The notes under the pieces were generated by a model. The model did not search any database. It saw nothing but the letters and a program-made list of their open reading frames with translations, and was not told where the DNA came from. Below, in pieces: positions 1 to 64,000 of a stretch of DNA of 64,000 bases (position 1 is its first letter; each line of letters begins with the position of its first letter). The position numbers and the translations under genes were made by a program. Location: contig JACSZT010000002.1 of NCBI GenBank assembly GCA_014332815.1, positions 62,001 to 126,000 of the forward strand. Direction: 5' to 3'. The DNA is from Weissella confusa. Its GTDB lineage: Bacteria; Bacillota; Bacilli; Lactobacillales; Lactobacillaceae.

Positions 1-370
1 GCACAGGTGTCCAAATAACGTCTCCCATAATATCAGTTGAACCTGATGCGTTAAATTGCATTTCAGCCATCGGCTCACCAGTTGTAGCATCCTTGTGCAT
101 GAAGAACAATGTGTTTTGGCCATTTTCTTGATATTGACCAGACTCCGTCATAGAAACTAGCATTGCACGAAGAGCAGGTGTACCATCTGGAAGCGTCGTA
201 CCAGGAACCCCAAGTTCAAACTTTTCTGCGTGCTTCAAGTCCATTCCACCCTGTGCTGATCCAAGGTGAACAGTTGATGAAATCATTGAGTATCCTTCAG
301 GGGCCTTCACTTCAATCAATGCATACGTTCCTGACGCCAAACCACAGTATTGCAAGTAGCCGTCATCACT
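1..370 (-). pseudogene. Pilin-like (SpaA/Cna_B) surface protein fragment, runs off left edge
   Basis: An open frame on the minus strand begins directly after a stop (371-373) and has no start codon; it continues past base 1. It encodes 'GLASGTYALIEVKAPEGYS', the typical end of a SpaA/Cna_B-type pilin domain, followed by more extracellular-looking sequence. A sorting-signal fragment lies upstream of it in transcription order, the reverse of the normal order, so this is read as a relic of a rearranged or tandemly duplicated pilin gene. What lies beyond the left edge is unknown. Confidence 0.5.
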
Positions 371-382
371 CTAGCTTACAAA

Positions 383-574
383 TTAAGCTTCGTTCTTCAT
401 ATCCTTCTTACGCTTCAACAATGCAAGTCCCATTGCCAACAATCCAGCAATCACTGCGAACAACGTACCAAGTCCACCGACCAATGGGAAGATTGACTTC
501 TCGTAGTTCTCAACAATCATATCCTTATTCGTTCCTGAAGTGTCTGGAACACCGTTAATTACACCAGAATTTTG
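383..574 (-). pseudogene. C-terminal cell-wall sorting signal fragment
   Basis: A 63-codon open stretch bounded upstream by an in-frame stop (575-577). It encodes an LPXTG-like motif VPDTSG, about 30 residues later a hydrophobic segment (FPLVGGLGTLFAVIAGLLAM) and a basic tail KRKKDMKNEA. This is the anchor end of a sortase substrate without body, start or ribosome-binding site. It is probably the tail of a pilin gene lost by deletion. Confidence 0.5.
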
Positions 575-613
575 TTATTCGTGGGCATTTTGTGAAGAGC
601 GAAATTTCAACAC

Positions 614-674
614 AGTCAACCGAAAAACGGTAATCAAACCATTGCTGATTCGATTACCGTTTTCGAGTTCTTTC
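614..674. repeat. Inverted repeat / terminator-like hairpin
   Basis: An imperfect inverted repeat with arms built on CGAAAAACGGTAATC and GATTACCGTTTTCG separates the anchor-signal fragment from the transposase remnant. It may be an old terminator or one end of an insertion element. Confidence 0.35.
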
Positions 675-693
675 ACATATCGTAAGAAAGATA

Positions 694-864
694 TCATCGC
701 AAAGGCGGGATCAATCTCGTCTTTCTAATATGTCTTGTCACGTTTTCTGGAATGTATAACGTTATTGAATGAGCTTTGATTCCGAATTTTTGCCGTATTG
801 CAACGGGCGGAACACCTTTGAGATACATCGATACTGCTTCAATTTGAATTTCTTTCGAGAACAT
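694..864 (-). pseudogene. Truncated transposase OrfA-like remnant
   Basis: The reading frame starts MFSKEIQIEAVSMYLKG and continues through 'VAIRQKFGIK', which resembles the N-terminal helix-turn-helix of IS3/IS150-type OrfA proteins. Similarity fades after about 35 residues and the frame ends early. A hairpin (870-906) sits directly upstream, as often seen at insertion-sequence ends. No OrfB or full element is present. The family assignment rests on motif memory only. Confidence 0.4.
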
Positions 865-869
865 AAGAA

Positions 870-906
870 AACCCCATGAGTTAGATTTACTCCAACTCAT
901 GGGGTT
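870..906 (-). repeat. 13-bp perfect inverted repeat upstream of transposase remnant
   Basis: The arms AACCCCATGAGTT and AACTCATGGGGTT are separated by 11 nt. On the minus strand the repeat is followed by TTTTC. It probably belongs to the insertion-sequence remnant, insulating it from outside transcription. Confidence 0.45.
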
Positions 907-1106
907 CAGTTCAGTTTCCGCCGTTTTTGTGTTTCACTTTTCTATTTAATTTGTGCCTGTTAAAGTCCGCCATAACTAACTATGTCTATTACTACAACAA
1001 TAAGCGGATAAAAACAAAACTGGCCGGAAGAACTCCGGTTCAATACCGAAATCTTTCCGACCAGTTAGCCGCTTAAACGTCACTCCAATTTTCGGGGTTC
1101 AGTTCA
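901..1106. repeat. About 180-bp element between 13-bp direct repeats, with a long imperfect hairpin
   Basis: GGGGTTCAGTTCA occurs at 901-913 and again at 1094-1106. Between them, about 1001-1076 forms an imperfect inverted repeat (AACTGGCCGGAA against TTTCCGACCAGTT, flanked by AGCGG and CCGCT). No gene is visible. It could be a non-autonomous element or insertion-sequence scar. Confidence 0.35.
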
Positions 1107-1121
1107 CGCTCGTTTGCTCTC

Positions 1122-1493
1122 TTACTTCAACTTTTCAAGTACTGACGTTGGCACGTCTGACTTTTGTACCCCTTCAGGTCCCTTTACAACACGCTTTTGG
1201 CTGATGTCAGCCTTCACATATGCGTTTGGCGTCAATGGATCAGCATCTTCAATGTTGTAGTCCAAGACACGACGCTCCCCATCAGTCGTGATGAACGTCA
1301 ACTTATATGAGTATGACTTTGAACCGGCAATCTTCTTACCAGCATCATCAACCGTGTCCTTCAACTCTGGTACTTGAGCAGGCACCTTTGCGTATGCTGG
1401 CGTTGCCTTGTATGTGACGTTGTAGTATTCGTATCCCTTGTATAGGCCAAATACGACCAACACAGCTGCAATCAAACCAATGATCTTCTTCAT
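1122..1493 (-). CDS. YxeA-family secreted or lipid-anchored small protein
   Basis: This 123-residue protein has an N-terminal hydrophobic segment (MKKIIGLIAAVLVVFGLYKGY) and a soluble remainder with the 'SYKLTF...GERRVLDYN' layout of YxeA/DUF1093 proteins. Function is unknown; the family is found in Firmicutes and is presumed extracytoplasmic. The start chosen is the ATG at 1493 with AGAGGTGG five bases upstream, in preference to an in-frame GTG at 1502. It is monocistronic and follows the xylose locus. Confidence 0.7.
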   Translation of the reverse strand: MKKIIGLIAAVLVVFGLYKGYEYYNVTYKATPAYAKVPAQVPELKDTVDDAGKKIAGSKSYSYKLTFITTDGERRVLDYNIEDADPLTPNAYVKADISQKRVVKGPEGVQKSDVPTSVLEKLK

Positions 1494-1601
1494 GATTTCC
1501 ACCTCTTAAAATATCTCAATCATTATCCGTATAGTACATAACCTCTTATATTATTTAAAGTATAATATCAGTTTCTGAATAACACAAGTATAAAGTGCCA
1601 A

Positions 1602-1634
1602 TAAAAAACGGCATCACATCTCTGCAATACCGTT
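1602..1634 (-). terminator. Intrinsic terminator of the AraC regulator gene
   Basis: On the minus strand, the imperfect stem AACGGTATTGCA / TGTGATGCCGTT is followed by a run of T. Confidence 0.65.
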
Positions 1635-1640
1635 TCCATG

Positions 1641-2471
1641 TCATTCCCCTTTGTTCAATTGTCGTAACTGATTAGGTGTCTGACCGTATAATTCTTTAAA
1701 CATTTTCATCGCTAACTTCGTGTTGCTAGCGCCGTGACGGATAAAGATCGTCTTAATGACCTGATTCGTCGCGAGCACATCTTGGTAGATGGCATCTAGA
1801 CGAACCTGATAAACATAGTTCACAAACGTTACCCCGACTCGTCGTTTGAAAACACGACTGAGATAATCAGGATTGTAGTGGAACTTCTCCGCGACCTCAC
1901 TCAATGAAATTTTCGTTCGATACTGCTCGTGAATATACATAATCACATCTTTCAAACGATCATCTTCTGTTAAGTCGTCCGGAGTTAACGTTACAGCATA
2001 ATTTGTAATCAAGTCGTACAAGACTTGCATCAATATGCTGCTAAATCGCAACCGGTAGCCGGCTTCTTTTCGCAAATAGATTTGGGTCATTTGCTGAAGC
2101 ATGCTGACAATCTTGTCGTACGTCTCATCATGCAAACTATGGTTCGTCCACAAATCAAATCGTAGCAATTCACTATTCGACCAATACTGGTTGAGATAAT
2201 ACACAGGAACTTGCAAGACGAGGGCTTGATTTGCCAAATTGGTTGTCGAGTGGAGAATCCCCGATCCAATCACGATGAATTCATTTTCATGCAACGTGAC
2301 ATCATGTTGCTCATATCGAAACGTCACTTCGCCGGTTAGGACGAGCACAATTTCAATATGCGTGTGCCAATGCAGTGGCTTAAATCCAAGCGGTTCATCG
2401 GATAAAAAGACGCGAACCCCAACATCTGAATTATCTGCAACTATTTCGTGCTGTTGCGCTGCCTTTTCCAT
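1641..2471 (-). CDS. AraC-family transcriptional regulator of the xyloside locus
   Basis: This 276-residue protein has an N-terminal cupin-like sensing domain (HWHTHIEIVLVLTGEV, HENEFIVIGSGILHST) and a C-terminal double helix-turn-helix (residues about 170-275: SLSEVAEKFHYNPDYLSRVFKR and a degenerate second motif ending YGQTPNQLRQL). It lies downstream of xylQ in the same direction, so it is probably the local activator responding to a xylo-oligosaccharide. The start is the ATG at 2471 with GAGGGG seven bases upstream; the longer frame begins with TTG. Confidence 0.8.
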   Translation of the reverse strand: MEKAAQQHEIVADNSDVGVRVFLSDEPLGFKPLHWHTHIEIVLVLTGEVTFRYEQHDVTLHENEFIVIGSGILHSTTNLANQALVLQVPVYYLNQYWSNSELLRFDLWTNHSLHDETYDKIVSMLQQMTQIYLRKEAGYRLRFSSILMQVLYDLITNYAVTLTPDDLTEDDRLKDVIMYIHEQYRTKISLSEVAEKFHYNPDYLSRVFKRRVGVTFVNYVYQVRLDAIYQDVLATNQVIKTIFIRHGASNTKLAMKMFKELYGQTPNQLRQLNKGE

Positions 2472-2578
2472 CACTGAACCCCTCAAAGTTTACGCACCGA
2501 CCCCCATCGGCTCGCGAAATCTATAAGCTCAGTTTATCACATTCTTAATTGACCTGGGGTTCTGACTTTCCGTCAGCC

Positions 2579-4696
2579 TTAGCCGATCTTCTTCCACAAT
2601 GGCAAGCTCATGAAGTCGTAGTTTTCAGTCATCCAGCGACCGTTTTCAGTCACTTCAACGACGCGACCATCCAAGATGTGCTCCCACTTACCAGCTGGCA
2701 AGTAGTAATCGACATCCCCTTCTTCAGTCATAACTGGTGCCACCAAAATATCACTACCAAGCATGTATTGACGATCCAACGTTGCCGTATTTTGGTCCTC
2801 AGGGAACTCCAAGTACATTGGACGCATCAATGGGATACCAGCTTCAACTGATTCCTTAGCTTGTCCGTAGATGTATGGCATCATCTCCAACTTCAATTGC
2901 GTGAACTTACGCGTTACATCAACGGCTTCTTCGTCGAACAACCAAGGCACACGGTACTCGATGTTACCGTGGTAACGTGAGTGACTTGATAGCAAACCGA
3001 ATTGCGTCCAGCGCTTGTAGATTGATGGGCTCGCATTCTCTTCGAAGCCACCGATATCGTGACTCCAGAATGTGTAACCTGATGACATCAAGCTCAAACC
3101 ACCACGAAGACTGTCAGCCATTGAGTGGAATTGGCTCAAGTTGTCACCACCCCAGTGAACTGGGTATTGTTGACCACCGACCGTACCAGAGCGAGCAAAG
3201 ACAACCGCTTCGTCTTCACCCTTTTCTTGTTGCAACAACTCAAACACAGCGTCGTTGTAACGGTGCGTGTAGTAGTTGTGCTCACCTTCAGGGTTGCCGC
3301 CGTTAAAGAATACGGCGTCGTGCATTGGAATACGCTCACCGAAGTCCGTCTTGAAGCAGTCAACACCCATGTCCAACAAGTTCTTCAACAAACCTTGGTA
3401 CCAAGCACGGGCTTCTGGGTTCGTGAAGTCAACCACGGCGTTACCTGGTTGCCACAAATCCCATTGCCAAACACTGCCGTAAGTGTGCTTGATGAAGTAA
3501 CCCTTTTCCTTACCAATCTTGAAGAGTGGTGACTTTTGTGAGATGTATGGGTTAATCCAAACGCAGACCTTCAAGCCCTTGTCGTGCAAACGCTTCAACA
3601 AACCAACTGGATCTGGGAATTGTTCCTTATCCCATTCCATGTTTGACCACTCGAAGCCCTTCATCCAGAAGCAATCGAAGTGGAATACTGAAACCGGAAT
3701 ATCACGTTCGAACATACCGTCGATGAAACTCATAACTGTTTCTTCTGAGTAGTCCGTCGTAAATGACGTTGATAGCCACAAGCCAAATGTCCATTCAGGT
3801 GGCAAAACAGAACCACCAGTCAACTTGTTGTACTTTGAAATCACTGACTTTGGTGAATCACCTGCAATCACGTAGTATTCCAATGACTCACCGCGTGTTG
3901 AGAAGCTGACACGATCAACCACTTCGCTGCCGACTTCAAAACTCGTTGGTTGGCTTTCGTTAACGAAAACACCGTAGTAAACGCCAGCCTTACCCGTCAT
4001 ATAGAACGGAATTGACTTGTAGCTTTGTTCTGAACCAGTCCCACCGTCCATGTTAATCGTATCAATGCTTTGACCATTCTTAACGAAGGCCCCGAAACGC
4101 TCACCGAATCCGTAAACATTCGTACCTGGCAATAGGCTCAATTGCTCACGCATAAAGTGGTCCGTTGCCGTAACTGATCCTTGTGGTCCCAAGTTTTGCG
4201 CACCAGTAACCGTGTTGGCGTGCATCACTTGACCCAATTGCTTGCCTGACAAATCATCGATTGACGCTTGGGCCTTGTATTCAGAACCCGTAATGCGCTT
4301 ACCCTTGTAGTTGAAATCAATGTTGAACTTGTCGTGCATTGAGACAGCCAATTGCAAATCACCACTTGTCAACGTTGCAACAGAATCTGCGATTTCAATT
4401 GCTGGCGTCACGTTGTTGTTTTGCAACTCGTATAGTGGATTCTTGTCATCGCGATCGAAGTGCTTCAACTCAACACCGATAACATCTTCGGCTGGTGAGA
4501 ACACCGTCATCGTCGTTGCACCGACATCCAACATGTCACTGCGGGAGTTGATACGGTGGTAGGCTGAGTAAACACGCAAGGCATCGCTTGCGTAGTTGTC
4601 GTCATCCTTCTCTACGACCATTGCGTCAAAGGCTTCCAATGGTGAGTTAACAATATACTCATCACGGTTTAGCCAGTATCCATTAGTAAACTTCAT
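2579..4696 (-). CDS. xylQ: Alpha-xylosidase, glycoside hydrolase family 31
   Basis: This 705-residue cytoplasmic enzyme has the YicI/XylQ layout: N-terminal beta-sandwich, catalytic barrel with FHFDCFWM (338-345), nucleophile Asp451 in KTDFGE, and acid/base Asp518 in HWGGDN. It releases xylose from alpha-xylosides such as isoprimeverose. It lies 42 bp after xylP in the same orientation, matching the xylPQ operon known from Lactobacillus pentosus. Ribosome-binding site GGGGAATAAAAAC. Substrate specificity is inferred from family and context. Confidence 0.9.
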   Translation of the reverse strand: MKFTNGYWLNRDEYIVNSPLEAFDAMVVEKDDDNYASDALRVYSAYHRINSRSDMLDVGATTMTVFSPAEDVIGVELKHFDRDDKNPLYELQNNNVTPAIEIADSVATLTSGDLQLAVSMHDKFNIDFNYKGKRITGSEYKAQASIDDLSGKQLGQVMHANTVTGAQNLGPQGSVTATDHFMREQLSLLPGTNVYGFGERFGAFVKNGQSIDTINMDGGTGSEQSYKSIPFYMTGKAGVYYGVFVNESQPTSFEVGSEVVDRVSFSTRGESLEYYVIAGDSPKSVISKYNKLTGGSVLPPEWTFGLWLSTSFTTDYSEETVMSFIDGMFERDIPVSVFHFDCFWMKGFEWSNMEWDKEQFPDPVGLLKRLHDKGLKVCVWINPYISQKSPLFKIGKEKGYFIKHTYGSVWQWDLWQPGNAVVDFTNPEARAWYQGLLKNLLDMGVDCFKTDFGERIPMHDAVFFNGGNPEGEHNYYTHRYNDAVFELLQQEKGEDEAVVFARSGTVGGQQYPVHWGGDNLSQFHSMADSLRGGLSLMSSGYTFWSHDIGGFEENASPSIYKRWTQFGLLSSHSRYHGNIEYRVPWLFDEEAVDVTRKFTQLKLEMMPYIYGQAKESVEAGIPLMRPMYLEFPEDQNTATLDRQYMLGSDILVAPVMTEEGDVDYYLPAGKWEHILDGRVVEVTENGRWMTENYDFMSLPLWKKIG

Positions 4697-4738
4697 GTTT
4701 TTATTCCCCGTTTAATTATGTTTGAAATGCCTATCTGC

Positions 4739-6157
4739 TTAGGCTTCAGCTTCTGCAACTGCAGCAGCTTCACGTTCGTGCTTAGCCGTCAAATCTGCGA
4801 CCATTTGTGGCTCAAGCTTGTCGATGTTGTTGAACAACAAGGCAATTGCTGAGGCAGCGTAACCGATAAATGGAATCCAGATGAATCCCATGCGGATAGC
4901 GTCCAATGCTGATGCGGTCTGCGTACCGTCAGCTGAAGCAGCGTAACCACCAGCTGCCAAAACGGCGGCCAATACCATACCACCGATTCCCATACCCAAC
5001 TTGGCTGAGAATGAACTAAATGATGTAACGAACCCTTCGGCACGCACACCTTTCTTCCACTCACCGAAATCAACGGCGTCTGACAACATAACGGCGATCA
5101 ACGCACCCGTCAAACCATAGCTGATGAAGTACAAGACGATACCAGTCAAGATAATGGCAACGTTTCCGTTCATGATGTCCGCAAGGTAAAGAACCAATTG
5201 TGACAAAGCCGTTCCGACCATTCCTAGCAACATTGTGTTTCGCTTACCCAAACGGCGGGCAACGAATGGCACCATTGCTGTTGAGGCCAATGTGATAACC
5301 GTTCCGGCCAAAACCAAACTTCCCAACGCTTCGTTGTGCAAAACGTACTTGAAGTAGTAAGGCAATGAACTTGAACGAACGGCAAATCCACCCCAGTAGA
5401 TAAAGTTGATGAAAATGATGATGACCCATGGGTAGTTACCCTTCAAGGCCTTCACTGATTCGCGCATTGGAATTGAACGGTTAGAGTCCTTTGTGACCAC
5501 TCGCTCACGAGTTCCGGCGAAAGCAACCAACAAGCAGGCTGCCGTGATAACACCCAAGATAACAGCCCAGATGAACCAACCAGTTGCTGATGTTGATGGA
5601 TCCTTAGCACCCTTATCAAAGATACCAGCGATAAGCCCAACGGCTGGCAACGTCAATGGCAAGAAAATGGCTGCGCCCATGTTTCCGAAGAATTGACGAA
5701 TCGTTGACAACGTCACACGCTCTTGTGGATTTGAAGTCAACGCTGGCAAGATTGATGTAACCGGAATGTTGATTCCTGAGTACAAAATCTTTGCGCCGAT
5801 GTAGGCGATGTAAATCCAAACGACCTTACCAGTTTCTGATAGTGGTGGCGCCGTAAAGGCCATCACACAGAAGATGGCAAATGGAATTGCGAACCACAAC
5901 CAGTAAGGACGTGACTTTCCCCACTTCGTATGTGTTCGGTCGATGAATTGTCCCCAAATCACCCCATCGATTGAATCAATAATTGCTGTAATCGCGAAAA
6001 GTCCTGTAACGGCTGCTGCAGCAACACCCAATGTGTCAGTACAGAAAACCAAGAAGTACGTTCCTACGATTTGAAAAATAGTGTTACACCCAAAGTCCGA
6101 CATGGCGTATGAGACACGTTCGCCCCACCCCACTTGATTCGGCATCTTTTGTTCCAT
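4739..6157 (-). CDS. xylP: GPH-family xyloside:cation symporter
   Basis: This 472-residue protein has about 12 membrane segments and the GPH (glycoside-pentoside-hexuronide) signature start 'GWGERVSYAMSDFGCN' and 'DSIDGVIWGQFIDRTHTKWGKSRPYW'. It lacks the extra C-terminal EIIA-like domain of LacS-type members. Together with the adjacent alpha-xylosidase it is the likely importer of isoprimeverose or xylo-oligosaccharides. The start has GGAGGG upstream. Two cre-like boxes (6207-6233) lie upstream, so catabolite repression by CcpA is expected. Confidence 0.88.
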   Translation of the reverse strand: MEQKMPNQVGWGERVSYAMSDFGCNTIFQIVGTYFLVFCTDTLGVAAAAVTGLFAITAIIDSIDGVIWGQFIDRTHTKWGKSRPYWLWFAIPFAIFCVMAFTAPPLSETGKVVWIYIAYIGAKILYSGINIPVTSILPALTSNPQERVTLSTIRQFFGNMGAAIFLPLTLPAVGLIAGIFDKGAKDPSTSATGWFIWAVILGVITAACLLVAFAGTRERVVTKDSNRSIPMRESVKALKGNYPWVIIIFINFIYWGGFAVRSSSLPYYFKYVLHNEALGSLVLAGTVITLASTAMVPFVARRLGKRNTMLLGMVGTALSQLVLYLADIMNGNVAIILTGIVLYFISYGLTGALIAVMLSDAVDFGEWKKGVRAEGFVTSFSSFSAKLGMGIGGMVLAAVLAAGGYAASADGTQTASALDAIRMGFIWIPFIGYAASAIALLFNNIDKLEPQMVADLTAKHEREAAAVAEAEA

Positions 6158-6206
6158 GACGATTACCCTCCGTTGTTCATGGTGACTACCTTAAGAATAC
6201 TTGTAA

Positions 6207-6233
6207 TGCAAACGCTTTCTGTAAACGGTTTCA
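6207..6233. promoter_or_regulatory. Tandem cre boxes upstream of xylP
   Basis: TGTAAACGGTTTCA (6220-6233) matches the TGWAANCGNTNWCA consensus at every position. TGCAAACGCTTTCT (6207-6220) abuts it with two deviations. Their position upstream of xylPQ indicates CcpA control. Confidence 0.8.
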
Positions 6234-6361
6234 TTACCACGTGTTTGAGAATACAGGGATTGATTTTAATCTACAAGGGGTCTTTGCCCAGAGGTCGTAT
6301 TTATCCGGTCAAAAAGTCAAAATCGCCACCTAATTTGCAAGTGCAATTGTTTGACATTTAC

Positions 6362-6394
6362 AAAAAAATAGCCAACCCATTGCAGGTTGACTAT
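6362..6394 (-). terminator. Intrinsic terminator after the GH8 gene
   Basis: The minus-strand stem ATAGTCAACC / GGGTTGGCTAT is followed by seven T. It separates the GH8 gene from xylPQ. Confidence 0.75.
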
Positions 6395-6402
6395 CACCAC
6401 TA

Positions 6403-7569
6403 TTAATTTGGTACTAGTACACGATCTGCAGATGCCTGCTTGTCATACTTGTTATACATACCCGCCAAAGACATGAAGGCAAATAGGTACAACAAGTTAT
6501 CGTAGTAACGGTAAACGCCGTCACGCATTGGCATGTTCCAGAACAGATCCACGTAGTACTTTGACAACTCATTGTTTGGCGTTGCTAGTGTTGATTGTGC
6601 CATACCAGCCTTCAATGCAACTGGGTGCTTCACGTACAACAAGCTTTGACCATCTTCAGTCTCCTTGTCGCCGACAATCGTGCCGTCAATCCAGTAAACT
6701 GGGATATTTTCTTGTTCAATTTGACCCTTGTAGAATTCTTGCAACTTAACGACACGGTCAGTCAATTCGGCATCAACCTTGCCAGTCCACGCAGCATCCA
6801 AACCAACGTTCGCTGCTATGCGGTATGCATCTGAGAAGAATGAACCGTGACCACGGAAGTCATTTGGCGTACCATCATAGTTCGCATATTCAGCTGACAT
6901 CCCCGTTTCTGGGTTCATCGCCTTCTTCAAATATTCGCGTGACGCATCGGCTGCACGCTCAAAGAACGCACGGTCTTCTTCATTACCGTATTGCGCGTAA
7001 ACCTCGTAGAAGTGAGGCAAGTGATATGACGGATCTGAAATGTCCATTTCTGCGACGAAACGAATGTACGTCGTCTCAGGATCGAACATGCCACGACCGC
7101 CTTCTTCTTCATCCTTGTGCACCATCTCGTGCAACAATGACTTCGCCTCAGCCGTGTAGTTAAAGATGCCTTCGCCGTCACCCCAACGGTTAGCAGCCAT
7201 CAACAAAGCAGCCGCAAAGAATTCTTCACCGTCTGGCGCAGAACCTTCAGCGTTAGACACACCTGAACGTTGGGCTGACCACTTGAAGAAGCCGTGCATT
7301 GGGCCGTCTGTGATCAACATGTACTTGTTCACCCATGCCCAGAACTTGTTGAACATCGCTTGATCATCAAGTTGCAAAGCAATCATCATCCCGTATGACA
7401 TTCCCTCAGTACGCACATCATCGTTACCAGTATCAGTAAAGTATGCCGTACCATCACCGTTGTCGTAGTAGAACTTTGTCTCTTCATTTGTAAAAATCGT
7501 GTCCAATACTTGTTGGAACTTTTCATCGATTTGCGCTTGTGTATAACCAAAGTCAGTAAACTTACTCAT
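6403..7569 (-). CDS. Reducing-end xylose-releasing exo-oligoxylanase, GH8
   Basis: This 388-residue protein has no signal peptide, so it is cytoplasmic. It matches Rex-type GH8 enzymes: general acid Glu55 in RTEGMSYGM, Asp113 in SAPDGEEFF and catalytic base Asp247 in FFSDAYR. Such enzymes trim xylose from the reducing end of imported xylo-oligosaccharides. It has its own terminator and an upstream cre box, so it is a separate unit next to xylPQ. No beta-xylosidase or xylose isomerase gene is in the window. Confidence 0.9.
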   Translation of the reverse strand: MSKFTDFGYTQAQIDEKFQQVLDTIFTNEETKFYYDNGDGTAYFTDTGNDDVRTEGMSYGMMIALQLDDQAMFNKFWAWVNKYMLITDGPMHGFFKWSAQRSGVSNAEGSAPDGEEFFAAALLMAANRWGDGEGIFNYTAEAKSLLHEMVHKDEEEGGRGMFDPETTYIRFVAEMDISDPSYHLPHFYEVYAQYGNEEDRAFFERAADASREYLKKAMNPETGMSAEYANYDGTPNDFRGHGSFFSDAYRIAANVGLDAAWTGKVDAELTDRVVKLQEFYKGQIEQENIPVYWIDGTIVGDKETEDGQSLLYVKHPVALKAGMAQSTLATPNNELSKYYVDLFWNMPMRDGVYRYYDNLLYLFAFMSLAGMYNKYDKQASADRVLVPN

Positions 7570-7647
7570 TTTTATTTCTCCGTTTTCTTAATTACCAAAG
7601 CTGAGTATATGGTTCGTTTATGACCGAAATGTGGCCTAAGCAAGAAA

Positions 7648-7661
7648 AGAAAGCGCTTTCA
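7648..7661. promoter_or_regulatory. cre box upstream of the GH8 gene
   Basis: AGAAAGCGCTTTCA is a near-perfect cre palindrome (13 of 14 consensus positions), 79 bp upstream of the GH8 start codon. Confidence 0.7.
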
Positions 7662-7671
7662 CAAATCCTAT

Positions 7672-7704
7672 AAAAAACGATGCCACCTAATTTGAGTAGC
7701 ATCG
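7672..7704 (-). terminator. Intrinsic terminator of the two-component operon
   Basis: The minus-strand hairpin CGATGCTAC / GTGGCATCG is followed by six T, just after the kinase stop codon. Confidence 0.75.
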
Positions 7705-7711
7705 CCTTCTA

Positions 7712-8959
7712 CTATTTAATTTTTTGATTCTTTGGTAGCGTCATACTAAATATCGTACCGTGTGGTTGATTGTCCAACACTTCAATGGTGCCGCGGTGAC
7801 CTTGGACCACCCACTTGGCAATCGCAAGTCCCAATCCGTGACCACCGGTCGAACGAGAACGTGCCTTATCAACACGGTAAAAGCGATCGAACAGACGCTG
7901 TTTATCAGCATCCGGCACACCCTTACCAGTATCTGAAACTTGCAACTTAATACTGCTGTTTGTTTGGGTTGCGGAAATCGTAACGTCAGCACCTTCACCA
8001 GCGTACTTTTGGGCGTTATCCGTCAAGATGACCAGCAATTGACGCAAACGTTGGGCATCCCCGACAATCGGCAACGTCTCAGGCACATCAACTCGTAGCG
8101 TTTGACCCTTTTCTTCGGCCGTGAATTCGAAAATATCACCAACTTCACGGGCTACCTTCGCCAAGTCCATGTCAGCAAACGCGAACAATGGCACATCAGC
8201 GTCGGCCTGTGATAGTGTCAGCAAATCACCGGTCAAATTATTCAAGTGACGCACTTCAGTCAATGCATTAGCGACGTTTTCAACTTGGTCCATCACCGTA
8301 TCATTTGGCCGTTCCAACATACGTTCCAAGTTATTTTGAATAACGGTCATCGGCGTCTTAAATTCGTGGGCCGCGTCAGCCACGAACGTTCGTTGCTGCG
8401 ACCATGCACGCATGATTGGACGCATGTTGGCGCGCGTCAACGCAACCGCCATCAGCAACAATGCAATTTCAGACAACGCGAAAATCCAAACCAAACGATT
8501 CTGGAATGACTCAACAATCTCATGTTCTGTCGTAACATCAACGAATGCCAATTGATCACCCTGACGATTAAAGAAATACCAACTGCCACGATATGACTTG
8601 AGGTATACCTTATTCTCACGTTTGATATTCAATGCATCTTTAAACGTCTCGACATAATCGGTAATCTGTGCACTTTGAATGGTTGGTTCATCATAGCGAC
8701 TTGCATGCGAGTCAAAGGCACGTGCCACGCGACCTTCTGCCGTGCCATACATCACATTCCTAAATTGGCCGATTGTAAATGTCCCAATCAATGAGAAGAC
8801 CATCGTAAAACCAACGACCATCAAGATGGTCATTTTAACTTGTTGTGACAGCGAGGCGCGGATTCTCTGCAGCCACTTTGGCAGTTTAATTTTGGCAAAA
8901 AACGCCCGGACGTGTGCTTCAAACCGTTCATCCCAGCGTTGTTTGTTCTTTTCTACCAT
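7712..8959 (-). CDS. Membrane sensor histidine kinase
   Basis: This 415-residue kinase has transmembrane segments at about 43-65 and 156-178, an extracytoplasmic loop of about 90 residues, a HisKA domain with phospho-acceptor His198 (FVADAAHEFKTP), and a HATPase domain (LTDNAQKYA, DTGKGVPDADK, HGLGLAIAKWV). It starts 4 bp after the response regulator ends. It resembles the PhoR/CiaH-type EnvZ-like class; the signal is not evident. Confidence 0.88.
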   Translation of the reverse strand: MVEKNKQRWDERFEAHVRAFFAKIKLPKWLQRIRASLSQQVKMTILMVVGFTMVFSLIGTFTIGQFRNVMYGTAEGRVARAFDSHASRYDEPTIQSAQITDYVETFKDALNIKRENKVYLKSYRGSWYFFNRQGDQLAFVDVTTEHEIVESFQNRLVWIFALSEIALLLMAVALTRANMRPIMRAWSQQRTFVADAAHEFKTPMTVIQNNLERMLERPNDTVMDQVENVANALTEVRHLNNLTGDLLTLSQADADVPLFAFADMDLAKVAREVGDIFEFTAEEKGQTLRVDVPETLPIVGDAQRLRQLLVILTDNAQKYAGEGADVTISATQTNSSIKLQVSDTGKGVPDADKQRLFDRFYRVDKARSRSTGGHGLGLAIAKWVVQGHRGTIEVLDNQPHGTIFSMTLPKNQKIK

Positions 8960-8963
8960 AAAA

Positions 8964-9662
8964 TCAATCTTCCGTTACGGCTGCGTTTAGCGTATAACCA
9001 ACATTACGCAACGTCTTAATCGTGACTTGCGCATCCGCATTACGCAAGTTCTTACGAAGATTTGACATATACACCTCGACAACTGTCAAAGATGTATCAG
9101 AATCAAATCCCCAAAGGCGATCGAAAATTTGATCCTTCGTGACGATTTGCCCCACGTGTTGCATCAAATAAACCAACAAACCAAACTCGCGACCTTGCAA
9201 GTTCACTTCTTGGTCATTAACCAACACACGGTGCTGATCAATAAAGACTTGCACATTTCCTACTTCAAGAGCGCCGTCTTGACCAAGCACACCTGTGTGA
9301 CGCAACAACGTCTTCAAACGTGCCAACAATTCTTCCTTGTAGAACGGCTTGGTAATATACTCATCCGCACCCAAGTTGAAGCCTTGCATCTTATCTGACA
9401 GTTCACCCTTGGCCGTCAACATTAGAATTGGCAAGTTAGGGAACATGTCTTTCGCCTTCTTCAAAATCGTAAAGCCATCTTGACCTGGCAACATAACATC
9501 CAACACAACAGCATCATAAACACCTGATTCAATTTCGAACCAACCTTCATCACCATCGTGCACTTGCGTTACTTCACCAAGTTCTGAGATTGTCTCACGG
9601 ACGGTGTCGTTCAACGCAAAATCATCTTCTACTACTAATAACTTAATTGTATTTCCTGCCAT
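8964..9662 (-). CDS. OmpR-family response regulator
   Basis: This 232-residue protein has a receiver domain with acidic pocket VEDD and phospho-acceptor Asp55 (VLDVMLPGQDG), and a C-terminal winged helix (KDQIFDRLWGFDSDTSLTVVEVYMSNLRKNL). The start is the ATG at 9662 with GAGG eight bases upstream; the longer frame (to 9701) has no such site. It is the first gene of an operon with the kinase. The direct repeats and palindrome at 9755-9811 are candidate binding sites for it (autoregulation). Confidence 0.88.
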   Translation of the reverse strand: MAGNTIKLLVVEDDFALNDTVRETISELGEVTQVHDGDEGWFEIESGVYDAVVLDVMLPGQDGFTILKKAKDMFPNLPILMLTAKGELSDKMQGFNLGADEYITKPFYKEELLARLKTLLRHTGVLGQDGALEVGNVQVFIDQHRVLVNDQEVNLQGREFGLLVYLMQHVGQIVTKDQIFDRLWGFDSDTSLTVVEVYMSNLRKNLRNADAQVTIKTLRNVGYTLNAAVTED

Positions 9663-9754
9663 CTCGTTAACCTCACATATTCCCAAACGGATTTCATTCA
9701 TATCTCTAATAATCGTGAGCGTTGGCCGCTCTGATGTCTTAAATAATAGGTATC

Positions 9755-9811
9755 GAACCTTAAAATCGACATAGCGTAGCCTTGTCTGAACCTTAAATAT
9801 TTAAGGTTCAG
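9755..9811. promoter_or_regulatory. Operator region of the two-component operon: 24-bp palindrome plus half copy
   Basis: Bases 9788-9811 form a perfect 24-bp palindrome with half-site TGAACCTTAAAT. A further GAACCTTAAAA copy lies at 9755-9765. On the minus strand this gives two TTTAAGGTTC elements about 35 bp apart, followed by a TATTAT -10-like hexamer near 9745. The arrangement suggests binding of the response regulator near a weak -35. Confidence 0.55.
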
Positions 9812-9857
9812 GTTCATTATAACTGTTTTACCCCGACTAATCGCATCATTCGGCGCG

Positions 9858-9888
9858 TAAAAAAGCGCCATACGAAAAATATGGCGCT
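9858..9888 (-). terminator. Intrinsic terminator of the TerC gene
   Basis: The minus-strand stem AGCGCCATA / TATGGCGCT is followed by a T run. Confidence 0.75.
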
Positions 9889-9893
9889 AATCC

Positions 9894-10847
9894 TTATTTA
9901 AATTCACGACGCGCTTGCACACGGGCAACAATAATTGATGACACAATGGCCAATGCTAGCAAACCGACAATCACAATCAATGAGACAGCATTTGAGATTT
10001 CAAACTCCCAGCCAAACATCTTACCACCCTCATTAATCAGCATCTTGGCGCCGATAAATGCCAAGATAATCGCCAACGCGTATTTGATATAACGGAACAT
10101 TGGCAACAACTTTGACAAGGCAAAATACAATGAACGCAATCCCAAAATCGCAAAGATATTTGACGTGACGACGATGAACGTATCTTGCGTCACTGCCAAC
10201 ACAGCCGGAATGGAATCTACTGCAAATAGCAAGTCTGATGCTTCGATGAAAATTAAGGCAACCAAGAATTTTGTCACATAATGACGGCCATCTTCTTTAA
10301 TAATGAAGTGAGGCTCTGTGTAATCATCCTTAATCGGCAAAATTTTACGCAATGTCTTAATCAACCGGCTATCATCCAGGTTCTGGTTAGCCTCTTTTTC
10401 AAAGAGCATTTTCAATCCGGTATAAACCAAGAAAGCTCCGAAAATATACATCAACCAGTCGAAACGTTGTAGCAATGCAACTCCACCTAAAATGAAGAGC
10501 ACACGCATCACTAGCGCACCGAACACACCCCAGAACAAAACGCGGTGTTGGTACTTTGCTTCAATACCAAAGAAGCTAAAGACCAGAATAAAGATAAAGA
10601 GATTATCAACACTTAATGATTCTTCAAGCAGGTAACCCGTTACAAAATCCAGCGCGTGGTCACTACCGGCAAAATACCAGATACCGCCCGCAAAAATAAA
10701 TGCCAAGGCTACCCACATCCCTGTCATCATCAATGACTTTTCGAATGTCGGTACCGTATTTTCTTTATTAAAAATACCCAGATCAAGCGCTAGCATCACA
10801 ATCACAAATGCAAAAAACGCCACCCAGATCCATAAACTAACTTCCAT
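9894..10847 (-). CDS. TerC-family integral membrane protein (likely metal exporter)
   Basis: This 317-residue protein has about nine hydrophobic segments and the TerC/Alx hallmarks 'LDLGIFNKE', 'EESLSVDNLFIFILVFSFFGI' and 'FIEASDLLFAVDSIPAVLAV', with conserved acidic residues in the membrane. TerC/MeeF-type proteins are linked to manganese export. It is monocistronic with a terminator behind it and an unusual leader about 320 nt long (10848-11204) in front. Confidence 0.85.
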   Translation of the reverse strand: MEVSLWIWVAFFAFVIVMLALDLGIFNKENTVPTFEKSLMMTGMWVALAFIFAGGIWYFAGSDHALDFVTGYLLEESLSVDNLFIFILVFSFFGIEAKYQHRVLFWGVFGALVMRVLFILGGVALLQRFDWLMYIFGAFLVYTGLKMLFEKEANQNLDDSRLIKTLRKILPIKDDYTEPHFIIKEDGRHYVTKFLVALIFIEASDLLFAVDSIPAVLAVTQDTFIVVTSNIFAILGLRSLYFALSKLLPMFRYIKYALAIILAFIGAKMLINEGGKMFGWEFEISNAVSLIVIVGLLALAIVSSIIVARVQARREFK

Positions 10848-10978
10848 AGGTGAATCTTCTTTCTTGTTACGAGATATTCTTTATCTTACTCCAATTTTGT
10901 GCAATTTGTTTGACCAATTGAGTTTGGTAGTTTGCATTTGAGGTTAGCGTCCGTCCTTACGGCCGGAGTGATCACCAA

Positions 10979-11010
10979 CAAAAAAAAACACCAGGTTCGC
11001 CGCCTGGTGT
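10979..11010 (-). terminator. Strong intrinsic terminator inside the TerC leader
   Basis: The minus-strand stem ACACCAGG / CCTGGTGT is followed by nine T. It lies 130 bp upstream of the TerC start codon and downstream of the promoter at 11177-11204, so it either ends a small RNA or works as an attenuator. Confidence 0.7.
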
Positions 11011-11170
11011 CTTCCGACCATACATCTCAAATTGCAATCTGCATGGCCGTCCGGTAGTTTCCTACCGGGCTAAATACAATTACGTATCGCCCTTGTTTCC
11101 TATACAAGGGCGATACGAATCGTTTGATTGCTATAATCTGACAAAACGTATCACCCCCTTTCCTAGATTG
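11011..11170 (-). ncRNA. Structured leader or small RNA upstream of the TerC gene
   Basis: The minus-strand transcript predicted from the promoter at 11177-11204 contains a 14-bp perfect hairpin (11083-11096 with 11104-11117), a CCGGTAG-GAAA-CTACCGG hairpin (about 11050-11067), a third imperfect hairpin (about 11017-11049), and then the terminator at 10979-11010. ACGGCC next to hairpin 2 can alternatively pair with GGCCGT downstream of the terminator. A short ORF overlaps hairpin 1. The yybP-ykoY manganese riboswitch core (GGGGAGUAG, GCAAGACC) was looked for and not recognised. Leader against independent RNA is unresolved. Confidence 0.4.
11101..11145 (-). CDS. Possible 14-codon leader peptide upstream of TerC
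   Basis: A strong Shine-Dalgarno, AAAGGGGGTGAT, precedes a TTG codon that opens a 14-codon frame (SDYSNQTIRIALV after the start) ending in TAG. Its last codons form the 5' arm of the 14-bp hairpin. No amino acid is clearly over-represented, so regulatory meaning is uncertain. Confidence 0.3.
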
Positions 11171-11176
11171 ACTATT

Positions 11177-11204
11177 ATTATAGACCCTCATTTTAGAAAT
11201 TCAA
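11177..11204 (-). promoter_or_regulatory. Promoter reading into the TerC leader
   Basis: TTGAAT, 16 bp, TATAAT on the minus strand. It overlaps the intergenic space just after the surface-protein gene. Confidence 0.6.
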
Positions 11205-11217
11205 GCGCAAAAGGTGA

Positions 11218-12171
11218 TTACTTTTTGCGACGAATAATTAGCATCCCCACGAAGGCCATACCACTTAATCCAGCCCACTTTAGCCAAGCATTATCAGGCT
11301 GTTGGGCCGCGGTTTGTGGTAATTCAACTGCCACCTTTTCAACCAACGTTGGCGACGCCATTCCAGCTACCCTATTCAAGGTCACCGTTTCAACATCCGG
11401 TGTTTGTAGCGCAACAACCGGTGCCACATTTCGATTTACGACTAACTTAGGTGTCTCAGTTGGAACGTCTTTCACAGGTAATTCTGGTTCTGGATTTTGT
11501 GGATTAATTTGTGGTTCAAGTGTTGGTGGCGTTGGCACATCGACAATTGGGTCTTCTGGCACCGCAACTCTTGGTTGTCCCGGCTCATTTGGTTCATCCA
11601 CTGTCGGCTCTGACGGCACTTCCGGTTCATCTTCTAATGGCACGGCAGGATCCTCTGGTTCTTCAACATCATCTTCGAAACTATAATCTGGATCATCTAC
11701 TAACGTTGCCACATAAACATAAACGACCGACGTTGTCTCGTTCGCCTTGCCATAACTGCCAGTTGCGTTGTCCGTCACGCGTAACAACTGAAAATCTTCT
11801 ATTTCTTTGGCTGCCGTTTCATAAGGCGTACCTGGGTTTGCAATCTTAACCTCAGTCGCGGCCAACTCATGGCCCCCTTCATCAATGTGGAACACACGCA
11901 AGCGGGCTTGTCCCTTAATATCAACAATATCTGGTGTGGTGACCGCACGAGCAGCTTTGGTCGTATTTAACAATTCGCCGTTCGCATTATAGGTTTTCAA
12001 CACGCTTGTCACGGCATTAACAGCTGTATTATCAGCAAAGTGAATATAGAACTGATGACCGTGCGACCCCGTTCCTTCAGATGGATTTGCCCCGCCAGCT
12101 CGAGCGATATTTTCATCTAAAATCTTCAGTTCCGTCGCCGTCAATGTACCGTCGGCATCACGGTTCAGCAA
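11218..12171 (-). pseudogene. C-terminal part of frameshifted cell-wall-anchored surface protein
   Basis: This frame holds the continuation of the surface protein that starts at 13394. It contains a beta-rich part, a Pro/Glu/Asp-rich wall-spanning stretch (about 185 residues onward: EEPEDPAVPLEDEPEVPSEP) and a sorting signal LPQTA, hydrophobic WAGLSGMAFVGMLII and RRKK tail. There is no ribosome-binding site for an independent start. Joining it to the upstream frame needs a shift of one base in the run of T at about 12192-12198. It is either a broken gene, a phase-variable gene, or an assembly error. Confidence 0.6.
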
Positions 12172-13394
12172 AAACTCACCAAACGTTTCGTCGCTAAAAT
12201 TACAATGCCCCAGTCCGCATACGGGTTTCCCATGTTGTACGCCATTGTATACGATCCATCAGCATTCAAATGAATCGTGTACGCACCACGTCCAACCGTC
12301 GCTAAGTCACGGACAATCTCATCATCAGACGTCCCTTCAGCGTATTCGATATAGTTCTGTGACTCAATTGATTCAGTATTCATCTGTGCAACGGTCGCCG
12401 AGATAACGGTTGCTTGATACTTACCCGCCGCATTTTTATCAACAACATAATAGGTTGAATACCCGGCGGATGAAGAAGCCGACAACACCGTTCCCTGTTC
12501 AATTTGCACGTGTTGCAATTGAATTAAATCTTCCGTTGCAAAAGTTCCCGTTGCACGAATTTTAGCGGTTATAGCCGCGTCCCCTCGCAACAAGGCATTC
12601 ATATAGCCGTCATCCTGATAGTAACTTCCCACACTCACCTGATCACTCTTAGTGAATAACTGCTGGGTCGCAACACCAGGGGCATCGACTTGAAAACGCG
12701 ACTTAAATGCAAACGACCCCGTAACCGTTGCATCCCCGAAAATAATTTTTGCCGTGCCAGTTTTTTCAGCCCAAATTTTGGCTTCAGGTAGCGGCGACGA
12801 TGTTGACCCGGTGATTGTTAAATGCGAAGACACCTCACCAATTGGCGTTGTGGTGAAGGTGATTTTCAACGTGCGCCCAGACACCTCGTAACGTGCAAAC
12901 GTCGCACCATCATTTTGCAAAGCACCCGTCGCTGGCACCAAATCAAACGTTTGCTTGTGCTGATCACTCGCCGATGTCATCTCACCATACAATGGTATCG
13001 ACAACGTGTCACCCGTTTGATATTGCCCGGTCGTATTATCAATCGTCAATCCAATCGCATACCCATTCACAATTCGTGCATCAACCAACTGTACAAAACT
13101 GCTTCCCGCTGGCAATACTTTTCCATCAGCATTCACCGCACCATTCACGGTTGTCATAACAGTTTTTTCAACACTCACATCAGTAGACCATTCCCAGTTT
13201 TTGGGATCTCGGGCCCCGTTTTCACTACTTGCGTCATTGGCCGTTCCCACAACCATCGTCGACATATGTTCAGCATCATCCGCTCGCACATCCGGCGCCA
13301 TCCCCAACATCATTAACGTCGCGCCCGATACCAACAAGCGCTTCTTCACACCAAAAACTGGGCGTTTATACGGCCCAACATTATCCCCCAACAT
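12165..13394 (-). pseudogene. N-terminal part of frameshifted cell-wall-anchored surface protein
   Basis: The start is the ATG at 13394, with AAGGGG seven bases upstream. A long signal peptide (KRPVFGVKKRLLVSGATLMMLGMAPDVRADD) precedes an adhesin-like region rich in beta-strand sequence with isolated Thr and Asp. The frame ends at 12165 with a tail (ATKRLVSFC) that does not fit. One extra T would instead read VIFSDETFGEFLLNRDADG straight into the downstream frame. The reconstructed protein is about 720 residues. Ligand unknown. Confidence 0.6.
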
Positions 13395-13481
13395 AAATAA
13401 GCCCCTTCTCATCTTTCCTGTATTGTGGATTAAAACTATCTCACTTATTATACGTAAGTCAAAAAAGAAAAGCCATATACC

Positions 13482-13520
13482 AAAAAATGAGTTGGTGTAT
13501 ACCAATGTCACACCAACTCA
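13482..13520 (-). terminator. Intrinsic terminator of menE
   Basis: The minus-strand stem TGAGTTGGTGT / ACACCAACTCA is followed by TTTTTT. Confidence 0.75.
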
Positions 13521-13528
13521 CTTAGTTC

Positions 13529-14980
13529 TTATTTAATTTCTCGCGCCTCTGCCAATTGGTCACGCAATTTATGACGCTGAATCTTACCGCTCGCTGTACG
13601 AGGAAAGTTATCTGTCACAAAGAAACGCGCCGGTACCTTATAGTGCGCCAAACGTTCACGACCAAACGTGCGGAGACTGTCAAAATCCATCGTTTCACCG
13701 GACTTAAATGACAAAAACGCTACTGGGACAGCACCCCAGCGCTCATCCGGGATACCAACAACTGAAATTTGATCAATCGCTGTCGCCTCGCCGTAGACGG
13801 ATTCAATTTCATCTGGGAAAACATTTTCACCACCTGATGAAATCATGTCCCCTTCACGACCCTCAACATACAAAAAGCCGTCATCATCCAGCCAGCCCAT
13901 GTCGCCAGTATCGAACCAGCCATCAACAAACGATTCGGCATATTTATCAGGTCGGTTCAAGTACCCAACTGCCAAGGTCGGTGACTTAATTTGAATACGA
14001 CCAACCTTGTCATTGTCAGTCGCCTTTTGAATGCGAACTTCCACTGGGAACAGTGGCTTACCAGCTGAGCCTAATTTCTGAGTTGCACTGGCAGCATCCA
14101 ACGCAATGACTTGTGAAGCCGTTTCGGTCATACCGTATGATTGGACAATTTCAATGCCGGCTGCGGTTGCCTTTTCTAACGTCGTCAAATCCGTCGGACC
14201 ACCACCAAGGAGCATTGTGCGGAAACGGTCGTGATATTTTGCACCCTCAGGTAGTTGCGCCAATAATTGCTTCAACATAACTGGCACCACAGAAATCGTC
14301 GTCACTTGGCCAGCCATCAATTCGGCATTGATTTTTGCAACATCAAAGCGCTCGTACAAGCTGACCCCCATGCCGTAAATCAATGATCGCATCATAATTG
14401 AAAGACCACTGATGTGGAAAATCGGCACCGCAGCCAACCAAACATCATCCGGCGTTAACCCAAGGTTCAAGGCCGATCCAACCGCCGAATAGAAGTGGTT
14501 GCCAAAGGTTTGCATAACACCCTTTGGATTACCCGTCGTACCTGACGTATACATAATTGACGTCACCTTATCCAAGTCGAAATCTGCGACTGGATTGATA
14601 GCCTCCGCAGCCGTTGCCAAAATTTCAGCAAATGCGACTTGCTTGACCGCTGGTAGTTCACCCGTAAAGCGATCATCCTGGATAACCGTTGTGATTTCGG
14701 CATCATCTAATTGGAATGCCATCTCACGCGGTGACAGGCGACGGTTTAGCAAGACAACCGTTTTACCAAGTTGTTGAATTGCCAAAATCATCAAATAACC
14801 CGTTAGATTATTAGGGGTAATCAAAGCAATCCGTTCATTACCATCAATGTGTTGCGTGATTTGGCCAGCAATTGTCAAAACGCGTTGTCGCATTTCAGCA
14901 AAAGTTAGCGTTGTATCTTCAAAGCGCACCGCCATCCGATTCGGCGTCAACATAGCGCGCTTCGTTAGCCAATTTTCCAT
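13529..14980 (-). CDS. menE: o-Succinylbenzoate-CoA ligase
   Basis: This 483-residue adenylate-forming enzyme has the AMP-binding motif IMYTSGTTGNPKGVMQTF, a 'SYGMTETASQV' core, DTGDMGWLDDDGFLYVEGREGD and a C-terminal Lys in TASGKIQRHKL. It activates o-succinylbenzoate for menaquinone synthesis. It lies downstream of menB with a hairpin between them. The start at 14980 gives better spacing to AAAGGA than the ATG two codons earlier. Confidence 0.88.
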   Translation of the reverse strand: MENWLTKRAMLTPNRMAVRFEDTTLTFAEMRQRVLTIAGQITQHIDGNERIALITPNNLTGYLMILAIQQLGKTVVLLNRRLSPREMAFQLDDAEITTVIQDDRFTGELPAVKQVAFAEILATAAEAINPVADFDLDKVTSIMYTSGTTGNPKGVMQTFGNHFYSAVGSALNLGLTPDDVWLAAVPIFHISGLSIMMRSLIYGMGVSLYERFDVAKINAELMAGQVTTISVVPVMLKQLLAQLPEGAKYHDRFRTMLLGGGPTDLTTLEKATAAGIEIVQSYGMTETASQVIALDAASATQKLGSAGKPLFPVEVRIQKATDNDKVGRIQIKSPTLAVGYLNRPDKYAESFVDGWFDTGDMGWLDDDGFLYVEGREGDMISSGGENVFPDEIESVYGEATAIDQISVVGIPDERWGAVPVAFLSFKSGETMDFDSLRTFGRERLAHYKVPARFFVTDNFPRTASGKIQRHKLRDQLAEAREIK

Positions 14981-15001
14981 TGCCATGTCCTTTCAACACA
15001 A

Positions 15002-15034
15002 AGCCCCACATCAGTCATTCAGCGATGCGGGGCT
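15002..15034. terminator. Hairpin between menB and menE
   Basis: AGCCCCACATC / GATGCGGGGCT. The T-rich tail is stronger on the plus strand (CGTTTTTT) than in the direction of menB-menE transcription (TTTGTG), so it may only partly terminate menB transcripts. Confidence 0.45.
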
Positions 15035-15051
15035 CGTTTTTTCTTTTTACT

Positions 15052-15870
15052 TTATGGGAACTTAGGGAATTGTGAGAAGTCTGGTTCGCGCTTCTCTAGG
15101 AATGCGTTCTTTCCTTCCTTACCCTCATCCGTCGTGTAGTACAACATCGTGGCATCACCAGCGAATTGTTGCAAACCAGCCAACCCATCAGTATCAGCGT
15201 TCATCGCTGCCTTGATGAAGCGAATAGCAGTTGGTGACTTCTTCAAAATTTCGTTTGCCCATTCCATTGTGGCGTCTTCAACTTCAGCCAATGGTACAAC
15301 ACGGTTAATCCAGTTCATGCTATAAGCTTCGTCAGCCGTGTAGAACTTCGTCAAGAACCACACTTCCTTCGCACGCTTGTGTCCGATAACGCGAGCCAAG
15401 TAACCAGACCCATAACCGGCATCAAATGAACCGACCTTAGGACCAGTTTGACCAAACATGGCGTTATCAGCAGCAATCGTCAAGTCAGCAACCAATTGCA
15501 AGATGTTTCCACCCCCAACGGCCCATCCCTTAACCATCGCAATAACTGGCTTTGGAATAATACGGATCAAGTGTTGCAAGTCCAATACGTTCAAACGGGC
15601 AATGTGGTCAGGGCCAACATAGCCACCGTTACCACGAACTGATTGATCACCACCAGATGAAAAGGCCTTGTCACCAGCACCCGTCAAAATAATAACGCCG
15701 ATTGAGGCATCATCACGGGCGATTGAGAAGGCATCAATCATTTCTTGTACCATCACGGGCGTAAACGCGTTGTGACGAGCAGGGTTGTTCATTGTAACCT
15801 TCGCTACAGCATCTGAACGCTCAAACAAAATTTCTGAGTATTCCTTAATCGCTGTCCATTCTACAGTCAT
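15052..15870 (-). CDS. menB: 1,4-Dihydroxy-2-naphthoyl-CoA synthase
   Basis: This 272-residue crotonase-fold protein matches MenB: '[11 protein letters not shown]', the oxyanion-hole region '[44 protein letters not shown]', and the C-terminal [21 protein letters not shown]. It converts o-succinylbenzoyl-CoA to DHNA-CoA. The start chosen is the ATG at 15870, giving the usual family length; an in-frame GTG lies four codons upstream. Confidence 0.92.
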
Positions 15871-15999
15871 GTTAAGTCTCACTTTCTGGTTTCGATATTC
15901 TCTATCTCAAATATGTGCTTAGTAAATTATAGCTTTTTTCTACTAATTTAGCCAAAGACCCGTTAAACTTATATTTAACACTTTAACCATTTGTGCGAT

Positions 16000-16028
16000 T
16001 TCTTGTTCGCTTTGGTTAAATTTATAAT
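16000..16028 (+). promoter_or_regulatory. Promoter of the hotdog thioesterase gene
   Basis: TTCTTG, 17 bp, TATAAT. Several GTTAAA/TTTAAC motifs surround it in the divergent menB intergenic region and could be operator repeats. Confidence 0.5.
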
Positions 16029-16073
16029 CATATACAAAATAAATACATCCATATATAGGAGTTTTGAAATAAA

Positions 16074-16451
16074 ATGAATGCGATTGAATATTTAAACATT
16101 TCCATCGAAAAGATGACCGCCGAAGAAGTCATTCTAACCATGCCAATTCGTGATGAAATCAAACAGCCATACGGCATTGTTCACGGTGGCATGAACGCCT
16201 TGCTTGCCGAAACAGCCGGTAGCTTCGGCGCCAACATCGGACTAGACAACACAAAACAAGTGCCAGTCGGACTAGACATCCACACGCACCATATTGCTCA
16301 AGCAACCGAAGGTACGTTGCGTGCCATCGCGACACCAATCCACGCTGGTCGTCAAATTCAAACTTGGCGCATCGACACCTACGTCATGGAAACCAATAAA
16401 CTAACCTCGTCATCAACATTCACTGCGATGATTATTCCAGTTCGTAAGTAG
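16074..16451 (+). CDS. Hotdog-fold thioesterase, probable DHNA-CoA thioesterase
   Basis: This 125-residue PaaI-type hotdog protein has the helix motif 'GIVHGGMNALLAETAGSFGAN'. It is divergent from menB, so hydrolysis of DHNA-CoA (the MenI step) is the likely job. Ribosome-binding site AGGAG lies 13 bases upstream. Substrate is inferred from context only. Confidence 0.75.
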   Translation: MNAIEYLNISIEKMTAEEVILTMPIRDEIKQPYGIVHGGMNALLAETAGSFGANIGLDNTKQVPVGLDIHTHHIAQATEGTLRAIATPIHAGRQIQTWRIDTYVMETNKLTSSSTFTAMIIPVRK

Positions 16452-16534
16452 GTTTTCCGCCGCAAAAGACGTATAATAACCAACAAAGAAAGAGATTGCA
16501 TTGTCACTATCGGTCAAACCTAAGGAGATTTGTC

Positions 16535-17104
16535 ATGAAGGCTTTGTTGATTATTGATTACACAAATGATTTCGTTGCACCAGAAGGGCCACTAACTGCC
16601 GGCGAGTCAGCACAAGCACTTGCGCCTCGTCTAGTGGAACTGGCAGATGAATTCCTGGCTAATGGCGATGCTGTCATTTTGCCAACTGATTTGCACGTGC
16701 CGAACGATCCTTATCACCCCGAAACAAAACTTTATCCAGCGCACAACGTCGCCGACACACCTGGTCGTGACTACTATGGCGTCTTGGCGGATTGGGTCGC
16801 TGAACACAAGGATGACGATCACGTTTGGATTTATCCAAAAAATCGTTACAGCAGTTTTGCCAACACTGATTTGGATAACTACCTCCGCTCACGTGACATC
16901 AAGGATATTCACCTAACTGGTGTCGATACCGACATCTGCATTTTGCACACTGCGGTTGATGCGTACAACTTGAACTACAACATCACCGTTCACGCTGATG
17001 GCGTTGCAAGTTTCACACCAACCGGTCACCGTTGGGCACTTTGGCATTTCAAAAATGTCTTAGGTGCCACAGTCACACCGGATATTGATTACAATTTGGA
17101 CTAA
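16535..17104 (+). CDS. Nicotinamidase / isochorismatase-family hydrolase
   Basis: This 189-residue protein has the cysteine-hydrolase triad: Asp8 (IIDYTNDF), Lys in YPKNRYSSF, and Cys in TGVDTDICILHTA, with the preceding cis-peptide context. This pattern suits nicotinamidase (PncA) in NAD salvage. Because it sits between menaquinone genes, an isochorismatase-like role cannot be excluded. The start at 16535 has AAGGAG six bases upstream. Confidence 0.78.
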   Translation: MKALLIIDYTNDFVAPEGPLTAGESAQALAPRLVELADEFLANGDAVILPTDLHVPNDPYHPETKLYPAHNVADTPGRDYYGVLADWVAEHKDDDHVWIYPKNRYSSFANTDLDNYLRSRDIKDIHLTGVDTDICILHTAVDAYNLNYNITVHADGVASFTPTGHRWALWHFKNVLGATVTPDIDYNLD

Positions 17105-17112
17105 CAACTAAT

Positions 17113-17147
17113 AAAGACACGTTCCGTTAGGAACGTGTCTTTATTTT
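17113..17147. terminator. Bidirectional intrinsic terminator
   Basis: AAAGACACGTTCC / GGAACGTGTCTTT followed by ATTTTGTT, between convergent genes. Confidence 0.75.
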
Positions 17148-17185
17148 GTTCTCCCCTCCCCTTCTATATAGAGGAAAAGAGTTTT

Positions 17186-17887
17186 TTATTTAATACCGTA
17201 GTGCGCTGCAGCGGCACCAAAATTAAATCGTTGGTACGTGACCGTCTTGAAACCAGTATCGGTCATCAAATTAGCCAACGCCTTAAATGACATAAATTCT
17301 TCTGTCGTCTTTTCAAGGTAATCGTATGAATCCTTATCGTGAGCAAACACCTTACCCATCATTGGCATTACACCCTTGAAGTACATCTTCCAGAAAGGCT
17401 TGATCACTGGGTTGTCCGGTTGTGATGTTTCCAAAACAACAAGTTCACCACCCGGCTTCAACACACGGTACAACTCTTGCATACCCTTAGCAGTATCAGG
17501 TAAGTTACGCAAACCAAAACCGATTGTCACCAAATCAAACGTATCGTCTTCATATGGCAATTCCATCGCGTTACCTTGCGTCAAAGTTACCCAGTAACTA
17601 ACCCCAGCTTCCACAACTTTTTCGCGTGCGACTGCCAACATTTCTGGACTCAAATCAAAACCAGTCACGTGGCCCTTTTCGCCAAGTTCCTTTGCTAACG
17701 CAATTGTCCAGTCACCAGTTCCAGCGGCAACGTCGAGGATTTGGCCGTTTTTGGGCACATCGATTGCAGCCATCGTCTTTGTACGCCAGCTACGGTGCGT
17801 TCCCAAACTAATAATGTCGTTCATCTTGTCGTAATCGTGTGCGAGGCCATCAAAGATTCCTTGCACGCGTTGTGGCGCTTTGTTCAT
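17186..17887 (-). CDS. menG: Demethylmenaquinone methyltransferase
   Basis: This 233-residue UbiE/MenG protein has the conserved 'VQGIFDGLAHDYDKMNDIISLGTHRSWR', SAM-binding 'ILDVAAGTGDWTIALAK' and 'GFGLRNLPD'. It performs the last methylation of menaquinone synthesis. It is apparently transcribed alone. Confidence 0.92.
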   Translation of the reverse strand: MNKAPQRVQGIFDGLAHDYDKMNDIISLGTHRSWRTKTMAAIDVPKNGQILDVAAGTGDWTIALAKELGEKGHVTGFDLSPEMLAVAREKVVEAGVSYWVTLTQGNAMELPYEDDTFDLVTIGFGLRNLPDTAKGMQELYRVLKPGGELVVLETSQPDNPVIKPFWKMYFKGVMPMMGKVFAHDKDSYDYLEKTTEEFMSFKALANLMTDTGFKTVTYQRFNFGAAAAHYGIK

Positions 17888-18011
17888 GTCATTACCCTCA
17901 ATCGTAGTTGTTCCTTACATTATACAACTATTCACAGGCAGACCCCAGCCCAATCCAATACCAACATCATGAAAACACCTTTGATACATCATTTGCATGA
18001 TGCAAAAAGCC

Positions 18012-18707
18012 TCAATCAAGCGTATGAATTAAACTTGTTTTAAACGGTGTATCAAGTAATGGTTGCCACGGCTCAATCGACACAATCGCAGCATCATAGT
18101 CCACAACAACAGGTATTTCATCTCCCATCGATTGCACCCGCTGTTGGGCCAAGTCATCACAGCGCACCCAATCATAATCACGCAATCGATACAACCATTG
18201 TTCTGGTGGCAACATAAACATTGGTTTCAATTGACCATGCAAATAATCATGCGTACTTTCAATCATTTCAACCGGCCGGCCCTCCCCTCGCCCACTTACA
18301 GTTGGCACAACAATAACGTGACGACCAACATCAAACACATGAATCCCATTCCCACTTGAAAACGGACGACACCAAACACGACGAATCCACCCCATCTGGA
18401 TAATCGCCACCCCATATTCAGCACCATGCTGACGACCAACCTTCGACCACGCCCAATGCCAATATTCCCCTCGTTGACGTAGTGCCTCATCAACCAACAA
18501 AACTGGATTATCTGCCCACACATGTGTCACGCCGTCACGTGGTAACACGCCATTCCCAAAGAAAACCGGCGCACCCGCCGAAGCATGTTGCGTCGCATTC
18601 AACAAAACTACCGTCTCAACACCACCATCTAGCAGATTTTCAACAAACAACTGCCAATCTACGTTTCCCTGGCGCAACTCCCCCAAATCCACAACTAATA
18701 ATCGCAT
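18012..18707 (-). CDS. Protein of unknown function
   Basis: No family was recognised. The 231-residue frame from the ATG at 18707 has a good AAGGGGG site eight bases upstream; a longer frame to 18851 lacks one. The N-terminus MRLLVVDLGEL suggests an alpha/beta fold. The protein is Trp- and Val-rich, without a signal peptide or clear membrane segment, and ends KTSLIHTLD. Codon use seems unlike the neighbours (many CAA/CAC-rich tracts on the plus strand), which may indicate transfer. Confidence 0.65.
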   Translation of the reverse strand: MRLLVVDLGELRQGNVDWQLFVENLLDGGVETVVLLNATQHASAGAPVFFGNGVLPRDGVTHVWADNPVLLVDEALRQRGEYWHWAWSKVGRQHGAEYGVAIIQMGWIRRVWCRPFSSGNGIHVFDVGRHVIVVPTVSGRGEGRPVEMIESTHDYLHGQLKPMFMLPPEQWLYRLRDYDWVRCDDLAQQRVQSMGDEIPVVVDYDAAIVSIEPWQPLLDTPFKTSLIHTLD

Positions 18708-18828
18708 CTCAAATCCCCCTTGATCCGTTAAGGCCAGTTTAGAGGAGACAAACGCCGGTATCAAGGCATTTAAGACACGTCTTTTATGCAATTTTGTCAT
18801 TGAAAACATCTTGATTAACAGACCTAAC

Positions 18829-18864
18829 AAAAATCGCACGCGGAGAATCAATCCACGTGCGATT
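18829..18864 (-). terminator. Intrinsic terminator of the PC4-like gene
   Basis: The minus-strand stem AATCGCACGTGG / CCGCGTGCGATT is followed by TTTGTT. Confidence 0.65.
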
Positions 18865-18896
18865 AGTCATATGCCTAACTATTAATACTGTTAATT

Positions 18897-18953
18897 ATCA
18901 CAGCAACTATTGGTCTAAAAGCCTCCGACATTCCCAGTCGGCTTTATAAATCA
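18897..18953. repeat. Dispersed repeat copy 1 (about 57 bp)
   Basis: Bases 18897-18953 and 33521-33574 are alike along their length: both start ATCACAGCA, share GGTCTAAAA and ACATTCCCAGTC, and end near GCTTTAT. This copy overlaps the last codons of the PC4-like gene and can form AAAGCCGAC / GTCGG..GGCTTT on the minus strand. Confidence 0.5.
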
Positions 18954-19321
18954 CCCAAGCGACCCCACTTTGGACGATCTGCATCTTCAGCAGCCTCCTC
19001 CGCAGCTTCTTCCGCCTGATCAGCGTAATACATTTCAGCTAAATAATCTTCAGCCGGTGCAGGCGCTTCAGTTTTAACCGGTGCTTGAGTGCCATTTTCA
19101 CCCGCAAGCACGTCGCCAAGCACCTCATACAACTTTACGATTTCATCGTGGGTCAACGTCAATCCCTTCCCCATCTTGCTACCGTCAGGCGACCACGTAC
19201 GCAAGTCAAACTTCGGCGTATTGTCACCCCACTGTACAAAATTCAATTGCATTTCCCAACCACTTTTACTCGTTGAGAGAACGCCAAATTTTTCAAGGAC
19301 ATCATACTTCAAATCAGCCAT
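18944..19321 (-). CDS. PC4/YdbC-like single-stranded DNA-binding protein with acidic tail
   Basis: This 125-residue protein has an N-terminal region of about 75 residues matching YdbC/PC4 proteins (FGVLSTSKSGWEMQLNFVQWG, KFDLRTWSPDGSKMGKGLTLTHDEI). The C-terminal extension is highly acidic and Ala-rich (AEEAAEEAAEDADRPKWGRLGDL). The family binds single-stranded nucleic acid as a dimer and is annotated as a transcription coactivator homolog. Start at 19321 with GAGGGT upstream. Confidence 0.75.
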   Translation of the reverse strand: MADLKYDVLEKFGVLSTSKSGWEMQLNFVQWGDNTPKFDLRTWSPDGSKMGKGLTLTHDEIVKLYEVLGDVLAGENGTQAPVKTEAPAPAEDYLAEMYYADQAEEAAEEAAEDADRPKWGRLGDL

Positions 19322-19381
19322 TTTCACCCTCACTTTTGCTTGTAACGCCTGTAACAGGCAGTTTTTGTAACGTTAATTGTA

Positions 19382-20371
19382 TTATACAAAATCCAGGTCG
19401 TGTGCGATTGGTGTTTGCATGAGTGTTTTAACCGTCTCAAGCTCACGTGTCTGAGCCAGTACCCACATCAACTTTGCCACAATCGCTTCAGTGTTCATAT
19501 CACCGGCCGTGATACCACCAGCATCAGCCACTTTTTTACCCACTTCGTAGAGGTAAATATCCTGACCCTCTTCCAAAATTTGCGTCGTGATAATGACCGG
19601 AATATTCGCTGCGATCAACTTCTCGATACCTGGAATTAGGTTACGTCGCTCAAAGGGCAACCCACCATTTCCAAAACTCTCGATGATGACACCATGAACA
19701 TGGGTAGCCAAATAATCGAAGATATCAACCGTCAATCCAGGAAAAGCTTTCAGCACAAATACATTTGGATCCAATGAAATACTTGGCGTCAACACCGGTT
19801 CTTCTGGTTCTGGTTGATACAACGGCACCATATTACCCTCAGACACACTGGCAATATATGGGTAGTTGATACTCTCAAATGCGTCATAACTCTTCGACTT
19901 GGTCTTCACCGCACGTGTACCAGCCATCACTAGGCCGTTAAAGACCAGGTAGACACCCTGCAAGTCAGTTTGACTGGCAAAGGTCAGGGCATCGTGCAGA
20001 TTACGCACAGCGTCCGTCTCAACCATCCCCAACGGCACTTGCGACCCAGTTAACACAACCGGCTTATCAAACCCATAGAGGAGGTATGAGAGGCCTGCTG
20101 CCGTATATCCCATCGTATCTGTACCGTGGGTAATAATAAAGGCATCATAGTTATCATGATGCTGTTGAATACGTGTCGCCAAATCCAACCAATCTTCTGG
20201 TTGCATGTTGGTTGAGTCCTTACTCATGACACTTTCAACTGATAGATTAACACCTGGGCGTCGCTCAAAATAACCAATCAACGTTTCAGCATCAAGACCT
20301 GGTGCCAAACCGTTTTCTGTTTTGGTCGACGCAATTGTGCCACCAGTTGTTAATACAAGGACGTCTTTCAT
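19382..20371 (-). CDS. L-asparaginase
   Basis: This 329-residue type I-like asparaginase has the two catalytic threonine motifs TTGGTIAS (Thr12) and ITHGTDTMGYTAAGL. No signal peptide, so it is cytoplasmic. It hydrolyses asparagine to aspartate and ammonia. GGGAGGG ribosome-binding site. It follows a permease gene but has its own upstream space. Confidence 0.9.
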   Translation of the reverse strand: MKDVLVLTTGGTIASTKTENGLAPGLDAETLIGYFERRPGVNLSVESVMSKDSTNMQPEDWLDLATRIQQHHDNYDAFIITHGTDTMGYTAAGLSYLLYGFDKPVVLTGSQVPLGMVETDAVRNLHDALTFASQTDLQGVYLVFNGLVMAGTRAVKTKSKSYDAFESINYPYIASVSEGNMVPLYQPEPEEPVLTPSISLDPNVFVLKAFPGLTVDIFDYLATHVHGVIIESFGNGGLPFERRNLIPGIEKLIAANIPVIITTQILEEGQDIYLYEVGKKVADAGGITAGDMNTEAIVAKLMWVLAQTRELETVKTLMQTPIAHDLDFV

Positions 20372-20462
20372 TGACCTACCCTCCCCTACTTCACTTATTT
20401 ATTCACTCATTATCGCACAGGTTATCCTGTGCGCCCAATTAATTTTCACATCAGAGCCATGC

Positions 20463-20497
20463 AAAAAGAGCGAGTCGCAATCATGCAACTCGCTCTT
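20463..20497 (-). terminator. Intrinsic terminator of the amino-acid permease gene
   Basis: The minus-strand stem AGAGCGAGT / ACTCGCTCT is followed by TTTTTGC. Confidence 0.75.
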
Positions 20498-20511
20498 CTA
20501 TCTAACTTAGA

Positions 20512-21930
20512 TTAACCCTTGTTACTGTGCTTAGCACCGTACAAGACGTAAACAATCGCTCCGATGACAACCCATCCAAGTGCCAAAATCAACGCATCCT
20601 TGTTCAATGAGAAGAACAATCCCAATGATGCAAGTGCTGAGATGATTGGCAATACAGGATACCAAGGCATCTTGTAACCTGAGTGGTCAATATCTTCACG
20701 CTTACGCAACTTCAAAATACCAACTGAAGCAACGATAAAGGCAATCAACGTACCAGCTGAAACCAAGTTAGCCAACATACCAACTGGGAAGACAGCACCC
20801 AAGATAACACCCAAAACCGTCAAAACAACCGTTGCGTTAAATGGCAAACCACGTGAATCCAACTTTGCGAATGCTTGTGGCATCAAACCATCTCGCCCGA
20901 ATGAGTAAACCAAACGTGATCCACCAATCATCAAGGCAATCAAACCTGAGAACATTCCGACCAAGGCCACAACTGAAAGCAAGTTAGCTGTGAACAAGTG
21001 ACCTGACTCACGCAATGCCCAAGCAGCAGGCTCAGCGTTGTTTGCGTACTTCGTGTACTTGTACATACCCGTCAAGACACCCGCAACACCAACGAACAAG
21101 ACCGTCGCAATCAACAACGTACCAATGATGGCACGTGGCATCGTGCGTTGCGCATCCTTAACTTCAGCTGAGTTAGCAGCAATCGTATCGAATCCGATGT
21201 AAGCGAAGAAGACTTGCGCTGCACCCATGAAGATACCGTGGACACCACCAAAGTTCGTGCCAGGCACGTGCTTAGGAACGAATGGCAACCAGTTTTGCAA
21301 TTGAATTGCCGTTGCACCAACAACGATGAACAAGATGATAACCGCAATCTTACCGATAACCAACCAGTTTTCAATCTTGGCTGCGCCCTTAACACCACGT
21401 GATACCAAGTGTCCGACAACCAACAATGACAAAGCACCGAACAAGTCGAACCAAGTACCATTACCTGCGTTAAACGATGCCGTTAGCGCCTTAGGAAGCG
21501 CAATTCCGAATCCTGATAAGAAGCCTTGGAAGTATGATGACCATGATGCTGAAATCAGCGCCAAGGCAATCAAGTACTCAGCCAAAACAGCCCATCCTGA
21601 CAACCAACCAATGAACTCACCGTAAATAACGTTTGCCCATGAGTAGATTGATCCGGCAAATGGCATGGCAGAAGCAAATTCTGAATATGCCAACGCTGAC
21701 AAACCAGCGATAATGGCGGCAATTACGAATGACAAGACAACCGCAGGACCTGCATAATCAGCGGCCACGATTCCAGGCATTGTAAAGATACCAGCTCCAA
21801 CAACCGTTCCAACACCCATAGCAATCATCTCACGCATGCCAAGGACTGGCTTCAAATGTCCATCCTTGTCAGCGTAGTTTTGCGGGTCTTCCTTTCGCGC
21901 CATGCGCGAGAACAAACTCTTTTGTTCCAT
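20512..21930 (-). CDS. APC-superfamily amino-acid permease (YfnA/CAT-like)
   Basis: This 472-residue protein has about 12 membrane segments and the APC signature 'MREMIAMGVGTVVGAGIFTMPG', then 'AYSEFASAMPFAGSIYSWANVIYGEFIGWLSGWAVLAEY'. The family (cationic/branched-chain type, as in BcaP and YfnA) gives no certain substrate. It is closely related to the protein at 44118-45515. The start has GAGGAG five bases upstream. Unlike three other permease genes here it has no leader terminator; a near-consensus promoter lies at 22012-22040. Confidence 0.85.
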   Translation of the reverse strand: MEQKSLFSRMARKEDPQNYADKDGHLKPVLGMREMIAMGVGTVVGAGIFTMPGIVAADYAGPAVVLSFVIAAIIAGLSALAYSEFASAMPFAGSIYSWANVIYGEFIGWLSGWAVLAEYLIALALISASWSSYFQGFLSGFGIALPKALTASFNAGNGTWFDLFGALSLLVVGHLVSRGVKGAAKIENWLVIGKIAVIILFIVVGATAIQLQNWLPFVPKHVPGTNFGGVHGIFMGAAQVFFAYIGFDTIAANSAEVKDAQRTMPRAIIGTLLIATVLFVGVAGVLTGMYKYTKYANNAEPAAWALRESGHLFTANLLSVVALVGMFSGLIALMIGGSRLVYSFGRDGLMPQAFAKLDSRGLPFNATVVLTVLGVILGAVFPVGMLANLVSAGTLIAFIVASVGILKLRKREDIDHSGYKMPWYPVLPIISALASLGLFFSLNKDALILALGWVVIGAIVYVLYGAKHSNKG

Positions 21931-22011
21931 AAAAACTCCTCGTTTCACTACTAAAACTAATAACCTAAAACACTATTATTGCACTCTAAATAATTAAAAA
22001 ATGATGTGATT

Positions 22012-22068
22012 ATTCTACATTTAAAACCGTTTACTGTCAACATAATTAGGCACCAGAAACGCCTAATT
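22012..22068 (-). promoter_or_regulatory. Promoter and inverted repeat of the permease gene
   Basis: TTGACA, 17 bp, TAGAAT on the minus strand (22012-22040). An 8-bp inverted repeat AATTAGGC / GCCTAATT (22044-22068) lies immediately upstream of the -35 and may bind a regulator. Confidence 0.7.
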
Positions 22069-22148
22069 CTCGGATATTTCCGACTTTTTATTAAATATTT
22101 TTCATAAAAACGTTTAACCGTCTGAGAAATTTTCCGTTCCTTTTTAGC

Positions 22149-22177
22149 TTGCGAACTAAAAGTAATAATGATAAACT
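22149..22177 (+). promoter_or_regulatory. Promoter of the threonine-type attenuator leader
   Basis: TTGCGA, 17 bp, TAAACT, about 36 bp ahead of the leader ATG. Confidence 0.55.
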
Positions 22178-22212
22178 TCTAATTATTAAGTACAGAAAGG
22201 GTGGTCGTCATC

Positions 22213-22299
22213 ATGATGAACGATTTTATTAACGCAAATCAATTTGTTGGTATGACAACCACCACCTCAACCACCATTTTCGCTGGTTGGGATATTTAA
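22213..22299 (+). CDS. Leader peptide, Thr-rich (attenuator of the downstream permease)
   Basis: This 28-codon ORF is preceded by an AGAAAGG Shine-Dalgarno. Codons 14-26 read MTTTTSTTIFAGW: six Thr and one Ser in seven consecutive codons (ACA ACC ACC ACC TCA ACC ACC, 22255-22275). It has the features of amino-acid biosynthesis leader peptides. Segment 1 (CAACCA, 22268-22273) lies in the Thr codons, segment 2 (CTGGTTGG, 22283-22290) in the last codons. No function as a peptide is expected. Confidence 0.8.
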   Translation: MMNDFINANQFVGMTTTTSTTIFAGWDI

Positions 22300-22384
22300 T
22301 GTGCTGTTAACAAACGATATTAACAGACCGTCCAACCAGTTCGACACCCTATCGCGGTGCGTGTTCGGTTGGACGGTCTTTTTG
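22268..22384 (+). promoter_or_regulatory. Ribosome-mediated transcription attenuator
   Basis: There are four segments. 1: 22268-22273 (CAACCA); 2: 22283-22290 (CTGGTTGG); 3: 22332-22339 (CCAACCAG); 4: 22367-22378. Pairings 1:2 (6 bp) and 3:4 (12-bp terminator) exclude 2:3 (8 bp plus two G-U). A ribosome stalled on the Thr codons would mask segment 1, allow 2:3 and stop terminator formation, so the permease is expressed when charged tRNA-Thr is low. This is inferred from sequence by analogy with trp/thr attenuators. Confidence 0.8.
22326..22384 (+). terminator. Attenuator terminator upstream of the permease
   Basis: GACCGTCCAACC (22326-22337) pairs perfectly with GGTTGGACGGTC (22367-22378), with inner CACC/GGTG pairing, followed by a T run. 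It ends 24 bases before the permease start codon. Confidence 0.85.
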
Positions 22385-22407
22385 TATACACAGAGGAGAA
22401 CAGGAAT

Positions 22408-23799
22408 ATGGCAGATAAAAAACCAGAGGAAGTGCAGCTTAAGCGCTCCCTGACGTCAAATCAAATGCAGATGATCGCCCTTGGTGGCACAATCGGAGTC
22501 GGACTCTTTATGGGATCAACTTCTACCATTAAGTGGACCGGACCTTCAGTATTGCTAGCCTACGCGTTCGTCGGGTTGCTTCTTTACCTGGTGATGCGTG
22601 CCTTGGGTGAGATGATTTTCATCAACCCAACGACTGGTTCATTTGCCGATTATGCAACCAATTACATTCACCCCTTGGCTGGTTACCTAACAAAGTGGAG
22701 TAACGTCTTCCAATATATCGTGGTTGGTATTAGTGAAGTCATTGCCGTTAGTACGTATCTGAATTATTGGTGGCCTAACCTACCTGGTTGGATTTCGGGT
22801 GTCGTCGTCATCGCGACTTTGACGCTGGCCAACCTCGCTTCGGCCAAAGCGTACGGTACGATGGAGTTCTACTTTGCCATGATCAAGGTGGTGACGATTA
22901 TTTTGATGATTGTCATTGGTGTAATGGTCATCTTCCTTGGTCTAGGTAATCACTGGCACGCAATTGGTCTTTCAAATCTTTGGTCACACGGCGGTTTCTT
23001 TACCGGCGGTGTAAAGGGATTCATCTTCTCACTTTCAATTATTGTTGGTTCATATCAAGGAATCGAAGTGCTTGGTATCACCGCTGGTGAAGCAGCTGAC
23101 CCACGCAACGCCATCGTTAAGTCAGTTAAGTCAGTTGTTTGGCGTATCTTGATTTTCTACATCGGTGCCATCTTCGTTATCGTGACGATTTACCCTTGGA
23201 ACCAATTGGCTGCCGTCGGGTCACCATTCGTTGAGACGTTCTCAAAGGTTGGTATCGCCGGAGCTGCTGGAATCATTAACTTTGTTGTGTTGACGGCTGC
23301 CATGTCAGGTGCCAACTCTGGTATCTACAGTTCAAGCCGTATGTTGTACAAGTTGTCTCGTGACAAGGAAACGTCAGGCATCTTCCAAAAGTTGTCATCA
23401 CACCAAGTCCCTTACGTTTCAATCTTGGGAATTTCAGGTGGTATCTTGCTTGGTTTGATTTTGAACACTGTGCTATCAATCTACAGCAAGTCTACGGCTA
23501 ACATCTTCGTACTTGTTTATAGCTCAAGTGTGTTGCCTGGTATGGTGCCTTGGTTCGTTATTTTGTGGTCAGAATTGTCATTCCGCCGTTCGAACAAAGA
23601 ACTGCTAAAGGATCACCCATTCAAAATGCCGCTTTATCCACTATCAAATTACTTTGCCATCTTCGCTTTGTTGCTAATCGTTGTCTTCATGTTTATCAAT
23701 CCTGAGACGCGTATCTCAGTTATGATTGGTGCCGGATTCTTGATTTTGCTATCAATTTTCTTCTTCGCTACGAATAAGCACAAGCAAGTTGCTGAATAA
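22408..23799 (+). CDS. AAT-family amino-acid permease, probably threonine/serine
   Basis: This 463-residue protein has 12 predicted membrane segments and the AAT signature 'MQMIALGGTIGVGLFMGSTSTIKWTGPSVLLAY', with 'RALGEMIFINPTTGSFADYA'. Members include E. coli ThrP (YifK), a threonine/serine:proton symporter, and GabP. The Thr-rich leader peptide and attenuator upstream point to threonine (or serine) as substrate. The start is the ATG at 22408 after GAGGAGAACAGGAAT; the longer frame runs back into the terminator. Confidence 0.85.
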   Translation: MADKKPEEVQLKRSLTSNQMQMIALGGTIGVGLFMGSTSTIKWTGPSVLLAYAFVGLLLYLVMRALGEMIFINPTTGSFADYATNYIHPLAGYLTKWSNVFQYIVVGISEVIAVSTYLNYWWPNLPGWISGVVVIATLTLANLASAKAYGTMEFYFAMIKVVTIILMIVIGVMVIFLGLGNHWHAIGLSNLWSHGGFFTGGVKGFIFSLSIIVGSYQGIEVLGITAGEAADPRNAIVKSVKSVVWRILIFYIGAIFVIVTIYPWNQLAAVGSPFVETFSKVGIAGAAGIINFVVLTAAMSGANSGIYSSSRMLYKLSRDKETSGIFQKLSSHQVPYVSILGISGGILLGLILNTVLSIYSKSTANIFVLVYSSSVLPGMVPWFVILWSELSFRRSNKELLKDHPFKMPLYPLSNYFAIFALLLIVVFMFINPETRISVMIGAGFLILLSIFFFATNKHKQVAE

Positions 23800-23800
23800 C

Positions 23801-23839
23801 TAAAAACAACGCCTTACACACGTAAGGCGTTGTTTTTTT
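23801..23839. terminator. Bidirectional intrinsic terminator
   Basis: ACAACGCCTTAC / GTAAGGCGTTGT followed by seven T, between convergent genes. Confidence 0.8.
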
Positions 23840-25958
23840 AATACCCGTTAACCACTGTCCAAGTTAACGTAGTCTGGTAGCTACCAGGCATGAAATTATT
23901 ACCGTTAGCATACAGTCTCAAGCCATCATTTTTCTGCCAACTAATGGCTGACAACGCTTGACCTGCGTTTGTTTGGCCAATCTGTACCCCGTCATTATCC
24001 AACGTTGTGAAATTACCATTCTCATAGTAACGCAACTTCGATGGTAAGACGGCATTGATATTATCCGTCATCTTGAACGGTGCATCTTGGCTAACAAATA
24101 CCTTGAGCGCTGATTTGTCACGACGTGTATCTTTCACATCAACAACTGTATTTGGTGCATTCGTTGCATCTGTGCGATCGAACACCTGATCCGTATTCAC
24201 AAACGGATGCGCACCATAATCAATGTTCTTCGGCGTGAATTTGAGCATATTGTCGGTGTAGTTTATCGTCATGCTCGTTCCGTCAGTCGTAAACTTAGTC
24301 CCGTCCGGGTTATTGCCGGTCACAAATGGCAGCGTGTCAAAGGAAAGTTGTTTACCACCGGCATCCCCAATTGTCACATCAGCAGTAAATTCAAGACTTC
24401 CCGGACCAACAAAGTTAACGTTATTAACGAGCACGACATCCGTGGTACCTTGATGAGTTACCGTATAATCGGTCCCAGCTGTGAGCGTCTTGTCGCCCAG
24501 CTTCACCTGATTAAATACCGTACCCGCTGGCACTTCGAAGCGGTAGACACCATTCGTCATTGATGATGCCTCAGCCGTATTTTTAATATCCGTCACATAC
24601 CGAACTTGATCACCCGGCAAAACACTGTTAATAGTTGTGTTGGCTGCATTATGATCATCCGGATACGTCGTATTAAACAACTGATTTTGAATGGTTAACT
24701 TAACCGGATTTGCATTTTCCTGCTTCTGAACATTCACAATCGCGTCATTTGACAACAAAGTCGTCGGTGACACGTAGTAATTTGAGCCGGTTGCCAAAGC
24801 GGTATTACGCAAGGCAACATCCTCATTCACCGTCACCTTGGTTTGAACCGTCTTCGTTACCCGACCATCCACCGGAACATCACCAACCGATAGTTGAATG
24901 TGTTTTTGTCCATCCAGCGTCGTAATGCCATCTGGTAAATCATCATTGATTTCAACATTTTCCCAGGTATTTCCAAGTCCATTCAACTTTGAATTTTCAA
25001 CCACAAATTGATACTCTAACGTATCACCAACTTTTGCAGTTGTACTATCTTTAAACTCAGTCTCACCAGCCGTTACATTGCGAACCAGCTTCGTTAAATT
25101 AGGTTGCTGAATAACTTCCGTATAAGCAACGGCACCAATCATTGATTCAGCTCCAGTTGAACCACTGAATCCCCAGTAGACATTGCCATTACCAAATTGC
25201 GATAGTTTTACCGTGTGATCACCCACAGGTTGACCATCAAACGTCGTATTCATCGTCCCTTGACCAGTCGATGTATTCGGCGTCCATGTAATAACAACAG
25301 AGTGCCATTTCGCATCATTCATATTAGCCTTAAAAGGCGAATAGTGCTTCATATACTTCTTACCGCCTCCAAAGAAGCCAGTACTACCATACTCATCAGG
25401 GTGGACGTATGCGACGTGACCTGACCGCCCAAGTTGATTAACAACTTGCGAATCACTATAGTCCGCGTTGGGATAGGGGTCAAATTCCACACTCAGGGCA
25501 TTGCGAATATAACCACTGTAAGTGCTATTACGAATCGTTCCATAGACACCCAGACTTTCACCGTTCTGACCAAGCGCAGTTGGCCCCTGACCTTGCAAGG
25601 TGAACGTTAGTCCATCGGCATCTCCTGCCATATAGATATAGAACTTGGTCTGAAAGGGCTTATTAATATTGACGGGATTTTTATACCACATGGTTTCATA
25701 GGTACTTTTTGTCCCGTCAGAAATGATTTGCATGTTGCGATACTGATCATCCTGTTTCGGCGTGTAACCATTGATATAAAAATTTCCAGCCACGTTCGGA
25801 CCTGATGACGGTGGTGCCGGCACAACACCTGCTGCCTTAACATCGTTAGACTGCGTATCCGTTAGCCCCGGCGCTAGTCCTACCGGCACACCAACGAACC
25901 CCAGCAACACAGCAGCCAACATCATCATCGTTCGCAGCCGACCATGTTTATGCTCCAT
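23838..25958 (-). CDS. WxL-type surface protein with L-type lectin domain
   Basis: This 706-residue secreted protein has a signal peptide (about 1-43, ending VKAAG) and an L-type lectin-like domain (about 50-275) with DADGLTFTLQG, ALSVEFDPYPN and WHSVVITWTPN. Two or more immunoglobulin-like/DUF11-like regions follow, then a C-terminal domain with LSAISWQKNDG and TTLTWTVVNGY, the two W-x-L style motifs that attach to peptidoglycan. It is the last gene of the WxL operon and overlaps the preceding gene by 11 bp. It likely binds a glycan. Confidence 0.82.
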   Translation of the reverse strand: MEHKHGRLRTMMMLAAVLLGFVGVPVGLAPGLTDTQSNDVKAAGVVPAPPSSGPNVAGNFYINGYTPKQDDQYRNMQIISDGTKSTYETMWYKNPVNINKPFQTKFYIYMAGDADGLTFTLQGQGPTALGQNGESLGVYGTIRNSTYSGYIRNALSVEFDPYPNADYSDSQVVNQLGRSGHVAYVHPDEYGSTGFFGGGKKYMKHYSPFKANMNDAKWHSVVITWTPNTSTGQGTMNTTFDGQPVGDHTVKLSQFGNGNVYWGFSGSTGAESMIGAVAYTEVIQQPNLTKLVRNVTAGETEFKDSTTAKVGDTLEYQFVVENSKLNGLGNTWENVEINDDLPDGITTLDGQKHIQLSVGDVPVDGRVTKTVQTKVTVNEDVALRNTALATGSNYYVSPTTLLSNDAIVNVQKQENANPVKLTIQNQLFNTTYPDDHNAANTTINSVLPGDQVRYVTDIKNTAEASSMTNGVYRFEVPAGTVFNQVKLGDKTLTAGTDYTVTHQGTTDVVLVNNVNFVGPGSLEFTADVTIGDAGGKQLSFDTLPFVTGNNPDGTKFTTDGTSMTINYTDNMLKFTPKNIDYGAHPFVNTDQVFDRTDATNAPNTVVDVKDTRRDKSALKVFVSQDAPFKMTDNINAVLPSKLRYYENGNFTTLDNDGVQIGQTNAGQALSAISWQKNDGLRLYANGNNFMPGSYQTTLTWTVVNGY

Positions 25959-26916
25959 CACGGTTCCTCCTTTTCACTAAGTAATACCCACCACCAGCAA
26001 GACCAGTCACGAGTAGCCCGCCACCCCAATAATAAGGCGTCCAATTATGCTTTTCGGGTTTATCCGTCGTGCCCGGCGATGGTTTTGTATTATTAAACGC
26101 TACCGTTTTTTCTTGATCATCCTTTTTAAACGTCACAGTTGCTTTGGTAAACGCATCTGGACGGCCATCTACTGGCAAAAACAGCTTAAATGGCGACTTC
26201 GGCGCGATTGTAATTGGCTGCAACGTCTTTTCAGCAACTTTCTTGTTGTGGTTATATAGCGTCAACGTTGCCTGAACCCCAGTCAACAACTGCGCTGTAT
26301 CATTGTCGAATTTAAATTCGTAACCTCGCTTAGTTGTCGTGAAAACATCAGCCACATTCGTGACATCAAGACCGCTTACGGCCGTCGTTTCAGTTTCACT
26401 TGTCGCCATCACGATACTAGTAATGAGTGAGATATTATTTTTAATATCATTCTTTGATGCCTGGGCTAACTCTGTCACACGCAAACCGCCAATTTTCACC
26501 CCGTCAAATGGTTCTTGATTCGTTTTTAAATGAAACGTGATACGTTTCGTTTCATTTGGTGCGATGGTCCCCGTTTGTTTTGGTTTATCAGTCAACTTAC
26601 GAATACCTTGACGCTTGTCAGTATCACGATATACTAGTTGCCCATTCTGATTTGTATAGGCATCTTCTATCTCCGCTTGATAGCGGCGCTTTTCAGTCCC
26701 CGTATTCGTGATATCAGCTTCAACAGTGTAGTCATGGTCCGCTTCATAGTGAAAACTATAAATATTCGGCTTTGCTTGCGACGCTGATTCGCTAATGACA
26801 GGCGTGACGGTTAAATCCTGACCTTTCAGCGTTGTCGCCGACACATTAGTCCCCAGTAACAATCCCAATAAACAGCTAAGGCTCAGAATCCCCCATTTCT
26901 TCATCGCTACTGTCAT
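25948..26916 (-). CDS. WxLIP protein (DUF916/DUF3324), membrane-anchored
   Basis: This 322-residue protein has a signal peptide (MKKWGILSLSCLLGLLLGTNVSA), a DUF916-type domain (NIYSFHYEADHDYTVEADITNTG, PNETKRITFHLKTNQEPFDGVKIGGLRV), a DUF3324-like domain and a C-terminal membrane segment with basic tail (LLVTGLAGGGYYLVKRRNRDG). In Enterococcus such proteins bind WxL proteins and peptidoglycan. Its ATG overlaps the stop of the preceding gene by 4 bp, so translation is coupled. It is paralogous to 27257-28288. Confidence 0.85.
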   Translation of the reverse strand: MTVAMKKWGILSLSCLLGLLLGTNVSATTLKGQDLTVTPVISESASQAKPNIYSFHYEADHDYTVEADITNTGTEKRRYQAEIEDAYTNQNGQLVYRDTDKRQGIRKLTDKPKQTGTIAPNETKRITFHLKTNQEPFDGVKIGGLRVTELAQASKNDIKNNISLITSIVMATSETETTAVSGLDVTNVADVFTTTKRGYEFKFDNDTAQLLTGVQATLTLYNHNKKVAEKTLQPITIAPKSPFKLFLPVDGRPDAFTKATVTFKKDDQEKTVAFNNTKPSPGTTDKPEKHNWTPYYWGGGLLVTGLAGGGYYLVKRRNRDGA

Positions 26917-27239
26917 TTTTCTTGCTTTTTATCGCGAGTCAAATACCAGGCATAACCCATTGACCCAATTAAAATCACAACCAACGTCGAAACGCCGCCC
27001 TTCATCATGGCGCTCGTCTCTGGCAATTGTGTTTGTTCAACGATGACAGTTGGTCGATTACTGTTGCTTAAATCATCTTCAGAGCTTTGTGTTTGACTCT
27101 GATCGGCTGTTTTATTTTTTACACCAACACCGGCATCTGAATGACCATACGTTTCTGCATGAATCGTATTAACTGGTGCCGCCAACAGCGCTAGTGATAG
27201 CAACCCTGACAATAGCATCCCCACTTTTTTACGCATCAT
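26913..27239 (-). CDS. Small sortase-anchored protein of the WxL operon
   Basis: This 108-residue protein consists of a signal peptide (about 1-28), a short polar linker, a sorting motif LPETS, a membrane segment (GGVSTLVVILIGSMGYAWYL) and a basic tail TRDKKQEK. Position and size match the CscD-like LPXTG gene of WxL clusters. The fifth residue of the motif is Ser rather than Gly. AAAGGAGGAGG ribosome-binding site. Confidence 0.8.
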   Translation of the reverse strand: MMRKKVGMLLSGLLSLALLAAPVNTIHAETYGHSDAGVGVKNKTADQSQTQSSEDDLSNSNRPTVIVEQTQLPETSAMMKGGVSTLVVILIGSMGYAWYLTRDKKQEK

Positions 27240-27256
27240 TCCTCCTCCTTTAAAAC

Positions 27257-28288
27257 TTAACTTGCTTGATTCTGTTCCGCCTTCTTTTTACGGTGGATGT
27301 AGTACCAAATTGCCAAAATCAAAATAATCAAAATAACGGCCAAGATAATCCACTTAATCCATGGGTTGTAGTGATCATTAATCACAACTGCATCTGCAAT
27401 ATCAACCGTAAAGTCCTTCTCTAACGTCCAATGGTGGCCATCAGCTGTTTGTACTTCGGCTTTGTAGTGATAGTCTCCAGGCTTAATCGTCTTTTTGTCC
27501 CAATTATTGGTAAATTTGAAACTAGAATTTGGCGCCATGCTCAACCCAGTTTCCGTCGTCTTACCCATCACTTTGCCATCATCTTTAGTCGTAATCGTGG
27601 CGTTCACCGTCATATCACTGATAATGGCTGGCTTGATATTCTTGTAAACCGACTTCACCTCAATATCTGTGCCAACACGACCGGCTTTAATTTCACCCAA
27701 CTTCAAATCAGGCTCAGCTGTTTTGTCTTCTTCTTTCAAAACAACCGACATCGTGTAAGCAAACTTATTCTTTACGCTCACACCTTTGTGGGTTAATGGA
27801 TTTTCTTCAGTCGCTGACTTTACTAATAAACCACCTACCACAACACCTTCAAACGGCTTCTTTGGTGTCGTAAACGTAAACGGCACTTCCACAATTTCGT
27901 TAGCGGGAATCGTGACGGTCTTTTTGTGATCCGCCTTGCGAACAATATTGCGGAACTTCACCGGTGCCGTAGTCGTTTTAGGTGCTTTTACACGATCAAT
28001 CGACAAAACGCCCGAATCAGCCGTGTATGATGTCGTTGGCTGAATCGTTACTTTTTGATCTTCCTTAGATAAATTAGCGATCTTAAGTTTGATGGTTTCT
28101 TTTTGACCAGGTGTTACCTTTAAATTAAAAATACCGTTCTGCGCAATTTGGTTTTCTGGATATACCGGCGCAATCGCTATTTCTGATGTCCCGGTTGCAT
28201 GAGCGGTTACCGCACTAAACGGGAACACAAGCAACATTGCTAACACCATAAATAGCGGCTTCAATAAACGCTTAAACGTCATTGTCAT
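27257..28288 (-). CDS. WxLIP protein (DUF916/DUF3324), membrane-anchored
   Basis: This 343-residue protein has a signal peptide (about 1-32), a DUF916 domain (FNLKVTPGQKETIKLKIANLSKEDQKV, PFTFTTPKKPFEGVVVGGLLV), a DUF3324 domain (LGEIKAGRVGTDIEVKSVYKNIKPAIISDM), and a C-terminal membrane helix with RKKKAEQNQAS tail. It probably holds the WxL protein encoded just upstream. A hairpin (28333-28359) separates them. Confidence 0.87.
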   Translation of the reverse strand: MTMTFKRLLKPLFMVLAMLLVFPFSAVTAHATGTSEIAIAPVYPENQIAQNGIFNLKVTPGQKETIKLKIANLSKEDQKVTIQPTTSYTADSGVLSIDRVKAPKTTTAPVKFRNIVRKADHKKTVTIPANEIVEVPFTFTTPKKPFEGVVVGGLLVKSATEENPLTHKGVSVKNKFAYTMSVVLKEEDKTAEPDLKLGEIKAGRVGTDIEVKSVYKNIKPAIISDMTVNATITTKDDGKVMGKTTETGLSMAPNSSFKFTNNWDKKTIKPGDYHYKAEVQTADGHHWTLEKDFTVDIADAVVINDHYNPWIKWIILAVILIILILAIWYYIHRKKKAEQNQAS

Positions 28289-28332
28289 GATGGTTATTTT
28301 TCTCCCTCTGTATCAGTTTCACCCCTAAATAA

Positions 28333-28359
28333 ACAAAAGGACCCTTATTCAGGGTCCCT
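28333..28359 (-). terminator. Intercistronic hairpin in the WxL operon
   Basis: The minus-strand stem GGACCCT / AGGGTCC is followed by TTTTGTTT, between the WxL gene and its WxLIP partner. Partial termination would make the WxL protein more abundant than the distal products. Confidence 0.6.
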
Positions 28360-28375
28360 AAAAAGATGCGAAGTT

Positions 28376-29080
28376 TTAGTTTACCGAAGCATTAGGCGTT
28401 GCGTTTAGTGTCCATGTAATAGGCGCATCGTATTGACCGGCTGGTACGTTAGCACCCATGTCCAATGATGCCGTGTTAGCCTTGTTGTAGTAAACACTCG
28501 TGCTTCCGTAACCCGTACCTTGTGCTGATTGCATGACACGGTGTTGCGTCTTGTCACCTGAAACAAGCTTTGGTTGGTACAAGCTTGGCATCTTACCTGA
28601 CGTGTTCTCACCTGAAGTTTGCTTCAAGTTGATTGCCCAGTCAGAAAGGTTTGCAACGGCAGTACCGTCAACGTTAGCAAAATCACCCAACGTTGCCGTC
28701 AATTGCCAAGGCATTGTCGTCGTTGTCGTTGAACCCTCTTCACCTGAAGTTGACGTACGTGAATCCGTAACCTTCAAAAGTCCTGAATCGTTTCCGTCGT
28801 CAGAAATCAAACCTTGGTTGTTAATCAATGGCAAGTTCTTGTTTGCCGTCTTTGATTGCGCCGTCAAACCGAAGTTCATGTCAGGCACAGCATCCAAAGT
28901 CAAGAATCCTTCTTCAACCTTTACCGTGGCATCTGAGTTACCTGATACAGATCCGTTTGCATCGTTCTTAGTTGTGCTTGTAGCTGCTGGCAAAGTTGAA
29001 TCAGCGTTTGCAACAACTCCAGTAGTTCCCACTACAGCTGCCAAAACGGCAGCACTAGCCAAAATTGACTTGTATGACAT
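28376..29080 (-). CDS. WxL-domain surface protein
   Basis: This 234-residue protein has a signal peptide (MSYKSILASAAVLAAVVGTTGVVANA) followed by a WxL domain with both signature motifs, MPWQLTATLGDF (mid) and PITWTLNATPNASVN (C-terminus). Such domains bind peptidoglycan non-covalently. It is the first gene of the operon, with a strong GAGGTGAGG ribosome-binding site, and is probably the major subunit. Confidence 0.88.
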   Translation of the reverse strand: MSYKSILASAAVLAAVVGTTGVVANADSTLPAATSTTKNDANGSVSGNSDATVKVEEGFLTLDAVPDMNFGLTAQSKTANKNLPLINNQGLISDDGNDSGLLKVTDSRTSTSGEEGSTTTTTMPWQLTATLGDFANVDGTAVANLSDWAINLKQTSGENTSGKMPSLYQPKLVSGDKTQHRVMQSAQGTGYGSTSVYYNKANTASLDMGANVPAGQYDAPITWTLNATPNASVN

Positions 29081-29220
29081 AGTTCCTCACCTCAAAAATC
29101 TTATTTGTAACTTAAGTACAAGATGATATTACCTAAATTACTTACATTAAGTTGGCGCCGTTTTTACCAAAACCGAAATTTTCCACTAAGCAATTCATAC
29201 CGTTAACCACTATATATAGG

Positions 29221-29253
29221 AAAAAGGCAATCGTGAACAAATCACAATCGCCT
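29221..29253 (-). terminator. Intrinsic terminator of the SteT-like permease gene
   Basis: The minus-strand stem AGGCGATTGTGA / TCACGATTGCCT is followed by TTTTCC. Confidence 0.75.
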
Positions 29254-29260
29254 TTTCAAA

Positions 29261-30586
29261 TTACTGCTTATTCTTGTAGTAAAGGTAAACCGGCACGCCG
29301 ACACCCACGAAGATGAATGAAATCAAGACCATCGTAAAGCTTGAGATCAATGTGTTTACCAAAATGAACAATGCGCCCAAGATGGCAACCAATGGGATGA
29401 ATGGGAATAGCGGTACGCTAAACACTTCCGGATCCTTTTCTAAACCAGCCTTCTTATTACGGGCACGCAAGATGAAAATACCAAAGAACGTCGCCGTGTA
29501 GAACAACCAGATAACAAACACAGCCATGTCTGACAACCAGTCAGCCTTTGATGTGAACATCAATGCACCAGCCAATACAGCCGTCGTCCAAAGTGCGCCA
29601 ACCGGTGCTTGCGCCTTGTTCAACGTGCCCAAGAACTTAGGCAACACACCATCATGTGACATGGCATAAACCATTCGAGGGAATGCTAGCATCTTACCAT
29701 TCAACGTTCCGGCCATTGAGACCAAGATACCAACTGACAACAAGCGACCACCTAACTCACCGAACGCTGACTTAGCCACTTCGAATGTGACGTTGTTGCC
29801 CAACTTCACGATTTGATCAGCTGGCATTGCACGGTAAACACCGTATGACACACCAACGTAGGCAATCATAACAATCAAGACACCCCAAATGATTGAACGT
29901 GGAATGTTACGACGTGGGTCCTTCAACTCACCACCCAAGTTCGTCAACGTTGCCCAACCATCGTACGCAAACAACGTTGCCAACACAGCCATTCCAAAGT
30001 TACCGGTTGCCGTTGATGACAATTGTGAAACCGTTTGGCCCAACGCATCAGCCTTACCGAAGAACAAACCGAACACCATCAACACGGCAATCGGAATCAA
30101 CTTAATACTTGTTGTTGCGACTTGGAACATTGAGGCAATGCGATTATCCAATGAGTTCATCGCCGTCACTAATACCAACGCTGCCAAACCAATCCAGACG
30201 ACGCTGCTCTCTGGTAACCCAAAGAAATTCGCAAACAAGTAGGCAAAGTAAGCTGAGATTGAGGCCACAATAGCTGGTGCATAGACAACAACCTGCGTCC
30301 AGCCCGTCAAGAAGCCCCAAAACTTACCATAAAGCTTTTCCATGTAGATGTAGATACCACCCGTTTGCGGGATGTGTGCCCCGATTTCAGAAATCGTCAA
30401 ACCGGCTGCCAACGTTACCACACCACCAGCAATCCAGGCCCACAAAGCACCCGTTGTGCTACCAGCGGTCTCCAAAACTTGCCCTTGCTTGAAGAAAATA
30501 CCTGATCCAATAACCGTTCCGATAACGATTGAAATACCCGTCCAAACACCCATTGAGCGTTTCAAATGTCGTTCATTGCCTACCAT
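29261..30586 (-). CDS. LAT/SteT-like amino-acid permease, probably serine/threonine exchanger
   Basis: This 441-residue protein has 12 predicted membrane segments and 'GVWTGISIVIGTVIGSGIFFKQGQVLETAGS', 'IPQTGGIYIYMEKLYGKFWGFLTGWTQVV', characteristic of the LAT branch that includes B. subtilis SteT, a serine/threonine exchanger. A Thr/Ser-rich leader peptide and attenuator upstream independently point to the same substrates. The start at 30586 has GAGGT seven bases upstream; the longer frame reads through the terminator. Confidence 0.85.
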   Translation of the reverse strand: MVGNERHLKRSMGVWTGISIVIGTVIGSGIFFKQGQVLETAGSTTGALWAWIAGGVVTLAAGLTISEIGAHIPQTGGIYIYMEKLYGKFWGFLTGWTQVVVYAPAIVASISAYFAYLFANFFGLPESSVVWIGLAALVLVTAMNSLDNRIASMFQVATTSIKLIPIAVLMVFGLFFGKADALGQTVSQLSSTATGNFGMAVLATLFAYDGWATLTNLGGELKDPRRNIPRSIIWGVLIVMIAYVGVSYGVYRAMPADQIVKLGNNVTFEVAKSAFGELGGRLLSVGILVSMAGTLNGKMLAFPRMVYAMSHDGVLPKFLGTLNKAQAPVGALWTTAVLAGALMFTSKADWLSDMAVFVIWLFYTATFFGIFILRARNKKAGLEKDPEVFSVPLFPFIPLVAILGALFILVNTLISSFTMVLISFIFVGVGVPVYLYYKNKQ

Positions 30587-30627
30587 AATGTCTACCTCAT
30601 CTTTCCTTAAAGCCCCTACTAAGTATA

Positions 30628-30698
30628 CAAAAAAGCCACCCAACCCCTGGTATGCCTATACAGTCTGTGTATAGGGGTACCAACATGGTTGAGTGGCT
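30628..30698 (-). terminator. Attenuator terminator upstream of the SteT-like permease
   Basis: The minus-strand AGCCACTCAACC (30687-30698) pairs with GGTTGGGTGGCT (30634-30645, one G-U) and continues inward with ACCCC / GGGGT and CCTATACA / TGTATAGG. TTTTTT follows. Confidence 0.85.
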
Positions 30699-30758
30699 TT
30701 GTGAAATACAATTATTATTGCACGTCAAAGTTACTCAACCACAAACGGGTGGTTGAGT
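30634..30758 (-). promoter_or_regulatory. Ribosome-mediated transcription attenuator
   Basis: Minus-strand segments. 1: ACTCAACCAC (30749-30758), in the Asp-Ser-Thr-Thr codons; 2: GTGGTTGAGT (30733-30742), a perfect 10-bp partner of 1 with a 6-nt loop; 3: ACTCAACCA (30686-30694), a perfect 9-bp partner of 2; 4: 30634-30645, the terminator 3' arm. A ribosome held on the Thr/Ser codons would mask segment 1, let 2 pair with 3 and prevent termination. Confidence 0.82.
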
Positions 30759-30804
30759 CAGAGGACGTCGTCATGATCATAGCTGTGCTAATTCGATTAT
30801 TCAT
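30715..30804 (-). CDS. Leader peptide, Thr/Ser-rich (attenuator of the SteT-like permease)
   Basis: This 29-codon ORF has a strong AAAGGAGGG Shine-Dalgarno. Residues 11-23 read MTTSSDSTTRLWL: seven Thr/Ser codons in eight positions. The final TCA ACC ACC codons are identical to those of the leader at 22213. It is too short and too tightly built into the RNA fold to be an ordinary protein gene. Confidence 0.82.
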   Translation of the reverse strand: MNNRISTAMIMTTSSDSTTRLWLSNFDVQ

Positions 30805-30842
30805 AGGTCTGCCCTCCTTTTGGCGTTTTTAGTATGGTTAGA

Positions 30843-30872
30843 ACTTTATCATCTAGGTATAGGGTTTGTCTA
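30843..30872 (-). promoter_or_regulatory. Promoter of the SteT-type leader
   Basis: TAGACA, 18 bp, TAAAGT on the minus strand, 39 bp ahead of the leader ATG. The remaining intergenic bases to 30978 show no feature. Confidence 0.45.
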
Positions 30873-30978
30873 GCCTTTTCTCATTTTATTTACATTTTTA
30901 GTTTTTACAGTTTTTGGAATTTATATAACTTGATGTTTCGCCACTGGCGGTTGGTTGGGCTGGCACGACACTAACCAC

Positions 30979-31017
30979 AAAAAAATCCATCATCCGCAAC
31001 CAAACGAATGATGGATT
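30979..31017 (-). terminator. Intrinsic terminator of the sugar transporter gene
   Basis: The minus-strand stem AATCCATCAT / ATGATGGATT is followed by TTTTTGTGG. Confidence 0.75.
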
Positions 31018-31029
31018 AAAGCTTATTTA

Positions 31030-31944
31030 TTAACCGGCCATTGTAACCAAGATACCACCTAGCATAACAAAAATCGCACCGATTCCAATTCCGATGATTT
31101 GGCGCTTCGTCTTGCGCTCCTTCAAGATGATGATGGCTCCCATCGTTGAAACGATGATTCCCATTTGTGACAACGTTGATGCCTTGGCTTGTCCAACTGC
31201 TGGATTCAACACTGCCAAACGGATCATCACTTCACCAGTCCCCCACATCACACCGGCGATTCCGTTCTTAGCCGTTTCCTTCGTCAACAATGGCAAGCTC
31301 AAGTTTCCACCGTTAAAGATGATAATACCGAAGACCAACGCACCGATTGTTTGTCCAATCGCAATTGGCAATGATAATGCCATTGTGTTGTGCAACGTAC
31401 CCGTGTTTACGTGAACCAAATCAAGAATAGCAACCGTCTTCGGAATCATGAAGTAAATCATGTAGGCAAAGACGGAGATAGCTGTTAGACGAACACCGTC
31501 TTTGTTCAAGTTAGATGGCTTACCTGAAATCAAGAACACACCAATAATTACTGAGGCAATGGCCAACAAACCAATTGTCCATTGGTGTGCGCCCGTCCAT
31601 TCTCCAAACACGGCTGCACCGACCAAGGCATTCACAGCAATTTGTCCGGCAGTGTTCAAACCTGACGCTTGTGATACACCCATCTTCTTAAAGGCGGCTA
31701 GTTGGAAACTCGTTCCAGCTGCCCAGGCAATTCCTGAAAGGACGTACGTCAACCCTGCCATACTAAAGACAACTGATGTGGTTGGTGCTTCAACGTATGC
31801 GTACACGCCAACAACAATTGAGAATACTAGTGATCCAAGTGCACCACCTAAAATTTGATTTGCGACACGGCCACCAGCCCAGCCGTTCACAATTCCCATC
31901 GCACCCCACAAAACCGCAGGAATCAAAGCAAGCATAATTGACAT
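31030..31944 (-). CDS. GRP-family (GlcU/RbsU) sugar uptake protein
   Basis: This 304-residue protein has 10 predicted membrane segments and the GRP-family start 'ALIPAVLWGAMGIVNGWAGG' and end 'TLSQMGIIVSTMGAIIILKERKTKRQIIGIGIG'. These are proton-coupled glucose or ribose importers in lactic acid bacteria. No kinase lies next to it, unlike the paralogue at 42242-43195. Substrate not determined. Confidence 0.85.
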   Translation of the reverse strand: MSIMLALIPAVLWGAMGIVNGWAGGRVANQILGGALGSLVFSIVVGVYAYVEAPTTSVVFSMAGLTYVLSGIAWAAGTSFQLAAFKKMGVSQASGLNTAGQIAVNALVGAAVFGEWTGAHQWTIGLLAIASVIIGVFLISGKPSNLNKDGVRLTAISVFAYMIYFMIPKTVAILDLVHVNTGTLHNTMALSLPIAIGQTIGALVFGIIIFNGGNLSLPLLTKETAKNGIAGVMWGTGEVMIRLAVLNPAVGQAKASTLSQMGIIVSTMGAIIILKERKTKRQIIGIGIGAIFVMLGGILVTMAG

Positions 31945-32031
31945 GTACCAATTCTCTCTTTCAATCTCTTAATCAATGTAAATTACTATAGCACCGTGCA
32001 TTAACCGCGCGAATTAAAAAGGGAACAAAAT

Positions 32032-32076
32032 AGACCAATTGTCAAATTGGCGTATACCATTTCTGACAATTGGTCT
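32032..32076. terminator. Bidirectional intrinsic terminator
   Basis: AGACCAATTGTCA / TGACAATTGGTCT, a 13-bp perfect stem with T-rich sequence on either side. Confidence 0.65.
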
Positions 32077-32086
32077 AGTTTTTTTA

Positions 32087-33451
32087 TTATTGAATTGCTT
32101 CTGAACCTGCATCCTTAGGCAGCGTCAAAATCTCCAACATTGGTATGATGGCGAATACACCCAGGACAACGAAGCCCCATGAGTACGCGCCTTGCAATGA
32201 GAAATGCGTTTGGAACAAGTGAATAATCGCCGTAATCAATGAAATACCCAATCCTTGTCCCATACTTTGCGTAACCGCTGTTAACGTATTGGCACCGTTA
32301 CGGTCTTCTGGCGCGATTTCAGTGAATTGCAATCCGTTATATGACGTAAACGCCAATGAACGGCCGACACCAGAAATCAAAGCCAACAACATAATCCAAA
32401 CAGCTGGTGACGTTGGACGAACCAACGCCAAAGCAAATGAACTTAAAGCTAACATCGAGAACGAGGCAACCAATGCACCGCGGAAGCCCATCTTGCGAAT
32501 AATTGGATTCGTGAATGGCTTGATCCCAATATTACCCACGAAGATAAACAACACATACCAACCTGCACGCGCAGCCGTCCAGCCAAATACCGTTTGGAGC
32601 AAGACCGTCAAAACATATGGCAAACTAGCAATCGTCACTTGGAAGATGGTCCCACCAGTTTGGAAAACACGGAACGTCGGTACCTTCATGGCATCAACTG
32701 AGAATAATGGATTCTCAGCCTTACGCAAGTGGAAGAAGACATTCACACCTAACAAGATACCAATGACTACCAGAATCAATCCGTACCAAACAACTGCACC
32801 AGTACGAGCGACCATCTCTGCCCCCGCCAACAAAGCAACCGATGCCAAGGCCAACTCAATGAAACCACGCACGTCAAAGGCACGTGCTTGCTTAACCTCA
32901 TCCTTTGGCAATAAATGCAACCCGATCAAAAAGGCGATAATACCGATTGGCAAATTAATCAAGAAAATCCAGTGCCAAGTGAAGTATGTGACGAACATAC
33001 CACCAATCACCGGTGCCAATGCCGGTGCGACCAATGATGGCCACACTAGATAACTAATCATACGGAGTAGCTGATTAGCTGGCGTCTTTTCCAACACAAT
33101 CAAACGTGCCGTTGGCGTCATCATGGCACCAGCGATTCCTTGAATTACGCGCATCGTTAATAGCACAGCGAAATTTGGCGCTAAAGCACTACCCAAAGAA
33201 CTAACCGTAAACAGTGCCACAGCTAACAACCAAATGCGCTTGTTGCCCAAACGTTGCGCAATCCAACCACTCAATGGAATAAACACGGCAACTGCAATCA
33301 TATATGTACTTACCAACAAACTAATTGTGGCAGCAGACACATTAAAGTTCTGCGCCATTTTTGGCAATGCCGTCGTGACGATTGTACCGTCCATGACATC
33401 CATAAATAAACTAGCCGCCATCAATAAGGCAACTTTTATTTCTCTACTCAT
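32087..33451 (-). CDS. MFS multidrug exporter, DHA2 (14-TMS) family
   Basis: This 454-residue protein has motif 'FMDVMDGTIVTTALPKMAQ', 'YMIAVAVFIPLSGWIAQRLGNKRIW', and 'RVIQGIAGAMMTPTARLIVLEKTP' (motif C region), typical of EmrB/QacA-type exporters. The start at 33451 has AAAGGTGGG upstream; the longer frame lacks a site. No regulator is adjacent. A parS-like site lies 37 bp upstream. Confidence 0.85.
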   Translation of the reverse strand: MSREIKVALLMAASLFMDVMDGTIVTTALPKMAQNFNVSAATISLLVSTYMIAVAVFIPLSGWIAQRLGNKRIWLLAVALFTVSSLGSALAPNFAVLLTMRVIQGIAGAMMTPTARLIVLEKTPANQLLRMISYLVWPSLVAPALAPVIGGMFVTYFTWHWIFLINLPIGIIAFLIGLHLLPKDEVKQARAFDVRGFIELALASVALLAGAEMVARTGAVVWYGLILVVIGILLGVNVFFHLRKAENPLFSVDAMKVPTFRVFQTGGTIFQVTIASLPYVLTVLLQTVFGWTAARAGWYVLFIFVGNIGIKPFTNPIIRKMGFRGALVASFSMLALSSFALALVRPTSPAVWIMLLALISGVGRSLAFTSYNGLQFTEIAPEDRNGANTLTAVTQSMGQGLGISLITAIIHLFQTHFSLQGAYSWGFVVLGVFAIIPMLEILTLPKDAGSEAIQ

Positions 33452-33487
33452 TTTCCCACCTTTGATCCTATATTTTCTCAATCTGAT

Positions 33488-33503
33488 TGTTCCATGTGAA
33501 ACA
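33488..33503. other. parS-like site (15/16 match)
   Basis: TGTTCCATGTGAAACA differs from the B. subtilis ParB consensus TGTTNCACGTGAAACA at one position. It is embedded in a longer imperfect palindrome (GATTGTT...AACAATC). Confidence 0.75.
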
Positions 33504-33520
33504 ATCGGTCGGATATCTCT

Positions 33521-33574
33521 ATCACAGCAGCTGTCGGTCTAAAACATCTGACATTCCCAGTCTGCTTTATGTAT
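33521..33574. repeat. Dispersed repeat copy 2 (about 54 bp)
   Basis: Similar to 18897-18953, sharing ATCACAGCA, GGTCTAAAA and ACATTCCCAGTC blocks in the same order. This copy lies in a non-coding stretch (33504-33684) where nothing else was seen. Confidence 0.5.
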
Positions 33575-33684
33575 CTCTCCCTTATACAAGAGACAAAACT
33601 ACGAGAAACTATGCTACGCCTTTTAATTACACCGCGCAAGAAATAGTGTCATACAACATTTTTAAAATTGATTAAACACATAAT

Positions 33685-33713
33685 TTAACAAATCACCGAC
33701 AAAGCGCTACACT
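33685..33713 (+). promoter_or_regulatory. Promoter of the 46-residue protein gene
   Basis: TTAACA, 17 bp, TACACT; the untranslated leader is about 62 nt. Confidence 0.55.
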
Positions 33714-33782
33714 AATAAACGTAGACATACACGCCGGGCCAAACACCTGACGCGCAATTGATGTGCAGGAGGTAATGGAATT

Positions 33783-33923
33783 ATGTCACAAAAGAATAAG
33801 TTGAAGAAGTTGTTGGAAAAGAAGGGGATTGAGTCAATTAACGTTGACGGTACACCAACACCTGTTCAAAGTGCCAAGGAGCTTGATTTGATTGAAGCTG
33901 CCAAGGCAAACGGCATTATGTAA
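33783..33923 (+). CDS. Small protein of unknown function, 46 residues
   Basis: ATG at 33783 with a perfect AGGAGGT site ten bases upstream, its own promoter and a terminator right behind. The N-terminus is strongly basic (SQKNKLKKLLEKKGIES), followed by an acidic half ending in EAAKANGIM. No family was recognised. The full expression unit argues that it is a real gene rather than a chance frame. Confidence 0.7.
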   Translation: MSQKNKLKKLLEKKGIESINVDGTPTPVQSAKELDLIEAAKANGIM

Positions 33924-33934
33924 TTCTGACAATG

Positions 33935-33977
33935 CAAAATAGGACGCACAACCAAATGGTTGTGCGTCCTATTTTTT
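33935..33977. terminator. Bidirectional intrinsic terminator
   Basis: AGGACGCACAACCA / TGGTTGTGCGTCCT, a perfect 14-bp stem with a 2-nt loop spacer, followed by ATTTTTT; A-rich on the other side. Confidence 0.8.
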
Positions 33978-34461
33978 AATCGTGCGCGATACGCGCTTGT
34001 GCTGCAGCGGCAATGGCTGACACGATATCATCAATAAATGTGTTCACGCGGCCACCACGGTGTTGTTCGTCGTTCAAGCGACCAACAATACCTGGCTTCA
34101 TACGATCGAGGTAACCAAAGTTCGTCCATGAAATTGTGCCGTACACACCCAAAATAGACATCACAAGTTGTTCATCAATACCATATGTTCCGTGGTCGCG
34201 GTCGATGCGACTTTGCAATGGTTGTGGCAATTGCTTCGCTTCTGCCAAATCATCGATGGCTAGACCAGTCATAACCGCATCTTGCACTTCAGTCTTGTGC
34301 AAAACGTGTTGGACTGAATCAATCGCATCATCCATCGTCAAATCAGGAATAATCGCACGTTGTCCAAACAAGACTAACTCTGCAATATCCTTCAACTCAA
34401 CACCACGCGCATTAAGCATCGCAACAACATCTTCGTAATAATCACGTTCTGTAAATAACAT
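33976..34461 (-). CDS. Phosphatidylglycerophosphatase A family protein
   Basis: This 161-residue PgpA/YutG-like protein has 'RDHGTYGIDEQLVMSILGVYGTISWTNFGYLDRMKPGIVGRL' and 'GGRVNTFIDDIVSAIAAAAQARI'. Bacillus-type YutG dephosphorylates phosphatidylglycerophosphate. The start at 34461 follows GAGGG; the longer frame to 34518 only translates a parS site and is rejected. Confidence 0.75.
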   Translation of the reverse strand: MLFTERDYYEDVVAMLNARGVELKDIAELVLFGQRAIIPDLTMDDAIDSVQHVLHKTEVQDAVMTGLAIDDLAEAKQLPQPLQSRIDRDHGTYGIDEQLVMSILGVYGTISWTNFGYLDRMKPGIVGRLNDEQHRGGRVNTFIDDIVSAIAAAAQARIAHD

Positions 34462-34493
34462 AATAATAAATCCCTCTACCCGTATTGTAACAA

Positions 34494-34525
34494 CAGGCGA
34501 TTGTTTCACATGAAACAATCGCCTG
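34494..34525. other. parS-like site (34502-34517) at the centre of a 32-bp palindrome
   Basis: TGTTTCACATGAAACA matches the ParB consensus at 15 of 16 positions. Its flanks extend the symmetry to 15-bp arms (34494-34508 with 34511-34525), making a strong hairpin between convergent-spaced genes. Confidence 0.75.
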
Positions 34526-34539
34526 ATTTTAATCTTTAA

Positions 34540-35451
34540 TTAAAAGGTAAATACCGTCTTACCTGCCAATGAGGCTTGGCGAGCTGCTGCATGTGCTTCA
34601 CGCAATGCTTCAACTGAGAATGGCTTAATATCCCCAACCTTAACCACAATCTTACCAGCAGCCATGTCATCCAACAACGCTGCCAAGTTTGGACGCTTAC
34701 CATTTTGATAAGTGTGAACCGCGTCAATATCAAACTTGCTAATTGCGTCTTCATCAAAACCAGTCAAGTTACGCAACTTACCGCCTTGCTTCAACACCTT
34801 TGCTGATTGAATGGCAACATCCCCACCAATTGTATCCAACACAGCATCAAAGTCTGACAAGTCATTCTCATAAGCCGTGTGGTAGTCAACAGGCGTTACA
34901 TCCCCCAATGACTTTAGATAGTCAAAGTCAGCTGGCTTGGCCGTCGCATAGACAATTGCACCACGGTTCAAGGCTGCTTGAATGGCAACTGAGCCAACAC
35001 TACCAGCACCACCTTGAATCAAAACCTTTTGACCAGGTTGCACATCCAAATCATCCGTAATCATTTGGTAGCCAGTTGCCGCACCGACAACAGCAGCAAC
35101 TGCGTGGACATCATCAACACCATCTGGCACCTTAGCAACTGCAGATTGACCAACCGGAACTTCTTCGGCATACGTTTGGTGGTGACGCGTTGCAGCAACA
35201 CGATCGCCAACCTTAAAGTCAGTTACTTCTTCCCCAACTGCGATAACTTCACCAACAACACTTGAACCAGGAATCAACGGTAGCTTGTCTGCCTCACCCA
35301 TCAACCCTTGTACAAACTTCACATCATAAGGATCAATTGCAGTTGCATGATTCTTAATCAATACTTGCTTCTTCAAAATCTTAGGCGTGTCGACTTCAAC
35401 TTCCTCAAGTACATCAACATCCCCAAATTCCTTAATTTGTACTGCCTTCAT
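34540..35451 (-). CDS. Zinc-independent MDR-type NADPH:quinone oxidoreductase
   Basis: This 303-residue medium-chain dehydrogenase has 'GSSVVGEVIAVGEEVTDFKVGDRVAA' and the nucleotide-binding 'VLIQGGAGSVGSVAIQAAL'. It lacks zinc-ligand cysteines, as expected for QorA/YhdH-like NADPH-dependent reductases of quinones or enals. The start at 35451 has GGAGGG upstream. Substrate unknown. Confidence 0.85.
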   Translation of the reverse strand: MKAVQIKEFGDVDVLEEVEVDTPKILKKQVLIKNHATAIDPYDVKFVQGLMGEADKLPLIPGSSVVGEVIAVGEEVTDFKVGDRVAATRHHQTYAEEVPVGQSAVAKVPDGVDDVHAVAAVVGAATGYQMITDDLDVQPGQKVLIQGGAGSVGSVAIQAALNRGAIVYATAKPADFDYLKSLGDVTPVDYHTAYENDLSDFDAVLDTIGGDVAIQSAKVLKQGGKLRNLTGFDEDAISKFDIDAVHTYQNGKRPNLAALLDDMAAGKIVVKVGDIKPFSVEALREAHAAARQASLAGKTVFTF

Positions 35452-35556
35452 GATGAAATCCCTCCTTGGTTTGACCAATCTTGATTTGTTGATTTTATTT
35501 TAGCCTCTTTCGTCACGAGTGTGCAAAATAAAGGCATTATTTTTGTCCTGAAAACA

Positions 35557-35591
35557 AAAATGCGTATCGTCACACGGACGATACGCATTTT
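35557..35591 (-). terminator. Intrinsic terminator of the aquaporin gene
   Basis: The stem AAAATGCGTATCGTC / GACGATACGCATTTT is followed by T-rich sequence on the minus strand. Confidence 0.75.
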
Positions 35592-35603
35592 AATGATTGA
35601 TTA

Positions 35604-36308
35604 TTAGTCTTCTTCAGAACCCAAACCAAACTTAGCAACTACGGCTGCCAAAGCGGCACCAACCAATGGACCTACGATGTAGGCACCGATGTTAGTCAAT
35701 GCAGCTGATGAACCGAAGATTGCAAGGAAGGCAGCAGGTGCCAATGAACGAGCAGGGTTCAATGATGCACCAGTTGCTTGCAAACCAAGCATAATCAATG
35801 CAGCCAACGTCAAACCAATGACGAATGGTGCAACTGATGAGATAGCTGCGTTCTTCTTAGCAGTAACCATCAAGACTACCAAGACAAAGATGAACGTCAA
35901 GAATGCTTCGATCAATGAAGCTGACAAGAATGAAATTGGTGACGTAAAGTTCGTTTGACCAAATCCAACTTGCTTAATCGTTGCTGCTGGAGCACCGAAA
36001 GCCTTCATGAATCCCAAAACAACGGCTGAACCTGCAAAGGCACCGATGATTTGTGAAACAACGTAACCCAAGAAATCCATCCATGAGATGCGACCGTTAA
36101 TGGCAGCAGCAAATGAAACAGCTGAGTTAAAGTGACCACCTGAGATTGAACCAAAGGCGTATGCTCCGGCTACAACAGCCAAACCAAAGGCCAAAGCAAC
36201 TGGCAATGGACCAGCTTGAGTTCCGACGAAGACAACAACGCCAGTTCCCATGGCAACCAACATCAACGTTCCGAAGAACTCGGCAAGATACTTGCGCATG
36301 TTTTCCAT
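35604..36308 (-). CDS. MIP-family channel (aquaporin type) with altered first NPA motif
   Basis: This 234-residue protein has six predicted membrane helices. The start KYLAEFFGTLMLVAMGTG is typical of MIP channels. The second pore motif is intact (ASLNPARSLAPA), but the first reads GGHFNSAVSF, with Ser in place of Pro. Short loops favour an aquaporin over a glycerol facilitator. No glycerol kinase is adjacent. Start at 36308 with GGGAG upstream. Confidence 0.85.
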   Translation of the reverse strand: MENMRKYLAEFFGTLMLVAMGTGVVVFVGTQAGPLPVALAFGLAVVAGAYAFGSISGGHFNSAVSFAAAINGRISWMDFLGYVVSQIIGAFAGSAVVLGFMKAFGAPAATIKQVGFGQTNFTSPISFLSASLIEAFLTFIFVLVVLMVTAKKNAAISSVAPFVIGLTLAALIMLGLQATGASLNPARSLAPAAFLAIFGSSAALTNIGAYIVGPLVGAALAAVVAKFGLGSEED

Positions 36309-36434
36309 GATAAAAAACTCCCTTAATTTACATTTGTACGATAACCGTACGAGATTAATAATTTCTGTCCCTACTATATAACACAACCAGTCTTAAATTC
36401 AGCTTTAAGGTTTGGCATTAAAAGAATTTTAAGT

Positions 36435-36773
36435 TTAACGACCAATAATTTTGCTTGCTGCGCGGTCTAGTGCAAGCCAAACATTCATGGCATTTGCCTT
36501 AAATTGCTCAATGTAGCTAGGTTGTTCATCTTCCGGCTTTGCTTCACCTTCATAGGCGTTCCCAATACCGAATACTTGTAGGGCGCGGAAATCCTCATCC
36601 CAACGAACCGTAAAGTAATTACCTTCCATGCGCTCATCGATAATGTCTTGGAAACCTAGCTTTAGTGCTTCCTTAATCACATCATCTTCACTAACTGGGA
36701 AGCCACGCGCTGCCATCAAAGCAACACGGTCAGCCACTTGCGTCATATCTTCTGGGATTGATCCTTCATTCAT
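36435..36773 (-). CDS. Protein of unknown function, 112 residues
   Basis: A soluble, slightly acidic protein with no recognised family. The N-terminal half looks helical (ADRVALMAARGFPVSEDDVIKEALKLGF, reminiscent of a DNA-binding ribbon or helix pair), the C-terminal half has YIEQFKANAMNVWLALDRAASKIIGR. AAGGA ribosome-binding site. It is divergent from nnrE. Confidence 0.6.
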   Translation of the reverse strand: MNEGSIPEDMTQVADRVALMAARGFPVSEDDVIKEALKLGFQDIIDERMEGNYFTVRWDEDFRALQVFGIGNAYEGEAKPEDEQPSYIEQFKANAMNVWLALDRAASKIIGR

Positions 36774-36924
36774 TATGAATAGTCCTTCTTTCCTTCACTT
36801 ACTTTGTGTCAATCTAAACACGCTCCTTAAGACATTTTAGCAGTGACTTGCGATATAATAAACTGTGAACGTCCTAATCGACGTTTTTGCTATTATACCT
36901 ATTAAATTAAGGAGGTTACTTTTC

Positions 36925-37590
36925 ATGGTTGAAGCAGTAACCGCACAAGACATGCAACGATTCGATCGTTACACGATTGAAGAAATTGGTGTGCCCTCAT
37001 TAGTTTTGATGGAGCGCGCCGCAATGTCTGTGATTGATGTTCTCGCAGCTGGGTCATTCGACTTGGCTAACGTCCTCGTCATCGCCGGTTTGGGTAACAA
37101 CGGTGGTGATGGTGTCGCTATTGCTCGTATGTTGACCCAAAAAGGTGTCAACGTTGACCTACTTATCCTAGGTGACGAACACCGCGCGACGGCTAACACA
37201 GCTACCCAATTGAAGATTGCGCGCGGATACGGCATTGAAACACAAAATCGTGTCCGTGATTTCCGTAATTACACGGTTATCGTCGATGCTTTGTTTGGAA
37301 TTGGCCTTTCTAAGCCCGTTCCAAGCAAACTTGGTGATATTATTAAACGAGTGAATGCCGCAAACATTCCAGTGGTCTCAGTTGATGTGCCATCTGGCTT
37401 GCACGCGACAACGGGAGAAATCCTTGGCTCTGCCATTCGTGCCACAGCAACGGTAACCTTTGCCTACCCAAAGCAAGGGTTGCTACAAAACGAAGGTTTG
37501 AAGCGTGCCGGTAACATCTACGTGAAGGATATCGGTATCTATTCACCCGAAGAATTAGCAGCATTTAAGCAGGAAGAGAGTGAGAACTAA
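36925..37590 (+). CDS. nnrE: NAD(P)H-hydrate epimerase
   Basis: This 221-residue YjeF_N domain protein has 'PSLVLMERAA', 'VLVIAGLGNNGGDGVAIARML', 'VIVDALFGIGLSKPVPS' and 'VVSVDVPSGLHATTGE'. It repairs damaged NAD(P)HX. The dehydratase half is absent, so this is the single-domain form. GGAGGT ribosome-binding site. Its stop overlaps the next start (TAATG), giving a translationally coupled pair. Confidence 0.9.
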   Translation: MVEAVTAQDMQRFDRYTIEEIGVPSLVLMERAAMSVIDVLAAGSFDLANVLVIAGLGNNGGDGVAIARMLTQKGVNVDLLILGDEHRATANTATQLKIARGYGIETQNRVRDFRNYTVIVDALFGIGLSKPVPSKLGDIIKRVNAANIPVVSVDVPSGLHATTGEILGSAIRATATVTFAYPKQGLLQNEGLKRAGNIYVKDIGIYSPEELAAFKQEESEN

Positions 37591-39440
37591 TGAATATTGC
37601 ATTGGTCGGAGCTGGTCCTCGAAACTTGACGTTGGTTGAGCGCTTGATGGCGCACGCCAAGAAGACGACTGACCCCGTAGACATTACGTTATACGACCCA
37701 TTCCCAATCGGAGGTCGTGTTTGGAATCCAGATCAAGATCCAACATTTTTGATGAACACTGTGACGCAACAATTGACGTTGTTCACAGATCCATCAGTTC
37801 CTAACCATGCATCTACTGCCCTATACGGACCTAACTTCTACGAGTGGGCTGTAACTTACGGTAAGGAATATGTTAAGATGCACAACTTCGAAAACGAAGC
37901 TTACTTCTTGGACGAGTTGACGCGTATTAACCCTAACCGTTTCACTTCACGTGCCTTGTTTGGTGTGTACTCACAATGGTTCTTTGAACACTTGGGTGCC
38001 CACGTACCAGCTAACGTGACGTTGTCATATGAACGCAAGTCTGTTGCAGACGTTGTGAAGAATGGTGACGAATACACGGTAACTTTGGATGACAATTCAT
38101 CAGTTAAGGCTGATCACGTTGTTATGGCTTTGGGTCACGTTGATAACGACTTGGACGACGAGCAAAAGGTTTTCGCTGCCGCAGCAGATGAAAATGCTGA
38201 CTTGTTGTACGTTGCACCAACGCACCCATCAGAAGCTGACTTGGATGCCGTTCCAGCTCGCGAAAAGGTTGTTTTGCGTGGTTTGGGATTGAGTTTCTTT
38301 GACTACATCGCCAAGTTGACTATCAGCCGTGGCGGTCGCTTCTCTCGTGATAACAACGGTGTTTTGTACTACTTGCCATCAGGTAAGGAACCACACATGA
38401 TTGCCGGTTCTCGCAAGGGATTGCCTATGCACGCCCGCGGTGTTAACCAAAAGGTCGAAGCTGAAGGTTACCAACCAAAGTTCTTTACTAACGAAAACTT
38501 GGACGCCTTGGCTGCAAAGTCAAACGGTCAAGTTTCTTACGATGAATTCTTCACGCTATTGCGTAAGGAATTGGAGTACAAGCACTACCAAAACACGATT
38601 AACGATTTGGGTGTGACTTGGCCATTTAACGCCGGAACGTTTATGAACGCTTTGGCCGAAAGTGACAACTTGAATGAAACTGCCCGTAAGTTTGGTATTT
38701 CCGAAGAATACATCATGGACTGGGAGCGCATTTTGAACCCAGTCAACGATGTTCCTGCAGAAGTTGAATACAGCGACTTCATGATGAACTACCTAACTTG
38801 GGACATCAACGATGCTTACCAAGGTAACAACGACGCGCCATATGCCGGTGCATTCGACATGTTGCGTGACGTTCGTGGTATCATCCGTCACTACTTGGAC
38901 GCTGGTTACTTGTCAGCTGACGAGTACGCCAAGTTCCTTTCAAAGTTCAACCCATTCAACTCATTGATTTCCGTTGGACCTCCTGTCCTACGTGTTGAGC
39001 AAATGCGTGCTTTGATTGAAGCTGGCGTTTTGACGATTGCTGGTCCTGGCTTGGCCGTTACTGTCCAAGATGATCACTACCTAGCAACGGATAACCGTGG
39101 TAACTCATGGACTGTTAACAACCTTGTTGAAGCTCGTTTGTTCTCTGTTTCATTGGCAAACTCAGTTAACCCATTGGTTGCTAACTTGCGTGATCGTGGC
39201 GTTTTGAGCGCTGCAGAATACACGAAGGCCGACGGATCTACTTATGTTGTTGGCGGTACTCGTATGAACAAGGAAACGTTGGTTGTTATCGATGAAAACG
39301 ATAACGAAGTCGACGGCTTGTACGTATGGGGTGTCCCTACTGAAGGTTGGTCATGGTTTACGACGTTCGCACCTCGTTCAGGTGTAAACGACAAGAACTT
39401 GCGTGATGCCGAAAACATCGCACACCACATCTTTGGTTAA
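37590..39440 (+). CDS. FAD/NAD(P)-binding protein
   Basis: This 616-residue protein begins with a dinucleotide-binding loop (MNIALVGAGPRNLTLVERLM) followed by 'YDPFPIGGRVWNPDQDPTFLMNT', matching the FAD-NAD(P)-binding family (NAD_binding_9 type). Partner reactions of these proteins are mostly unknown; coupling to nnrE suggests a role in nicotinamide cofactor chemistry. The codon use is that of a well-expressed gene (AAC, GGT, AAG favoured). Confidence 0.78.
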   Translation: MNIALVGAGPRNLTLVERLMAHAKKTTDPVDITLYDPFPIGGRVWNPDQDPTFLMNTVTQQLTLFTDPSVPNHASTALYGPNFYEWAVTYGKEYVKMHNFENEAYFLDELTRINPNRFTSRALFGVYSQWFFEHLGAHVPANVTLSYERKSVADVVKNGDEYTVTLDDNSSVKADHVVMALGHVDNDLDDEQKVFAAAADENADLLYVAPTHPSEADLDAVPAREKVVLRGLGLSFFDYIAKLTISRGGRFSRDNNGVLYYLPSGKEPHMIAGSRKGLPMHARGVNQKVEAEGYQPKFFTNENLDALAAKSNGQVSYDEFFTLLRKELEYKHYQNTINDLGVTWPFNAGTFMNALAESDNLNETARKFGISEEYIMDWERILNPVNDVPAEVEYSDFMMNYLTWDINDAYQGNNDAPYAGAFDMLRDVRGIIRHYLDAGYLSADEYAKFLSKFNPFNSLISVGPPVLRVEQMRALIEAGVLTIAGPGLAVTVQDDHYLATDNRGNSWTVNNLVEARLFSVSLANSVNPLVANLRDRGVLSAAEYTKADGSTYVVGGTRMNKETLVVIDENDNEVDGLYVWGVPTEGWSWFTTFAPRSGVNDKNLRDAENIAHHIFG

Positions 39441-39460
39441 TAATTAAAGATTAAAAGTAA

Positions 39461-39501
39461 TAGCACCAACTCGCGTAACCATGCGGGTTGGTGCTATTTT
39501 T
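39461..39501 (+). terminator. Intrinsic terminator of the nnrE operon
   Basis: TAGCACCAACTCGC / GCGGGTTGGTGCTA followed by TTTTTG. Confidence 0.8.
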
Positions 39502-39537
39502 GTGCCCAAAACAGCGTCATATCAATTGTTTTCACAT

Positions 39538-39600
39538 TTGCAAAGATTTTCTAAAGGGTGTATATTAGGTTTATCCTAATGTTAGGATAAACCTAATATA
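39538..39600 (+). promoter_or_regulatory. Promoter under a 40-bp palindromic operator
   Basis: TTGCAA (39538-39543), 17 bp, TATATT (39561-39566). Bases 39561-39600 form a 40-bp palindrome broken only at the central TG. It is made of two TTAGG-N5-CCTAA elements (39565-39579 and 39582-39596), which themselves are palindromic. The -10 and start point are inside it, so a repressor is expected to bind here. Confidence 0.75.
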
Positions 39601-39620
39601 AACAAATAGAGGTCATTCTG

Positions 39621-40934
39621 ATGGTTGATGTCTACCAAAAAGAAACCGCCAGGCACGTGATGGTTATCGACTCAAAAAGCTTTTATGCTAGCGTTGAAAG
39701 CGTCGATTTAGGCCTTAACCCCCTCAAGTCGCTCCTAGTTGTTATGAGCCAACAAGAAAACACAAATGGCGGACTTGTCTTAGCCGCCTCACCCCAGGCT
39801 AAAAAAGTACTTGGGGTGTCCAATGTGATGCGTCAGCGCGATGTGCCGCGTGATCCTCGGTTGGCGATTGTCCAACCTCGTATGAATTACTATATTCAAA
39901 AAAACAAACAAATTAATGACATCTATCGGAAGTTTGTCGCTGACGAGGATTTACACATCTATTCAATCGATGAATCATTACTCGACCTAACTGATAGTTG
40001 GCGCTATTTAGAGTCCAAATATCATCGTACCCTGACGGATTACGAAGTTGCCCGCATCATTCAGCAAGAAGTTCGTGACGCAACCGGTATCTATCTAACC
40101 GTCGGCATCGGTGACAATCCGGCGATGGCTAAAATGGCGCTTGATTTAACTGCCAAGCACGCCACCGATTTAATCGGTGAATGGCATTATGAAACCATCC
40201 CCGATGTTTTGTGGCCAATCGAAAAACTTGATGACGTTTGGAGCATTGGCTCACGTACCGCTAAAAAATTACGCCGTTTAGGCATTTTTTCAATGCGTGA
40301 TTTGGCTGCAGCTAACCCCTACCGGCTTAAAGAAAAATTCGGCGTTAAAGGCGTCGAACTTTACGCACTTGCCTGGGGCATTGACCGTAGTTTGATTAAA
40401 CACAAATATCGGCCAAAAGAGAGTTCGTTTAGTAACGGGCAAGTTCTTCCTCGGGACTACGACAATCCGGTCGAAATTGAAGTCGTGATTCGTGAAATTG
40501 GTGAGCAGGTCGCGAGTCGTTTACGTGCCAAAAACGTGGTTGCCAGTCAGATTAGCCTTGGCATCGGCTTTGGTTATCGTGAAACAAATCAAACTCACGG
40601 CTTCGGAGGGCAATTAACGATTGATGCAACCAATCTTAGTTTGCCAATCACCAATGCCCTCCGCGACATTTTTAGACAACATTACGAGGGACAAGTTGTG
40701 CGCAACGTTTACGTCAGTGCCGGTCGTTTAGCACCCGAAGGCGTTGAACAAATCGACCTTTTTACCCCTGTTGTGATTAATACGCGCCAACGAACCATCG
40801 ATACCGTCATTGATGATATCCGTAAAAAATTTGGCGTTGGCGCTGTCTTCAAAAGTTCCAGTGTTGCCGGTGGCACAATGCTTAACCGTATCGGTCTGGT
40901 CGGTGGTCACAACGGAGGAAACGCTTATGGATGA
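39621..40934 (+). CDS. Y-family translesion DNA polymerase (UmuC/UvrX-like)
   Basis: This 437-residue protein has the Y-family palm motifs 'VMVIDSKSFYASVES' and 'IYSIDESLLDLT', a helix-hairpin-helix region (WSIGSRTAKKLRRLGIFSMRDLAAAN) and little-finger domain. This ImpB/MucB/SamB subgroup is typically damage-inducible and paired with a YolD-like gene, as here. GAGGT ribosome-binding site. Control by the palindromic operator is likely. Confidence 0.88.
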   Translation: MVDVYQKETARHVMVIDSKSFYASVESVDLGLNPLKSLLVVMSQQENTNGGLVLAASPQAKKVLGVSNVMRQRDVPRDPRLAIVQPRMNYYIQKNKQINDIYRKFVADEDLHIYSIDESLLDLTDSWRYLESKYHRTLTDYEVARIIQQEVRDATGIYLTVGIGDNPAMAKMALDLTAKHATDLIGEWHYETIPDVLWPIEKLDDVWSIGSRTAKKLRRLGIFSMRDLAAANPYRLKEKFGVKGVELYALAWGIDRSLIKHKYRPKESSFSNGQVLPRDYDNPVEIEVVIREIGEQVASRLRAKNVVASQISLGIGFGYRETNQTHGFGGQLTIDATNLSLPITNALRDIFRQHYEGQVVRNVYVSAGRLAPEGVEQIDLFTPVVINTRQRTIDTVIDDIRKKFGVGAVFKSSSVAGGTMLNRIGLVGGHNGGNAYG

Positions 40935-41304
40935 TGAACATGATATGTTCGAACGGGCAGCCTATTTTTTCAGTCATGATTATCAAGATCGTGGCATGGT
41001 TAAATGGCAGGGGTACTACCTTTCTGACCACACTGAAGACGTTAAAAAGAAGGAAGCCTTAGAATTTGCCCGTCAAAATCGTAAGCGCATGCCAGAAATG
41101 AGCTTAGCTGATATGACTGCCATCATATTCGATGCTTTCGGCCGACACGAAGAAGTAGCCGTGCAAGAAAATTATTCAGATACAGATGGTGCGGTGCCAC
41201 CGATTATAACCGGTTTAGTCACCGGTTATACCGAATCAGACATCATTATCGGCGACACCCGCATACCGTTAGCCAATTTATGGTGGGCACAAAAAACGCA
41301 GTGA
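40927..41304 (+). CDS. YolD-like protein
   Basis: This 125-residue protein overlaps the polymerase gene by 8 bp and has its own GGAGG site. 'DRGMVKWQGYYLSDHTEDVKK' followed by a C-terminal segment 'ITGLVTGYTESDIIIGDTRIPLANLWW' fits the YolD family, which accompanies Y-family polymerases in Firmicutes and is proposed as an accessory subunit. Confidence 0.72.
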   Translation: MDDEHDMFERAAYFFSHDYQDRGMVKWQGYYLSDHTEDVKKKEALEFARQNRKRMPEMSLADMTAIIFDAFGRHEEVAVQENYSDTDGAVPPIITGLVTGYTESDIIIGDTRIPLANLWWAQKTQ

Positions 41305-41330
41305 TTCAATCGCGAATCACTGCGTTTTTC
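41291..41330. terminator. Bidirectional intrinsic terminator
   Basis: ACGCAGTGATTC / GAATCACTGCGT followed by TTTTTC. Confidence 0.75.
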
Positions 41331-41335
41331 ATTAA

Positions 41336-42214
41336 TTAAGCTTCAACCAATTGCTTGGCCAAATAGAAGCAACCTAGAATACCGGCATTATCACCATTCC
41401 CGACCGTTACCAAGTACTTGTCCAAATCATCAACTGGTAGGTAATCTGCCAGTTGTTCAGCAAATGACTTGCGCACCATTGGCAACAATACTTCACGGTG
41501 TGGCACCCCACCACCAAATACAATGCGATCTGGACGCAAAATAACGGTGTATGTAACGGCTGCTTGCGCCAAGTAGTACGCTTCGATTTCCCAGGCCAAG
41601 TGATCATCTGGCAATGACTTAGCCGACTCTTGCCAGCGGTCTTCAATAGCTGGACCGGCTGCCAATCCTTCCAAGCAGTTATCGCCGTGGAACGGGCAGT
41701 GACCAACGTAAGAATCTTGTGGGTGCTTACGCATCATAATATGCCCGGCCTCTGGGTGAGAATTACCACTTAATAACTGCCCATGTTGAATAATACCCGC
41801 TCCGACACCCGTCCCAACGGTTAGATAGACGACATTTTCAACGTCTTTAGCTGCACCTGATACATATTCAGCCCAGCCAGCACCGTTCACATCCGTCGTC
41901 CAGAAGTACGGGATGTCACGCCATGCCTTCATTGCACCGAGAAAATCATATCCCGACCAGCCACGCTTGGGTGTGTCCAAGACATAACCATAGGTACGAC
42001 TATCCGGATTGATATCAATCGGCCCAAACGCCGCAATCCCGATGGCTGCGATGTCATCATAGCGATCAAAGAAATCGATTACTTGTGCAATCGTTCCCGC
42101 ACCGTCCAACGTCGGAAAACTTTCACGTGCGACAACGACATCTGGATTTTCAACCTCTGCTACCGCAACCACAAACTTTGTACCACCTGCTTCAATAGCT
42201 CCCAAAAGTGCCAT
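41336..42214 (-). CDS. ROK-family fructokinase/hexokinase
   Basis: This 292-residue kinase has phosphate-binding 'GAIEAGGTKFVVAVA', 'TVGTGVGAGIIQHGQLLSG' and zinc-site 'HPEAGHIMMRKHPQDSYVGHCPFHGDNCLEGLAAGPAI', the pattern of ROK fructokinases (ScrK/GmuE type). It lies 27 bp after a sugar importer, so it probably phosphorylates the sugar brought in. Exact hexose unknown. Confidence 0.85.
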   Translation of the reverse strand: MALLGAIEAGGTKFVVAVAEVENPDVVVARESFPTLDGAGTIAQVIDFFDRYDDIAAIGIAAFGPIDINPDSRTYGYVLDTPKRGWSGYDFLGAMKAWRDIPYFWTTDVNGAGWAEYVSGAAKDVENVVYLTVGTGVGAGIIQHGQLLSGNSHPEAGHIMMRKHPQDSYVGHCPFHGDNCLEGLAAGPAIEDRWQESAKSLPDDHLAWEIEAYYLAQAAVTYTVILRPDRIVFGGGVPHREVLLPMVRKSFAEQLADYLPVDDLDKYLVTVGNGDNAGILGCFYLAKQLVEA

Positions 42215-42241
42215 AATTTTAATTCCCCCAATTTAAAACAC

Positions 42242-43195
42242 TTACAATACTGACAACTTTGAAATCAAAATTGCCCCGATAATTACCAACACCGTTCCCA
42301 AGAAAATATATCCCATTTGGCGGGTTGTTTTACGTTCACCAAGAATGAAAATAGCGCCGAACGTCCCTACGATAATTCCAGTCTGAGAAAGCGTTGTTGC
42401 TGTTGCTTGCCCCACTTCTGGATTTCCTGTTGAGATGAACATAAAGACGTTTCCAAGTGCCCAAACTAATCCAGTAATAATTTGGCGTGCCGTACCAATC
42501 TTGAAAATGTTGCGCGTCTCCTTGAAGTAAAAGGCCACAATCAGCAAAGCGCCTAGAATTTGTCCAATCGACTGTGGCGCAACAATTGCCGTCATGTAAT
42601 CCAAACCATTATTTTGGTTGTGGATGGCATCTGAAATGTAGCCCCACTTATTCAACAAGTTCGGCAAAACAAAATACATCATAAAGGCCAGCGTAGAGAC
42701 GATGACCGCCGTCACACCACCCTTAAAATCACGTTCTGGGTTGGTTTCGACCGGTGCATTCTTATCGCGTACCGTCGTCAAAAGTGCTCCACCGGTTACT
42801 AACGCGATTGATAGCAATCCAAAGAACCACATGCGACCCGTGTGCCATTCACCCAGCACTGCAGCTGCCATCAAGGCATTTCCAACAATTTGACCAGATG
42901 TCGATAACGGATTTCCAATCGACACCCCTAATTTCTTAAAGCCAATTAGTTGACCAACCTGACCAACTGCCCAGATTAATCCTGAGATAAATCCTACCAA
43001 CCAAATACGTGAATTAAATGCATAATCCATGCCGGCATTCGGAATAACAAAAAATGCCAGTGTACCAAAACCAAGCAAGATGGCCCCAATCGTCATCCCC
43101 ATGATTCCTTGAGCAGCCGTTCCACCAGCCTTGGTGGTCACAATTCCTACTGACCCCCAGGCTAACGCTGGTACCAACGCAATCAATATCGACAT
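42242..43195 (-). CDS. GRP-family (GlcU/RbsU) sugar uptake protein
   Basis: This 317-residue protein has 10 predicted membrane segments, starts 'ALVPALAWGSVGIVTTKAGGTAAQ' and ends 'TTLSQTGIIVGTFGAIFILGERKTTRQMGYIFLGTVLV'. It is paralogous to 31030-31944. It is co-transcribed with the ROK kinase, and a perfect cre box lies 56 bp upstream, so it is subject to catabolite repression. GGAGG ribosome-binding site. Confidence 0.87.
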   Translation of the reverse strand: MSILIALVPALAWGSVGIVTTKAGGTAAQGIMGMTIGAILLGFGTLAFFVIPNAGMDYAFNSRIWLVGFISGLIWAVGQVGQLIGFKKLGVSIGNPLSTSGQIVGNALMAAAVLGEWHTGRMWFFGLLSIALVTGGALLTTVRDKNAPVETNPERDFKGGVTAVIVSTLAFMMYFVLPNLLNKWGYISDAIHNQNNGLDYMTAIVAPQSIGQILGALLIVAFYFKETRNIFKIGTARQIITGLVWALGNVFMFISTGNPEVGQATATTLSQTGIIVGTFGAIFILGERKTTRQMGYIFLGTVLVIIGAILISKLSVL

Positions 43196-43250
43196 GTCAA
43201 TAATTCCTCCTAATCAAAAATTCCTATCAACACGTATTACGCTACTCGTA

Positions 43251-43264
43251 TGAAAACGCTTTCA
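43251..43264. promoter_or_regulatory. cre box upstream of the sugar importer-kinase operon
   Basis: TGAAAACGCTTTCA fits TGWAANCGNTNWCA at every position. Confidence 0.8.
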
Positions 43265-43308
43265 CAAGTTTCATTTTTTAACGAGTCGTCATTTTTCAGA
43301 TAGATGCG

Positions 43309-43355
43309 TAAAAAAGCTGGGTGACATTGACCATTAAATCAATATCATCCAGCTT
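43309..43355 (-). terminator. Intrinsic terminator of the CDF transporter gene
   Basis: The minus-strand AAGCTGGATGATATTGA / TCAATGTCACCCAGCTT is followed by TTTTTACG. Confidence 0.7.
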
Positions 43356-43375
43356 ATTAATTACATATTAATTGT

Positions 43376-43978
43376 TTACTTTTCAAACAATTCTAAACCT
43401 TCACGACCAACGTAAATCGCAAATAGAATTGCTGCCACTGCATCAGCCCACCATAGGCCAAACAATGCCGTTAACACCATACCACCCAACACAAGGCCAG
43501 CTAGCACCGCACAAGTGACGTTACACATCGCATCATCACGCAATGCTTCAGATTGGATGCGATCACCAATGCGACGCTTCATCGTCGTCATGATTGGCAT
43601 CAAGATAACTGACATAATCGCAATAACCAAACCAACGCCACTTTCCGCTGGCATTTCATGGTTAGTCAAATTCATAATTGAGGTAATCAAGACATAGCCC
43701 GATAGCAATAGTAGAATTCCCTTCACCAAACGGCTAGCCGTGCGTTCAACCCGTACCACTGTCTTGGCATCTGCCCCGTTATATTCAGCACGCAAGCGCC
43801 AAATTAAAATGCCACCAGCGACTGTTTCCAGAAATGCATCAAGACCAAATGCAATCAACAAAATTGACCCAGCGTGAATCCCCGCAGACACACCAAGCAC
43901 AAATTCAATCGCCATCCATGCCATTGAAATCACTTCTAATTGAATGCCCCGCGCTAATAATTTCTGTCGTACTTCCAT
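43376..43978 (-). CDS. Cation diffusion facilitator-like membrane protein
   Basis: This 200-residue protein has about five or six membrane segments and 'GSILLIAFGLDAFLETVAGGILIWRLR' and 'SEALRDDAMCNVTCAVLAGLVLGGM', where the Asp/His-type metal sites of CDF transporters would lie. It lacks the usual C-terminal cytoplasmic domain and is shorter than classic CDF proteins. Substrate unknown. Start at 43978 with GGGGAG upstream. Confidence 0.7.
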   Translation of the reverse strand: MEVRQKLLARGIQLEVISMAWMAIEFVLGVSAGIHAGSILLIAFGLDAFLETVAGGILIWRLRAEYNGADAKTVVRVERTASRLVKGILLLLSGYVLITSIMNLTNHEMPAESGVGLVIAIMSVILMPIMTTMKRRIGDRIQSEALRDDAMCNVTCAVLAGLVLGGMVLTALFGLWWADAVAAILFAIYVGREGLELFEK

Positions 43979-44058
43979 TTCATTTTCTCCCCGTTCAATA
44001 CATGTCATTTATTTCATATGTTTATTATAACATAAGTTTGAGAAAAAGTGCACAATTC

Positions 44059-44097
44059 AAAAAACGACCCTGGTTGTTAACCCAAGGTCGTTTTTTG
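44059..44097 (-). terminator. Intrinsic terminator of the permease gene
   Basis: AAAACGACC / GGTCGTTTT with inner TTGGGTTAACAACCA pairing; T run on both sides. The neighbouring parS begins at its edge. Confidence 0.7.
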
Positions 44098-44111
44098 TTT
44101 CACGTGGAACA
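44096..44111. other. parS site (exact consensus)
   Basis: TGTTTCACGTGGAACA is the reverse complement of TGTTCCACGTGAAACA, the B. subtilis Spo0J/ParB site, with no mismatch. It lies between the permease stop codon and its terminator. Confidence 0.88.
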
Positions 44112-44117
44112 AATCGA

Positions 44118-45515
44118 CTAATTCATTCGTGAATGTTTCATGCCGTACGTTAAGTACAAAATAATTCCCAATACAAACCACACTAGCGCTGCCACTAATG
44201 TCTCAAGATGTAATTGTGTAATCAAGAAAAACGTGAACAACGCTGACAAAATTGGCAATACCGGATAGCCTGGCATCTTGTAACCGTCTTGGCGCACATC
44301 CGCACGCTTACGCAATGGTAAGATTCCCAATGACACCACCATAAACGCCAACAATGTACCCATATTCACCAAATCAACCAACTTCTCTAGCGGTACGAAT
44401 CCACCAAAGAACGCCACGACAATCGTTGCAATTCCCAACGCACGTTCTGGCTCACCTTGCTTGCTCAACTTGCCTAGTCCACCTGGGAGCAGACCGTCAC
44501 GACCAACAGCATAAATCAATCGTGAAGAAGCATATAGCATCGTCACCATCATTGTGAACATCCCAATCAACGCACCAATTGTGATGATTAAGGCGGCCCA
44601 ATGTTGGCCAACTTGTTGCATCGCAAATGCTGCCGGATCAGCGACATTCAACTTTGAGTAATGCACCATTCCCGTCAAAACTAGTGCAACTAACCCGTAC
44701 AAAACAGCGGCCACAATCAATGTCCCGATAATCCCAATTGGCATATCACGCTTCGGATTTTTCACCTCAGCAGCCGTCGCTGACAAAGCATCAAACCCTA
44801 GAAAGGCGAAGAACACCATCGACGTTCCAGCGAAGACACCTTGAATACCGAATGCACCATCCATGCGCTTGGGAATTAACGGGGTCAAATTATCAGCTTT
44901 GATAAAGAAAAATCCGACAATAATGAACAATATAATAATACCGATTTTTAAGAGCACCATGGCATTTTGAACGCGCTTAGACTCGGTCATTCCCCCTCGC
45001 AACAGCAGCCCAATTAACAAGACGATCACAACTGCCACAATATTCACGACCGTTCCTTCAGCCGGATTATAAGCACCTGACAACGCGGTTGGCAACTTGA
45101 AGAATGGCGACATCAGATTAGCAAAGTAGGCTGACCATCCTGTCGAAACAGCTGCCACGCCCAAGGCATATTCCAAAATCAATGCCCAGCCAAGAATCCA
45201 TCCAATTACCTCACCAAAGATAACATTACCGTATGAATAAGCTGATCCAGCTACCGGCATTGCCGAAGCCGTTTCAGAATATGCCATCGCCACCAACCCA
45301 GACACAACAGCTGCGATAATAAAACTAAAAATCACACCTGGTCCGGCTGTCGTTGCAGCAACCGTACCTGGCAAAATAAAAATACCAGTTCCAATAACCG
45401 CCCCAATTCCTAATCCAATTAAATCTTTAGCCGTTAAAGACTTCGAAAAATCCGCATCGCTCTTCAAATAAGTCTCTAACGATTCTTTACGAAACATCCG
45501 CTTTAGTAACGACAT
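44118..45515 (-). CDS. APC-superfamily amino-acid permease under Phe/Tyr-type attenuation
   Basis: This 465-residue protein has about 12 membrane segments and 'LTAKDLIGLGIGAVIGTGIFILPGTVAATTAGPG', 'YSETASAMPVAGSAYSYGNVIFGEVIGWILGWALILEYALG'. By family it is a CAT/YfnA-like permease similar to 20512-21930. The Phe/Tyr-rich leader peptide suggests that aromatic amino acids, phenylalanine first, regulate it and may be its substrates. The start at 45515 has GAGGTG seven bases upstream. Confidence 0.83.
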   Translation of the reverse strand: MSLLKRMFRKESLETYLKSDADFSKSLTAKDLIGLGIGAVIGTGIFILPGTVAATTAGPGVIFSFIIAAVVSGLVAMAYSETASAMPVAGSAYSYGNVIFGEVIGWILGWALILEYALGVAAVSTGWSAYFANLMSPFFKLPTALSGAYNPAEGTVVNIVAVVIVLLIGLLLRGGMTESKRVQNAMVLLKIGIIILFIIVGFFFIKADNLTPLIPKRMDGAFGIQGVFAGTSMVFFAFLGFDALSATAAEVKNPKRDMPIGIIGTLIVAAVLYGLVALVLTGMVHYSKLNVADPAAFAMQQVGQHWAALIITIGALIGMFTMMVTMLYASSRLIYAVGRDGLLPGGLGKLSKQGEPERALGIATIVVAFFGGFVPLEKLVDLVNMGTLLAFMVVSLGILPLRKRADVRQDGYKMPGYPVLPILSALFTFFLITQLHLETLVAALVWFVLGIILYLTYGMKHSRMN

Positions 45516-45552
45516 ATAAACACACCTCTTCCCAAATGACAAAAGCCCCAGT

Positions 45553-45599
45553 AAATAAAAAGCACGCATCAGATACCAATTCAGTATCCGATACGTGCT
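45553..45599 (-). terminator. Attenuator terminator upstream of the permease
   Basis: The minus-strand AGCACGTATCGGATAC (45584-45599) pairs with GTATCTGATGCGTGCT (45561-45576), 16 bp with two G-U or near pairs, followed by TTTTTATTT. Confidence 0.82.
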
Positions 45600-45712
45600 A
45601 AATGAGTTTCATACAAACTAATTGCTTAGTCGTCTGATGTCTCACACACTCGGATACTTTACCGTCATCCGAGTGTTCAACGCAAAATAACTTTACGATT
45701 GATTCGGATGAC
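45561..45712 (-). promoter_or_regulatory. Five-segment ribosome-mediated attenuator
   Basis: Minus-strand segments. A: GTCATCCGA (45704-45712, starting in the leader stop codon); B: ACTCGGATGAC (45664-45674); C: GTATCCGAGT (45648-45657); D: terminator 5' arm with TCGGATAC (45584-45591); E: terminator 3' arm (45561-45576). A:B (9 bp) frees C to pair with D (8 bp, antiterminator). If A is covered, B:C (8 bp) forms and D:E terminates. Confidence 0.78.
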
Positions 45713-45768
45713 TAACCGAAAAACGTAAAGTAGAAAAACGCTTGCGTTGATGACATAACTAATTGCAT
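45712..45768 (-). CDS. Leader peptide, Phe/Tyr-rich (attenuator of the permease)
   Basis: This 18-codon ORF starts at 45768 with AAAGGG nine to ten bases upstream (an in-frame ATG at 45777 is too close to it). It encodes MQLVMSSTQAFFYFTFFG: five Phe and one Tyr among codons 11-17. The composition recalls the enterobacterial PheA leader. Its stop codon begins segment A of the attenuator. Confidence 0.82.
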   Translation of the reverse strand: MQLVMSSTQAFFYFTFFG

Positions 45769-45840
45769 GAATTTCATTCCCTTTGACTTTGATTAACGCC
45801 GATTCACTTTGAATCAACGGCCCCTTTAAATGACCCCCTA

Positions 45841-45869
45841 AGCATATGATATCCCTGACAATTCGTCAA
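45841..45869 (-). promoter_or_regulatory. Promoter of the Phe/Tyr-type leader
   Basis: TTGACG, 17 bp, TATGCT on the minus strand, about 73 bp ahead of the leader start. Upstream (45870-46011) only a TATAAT at 45951-45956 for the divergent hydrolase gene is visible. Confidence 0.65.
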
Positions 45870-46011
45870 CAACTTATCGACACTGACTTTTTGTAACCAT
45901 ACCGAAACACATTGCAAGCCGGATACTCGTTTTTCTACAAAAAATAAGTTTATAATAGAAATCAAGTAGTTTGGCGCTGAACCAAACTGAGTCTAAAAAT
46001 GAGGTGGTTTC

Positions 46012-47253
46012 ATGTCGATTCGCACGTATCATAATGCGCAAGTCTACGATGTTGCGCAAGAAAAATTTATTCCTAATTCATGGTTCACCGTTGATTTGAC
46101 CAGTGGTCGTATCACATCTACCGGTGTTGGCACAGCTCCTGCGGAAGGCCAAGAACTTGTCGATCTTGAAAACAAGTTTGTAATACCTGGTATGATCAAT
46201 ACCCACGTTCACATCATCAACAAGGTGTTCCCATACGGTCCTAAGGCATCTCGTTCAAGTTAGCTTGAGATTGCGATGCAAGCCCAAGCTAACTTGAACG
46301 AGATGTTGGCTTCTGGTGTCACTTACACGCGTGTCCTTGCGACAGCCAATAGCTTTGACATCGGCATCCAAAAGATGACGTTGAATGGTCAATGGCGCGG
46401 TACTGGTGTTGTGGCATCTGGTCGTGCCTTTTCAACCATTGGTGGTCACGCTTCAAAGATCGGTGAAGCATTGACTGGTCCGGAAGAATTCCGTGCTGGT
46501 GTGCGTCGTCGCATCGAACAAGGTGCCCATGCCATCAAGTACATGGCTTCTGGTGGTATCGCCTTCGATCAGTTCGAACAACCTGATATGCCACAAATGA
46601 CGGAAGCCGAAATGGCCGCTGGTGTTGATGTTGCCCACCGTCGTGGTATCAAGGTTGCCGCTCACGCTGAAGCATTGCAAACCGTTAAGGAAGCTTTGCG
46701 CGCTGGCGTCGATTCTGTTGAACACGCCTTTGTCATTGACGATGAAGCGTTGGACTTGTTCCTTTCAACTGGCACTTATTTGACACCAACTTTGGTTGCA
46801 CCATACGTCATCATCAAGCGTGGTGATGGTTTGTTGCCACAATGGATGGTTGATAAGGCTTACAAGTGGGTTGATTCTCACTTCGAAGCTTTCGGTAAGG
46901 CAGCAAAGAACGGCGTTAATTTGGCGCTTGGAACCGATGCCGGTTCACCATTGAACGGTTATGCGGATACGGCTTTGGAAGCTGAATTGTGGTCAATTGC
47001 AGGCGCAACAAACCAACAAATTTTGCGTGCCCTATTCACCAACGCGGCTGATTTGCTTCAAATCAGTGATGATTATGGTGAGCTAGTACCTGGTAAGATG
47101 GCCGACTTCGTTATGTTCGATGCCAGCCCACTTGCTGATATTAAGGTTTTGCAAGATCCAAAGCGCGTTGCTAAGTTTGGTGAATTCGTTGATACAACTG
47201 GATTCCAAAACCCATTTATTTTGCCACTTGATAAGGGTCACTTGGCCTACTAA
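46012..47253 (+). pseudogene. Metal-dependent amidohydrolase interrupted by an in-frame stop
   Basis: Two frames (46012-46263 and from 46264) are in the same phase, separated only by TAG at 46261-46263. Together they encode 413 residues of an imidazolonepropionase/prolidase-like amidohydrolase: NTHVHI (His65, His67), IKYMASGGI with the likely carboxylated Lys, AHAEALQ, VEHAF and LGTDAGSP. The stop lies within a perfect 21-bp inverted repeat (46247-46267 and 46285-46305). It is probably inactive unless the stop is suppressed or an internal start (ATG 46276) makes a protein lacking the first metal ligands. Confidence 0.8.
46247..46305. repeat. Perfect 21-bp inverted repeat inside the amidohydrolase gene
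   Basis: Bases 46247-46267 are the exact reverse complement of 46285-46305, with a 17-nt spacer. The left arm contains the premature TAG; the right arm encodes QANLNEM-type sequence. Confidence 0.9.
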
Positions 47254-47261
47254 AATGCAGA

Positions 47262-47304
47262 CAAAAAGACGAGACGAACAGATTGATGTTCATCTCGTCT
47301 TTTT
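47262..47304. terminator. Bidirectional intrinsic terminator
   Basis: AAAAAGACGAGA / TCTCGTCTTTTT between convergent genes. Confidence 0.75.
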
Positions 47305-47857
47305 ACTTTGCCCAGACTTTTTGCATAGCCGCAAAGACTGCTAGCGTTGCGCGTGAATCTGCCAACGCACGGTGCTTTTGCGTGCCAATTTCAACTTCAT
47401 ATTCGTCAGCTAAGCCGGCCAATGAAATATCATTTGGATTACCATTCAATGCACGGTGAATTTGCTGTGTATCAAACACCTTGCCGTTGGTCTTCCACTT
47501 ACCCAAATCGTTGTAGCGGAGACCTTCCTTAATCAATTGGACATCCCCATCAACAATCGCGTGACCAACAACCGGATAATCGCCGACAAATTTCATAAAA
47601 CGTGTCAACGCGCGTTCTTCAGCCATACCGTTTTGAATCATTTCCAACGTAATCCAGCCATCATCACCGCCCATTGATTGTGAGATGAACTTAAATGATG
47701 CCATCCCGCTCCCCATTGGCGGATTGTTGACAATCACGGAAAACTTTTCAATATCTTGCCCGGTTGTCACCTTTAAAGCACCGATTTCGATAATTTGATT
47801 ACTGCCGTTCATTTCCAAATCAAAAACGACGTAATTTTTTAGTTCTGTAAAAAGCAT
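47303..47857 (-). CDS. DEDDh 3'-5' exonuclease (DnaQ/epsilon-like)
   Basis: This 184-residue protein has the ExoI motif 'YVVFDLEMNG' (Asp, Glu), ExoII-like 'VVGHAIVDGDVQLIKE' and ExoIII 'HRALADSRATLAVF'. It is a stand-alone proofreading-type nuclease acting on DNA or RNA. GGGAG ribosome-binding site. Confidence 0.82.
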   Translation of the reverse strand: MLFTELKNYVVFDLEMNGSNQIIEIGALKVTTGQDIEKFSVIVNNPPMGSGMASFKFISQSMGGDDGWITLEMIQNGMAEERALTRFMKFVGDYPVVGHAIVDGDVQLIKEGLRYNDLGKWKTNGKVFDTQQIHRALNGNPNDISLAGLADEYEVEIGTQKHRALADSRATLAVFAAMQKVWAK

Positions 47858-47979
47858 ACCCTACTCCCAATCGTTAACTATGTTAACAGTATAACCCCTC
47901 AAGAAACCGAATGCTTGCATTTATTAAAGGGAGGCGTAAAGTTATCACTAACAATACGTAAAGAAAAGGAACTTTTTTC

Positions 47980-48345
47980 ATGCGCTCTTTAGCAAAATTC
48001 AATAAGCTACGCCGCAACTTCAACATGGAAAGCCACCGCAAGTTGCAACTCGATGAGCATGGTGTAACCGATGTTTACGACGGTGTTCAAGTAACCGTTC
48101 TAGTTAAGGACGATCAAGCAACGATGATTTTTATCGACTCTGAAGATGCCGATAACGATGAAGCTGGTCGCGCTTTCGTTGCCTTTGAGCACGGTATGAG
48201 CTGGTCATCACAAGAATTCTACAACGCCTACATGGCCGTTCACGAGAATCCAGATGAGCCAGCTGTCGCCACGGCCAACGGTATTCAAGTGACTCACAAA
48301 ATCGACGCTAATGGCTTGCACATCAAGATTGTGCCAGCTCCTTAA
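47980..48345 (+). CDS. Protein of unknown function, 121 residues
   Basis: No family recognised. A basic N-terminus (MRSLAKFNKLRRNFNMESHRKLQ) precedes an acidic, beta-rich body (VTVLVKDDQATMIFIDSEDADNDEAGRAFVAFEHG). AAAGGAA ribosome-binding site eight bases upstream supports the start; an internal ATG at 48025 is the alternative. Shares a terminator with the convergent gene. Confidence 0.65.
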   Translation: MRSLAKFNKLRRNFNMESHRKLQLDEHGVTDVYDGVQVTVLVKDDQATMIFIDSEDADNDEAGRAFVAFEHGMSWSSQEFYNAYMAVHENPDEPAVATANGIQVTHKIDANGLHIKIVPAP

Positions 48346-48380
48346 AAAAATTCCGTCTCAGTTGAGACGGAATTTTTTGT
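48345..48380. terminator. Bidirectional intrinsic terminator
   Basis: AAATTCCGTCTCA / TGAGACGGAATTT with T runs on both sides. Confidence 0.8.
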
Positions 48381-48384
48381 TTTA

Positions 48385-48879
48385 TTATGACAACGGCACA
48401 CCGTTGTATTGTGTATCAACTGCGGCCACATTATCCATTAGATAATGTTCAACGGCCACCTTGTATGGCACTTCATTTTCATAGGCAAAAGCCGTTAGCT
48501 TCGTGAATTCAGGTGAATTCATGTGCCAAACTTGCTTCACACCAACTTCAAGCAAGTGGTTGTGTAGTAAACCAACAATCGCCTCGAATTGACGTAATTC
48601 GCGTGCGTTCGCATCGTAAATGTTATACAAGTTAAATGAACGATTTTCGATGTTGGCCAACATCACCAAACCTTGGGCAGCAGTACCACGCGTTTGGCCA
48701 GTCACCTTATACATGGTTGGGGTTGGATAAGCGCGATTGCTTGGGTAAGCCACAGCTTGTGCTTCCAATGCATGCAACTTTGCGATAACTTGTCCAGCAA
48801 CTTCAGGTCGAACGCCAGTCTTCACCAAAATGTTTCCGAATGACATCATAAATGCTTGTGTGTGTACTGTCCCTGCCAT
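48385..48879 (-). CDS. Protein of unknown function, 164 residues
   Basis: No family recognised with confidence. Soluble, no signal peptide, ends MDNVAAVDTQYNGVPLS. A strong AAGGGGG site precedes the ATG. It stands alone between two terminators. Confidence 0.65.
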   Translation of the reverse strand: MAGTVHTQAFMMSFGNILVKTGVRPEVAGQVIAKLHALEAQAVAYPSNRAYPTPTMYKVTGQTRGTAAQGLVMLANIENRSFNLYNIYDANARELRQFEAIVGLLHNHLLEVGVKQVWHMNSPEFTKLTAFAYENEVPYKVAVEHYLMDNVAAVDTQYNGVPLS

Positions 48880-48995
48880 AATTAACTTGCCCCCTTGTTA
48901 ACGTGTTCTCTGTTATTAAAAGTCTAAGTTTATGACGCAAGGCATAGAAAATTCAAAAAGTTCACAGAATGAAACAAATTAGAGTCATTTTTACG

Positions 48996-49026
48996 CAAAA
49001 AGCGTCAACCACGCGGGTTGACGCTT
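48996..49026 (-). terminator. Intrinsic terminator of the yeiH-like gene
   Basis: The minus-strand AAGCGTCAACC / GGTTGACGCTT is followed by TTTTTGCG. Confidence 0.75.
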
Positions 49027-49030
49027 ATTT

Positions 49031-50026
49031 TTAGTGCATTAATAACGTGATCAAACCAAGCGCTAGGACGACTTGGAAAATGATTGTCACCAAGCCATAT
49101 CCTAGGAAAGTTGCCCCGGAAGACTTGATTGTGGCCCACTTCAAATTCAGACCAATGCCGGCCAAATTGACAATACCAAAGAAACTCGTGACTTCATGTG
49201 CTGTGCCGGTTAGCACATGTGGCAAACTCACGAATGAATTGATGACTACCAAGACGATAAACGTCACCACAAACCATGGTACTTTGACCTTCGACGTCGG
49301 CGCGACACCTTCAACCGGCGTCGCCTTCGTGGCATAACGTGACATCAAAATGACAACCGCTGACAGCAAGACAACGCGCAACATCTTGAAGATTGGTGCA
49401 TACGTCACGACGTCACCACCGACCAAGGAAGCTGTACCTGATACTTGTCCGACCGACTGCACCGTTCCACCAATCAATGCACTGACCAACATGTCGTTAT
49501 GGTGCAACAACTCTGGCCCGATAACTGGCAAAACAAACAGCAAGACAACACCAGCTAGCGAAACCGTTGCCACGGCCGTGCGACGTTGATTATCACTTGC
49601 CCCAATTGCTGGTGCGACTGATGCGATGGCACTTGATCCACAGACTGCATTTCCAGCACCCATCAACATCGCTGATTGTGGTGCCACCTTAAAGACGCGC
49701 CCACCAATCCACATGACAAATAGAATCGTCGCCGTCATTTGTAGCAAGATGAAAATCACACCTGACCAGCCCAATGTCGCCATATTATTAAGCGTCACAT
49801 TCAGTCCAAGCACCGCAATTCCAATTTCAATTGGGTACTTTTCTGCCCACTTCACACCGGCGTTCCAGCGTTCGTGTGCAAACAACGTGTTTCCCAAAAC
49901 GATTCCCATCAACATCGCTAACGCCTCGCCACCCAGCGAAGGCAAATATGGTGATAACAATTTCGCCACAATAGACACCGCCAAAGTTAGCAAAATACCT
50001 GCCACCATATTACGTTTAATTGCCAT
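49031..50026 (-). CDS. YeiH/UPF0324-family putative sulfate exporter
   Basis: This 331-residue protein has about ten membrane segments and family motifs 'LAMLMGIVLGNTLF', 'GIAVLGLNVTLNNMATLGW', 'GAGNAVCGSSAIASVAPAI' and 'GGTVQSVGQVSGTASLVG'. The family is annotated as sulfate or anion exporters on weak evidence. GAGGAGAG ribosome-binding site. Confidence 0.82.
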   Translation of the reverse strand: MAIKRNMVAGILLTLAVSIVAKLLSPYLPSLGGEALAMLMGIVLGNTLFAHERWNAGVKWAEKYPIEIGIAVLGLNVTLNNMATLGWSGVIFILLQMTATILFVMWIGGRVFKVAPQSAMLMGAGNAVCGSSAIASVAPAIGASDNQRRTAVATVSLAGVVLLFVLPVIGPELLHHNDMLVSALIGGTVQSVGQVSGTASLVGGDVVTYAPIFKMLRVVLLSAVVILMSRYATKATPVEGVAPTSKVKVPWFVVTFIVLVVINSFVSLPHVLTGTAHEVTSFFGIVNLAGIGLNLKWATIKSSGATFLGYGLVTIIFQVVLALGLITLLMH

Positions 50027-50090
50027 AATACTTCTCTCCTCGAATAAACTACTTTTCCTAGTGTACTACTATTCGACTGAAGATAATGGT

Positions 50091-50663
50091 TTATTCCACT
50101 GAACGTTGCATATGTGTGTAATGATGCTCACCAATCATGAGCTCGCTAACTGGTTCAAATCCTTCGCGTTCGTACAACGCACGTGCCTTTGGGTTGCCAT
50201 CATCCACATTAAGCCCGATGACTTGTTCACCTTGTGCTTGCGCCACAGCTGGCAAAGCAGCCAATAGCTGTGTTCCAACGCCCTTACCACGGGCTGTCTC
50301 GGACACCGAAATCGAATCAAGATACCATTCTTGTCCCACCGTTTCTTTGTCCGGGAACAACTCCGCTAACTCTCCAAAACGGTCAGCCAGAAGGCGTTGC
50401 AAAGATACATCCAAATAAGGCTCTTGCTTCGCTGGATAACCAAAGGCCACCCCGACAATAGCACCACTCATTTCCGCTACCGTTGCATGCTTATGTGAGT
50501 AACGTGCCGTGTCATCAGCTAATGCACTATCATGTAGTAATTGTTCAATATTGTCACGACCAAGCTTTTCCACCATTGGAATTTGCATTTGGTCAATAAT
50601 TGTCATTTCTAAATGGACAATTGCCCCTGTATCAGCAATTGTTGCTGGTCGAATTGTAATCAT
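50091..50663 (-). CDS. GNAT-family N-acetyltransferase
   Basis: This 190-residue protein has the acetyl-CoA-binding motif 'SVSETARGKGVGTQLLAALPAVAQAQG' and 'LNVDDGNPKARALYEREGFEPV'. Acceptor unknown. TGGGGGGA ribosome-binding site. Confidence 0.85.
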   Translation of the reverse strand: MITIRPATIADTGAIVHLEMTIIDQMQIPMVEKLGRDNIEQLLHDSALADDTARYSHKHATVAEMSGAIVGVAFGYPAKQEPYLDVSLQRLLADRFGELAELFPDKETVGQEWYLDSISVSETARGKGVGTQLLAALPAVAQAQGEQVIGLNVDDGNPKARALYEREGFEPVSELMIGEHHYTHMQRSVE

Positions 50664-50756
50664 AATATCTTTCCCCCCATCACTCTAGTTTAACGGCTTT
50701 ATTCAGGTCTGCCCACTAGTTTTTTAGGAATTGTCTACTTTGGATATGTAAACGCC

Positions 50757-50785
50757 TTGAAAGGACCCGCAAAACCCTTTAATAT
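50757..50785 (+). promoter_or_regulatory. Promoter of the dihydrouridine synthase gene
   Basis: TTGAAA, 17 bp, TAATAT. Confidence 0.65.
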
Positions 50786-50863
50786 TGTAAATGTCCCAGT
50801 TTGGATTGCGGAAGATCGAGCCGCATAAATGAAAATATAAATGTTTAGAGAAAGGATTTAGAC

Positions 50864-51925
50864 ATGGTTAAAGCAAAGTCAGCTTACTGGCAAGGCGTTG
50901 TCGATGAAGCACAAAATCACCCTAAGGTTCCTGGTGTTGAGAAGACCCCATTCTTCTCACTAGCACCAATGGAAGCCGTTACGGATACGGTTTTCCGTCG
51001 CGTTGTCGAGAAGGCAGCTGCGCCTGACGTTTACTACACAGAGTTTACGAACGCACGCAGTATTTCACACCCCAAGGCAAAGTTTACGGTCCAAGGTCGT
51101 CTACACGTTGATAAGAGCGAAAAGATGCCCGTCGTACAAATTTGGGGAAACCGTGGTGAAGACTTCGAAAAGTCATCACTTGAATTGCGCGACCGCGGCT
51201 ACAACGCCATCGATTTGAACATGGGTTGTCCGGATTCAACGGTTATCAAGAATGGAGGCGGATCAGATTTGATTCGTCACTACGATTCAGCAAAGGAAGT
51301 TATTGGCGCAGCTAAGACAGCTGGTTTGCCAGTGTCTGTTAAGACTCGTTTGGGCTTTAACGACATCGAAACGTTCCGTACTTGGATTCCATTCTTGTTG
51401 CAACAAGACATTCAAGTTTTGACAGTTCACTTGCGTACGCGTAAGGAAATGTCAAAGGTTCCAGCCCACTACGAGTACATCGATGAAATCGTTAAGATGC
51501 GTGATGAAATCGCACCTGATACGTTGTTGCAAATCAACGGTGATATCAAGACTCGTGAAGAAGGTTTGGAACTAGTTCGTCAACACCCTGGTGTTGACGG
51601 TGTCATGATTGGCCGTGGTGTTTTCGAAAACCCATTTGCCTTTGAAATCATGCCTACTGAACACACTTTGGATGAAACGTTGGCTTTGTTGCGTTTGCAA
51701 CTTGACCTATACGATGAGTTCACGGCTGAGTTCGGTCCAATGCACTTCCAAAAGTTGAAGCGCTTCTTCAAGATTTATGTTCGTGGCTTTGCCTACGCCT
51801 CAGATTTGCGTGTGGCTTTGATGGACACGAACACAACTGACGAAGTTCGTGCACTTTTGGACGAATTCGATAAGCAATGGGAAGCCAAGAAGGCTGAAGA
51901 TGCTGTCGCAATCGAAGCAAAGTAA
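50864..51925 (+). CDS. tRNA-dihydrouridine synthase
   Basis: This 353-residue FMN enzyme has 'FFSLAPMEAVTDTVFRRVV', catalytic Cys in 'IDLNMGCPDSTVIKNGGGSDLI', 'PVSVKTRLGF' and 'DGVMIGRGVFENPFAF'. It reduces uridines of the tRNA D-loop. The subgroup (Dus family with C-terminal acidic tail) is not resolved. GAAAGGA ribosome-binding site. Confidence 0.88.
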   Translation: MVKAKSAYWQGVVDEAQNHPKVPGVEKTPFFSLAPMEAVTDTVFRRVVEKAAAPDVYYTEFTNARSISHPKAKFTVQGRLHVDKSEKMPVVQIWGNRGEDFEKSSLELRDRGYNAIDLNMGCPDSTVIKNGGGSDLIRHYDSAKEVIGAAKTAGLPVSVKTRLGFNDIETFRTWIPFLLQQDIQVLTVHLRTRKEMSKVPAHYEYIDEIVKMRDEIAPDTLLQINGDIKTREEGLELVRQHPGVDGVMIGRGVFENPFAFEIMPTEHTLDETLALLRLQLDLYDEFTAEFGPMHFQKLKRFFKIYVRGFAYASDLRVALMDTNTTDEVRALLDEFDKQWEAKKAEDAVAIEAK

Positions 51926-51933
51926 ATAATCAT

Positions 51934-51961
51934 AAAAGCCCGCACGCGTGCGGGCTTTTAT
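51934..51961 (+). terminator. Intrinsic terminator of the dus gene
   Basis: AAAAGCCCGCAC / GTGCGGGCTTTT. Confidence 0.8.
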
Positions 51962-51990
51962 TGTAAGACCAGAAAACTAGAGGTGCTGCC

Positions 51991-52539
51991 ATGACAGAAC
52001 TACAAACCGGTGATTTACTTTTTGTCGGATCAACGACCGAGCAATTTTCACAAATGATTGCCCAAAGTACTCAACCGAAAGCCCAAACAATCAATTACAC
52101 CCACGTCGGTATCGTTGAATTAGCAGATGACGGCGTATTTGTGTTACACGCTTCCCCTGAACTTGGCTCCGTTCGGCAACCCCTAAATTCATTTCTGGCT
52201 GCGCAAACCGGTAATGTCGATTTGTATCGTTTGAAAACATCATTTGATTTCAATTCGGTCATTTTCAAAGCCAAAACCCTTTTAGGGCAACCCTATAACT
52301 GGTCTTTCATTGCCAGTGAACCAGGTTTTTACTGCTCTGAATTTATTGAAACAGCTTTTTCCGTAGTCAAAAATCCGTTCAAAAAAATCGCCATGACCTT
52401 TGGGCCTGACGATTCAATCTTGCCAGAATGGCAAACTTATTATGCAAAGTTGGGATTGCCGGTGCCAAATGGCGAGCCGGGCACAAACCCCAACGCATTA
52501 ATTAGCAATCAACTTGAACGGGTTGTACGCTTACGATAA
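51991..52539 (+). CDS. YiiX/YebB-like permuted papain-fold hydrolase
   Basis: This 182-residue protein has 'TGDLLFVGSTTEQFSQMI', a His motif 'NYTHVGIVEL' and a Cys motif 'GFYCSEFIETAF', the order found in circularly permuted NlpC/P60 (YiiX) enzymes. No signal peptide. It may cleave amide or acyl bonds; substrate unknown. Its 3' end overlaps the convergent BrkB gene by 31 bp. Confidence 0.75.
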   Translation: MTELQTGDLLFVGSTTEQFSQMIAQSTQPKAQTINYTHVGIVELADDGVFVLHASPELGSVRQPLNSFLAAQTGNVDLYRLKTSFDFNSVIFKAKTLLGQPYNWSFIASEPGFYCSEFIETAFSVVKNPFKKIAMTFGPDDSILPEWQTYYAKLGLPVPNGEPGTNPNALISNQLERVVRLR

Positions 52540-53459
52540 TGCTTAGCAACTTGTCGCTTAGCTAAAGCCGGACGACGTTTTGCAGGCACCCCTTTTGCAG
52601 CCAGCGGTACAGCCGCTGGCTGTTTTTCTTCGGGATCAAAGAGGATGCTAAACCAGGCTATTAAAATCTGACCAACAACCATAATGGTCCCAACCAAATT
52701 TAGATAGACCATCAAAACCAATAGCGATCCTAATGACTGGTAGAAGCCCACGCTCTTAACCGCAAATTGCGCATACCAGCTAAATCCAGCGTTCAGCAAT
52801 ACCAAGATGACGACTTCAATGCCGGAACCAAGCAGCGTTGCCTTCCATGGCAAACGCTTAGCTGGCAAAGCAACGTTAAATACACACATCAACAACCACA
52901 ATCCGATCAAGGCAAACAATCGACTTTGCTTAGCTAACTCATCCAACCAAGGCAAGTCACCAGGAATTGCTTGGATAATCGCCGGCATAATCGCTGTCGC
53001 TGCCATAACAATTCCTGCCGTAATCAAGATAACCATCAACCACAGAAAACTAAACACACGCGTCAGCATGCCACTCACGCGTTCCGGCACATCGTGCACA
53101 CCATTAAACGCTTTTCGAATGACTGCCAATACCGCACTAGCTCCCCAAACAGTTGTCACAATTGAGAATGACAAAATTCCAACACCACCACTCAGTACCG
53201 ACTTAATAATCGGTGCCAAAATAGACATGATGTTAGCAGGCAGATTGGTTTTCAACGTGGCAATTAACTCCGTTGACGAGATGCCAACCAGACCGGCAAT
53301 CGCACCAATACTCATTAACACTGGTACTAACGACAACAACGTGTAATACGTAATGGTTGGACCAACCATATTTAAGTTAGCGCGACTAATAAATGTTTGT
53401 AGGTCCGCAAAGCGAAATTGTTTACGAAATTTTTCGATATCTACTTTTAACCCACGCAT
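52509..53459 (-). CDS. YihY/BrkB-family membrane protein
   Basis: This 316-residue protein has about six membrane segments with 'NMVGPTITYYTLLSLVPVLMSIGAIAG' and 'GASAVLAVIRKAFNGVHDVPE', the YihY/UPF0761 pattern. A basic C-terminal tail (AKRRPALAKRQVAKHYRKRTTRSS) lies in the part overlapping the convergent gene. The start at 53459 sits right behind AAGGAGATAAGGGGG; the longer frame (to 53660) reads through parS and a terminator and is rejected. Confidence 0.82.
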   Translation of the reverse strand: MRGLKVDIEKFRKQFRFADLQTFISRANLNMVGPTITYYTLLSLVPVLMSIGAIAGLVGISSTELIATLKTNLPANIMSILAPIIKSVLSGGVGILSFSIVTTVWGASAVLAVIRKAFNGVHDVPERVSGMLTRVFSFLWLMVILITAGIVMAATAIMPAIIQAIPGDLPWLDELAKQSRLFALIGLWLLMCVFNVALPAKRLPWKATLLGSGIEVVILVLLNAGFSWYAQFAVKSVGFYQSLGSLLVLMVYLNLVGTIMVVGQILIAWFSILFDPEEKQPAAVPLAAKGVPAKRRPALAKRQVAKHYRKRTTRSS

Positions 53460-53534
53460 CCCCCTTATCTCCTTCGCTTTTCTTACAGTATCGCAGTTAT
53501 CGCGTCGCCGGGTCAAAACATTTGCTTGATTGGC

Positions 53535-53579
53535 AAACAAAAACGAGCGAATGTTCCACATGAAACATTCGCTCGTTTT
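53535..53579 (-). terminator. Intrinsic terminator built around a parS-like site
   Basis: The minus-strand 19-bp arms (53540-53558 with 53561-53579, one mismatch) are followed by TTTTTGTTTG, immediately behind the stop of the 69-residue membrane protein gene. The centre of the hairpin is the parS-like site at 53552-53567. Confidence 0.75.
53552..53567. other. parS-like site (15/16 match) within a terminator
   Basis: TGTTCCACATGAAACA differs from TGTTNCACGTGAAACA at one position. Confidence 0.75.
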
Positions 53580-53787
53580 AATTTTGTGGTCGATTGTCCT
53601 TGACGTAATTCCAAAAACTAACCACCGCTGATAGCAAATCAACTGCTGGCAAAATGGCAATAAAAATCCATTTCATCGTTGGGTCAGTTGGTCGGAAAAT
53701 CAAAAACCAAACCGTATCAATAATTAATTGTACAAATAATTGTTGTGGTGTCGCCCTAAAAAACGACTTACCAAACGCACCAAACAT
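53578..53787 (-). CDS. Small membrane protein of unknown function, 69 residues
   Basis: Two predicted membrane segments (QLIIDTVWFLIF and IFIAILPAVDLLSAVVSF) and a polar tail. A strong AGGGGGC site precedes the ATG. It is 14 bp after the esterase gene in the same direction, so it is likely co-transcribed. No family recognised. Confidence 0.65.
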   Translation of the reverse strand: MFGAFGKSFFRATPQQLFVQLIIDTVWFLIFRPTDPTMKWIFIAILPAVDLLSAVVSFWNYVKDNRPQN

Positions 53788-53801
53788 GGTTGCCCCCTAA
53801 A

Positions 53802-54695
53802 TCAGAGCCACTTCTCCAAGAAGGCAATCTTCTCATCGGTGAACTCTGGCGTCATGTATGACGCAGGTCCGTGTCCAGTTCCTTCAACCAAATGCAACAC
53901 TGCCTTTTCTTCAGGAACATACTGACGAGCCGCGTCAATCATATTAACTGTCTGTTGATAAGGTACCACAGCATCGGCCGTTCCTGCAAATGCCAAAATA
54001 GGTGGCATTTGATCATTAAAGTACATTTCTGGGTTGTAGTTCTTAACGCGTTGTGGGACATCCTTAGGCGCTTGCTTGTTAAACATTTGACCTTCGAATG
54101 ATTCCGCTGTACCTGTTTCAGCGTACTTTGGCGTCACACCACTCTCTTCAAATTGTGAAACAAATTGATCAAAAGCGTATGGTCCATACATCGCGATAAT
54201 CGCATTTACTATTTCCGGTTGATTGTTATTGTCACCCATAAATGGATTTTGCAACGCATCAACTGACGCTGATACACCAGTCATCACAGCCAAGTGTGCC
54301 CCTGAAGACTCACCCATCAAAGCAACGCGATCCATATCCAATTGATACTCATCAGCGTGAGCACGCAAGAAACGTAGTGCAGCCTTAATCTCGTAAATTT
54401 GGAATGGGAAATCCTTTTGATGAATCAATGAGTAATCCACGCTCACGACAGCATAGCCCTTATCCAACATACGCAAAGCTGGTTCTAGCTTGTGTGAACT
54501 CTTATCACCAAAGATCAAGCCACCACCGTAGATATCGACGATGACTGGGAAAGGTCCTTGACCGTCGTTTGGTAGGTAAATATCCATGCTGTGACGGTCA
54601 CCATCCATGTAGGCCACATCGTGCCATTGTTGCTTAATGTAGTCGGTTTCGGCTGGGACCTTTTGATAGTCTCGCTCAATAAACTTTTCTGCCAT
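53802..54695 (-). CDS. Alpha/beta hydrolase, HSL-type esterase
   Basis: This 297-residue protein has an oxyanion-hole motif variant 'VDIYGGGLIFGD' (GGG), nucleophile elbow GESSG ('RVALMGESSGAHLAVM'), acid in 'AGTADAVVPYQQ' and terminal His in 'EGTGHGPAS'. It is probably a carboxylesterase acting on short acyl esters. First gene of a two-gene unit. Confidence 0.85.
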   Translation of the reverse strand: MAEKFIERDYQKVPAETDYIKQQWHDVAYMDGDRHSMDIYLPNDGQGPFPVIVDIYGGGLIFGDKSSHKLEPALRMLDKGYAVVSVDYSLIHQKDFPFQIYEIKAALRFLRAHADEYQLDMDRVALMGESSGAHLAVMTGVSASVDALQNPFMGDNNNQPEIVNAIIAMYGPYAFDQFVSQFEESGVTPKYAETGTAESFEGQMFNKQAPKDVPQRVKNYNPEMYFNDQMPPILAFAGTADAVVPYQQTVNMIDAARQYVPEEKAVLHLVEGTGHGPASYMTPEFTDEKIAFLEKWL

Positions 54696-54722
54696 GTGTT
54701 TCGCTCACTTTCCTAGACAAAT

Positions 54723-54757
54723 AAAAAAGGTGAATGCATATCTGCATCCACCTTTAT
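54723..54757 (-). terminator. Intrinsic terminator of the AAT permease gene
   Basis: The minus-strand AAAGGTGGATGCA / TGCATTCACCTTT is followed by TTT. Confidence 0.7.
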
Positions 54758-54768
54758 CATACACTATT

Positions 54769-56112
54769 TTATTCTTTAACTCGGCGACTAAGGGCAATCA
54801 TGATGATAAACCAGATAATAGCCAAGACCGTTGTTGGCATCGTTGACTTCGTAAATAGCAAAATCAAGAAGATACCTGCTAGGAAAGCCATCGTTAGGTA
54901 ATCCGTAAATGGCGCTCCAGGCATCTTGAAGTGTTGTTCACCGTTCTTGAAGTCATCTGATTGACGGTAACGCAAGTGCGCAAACACAAGCACGCCATAG
55001 ATAACCACGAAAGCGGCCGAGGCAACCGATGTCACCAAATCAAACGCGTTCGATGGGAACAAAACATTCACAACAGCTGCCAAAGCAATCAAAATCGTTG
55101 AAATGTTGATGGCGTTACGTGGAATGTAACGACGGTTCAACTTACCAGCGTAGCCCTTTCCATTAGACAATGAGAAAAGCATACGACCAGTTGTAAATAA
55201 TGAACTATTCAATGATGACGCAGCGGCAGTCAACACAACGAAGTTAATAATTCCAGCCGCAGCTGAAATACCAATTCCGGCAAACACTTGCACGAATGGT
55301 GATTCGTTTGCATTGTAATTCGTCCATGGTTGAATACTCATGATGGCAATCAATGCACCAACATAGAAGATCAAAATTCGGATAATAATTGAATTAATTG
55401 ACTTCGGAATCGTCTTCAATGGATCTTTTGTTTCAGCAGCCGTCATACCGACGAACTCAATTCCCAAAAAGGCGAAGAAGACCATTTGGAACGCTGCCAA
55501 AATTTGATGTCCTTGGTGTGCCACCACGCCGTGTTGCCATAGGTTTGATAGGCTCGTTACCCCGGCTGACGTCTTCGTGTGCATCACAATCATAATAATT
55601 CCAGTCACAATCATTGCCAAGATAGCAACGATTTTAATCATTGAGAACCAGAATTCCGTTTCACCAAAGGCAGAAACGGCAATGATGTTAATTCCGTAAA
55701 GGGCTGCCAAGAAAATGATTTCCCAAATCCACACTGGAACTGATGGAAACCAGAACTTCATATATGTTCCAACGGCCGTCAATTCAGCCATCGCAATCGT
55801 AATCCAGCCAATCCAGTACGTCCAACCGATGACGAAGCCTGCCTTTTTGCCTAGGTACTTCTCAACGAATCCGACAAAAGTTGGCTTATCAGGATCAGTA
55901 AGCAACAATTCTCCCAATGCGCGCATCATCCAGAACATGAACAATCCAGTGATGATGTAGATTAGCAGAATAGCTGGCCCTGCTGTACTAATTGAGTGAC
56001 CAGCACCCAAAAACAGTCCAGTTCCGATTGTTCCACCAAGCGCAATCATCTCAACGTGGCGACTTGATAGTCCACGTTCTAGCTTCTGATTAGAAGCTTC
56101 TTGCTGTGCCAT
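54769..56112 (-). CDS. AAT-family amino-acid permease
   Basis: This 447-residue protein has 12 predicted membrane segments and 'LSSRHVEMIALGGTIGTGLFLGAGHSISTAGPAILLIY', 'RALGELLLTDPDKPTFVGFVEKYLGKKAGFVIGWTYW', as in D-serine/D-alanine/glycine or aromatic permeases of the AAT family. Substrate not determinable. Unlike the AAT gene at 22408 it has a simple promoter (56190-56217) and no leader ORF. Start at 56112 with AAAGAGAG upstream. Confidence 0.85.
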   Translation of the reverse strand: MAQQEASNQKLERGLSSRHVEMIALGGTIGTGLFLGAGHSISTAGPAILLIYIITGLFMFWMMRALGELLLTDPDKPTFVGFVEKYLGKKAGFVIGWTYWIGWITIAMAELTAVGTYMKFWFPSVPVWIWEIIFLAALYGINIIAVSAFGETEFWFSMIKIVAILAMIVTGIIMIVMHTKTSAGVTSLSNLWQHGVVAHQGHQILAAFQMVFFAFLGIEFVGMTAAETKDPLKTIPKSINSIIIRILIFYVGALIAIMSIQPWTNYNANESPFVQVFAGIGISAAAGIINFVVLTAAASSLNSSLFTTGRMLFSLSNGKGYAGKLNRRYIPRNAINISTILIALAAVVNVLFPSNAFDLVTSVASAAFVVIYGVLVFAHLRYRQSDDFKNGEQHFKMPGAPFTDYLTMAFLAGIFLILLFTKSTMPTTVLAIIWFIIMIALSRRVKE

Positions 56113-56189
56113 AGTTAACACTCTCTTTCTGACTTTTTATTTAATTTTCTTTTCCAATAACGCTGTCGCAAAGTTGCAACACTCTTTCT

Positions 56190-56217
56190 AGTATATAAGA
56201 ATTCACTCATTTTTCAA
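56190..56217 (-). promoter_or_regulatory. Promoter of the AAT permease gene
   Basis: TTGAAA, 16 bp, TATACT on the minus strand. Confidence 0.6.
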
Positions 56218-56261
56218 GATTTCGCCGACTTACGGCAACTAATATTTCTTTTTTCGCAAAC

Positions 56262-56294
56262 AAAAACGGCTAGGTTCAATCGAGCCTAGCCGTT
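56262..56294 (-). terminator. Intrinsic terminator of the 136-residue protein gene
   Basis: The minus-strand AACGGCTAGG / CCTAGCCGTT is followed by TTTGTTTG. Confidence 0.75.
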
Positions 56295-56302
56295 AATTGA
56301 TT

Positions 56303-56713
56303 TTAGTAATTTGGACCTGGGAAATCGTCCGGCGTCATGTCGTTCAAACGCTTCAACAAGCGACGCAAGATACCCTTCTCAGTCATAGCTGCCCACATAC
56401 CTTCCAAGCGACGCTCACCGTAAATGACAACAGATGTCACAGCGCGCAAGTCGCGGAAGTCTGAGCTAGTACGTGAAATTTCATCCACTTCTTCTTCAGG
56501 CAACTCTTGGTGTCCCTTTTGCTTCAACGTACGATCGAAGTTGCGATCAAAGTAATCTGACCACTCAAAAGCCTTAGCAAGCTCAATCATGCGTTCGTCG
56601 TATTGTGGGTGTCCATCTGCGACAGCCCCCATTACCCAAGGAATTTCCTTGCCTTCAATTTCTGCCAAAAAGGCGTCCCACTTCTTAAAATCAAAAGGGT
56701 GTTCTTTTGCCAT
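56303..56713 (-). CDS. Protein of unknown function, 136 residues
   Basis: A soluble, charged protein (FDFKKWDAFLAEIEGKEIPW, EEEVDEISRTSSDFRDLRAVTSVVIYGERR) possibly related to the DUF6508 group; that link is from memory and uncertain. Good GGAGG site. Downstream of gshA in the same direction but separated by about 100 bp. Confidence 0.6.
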   Translation of the reverse strand: MAKEHPFDFKKWDAFLAEIEGKEIPWVMGAVADGHPQYDERMIELAKAFEWSDYFDRNFDRTLKQKGHQELPEEEVDEISRTSSDFRDLRAVTSVVIYGERRLEGMWAAMTEKGILRRLLKRLNDMTPDDFPGPNY

Positions 56714-56813
56714 TAGTTGCCTCCTTCATTTTGACGAGAGAGCCCAATGTTTCGACCGTCCTCTCGATATCACGAAAGCTATTGTAACACTTTACTTCCT
56801 TTTAGTCAGTAAA

Positions 56814-58283
56814 TTAGGCCGGTAAGATTTCTGGGAACAATTCCGTCAGGTCCTTGGACTCGTGCAAAACTTCGACATGGTCACCGACTGATAGCGTCAC
56901 AGTATCGCGGGTACGCTCTTTAACACGTACACCTAACTCATACGCCTGCTTAATGACACTAGCTAATTCACCACGACCAAACAAATCCTCAAACTGTTCG
57001 TCATGTTTCACGTGGAACAAATCACCACGTTCATTTCCCACCTTCGTCGCCCACGCTTGTAGCTCATCTGGCGTTTTAGCCAGCGCCACAATTTTAGCAG
57101 CTGGCGTCTTGCTTGGTGTTAGGATGCGTTCTGCAATCAGTGATAGGCCATCGTTAAAGCGCATACCAAAATGATCGGCAAGCTTTGACACTTCACCCAT
57201 TAAGGCCATTGCCTCTTTTTGATTAGGCAATTTATCCGTCGGTGACTGCATTGCGATTTCATTTGCTAGCTCATCGGCGTGCACCAAATCATCTGCCGAA
57301 TAGACCTCATCTTGAAGTAACAAGTAAATAATTACCAAGTGAATGATGTTCAGCGCATTTTCAGAAATGCCCGCCGGGTCAAAGGGGTCAGCATCCAAAA
57401 TACGCAATTCTAAGTAATGAACACCTTCTGTAACCATCGCTTCTTTTGTCTCCGGCCCCTTAAATCGAACCGTGCCATAGAATTCGTGGTTTGAATATAA
57501 ATCCCCTGCCTGGATATGCTGATCGATTTGGTCCAAATGATCTGCCAAATTTGTCGCATAATTAATCTGGATGTTTGCATCATTTGCAAATCCAAATTGA
57601 CTCGTTCGTAGCGAACGTACTGGGTGCTCAAGTTCAGGCAAACGTGAATCAGTTGAATTCAAACTAAATGGCGTTGCCCCAAACAAGTACACAAACAACC
57701 ACCGATTAGCTGAAATGGCTTGTGCCAACTTGAAATACACGCGATTCTTATACGTCACATAGTCAGTTTCATCGCTAAGCGCAAACAACTTTTCAAGCAA
57801 CGATTCTGGCAATGAATAATTTAAATGAAGTCCGGTGATAATTTCGTGGGTTGACCCATATTTATCCGTTAACCAATCGCGATATTCACTAATCCATGGT
57901 CGATCAAACGTTTCATCGACCCACTGCAAATCGTCAGGCGTCAAACGTGGTGGCATACTCAATGGCCAAATCGTTTCGTTTTCGGCCATGTGATCACGCA
58001 AAACCCATTGTAATTGCAACAACAAGTCGCGTGCCATCTCAAATGACGTAGCTGGCTCAGTAACAATTTCTGATTGCGTTTCACTATAATCCGTCTGTAA
58101 ATAGGGGTGCGTGGCCCGTGGACCTAATGTATCCGGATACACACGACGGCTCAAGCGTCCCTCTTCCGTAACGCGATGCTCTTCAATTTCGATGCCGAAA
58201 CGACCACCCAGCAATTCGTGATATAAATCATTTTCAGCAACTAGCTTGCCGATTTCCAACTGGTATTCTGCCATATTTCTCAT
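56814..58283 (-). CDS. gshA: Glutamate-cysteine ligase
   Basis: This 489-residue protein matches the N-terminal ligase of GshA/GshF: 'ELLGGRFGIEIEEHRVTEEGRLSRRVYP', 'TDYSETQSEIVTEPATS', 'GLHLNYSLPESLLEKLF' and 'HYLELRILDADPFDPAGI'. It makes gamma-glutamylcysteine. The glutathione synthetase half of GshF is missing and no gshB is in the window. An exact parS site lies within the coding region near the C-terminus (residues LFHVKH). The start is ambiguous between 58283 and 58274. Confidence 0.85.
   Translation of the reverse strand: MRNMAEYQLEIGKLVAENDLYHELLGGRFGIEIEEHRVTEEGRLSRRVYPDTLGPRATHPYLQTDYSETQSEIVTEPATSFEMARDLLLQLQWVLRDHMAENETIWPLSMPPRLTPDDLQWVDETFDRPWISEYRDWLTDKYGSTHEIITGLHLNYSLPESLLEKLFALSDETDYVTYKNRVYFKLAQAISANRWLFVYLFGATPFSLNSTDSRLPELEHPVRSLRTSQFGFANDANIQINYATNLADHLDQIDQHIQAGDLYSNHEFYGTVRFKGPETKEAMVTEGVHYLELRILDADPFDPAGISENALNIIHLVIIYLLLQDEVYSADDLVHADELANEIAMQSPTDKLPNQKEAMALMGEVSKLADHFGMRFNDGLSLIAERILTPSKTPAAKIVALAKTPDELQAWATKVGNERGDLFHVKHDEQFEDLFGRGELASVIKQAYELGVRVKERTRDTVTLSVGDHVEVLHESKDLTELFPEILPA
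57004..57019. other. parS site (exact consensus) inside gshA
   Basis: TGTTTCACGTGGAACA is identical to the site at 44096. On the coding strand it specifies part of DLFHVKHDEQ. Confidence 0.85.
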
Positions 58284-58423
58284 CTACCCTTCTGCGGTAT
58301 TTAAGAATTATTATAAATGAATGAGACGACTTTAACAGCGAAATCTTTTTTGACCCTTTTTATTTGTCCACTTTTATAAAAGCGACTATTATAAGGTTTG
58401 AAAAAACAGACTGGAGTATGCAC

Positions 58424-59065
58424 ATGAAGATTGGAATTATCGGGGCAACCGGAATGGCCGGTTCTGCCTTTGTTATCGAAGGTTACCAACGTAGGCACCA
58501 AGTTACTGCAATCACACGTTCAGCCGGCAAGGTGACGCGTATGTTTGGTAATGAAATCCCTTCTTTCGAACGTCAAAACTTCGAATTGACGCGCGAAGAC
58601 CTAACACAATTTGATGTTATCATCGTCGCTTCGAACTTCACTCGCGCTAGTGATCACGTTCGTTTCGCCGAATATCTACACGACCAATTGGCTGGCACTG
58701 ACGCCCCTATCGTCGTCTTCATTGTTGGTTCTTCAACTTTGCAAATGCCTGATGGCTCAGTAATGGCTGATCGTCTAGGTTTGATGCGTGGACAAGCACC
58801 TTGGATTGAAGCAGCAATCGAGCAAGCAAACGAATACAAGTACTTGCAAACGGTTGATGATTTCGCCTGGATGGCAATTTCACCACAACAAGCCTTTATG
58901 CCAGGTCCTGCAACGCCAACATACTTGAAGTCAGACGACGCTTTGATCTTCAACGCACGTGAGGAATCACGTGTTACGACTGGTACGCTGGCCAAGGCTT
59001 TGTATGATGAGTTGGAAGCTCCTACTCACATTCACGGTCGTTTCACGGCAGCTGACAAGTTCTAA
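58424..59065 (+). CDS. NAD(P)-binding epimerase/reductase-like protein
   Basis: This 213-residue Rossmann protein has 'MKIGIIGATGMAGSAFVIEGYQRRHQVTAITRSAGK'. It resembles YwnB/NmrA-like NAD(P)-dependent epimerase homologues that lack the YxxxK catalytic pair. Function unknown. It is divergent from gshA. The start at 58424 is eight bases from GGAG; ATG at 58418 is the alternative. Confidence 0.78.
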   Translation: MKIGIIGATGMAGSAFVIEGYQRRHQVTAITRSAGKVTRMFGNEIPSFERQNFELTREDLTQFDVIIVASNFTRASDHVRFAEYLHDQLAGTDAPIVVFIVGSSTLQMPDGSVMADRLGLMRGQAPWIEAAIEQANEYKYLQTVDDFAWMAISPQQAFMPGPATPTYLKSDDALIFNAREESRVTTGTLAKALYDELEAPTHIHGRFTAADKF

Positions 59066-59125
59066 CAAAAACATTACCGTGTCTATTTAAAACATATACA
59101 ATCCAATCCAAAAAATACGGTAATT

Positions 59126-59162
59126 AAAAAGCTGGCAATCATGAAGATTGCCAGCTTTTTTG
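59126..59162. terminator. Bidirectional intrinsic terminator
   Basis: AAAAAGCTGGCAATC / GATTGCCAGCTTTTT between convergent genes. Confidence 0.85.
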
Positions 59163-59168
59163 TACTAT

Positions 59169-59939
59169 TTAAAACTTACCGTTGTCGTTAGCCCACTTGT
59201 CTCGGGCCGGAATTTCTTCAATAATGTCCCAGTGTTCCGCAATCTTGCCGTCAGCAACACGGAATAGATCGTAGAATGTCACTGCCTTACCGGCAAATTC
59301 ACCATCCCCCATCACCAAGACAAAGTTTCCTTGGCCCAAAACCTTGAATACCTTGTCATAAACCATGGCAACGCCTTGTTCAGCCATCGCTGCAAAGGCC
59401 GTCGTAAGTCCCGTCAAACCATCAGCAATATCTGTATTGTGTTGGATGTAGTCCTCACCAGCAATGTATTCTGGGAGCTTTTCTGGGTTTTCACCACGCA
59501 AAACGTCGCGAACGAAGTCTGATACCAATTGCTTGTTTTCGTCAGTCTTGTCCAAGTCCGTCACGGCTGTTTCACCATCGAATTGCGTGTGACCTGATGG
59601 GTTTGGTGCCACCACGTTGGTCACGTTATCCCAGTGTTCCGCAATCTTGTCACCTTCAAAACGGAAAACATCAAAGGCAACTTGATCACCCGAACCGGCG
59701 AAGTTCACCACGTTTTGCAAAACAACAAAGTCGCCATCTTCAAATGAACGAACCGTTTCCAACGTGGTCTTCACGGGTGCTTCTTGCAAGCCCTTAACCG
59801 CGCCAATAAACGCATCTCGGCCATCCCCAAAGTTCAAATTGTGTTGCTTGTAGGTAGGCAACGCGCTTGCCTCAGCAACCGCGATATCACCTGAAACAAA
59901 TGTACCAACCAATGCTTTTGCAATATCTGTATGGGTCAT
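59169..59939 (-). CDS. Tandem SnoaL-like (NTF2-fold) protein
   Basis: This 256-residue protein contains two SnoaL-like halves (about 1-120 and 130-250), each with a 'FRFEGDKIAEHWDNV' or 'FRVADGKIAEHWDII' strand-helix signature. Such proteins are small-molecule isomerases or binding proteins. It is divergent from an HxlR regulator, so it is probably its target. GGAGGT ribosome-binding site. Confidence 0.82.
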   Translation of the reverse strand: MTHTDIAKALVGTFVSGDIAVAEASALPTYKQHNLNFGDGRDAFIGAVKGLQEAPVKTTLETVRSFEDGDFVVLQNVVNFAGSGDQVAFDVFRFEGDKIAEHWDNVTNVVAPNPSGHTQFDGETAVTDLDKTDENKQLVSDFVRDVLRGENPEKLPEYIAGEDYIQHNTDIADGLTGLTTAFAAMAEQGVAMVYDKVFKVLGQGNFVLVMGDGEFAGKAVTFYDLFRVADGKIAEHWDIIEEIPARDKWANDNGKF

Positions 59940-60023
59940 AGTTTTGTACCTCCAAGTACTTTTTCAAAATCGTTCTTGTCTATGCCTATAATATAGCGCA
60001 CGCGGATAAATTGCATAAGTAGG

Positions 60024-60059
60024 CACTTTAAAGTGGCATAGTTTCCCTAAAGAAACTAT
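60024..60059. promoter_or_regulatory. Palindromic operators in the HxlR-SnoaL intergenic region
   Basis: CACTTTAAAGTG (60024-60035) is a perfect 12-bp palindrome. ATAGTTTC / GAAACTAT (60038-60059) is an 8-bp inverted repeat with a 6-bp spacer. Both lie between the divergent genes and are candidate HxlR binding sites. Confidence 0.55.
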
Positions 60060-60103
60060 TGTGTGATACATTAGCTTCACAGAAAAAAACAAGGAGACAC
60101 CCG

Positions 60104-60439
60104 ATGACGTTTAGTATCGACATGACACCAGAAATTGCTGAGAAACTCGTAACCCTTAACGAACTGCATCGCAATCGTTGGCGTCCAGACATCGTTAACC
60201 TCTTATTAGAGGACGGGACGCTCCGCTTTGGCGAATTGCAAAAGAAGCTGGGCATCACGCAAAAAGTGCTGACTAGCAATTTGAAATGGCTGGAAGAAAA
60301 CAAAATTGTAACTCGCAAGGTTTATCCCGAGGTGCCACCCCGTGTTGAATATTCATTGACTGACGTTGGGCAACAGCTACAAGACGTTCACGAAGCAATG
60401 CGGGTTTGGGCTGACTACTACGTAACTCACGTTAAATAG
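60104..60439 (+). CDS. HxlR-family transcriptional regulator
   Basis: This 111-residue winged-helix protein has 'RWRPDIVNLLLEDGTLRFGELQKKLGITQKVLTSNLKWLEENKIVTRKVYPEVPPRVEYSLTDVG', the HxlR pattern, without the usual N-terminal cysteine, so redox or electrophile sensing by Cys is unlikely. AAGGAGA ribosome-binding site decides the start at 60104. Confidence 0.87.
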   Translation: MTFSIDMTPEIAEKLVTLNELHRNRWRPDIVNLLLEDGTLRFGELQKKLGITQKVLTSNLKWLEENKIVTRKVYPEVPPRVEYSLTDVGQQLQDVHEAMRVWADYYVTHVK

Positions 60440-60440
60440 A

Positions 60441-60477
60441 AAAATGGCGCTACTTCTTGCGAGGTAGCGCCATTTTT
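60441..60477. terminator. Bidirectional intrinsic terminator
   Basis: AAAATGGCGCTAC / GTAGCGCCATTTT between convergent genes; it touches the stop codon of the AI-2E-type gene. Confidence 0.75.
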
Positions 60478-61610
60478 TAGGATTCTGTTCGTTGTTGTTT
60501 TTCGATTTGCCATAGTTGCCAAGCGTAAACGATAACCGTTCGCACAACCGCATAGAATGGCACGGCCAAAATCATACCAGCAATACCGGCAATATTTCCT
60601 GCTGCCAACAACAAGATAATGATCGTCAACGGGTGAATGTTTAGCGATGCTCCCATAATACGTGGATAGATTAAGTTACTATCAATTTGTTGCACAATCA
60701 ACACCACTACAACAACCCAGACAACTTGCCAAACATCTTGGGTGAAAGCCACAAAGATGGCCGGCACCAACCCGATGTATGGTCCAACATACGGAATCAA
60801 GTTTGTTAGACCAGCAAAGATACCAAGTAGCAGTGCGTAATTCTGACCAATAATAAAGTAACCAATCGTCGTCGCAACACCAACGAAAATCATCTCAATG
60901 GCTTGTCCGCTAATATATTGCGCAATCGTCTTGTTTAAACGACCCAAAATCTCAGCCACACGACCCTCATTTCGGCCAGGGAAGATTTTTTGCAAGAACG
61001 GTACCAGCTTTTGTCCGTCATTCAACATATAAATGGTCATAACCGGGACGGTAACCGCCGTGATTGTTACACTGGTAATCGTCCCAATCAACGTACTCAA
61101 ACTACTTGCAGTACCAGAGATTAACGTTTCACCGTACTTTTGCACTTGAGCCTGCAAATCCTGCAAATTAGCATTCACGCCAATGTCTTTTACCCAGTCC
61201 GTTTCGCTTAGCTGCGCAATCCAACTTTGCGATGTCTTAATCAATCCTGGTGCATTATCAACCAGCTTACCAAGTTGTGTGGCTAATGCTGGCACCAAGG
61301 CCATAAAAGCGGCAACAATCAGTGCGATTAATAACACCATCACAATTGCAATTGACGCAACACGGTTTAGGCGAAATTTGCCAACGTGAATTTTTTGAAG
61401 TAACCCAACAATCGGATTCAACAAATAATAGAAGAACCCAGATACAATTAGCGGCACAAAGACCGCCCCGATAAATTTACCAATCGGTTCGAGTATGAAA
61501 CTCAACTGCGTTACAACCAAGATCAAGAGGGCAGCAGCCAATAATTCCACTGTCCAATACAAGAGTCGTGATTGTCTCAATTGCTGTAACACGCGCCTAC
61601 CTCTTTTCAT
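60477..61610 (-). CDS. AI-2E/PerM-family membrane permease
   Basis: This 377-residue protein has about eight membrane segments and family motifs 'IPYVGPYIGLVPAIFVAFTQ' and 'IYPRIMGASLNIHPLTIIILLLAAGNIAGIAGMILAVPFYAV'. The family exports varied small molecules; AI-2 transport is shown for few members. The start is uncertain: ATG at 61610 is used, a GTG six codons later has a better site. Confidence 0.8.
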   Translation of the reverse strand: MKRGRRVLQQLRQSRLLYWTVELLAAALLILVVTQLSFILEPIGKFIGAVFVPLIVSGFFYYLLNPIVGLLQKIHVGKFRLNRVASIAIVMVLLIALIVAAFMALVPALATQLGKLVDNAPGLIKTSQSWIAQLSETDWVKDIGVNANLQDLQAQVQKYGETLISGTASSLSTLIGTITSVTITAVTVPVMTIYMLNDGQKLVPFLQKIFPGRNEGRVAEILGRLNKTIAQYISGQAIEMIFVGVATTIGYFIIGQNYALLLGIFAGLTNLIPYVGPYIGLVPAIFVAFTQDVWQVVWVVVVVLIVQQIDSNLIYPRIMGASLNIHPLTIIILLLAAGNIAGIAGMILAVPFYAVVRTVIVYAWQLWQIEKQQRTES

Positions 61611-61789
61611 TTTTGATAGTTTCCCCGCGGTTGCCAACGCAAAAGTAGGCAACCTAATGAATTTTATTATACCAAAATGCGCCACAAATGCCCGTTTATG
61701 GGCGTTGTGATTTTCTTCACTTGTTAATTAAGTTTAACCCAACAAGTGATTGCGCGTGACATTTGTCATGCGAACAAACTTTCCACAAG

Positions 61790-61798
61790 TTATCCACA
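61790..61798 (+). promoter_or_regulatory. DnaA box upstream of the hydrolase-mprF operon
   Basis: TTATCCACA is an exact DnaA box, ten bases after a CTTTCCACA partial copy. A TAAAAT -10-like hexamer lies at 61810-61815, so the box overlaps the expected -35 region. Confidence 0.5.
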
Positions 61799-61845
61799 GG
61801 CTTTTTGTGTAAAATAATAAGTATTAACATATCGAGGCATTTTAT

Positions 61846-62556
61846 ATGAAATTGCATACTAAAGATGGTAGCCAAATTGATTATCAAACATATGGTTCAC
61901 CTACAAAACCCGCCTTGCTGTTATTACATGGTAACAACGGATCACAACAGGACTTTAAGGCCTACCTCCCCCTCTTCGCGCATGACTTCTATGTCATTAC
62001 GCAAGATGCGCGTGGTCACGGTCAATCAACCAATAACCAGCTACAACTCAATTACCAGCTACTAGCATCAGATTTGGAAGAATTGCGTGTCGCGGTTAAC
62101 ATCCCGACATGGAGCATCTTAGGCTATAGCGATGGCGCCAACTTAGCTTTACGTTATACGCTGGATAATCCTGCGCACGTTCACGCATTAGTCTTAAACG
62201 CGCCCAACCTAACCATCAACGGATTAACCAAGCCAATCGTCTTGATAGCCAGCTGGGTTGAATGGTTACTGGGGAAACTGAGAAATATCCATCCATTCTT
62301 CGAAGCGCGCTGGCAGCAGACTGGGTTGATGTTTAAAACACCCGGCATTTCCAAGCGAGATTTGCAGGCTGTTATGGCGCCAACTCTTGTTTTAGTTGGG
62401 CAATTCGACTTTATCAAGCGACGCCATTCGCTAAACATCGCACACGCTTTGGGTAATGGCACACTCTACGTCGCACCATTCAAAACGCATTTATTCATTC
62501 AATTTTCGCCGTTGGTTTTCTCAAACATCGTGCGTCAATTTCTTAAGGAGCATTAA
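61846..62556 (+). CDS. Alpha/beta hydrolase
   Basis: This 236-residue protein has 'LLLLHGNNGSQQDF' (oxyanion hole), 'DARGHGQSTN', nucleophile elbow 'ILGYSDGAN' and a C-terminal His (FKTHLFI). Substrate unknown. It ends 2 bp before the mprF start, so the two are an operon. Confidence 0.83.
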   Translation: MKLHTKDGSQIDYQTYGSPTKPALLLLHGNNGSQQDFKAYLPLFAHDFYVITQDARGHGQSTNNQLQLNYQLLASDLEELRVAVNIPTWSILGYSDGANLALRYTLDNPAHVHALVLNAPNLTINGLTKPIVLIASWVEWLLGKLRNIHPFFEARWQQTGLMFKTPGISKRDLQAVMAPTLVLVGQFDFIKRRHSLNIAHALGNGTLYVAPFKTHLFIQFSPLVFSNIVRQFLKEH

Positions 62557-62558
62557 TT

Positions 62559-64000
62559 ATGAAATCTAGTTTTCTAAATTTCAGGCGAATCTTCATCATC
62601 GGTGTCGCATTCGTCGCATTGTTCGAACTGGGGGCATTGGTCAAACACATTCCGCCCGAAAGCATCCTCGCCATTTTGGCAGAATTGCCAATTAGCCTAA
62701 CTATCAGCATCTTTTTGATTGGTTTAGTCGCCGCTAGCACCGGCGTCTTGTCAGACTGGGTTCTACGCAAAATTTTCCAGGATAACGATGCGGATAACGC
62801 ACCTAAAGGTCGCAAGTTTTGGTTTGAAAGTTGGACAATCGCCAACTTAAACAATGCATTCGGTATTGGTGATGTGGTCATGAGCTGGTTACGCGGCCGC
62901 GTGTTTAACAGCCGTTCCATTCAAGACTCAGCCACAATCCGCCAGCACTGGTGGCAAGGTACATTCGGCTTGGGCATCGCCAGCTTGTTGAGTTTCGGTG
63001 CGACGCTTATTTTCTGGCCCAAAGCACCCGTTGCTGATTACTCATTTATTTTGTTAGTTGGTATGTTGCTACCATTCATTGGCGTTGCGGTCACAATTCG
63101 CAATTGGAAATCACTTGCATTCCCAGTTACGAAGCGCAGATTCACACAGACAGTCGGTGCTTCATTAGTTGAATGGCTTGGTGGCACCGTTGCATTCCTA
63201 GCATTCGGCGCCGTGATGCACCTGCCAACGCCTTTACTTGAGCTCGTGCCATTATTTATTGCCGCTCGCATCATCGGCCTCATTACGCTAGTTCCTGGTG
63301 GATACGGCACATTCGATATCTTCATTTTCTTCGGACTACAACATCTTGGCATTGACTCAGCAGTCGCATTCCTATGGATTATGTTCTACCGTTTGGCATA
63401 CACCGCAATTCCTGGCATCATCGCCGTAATTGCAGCCATCAGTAGCGCCCTAGTTAATTTGAATACGTCATTCCGTGGTGTACCAAGAGCCATCGCCGGA
63501 TCAATCATTCAAAAAGTCGATGCCGTCTTACTCTACTTGATGGGTATCGCGATGATTTTGGTTGGTGCGCTCCCTGGCACACTGGAATCAATCACATTCT
63601 TACAACGTTTCAGCCCTTGGACGAGCAACTTCCTAACACAGGTGCCCAACATCTTCTTAGGGTTCATGCTAATCATGGCTGGACGTGGTATCGCTAGCAA
63701 AGTAAAGCGCGCCTACGTGCCGACGCTAATTTTGCTAGCCATCACATTTATCTACGTCTTTATTTCACGCAGTTACATCACACCAGTGATTCTGGTGGGT
63801 GCCTTATTCCTAGCCACATTATTCATCAAGCCACGTTTAACACGTGAGCAACTTGTATACAGTTGGGAATCTCGTCTAATCGACGGCGCCATTTACAGTA
63901 TTTTGTTTATCGCTTATCTATTGATTGGACTGGCCAACTTGCCAGTTGTGTCAGCGCACTTCCACATCCGTTCTACAGGGCTGTTGTTGTTACCATCATT
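62559..64000 (+). CDS. mprF: MprF-like phosphatidylglycerol lysyltransferase/flippase, truncated by window
   Basis: At least 480 residues, open to the right edge. The N-terminal flippase-type membrane domain is visible, with many hydrophobic segments and 'ASLVEWLGGTVAFLAFGAVMHLPTPLL', 'RIIGLITLVPGGYGTFDIFIFFGLQHLG', as in MprF. The catalytic synthase domain would lie beyond base 64000. MprF adds lysine to phosphatidylglycerol and lowers sensitivity to cationic peptides. GGAG lies nine bases before the ATG. Confidence 0.82.
   Translation, partial: MKSSFLNFRRIFIIGVAFVALFELGALVKHIPPESILAILAELPISLTISIFLIGLVAASTGVLSDWVLRKIFQDNDADNAPKGRKFWFESWTIANLNNAFGIGDVVMSWLRGRVFNSRSIQDSATIRQHWWQGTFGLGIASLLSFGATLIFWPKAPVADYSFILLVGMLLPFIGVAVTIRNWKSLAFPVTKRRFTQTVGASLVEWLGGTVAFLAFGAVMHLPTPLLELVPLFIAARIIGLITLVPGGYGTFDIFIFFGLQHLGIDSAVAFLWIMFYRLAYTAIPGIIAVIAAISSALVNLNTSFRGVPRAIAGSIIQKVDAVLLYLMGIAMILVGALPGTLESITFLQRFSPWTSNFLTQVPNIFLGFMLIMAGRGIASKVKRAYVPTLILLAITFIYVFISRSYITPVILVGALFLATLFIKPRLTREQLVYSWESRLIDGAIYSILFIAYLLIGLANLPVVSAHFHIRSTGLLLLPS

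Follow-up and report, generated by a model that had tools for sequence, protein, structure and literature searches.

The window, the whole 64,000-nucleotide stretch of Weissella confusa DNA analysed here, carries on its forward strand a gene for a 463-residue permease of the AAT/APC family (22408 to 23799), in front of which lie a short open reading frame and an intrinsic terminator. The identification of the product as an AAT permease in the preliminary description is borne out by its matches to PF00324 and to NF047867, the model of the Thr/Ser transporter ThrP; the latter is the best NCBIfam match at 568.6 bits, below the cut-off of 850, and the permease can be termed ThrP-like by this nearest model. 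It is 100% identical to a permease of Weissella confusa DSM 20196 (locus L056), and, among proteins of solved structure, a sequence search found a single relative with E of 1e-10 or better, the lysine-specific permease 9eyd. The leader ORF (22213 to 22299, forward strand) runs for 28 codons from the ATG at 22213 to the TAA at 22297 to 22299, encodes the peptide MMNDFINANQFVGMTTTTSTTIFAGWDI and is preceded by a Shine-Dalgarno (SD) sequence, AAAGGGTGG (22196 to 22204), with a calculated duplex of -7.5 kcal/mol with the anti-SD. Its threonine run, ACA ACC ACC ACC TCA ACC ACC (TTTTSTT), occupies 22255 to 22275. A probable promoter, TTGCGA and TAAACT separated by 17 nt with a TG before the latter, can be read from the sequence at 22149 to 22177 and is absent from the output of a consensus promoter scan. 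The predicted terminator, a hairpin with a T-run (22325 to 22384, -30.9 kcal/mol), ends at about 22384, ahead of the permease ATG at 22408. Given that the gene 5' of the leader (20512 to 21948) is divergent from the permease, this terminator cannot serve that gene; it is part of the permease's own transcript, and the permease can be expressed only if transcription continues beyond it.

Both the threonine-rich ORF and the terminator upstream of the permease were thus found where the preliminary description had placed them. The run taken by itself is weak evidence for an attenuator and is not used as proof: six Thr in seven codons occur at two sites of the window, counting both strands and all frames, and 3 of 40 Markov-simulated windows contain a run of equal density. 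The second such run, near 60.7 kb, was considered as another leader and set aside, since no leader context is visible there by eye. Conservation, by contrast, is strong evidence. Thermodynamic folding, which had been proposed as a check, gave -74.1 kcal/mol for 22149 to 22407, while shuffled sequences averaged -56.1 (z -4.08) and none of 200 reached so low an energy.

The three pairings proposed from the letters are indeed complementary: CAACCA at 22268 to 22273 with TGGTTG at 22284 to 22289, CTGGTTGG at 22283 to 22290 with CCAACCAG at 22332 to 22339, and GACCGTCCAACC at 22326 to 22337 with GGTTGGACGGTC at 22367 to 22378. They define region 1, the last Thr codons (22265 to 22275), identified by folding, a partner-swap test and alignment; its partner region 2, CTGGTTGGG (22283 to 22291), identified by partner swap; and region 3 (22325 to 22339), the 5' arm of the terminator, for which partner swap and modelled folding indicate an antiterminator pairing with region 2. 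A further pairing, overlooked in the preliminary description and termed stem A, joins the SD region (22200 to 22211) to the first Thr codons (22252 to 22263).

Relatives of the permease were scanned upstream at 105 loci, duplicates included, of which 25 came from the same genome and genus and 80 from named genomes, the latter being the 80 with the most similar permeases out of 546. With duplicates omitted, 41 leaders were picked by hand and 40 retained after a mis-parsed one (L094) was dropped; the weaker Thr-rich ORFs of L043 and L083 were not counted. These 40 come from five named genera of the Lactobacillaceae: Weissella, Furfurilactobacillus, Pediococcus (P. pentosaceus), Ligilactobacillus and Limosilactobacillus. 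Throughout them a Thr/Ser-rich run is kept, in variants such as TTTTSTT, TTTSTTT and TSTSTTTT, whereas the peptide's N-terminal portion is freely variable; in three (L082, L091 and L103) the run is thin, with three Thr or so. An intrinsic terminator stands between the leader stop and the permease in 40/40. The strongest SD-ATG combination in any frame within 110 nt before the run is in frame with it and open to it in all 40 leaders and all 25 groups; the test is softened by the selection of the set, which required some start in frame, though not that this be the strongest. The first base of the stop codon falls between -7 and +28 of the first base of region 2 (median +3, n=40). Homologues lacking the run or the alternative stems, named in the preliminary description as what would speak against it, are not what these 40 leaders present: they keep both, with compensating changes.

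A consensus structure for the 30-sequence alignment A1 was uninformative, as RNAalifold kept only six pairs, belonging to 1:2, because the terminators do not align across genera. For this reason a partner-swap test was applied, in which each arm was matched to its true partner and, in turn, to those of other clades, using 15 clade representatives, not fully independent of one another, and 20,000 permutations. Permutations as good as the true partners numbered 0 for stem A, 73 for 1:2, 2 for 2:3 and 0 for 3:4, and the own partner exceeded the median swap in 22, 17, 24 and 27 of 27 rows respectively. In all four pairings the true partners match better than exchanged ones, 1:2 being the weakest. 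Direct covariation, which an alignment had been expected to reveal, is thin for 1:2. The helix is 91.3% paired in alignment A3 but contains a single double change; as many paired cells arose in 31 of 500 shuffles, and the covariation score was attained in 6 of 500. The consensus of eight aligned Weissella leaders has 42 pairs, 5 of which have changed at both bases; four of these 5 belong to the terminator. Examples of changed pairs are the replacement of GGTTGG/CCAACC by GGCTGG/CCAGCC in Furfurilactobacillus (L058) and by GGTTGAGG/CCTCAATT in L033. In Ligilactobacillus hayakitensis (L069) one Thr codon of the run has become Ile (ATC) with a matching base change in region 2, which indicates that a single codon of the run can yield to the needs of RNA pairing. 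ACC is the commonest Thr codon in the 25 group representatives (92 of 157) and the rarest in seven genes of the window (34 of 247, with ACG commonest at 121 of 247), and the pairing constraint is a sufficient reason for this preference in the leaders.

The effect of ribosome position was modelled for 26 leaders as equilibrium folding, not kinetics, on transcripts cut 12 bases short of the terminator hairpin's end, with the ribosome footprint set on each codon. A ribosome on the first four run codons gave 7.65 expected 2:3 pairs on average, against 0.29 for one on the stop codon and 2.88 for untranslated RNA. The stalled ribosome gave more 2:3 pairing than the terminating one in 26/26 as counted (L124 having 0.0 for both), and more than untranslated RNA in 23/26; at the stop codon the value was 0.0 in 25/26. 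The exceptions are L124, without an antiterminator, L065, with little (2.8 pairs), and L032, in which the stop lies at +28 and the antiterminator persists at the stop codon with 7.5 pairs. For W. confusa itself, 8.6 pairs are predicted for stalls up to the Ser codon, 6.6 and 2.4 at the last two Thr codons and none from the Ile codon on. Without translation, too, the W. confusa RNA is predicted to prefer 2:3 at equilibrium (8.6 pairs), which means that an untranslated leader need not terminate.

Taken together, the anatomy, the conservation, the compensating changes and the modelled folding argue for ribosome-mediated transcription attenuation driven by starvation for Thr-tRNA, a reading to which a probability of about 0.86 is assigned. 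Transcription would start between the divergent genes, and the Thr-rich leader would be encoded first. With ample Thr-tRNA, the ribosome would reach the stop codon beside region 2 and cover region 2, 3:4 would form, and transcription would terminate before the permease gene. When charged Thr-tRNA is scarce, the ribosome would stall on the first Thr codons and cover region 1; region 2 would then pair with region 3 as an antiterminator and the permease would be transcribed. In the absence of a ribosome, the leader SD would pair with the first Thr codons, which probably limits re-initiation on the finished transcript. It is suggested from these features that the leader senses Thr-tRNA in vivo, that the permease takes up threonine and that the SD stem plays this role. 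Such an attenuator would support annotating the permease as a Thr transporter, which is useful in bacteria living on imported amino acids.

The presence of serine in the run raises the possibility that the leader senses Ser besides Thr, its Ser codon acting as a second regulatory codon. At least one Ser is found in the nine-residue run of each of the 25 group representatives, the permease's nearest model is a Thr/Ser transporter and the second leader of the window is a Ser/Thr one. However, the TCA codon sits in region 1 (CCTCAACC), where pairing with region 2 explains it, the W. confusa run has one Ser against six Thr, and the T-boxes found before the same kind of permease in a sister clade specify Thr by eye; dual sensing is a possible but doubtful addition. 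It is also conceivable that any slow translation, irrespective of the amino acid, is sensed, as in the W. confusa model an antiterminator forms wherever the ribosome stalls ahead of the last Thr codons, and in untranslated RNA too. This is unlikely, given that it is a Thr run that is kept and not the peptide's N-terminal portion, that 17 of the 26 untranslated RNAs form fewer than three antiterminator pairs, and that the leaders of other transporters carry other amino acids.

Nascent-peptide arrest, by which TnaC senses tryptophan, could in principle let this leader sense free Thr, a run of identical residues being able to act in the exit tunnel. There is no motif across genera beyond the run, however, and the distance from start to run varies; arrest at high Thr would moreover induce the gene, which would be the wrong sense for uptake, and this reading is considered very improbable. 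Least credible of all is that the permease leader houses a T-box or some other aptamer, or that its terminator is unregulated. T-boxes are the usual device here, with seven over cut-off in the W. confusa genome, one of them before thrS, but no Rfam family reaches its gathering score in the window, and the T-box model RF00230, rejected for this locus, is unmatched in 21900 to 22500 even at E values up to 5. A terminator free of regulation would shut off the only gene of its transcript, and would not keep the competing pairing 2:3. Attenuation by a ribosome stalled at Thr codons remains the preferred reading of the locus.

The distribution of the leader was followed with a model, R1, built from 30 leaders and run with strict filters. 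In the genome of origin it has one significant match (E 1e-9), the next being at 0.38. Among 301 Lactobacillaceae genomes, 38 contain a match with E up to 0.1, and 36 matches have E 2.2e-4 or better; by coordinates 35 of these 36 lie just upstream of the permease, and in the 36th (G186) the leader is at a contig end. Five matches at E 0.02 to 0.1 were rejected: one is a Ser/Thr leader (L184, genome G017), one lies inside a long ORF (L185), and in L186, L187 and L188 no clear leader was recognised. A search of 295 genomes of the order from 74 genera, with strict filters and E up to 0.01, gave six matches, all in Lactobacillaceae. One genome of genus g9 carries the leader with a permease of 83% identity (G154:C1:166250-167773), and no other sampled genome of that genus is among the 38 with R1 matches; horizontal transfer of the leader-permease unit is possible.

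In a tree of 90 permeases, midpoint-rooted and containing several long branches, the 40 rows with a leader all belong to one group of 68 (support 100/99). The scan found no leader for 28 of these 68, a point against the attenuator reading, the mis-parsed L094 being counted among the 28, and the presence of the leader requires at least seven changes on the tree, which may be read as one gain plus losses. The seven rows with a T-box are all in the other group, of 22, whose remaining 15 rows have neither device. Of 16 loci submitted to a T-box search, four (L093, L108, L114 and L119) have a T-box at gathering score and three more (L121, L122 and L129) have the T-box core by motif only; motif matches at -449 in L034 and L070 were left uncounted. 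With the specifier position taken as GAA...XXXA from the accessible legend in PMC5794164, the four alignments show by eye the Thr codon ACU. The same codon is read by eye in the thrS T-box of W. confusa (L133, G000:C21:145502-145701), where the script pattern picked other triplets. As Thr-specifying T-boxes occupy the same place in the sister clade, Thr-tRNA is the likely signal of the leader. The same kind of permease would then offer a clean natural case of two unrelated sensors of tRNA charging, and two kinds of Thr-tRNA sensor, the leader attenuator and the thrS T-box, seem to coexist in the W. confusa genome.

Two more leaders were recognised in the window, both on the reverse strand. One, MNNRISTAMIMTTSSDSTTRLWLSNFDVQ (30715 to 30804), has a predicted terminator at 30635 to 30697 and precedes a LAT-family amino-acid transporter (29294 to 30586, 3' end approximate); a weak R1 match at 30727 to 30768 falls in this attenuator, the region 2 of which is GTGGTTGAG. 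A Ser/Thr leader with region 2 and terminator is present here (30586 to 30804) and at L191 to L208 and L210, with the run TTSSDSTT and, in relatives, TSSDSTV, SRSTSV and STTSTSS. Thirty LAT-family loci from 28 genomes of the genus comprise 15 with a Ser/Thr leader, four with an Asn/Asp leader, four weak Ser/Thr calls (L200, L203, L205 and L206) and seven with none. Sixteen further upstream stretches, of a second LAT paralogue, yielded 13 Asn/Asp leaders (for example MFSFVNNNNNNDRFNSTQKVIGRFRVTLEL) and three without; poly-Asn or Asn/Asp leaders with an attenuator before this paralogue are seen at L213, L218 to L229, L231 and L233 to L235. The stop of the W. confusa Asn leader (L221 to L224) lies well beyond region 2, too far downstream for a terminating ribosome to cover it, and 9.5 pairs of 2:3 are modelled at the stop; in L225 the stop is beside region 2. 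An Asn model, R2, matches 33 of the 301 family genomes at E 0.01, with eight clear matches (E 5e-12 or better), all in the genus of Weissella, and the others at E 2.7e-4 and weaker. At one site of the W. confusa assembly (L274, G000:C18:189962-190012) an Asn leader runs directly into another coding sequence, gnd-like by eye, without its transporter, a rearrangement or a misassembly in an assembly rated 66.5% complete.

The other, a Phe/Tyr leader, MQLVMSSTQAFFYFTFFG (45712 to 45768), precedes a BcaP-like transporter (44205 to 45515, 3' end approximate). Among 20 orthologues of at least 66% identity, an ORF with an F-rich end is found in 16 (L245 to L260) and none in L261 to L264; for 14 of the 16, L250 and L260 excepted, the listed candidates include an SD-like start of -5.5 kcal/mol or lower. 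In the window (45557 to 45793) and at L245 to L260, a chain of five alternately complementary segments, against four in the Thr leader, is seen by eye before the terminator. No such leader was found in the upstream stretches L237 and L239 to L243, which belong to the ten long transporter matches in the W. confusa genome. The balance tilts somewhat towards a broader view, in which Weissella and its relatives would carry a set of leader attenuators on amino-acid transporters (for Thr in several Lactobacillaceae genera and, in Weissella, for Ser/Thr, Asn/Asp and Phe) beside T-boxes such as that of thrS, Asn and Ser being new specificities and the Thr codons serving as a latch on the leader SD.

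Leader-peptide attenuation is textbook knowledge for the biosynthesis operons of proteobacteria. The W. confusa leader belongs by structure to this class, with a short ORF containing a run of regulatory codons and predicted to be translated, conserved and mutually exclusive pairings 1:2 (the weakest), 2:3 and 3:4, a stop codon placed such that a terminating ribosome would cover region 2, and an intrinsic terminator between leader and gene; its link to the charging of Thr-tRNA is a proposal drawn from these features. One of the closest known systems is thrL, which belongs to a gammaproteobacterial biosynthesis operon and has Thr and Ile codons. Its Rfam family, RF00506 (Thr_leader), gives the best-scoring match here, over the whole model, at 19.9 bits and E 0.31 against a gathering score of 55, and identity with that family was rejected on this score. 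Both have a Thr-rich leader, overlapping pairings and a terminator, but thrL serves biosynthesis whereas the W. confusa leader precedes an uptake gene. The four-segment logic is also that of the E. coli trp leader, where SD pairing shuts off leader translation; the difference is that in W. confusa the partner of the SD is the regulatory codon run itself.

For Firmicutes, scattered reports describe such attenuation: the accessible parts of PMC2965389 report His leader peptides in bacilli and exchanges between T-boxes and leader peptides, and those of PMC5794164 a Leu-rich ilv attenuator in S. aureus, citing predicted ones in Lactococcus and Streptococcus. As proposed for W. confusa, these leaders occupy sites at which a T-box could have been anticipated, and stalling opens an antiterminator, but the amino acids, the genes (hisS copies, biosynthesis) and the clades are different. 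The Thr T-boxes before transporters, described for an APC transporter of the Bacillus cereus group in the text available from PMC2494555 and seen here in Leuconostoc and others, share the permease family in the sister clade and probably the signal, but bind tRNA directly and have no leader ORF. The specificities listed in the portion seen of PMC3766115 (2013) are His, Leu, Thr and Trp in Rfam, with Ile/Val and Phe known besides, and Asn and Ser are absent from that list; a Cys attenuator candidate in Rhodobacterales appears in the excerpt of PMC8632094, and threonine goes unmentioned in that of PMC4833913. No Lactobacillaceae Thr leader attenuator was found in the titles and abstracts among the literature matches listed, in which subscription papers are little covered. 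As far as this literature goes, the location before a permease in Lactobacillaceae, the predicted pairing, seen across genera, of the SD with regulatory codons, the T-box that the sister clade has as a counterpart and the accompanying putative Ser/Thr, Asn and Phe leaders appear to be new. Set beside the known systems, attenuation at this locus would control uptake, and would do so in several genera of the Lactobacillaceae.
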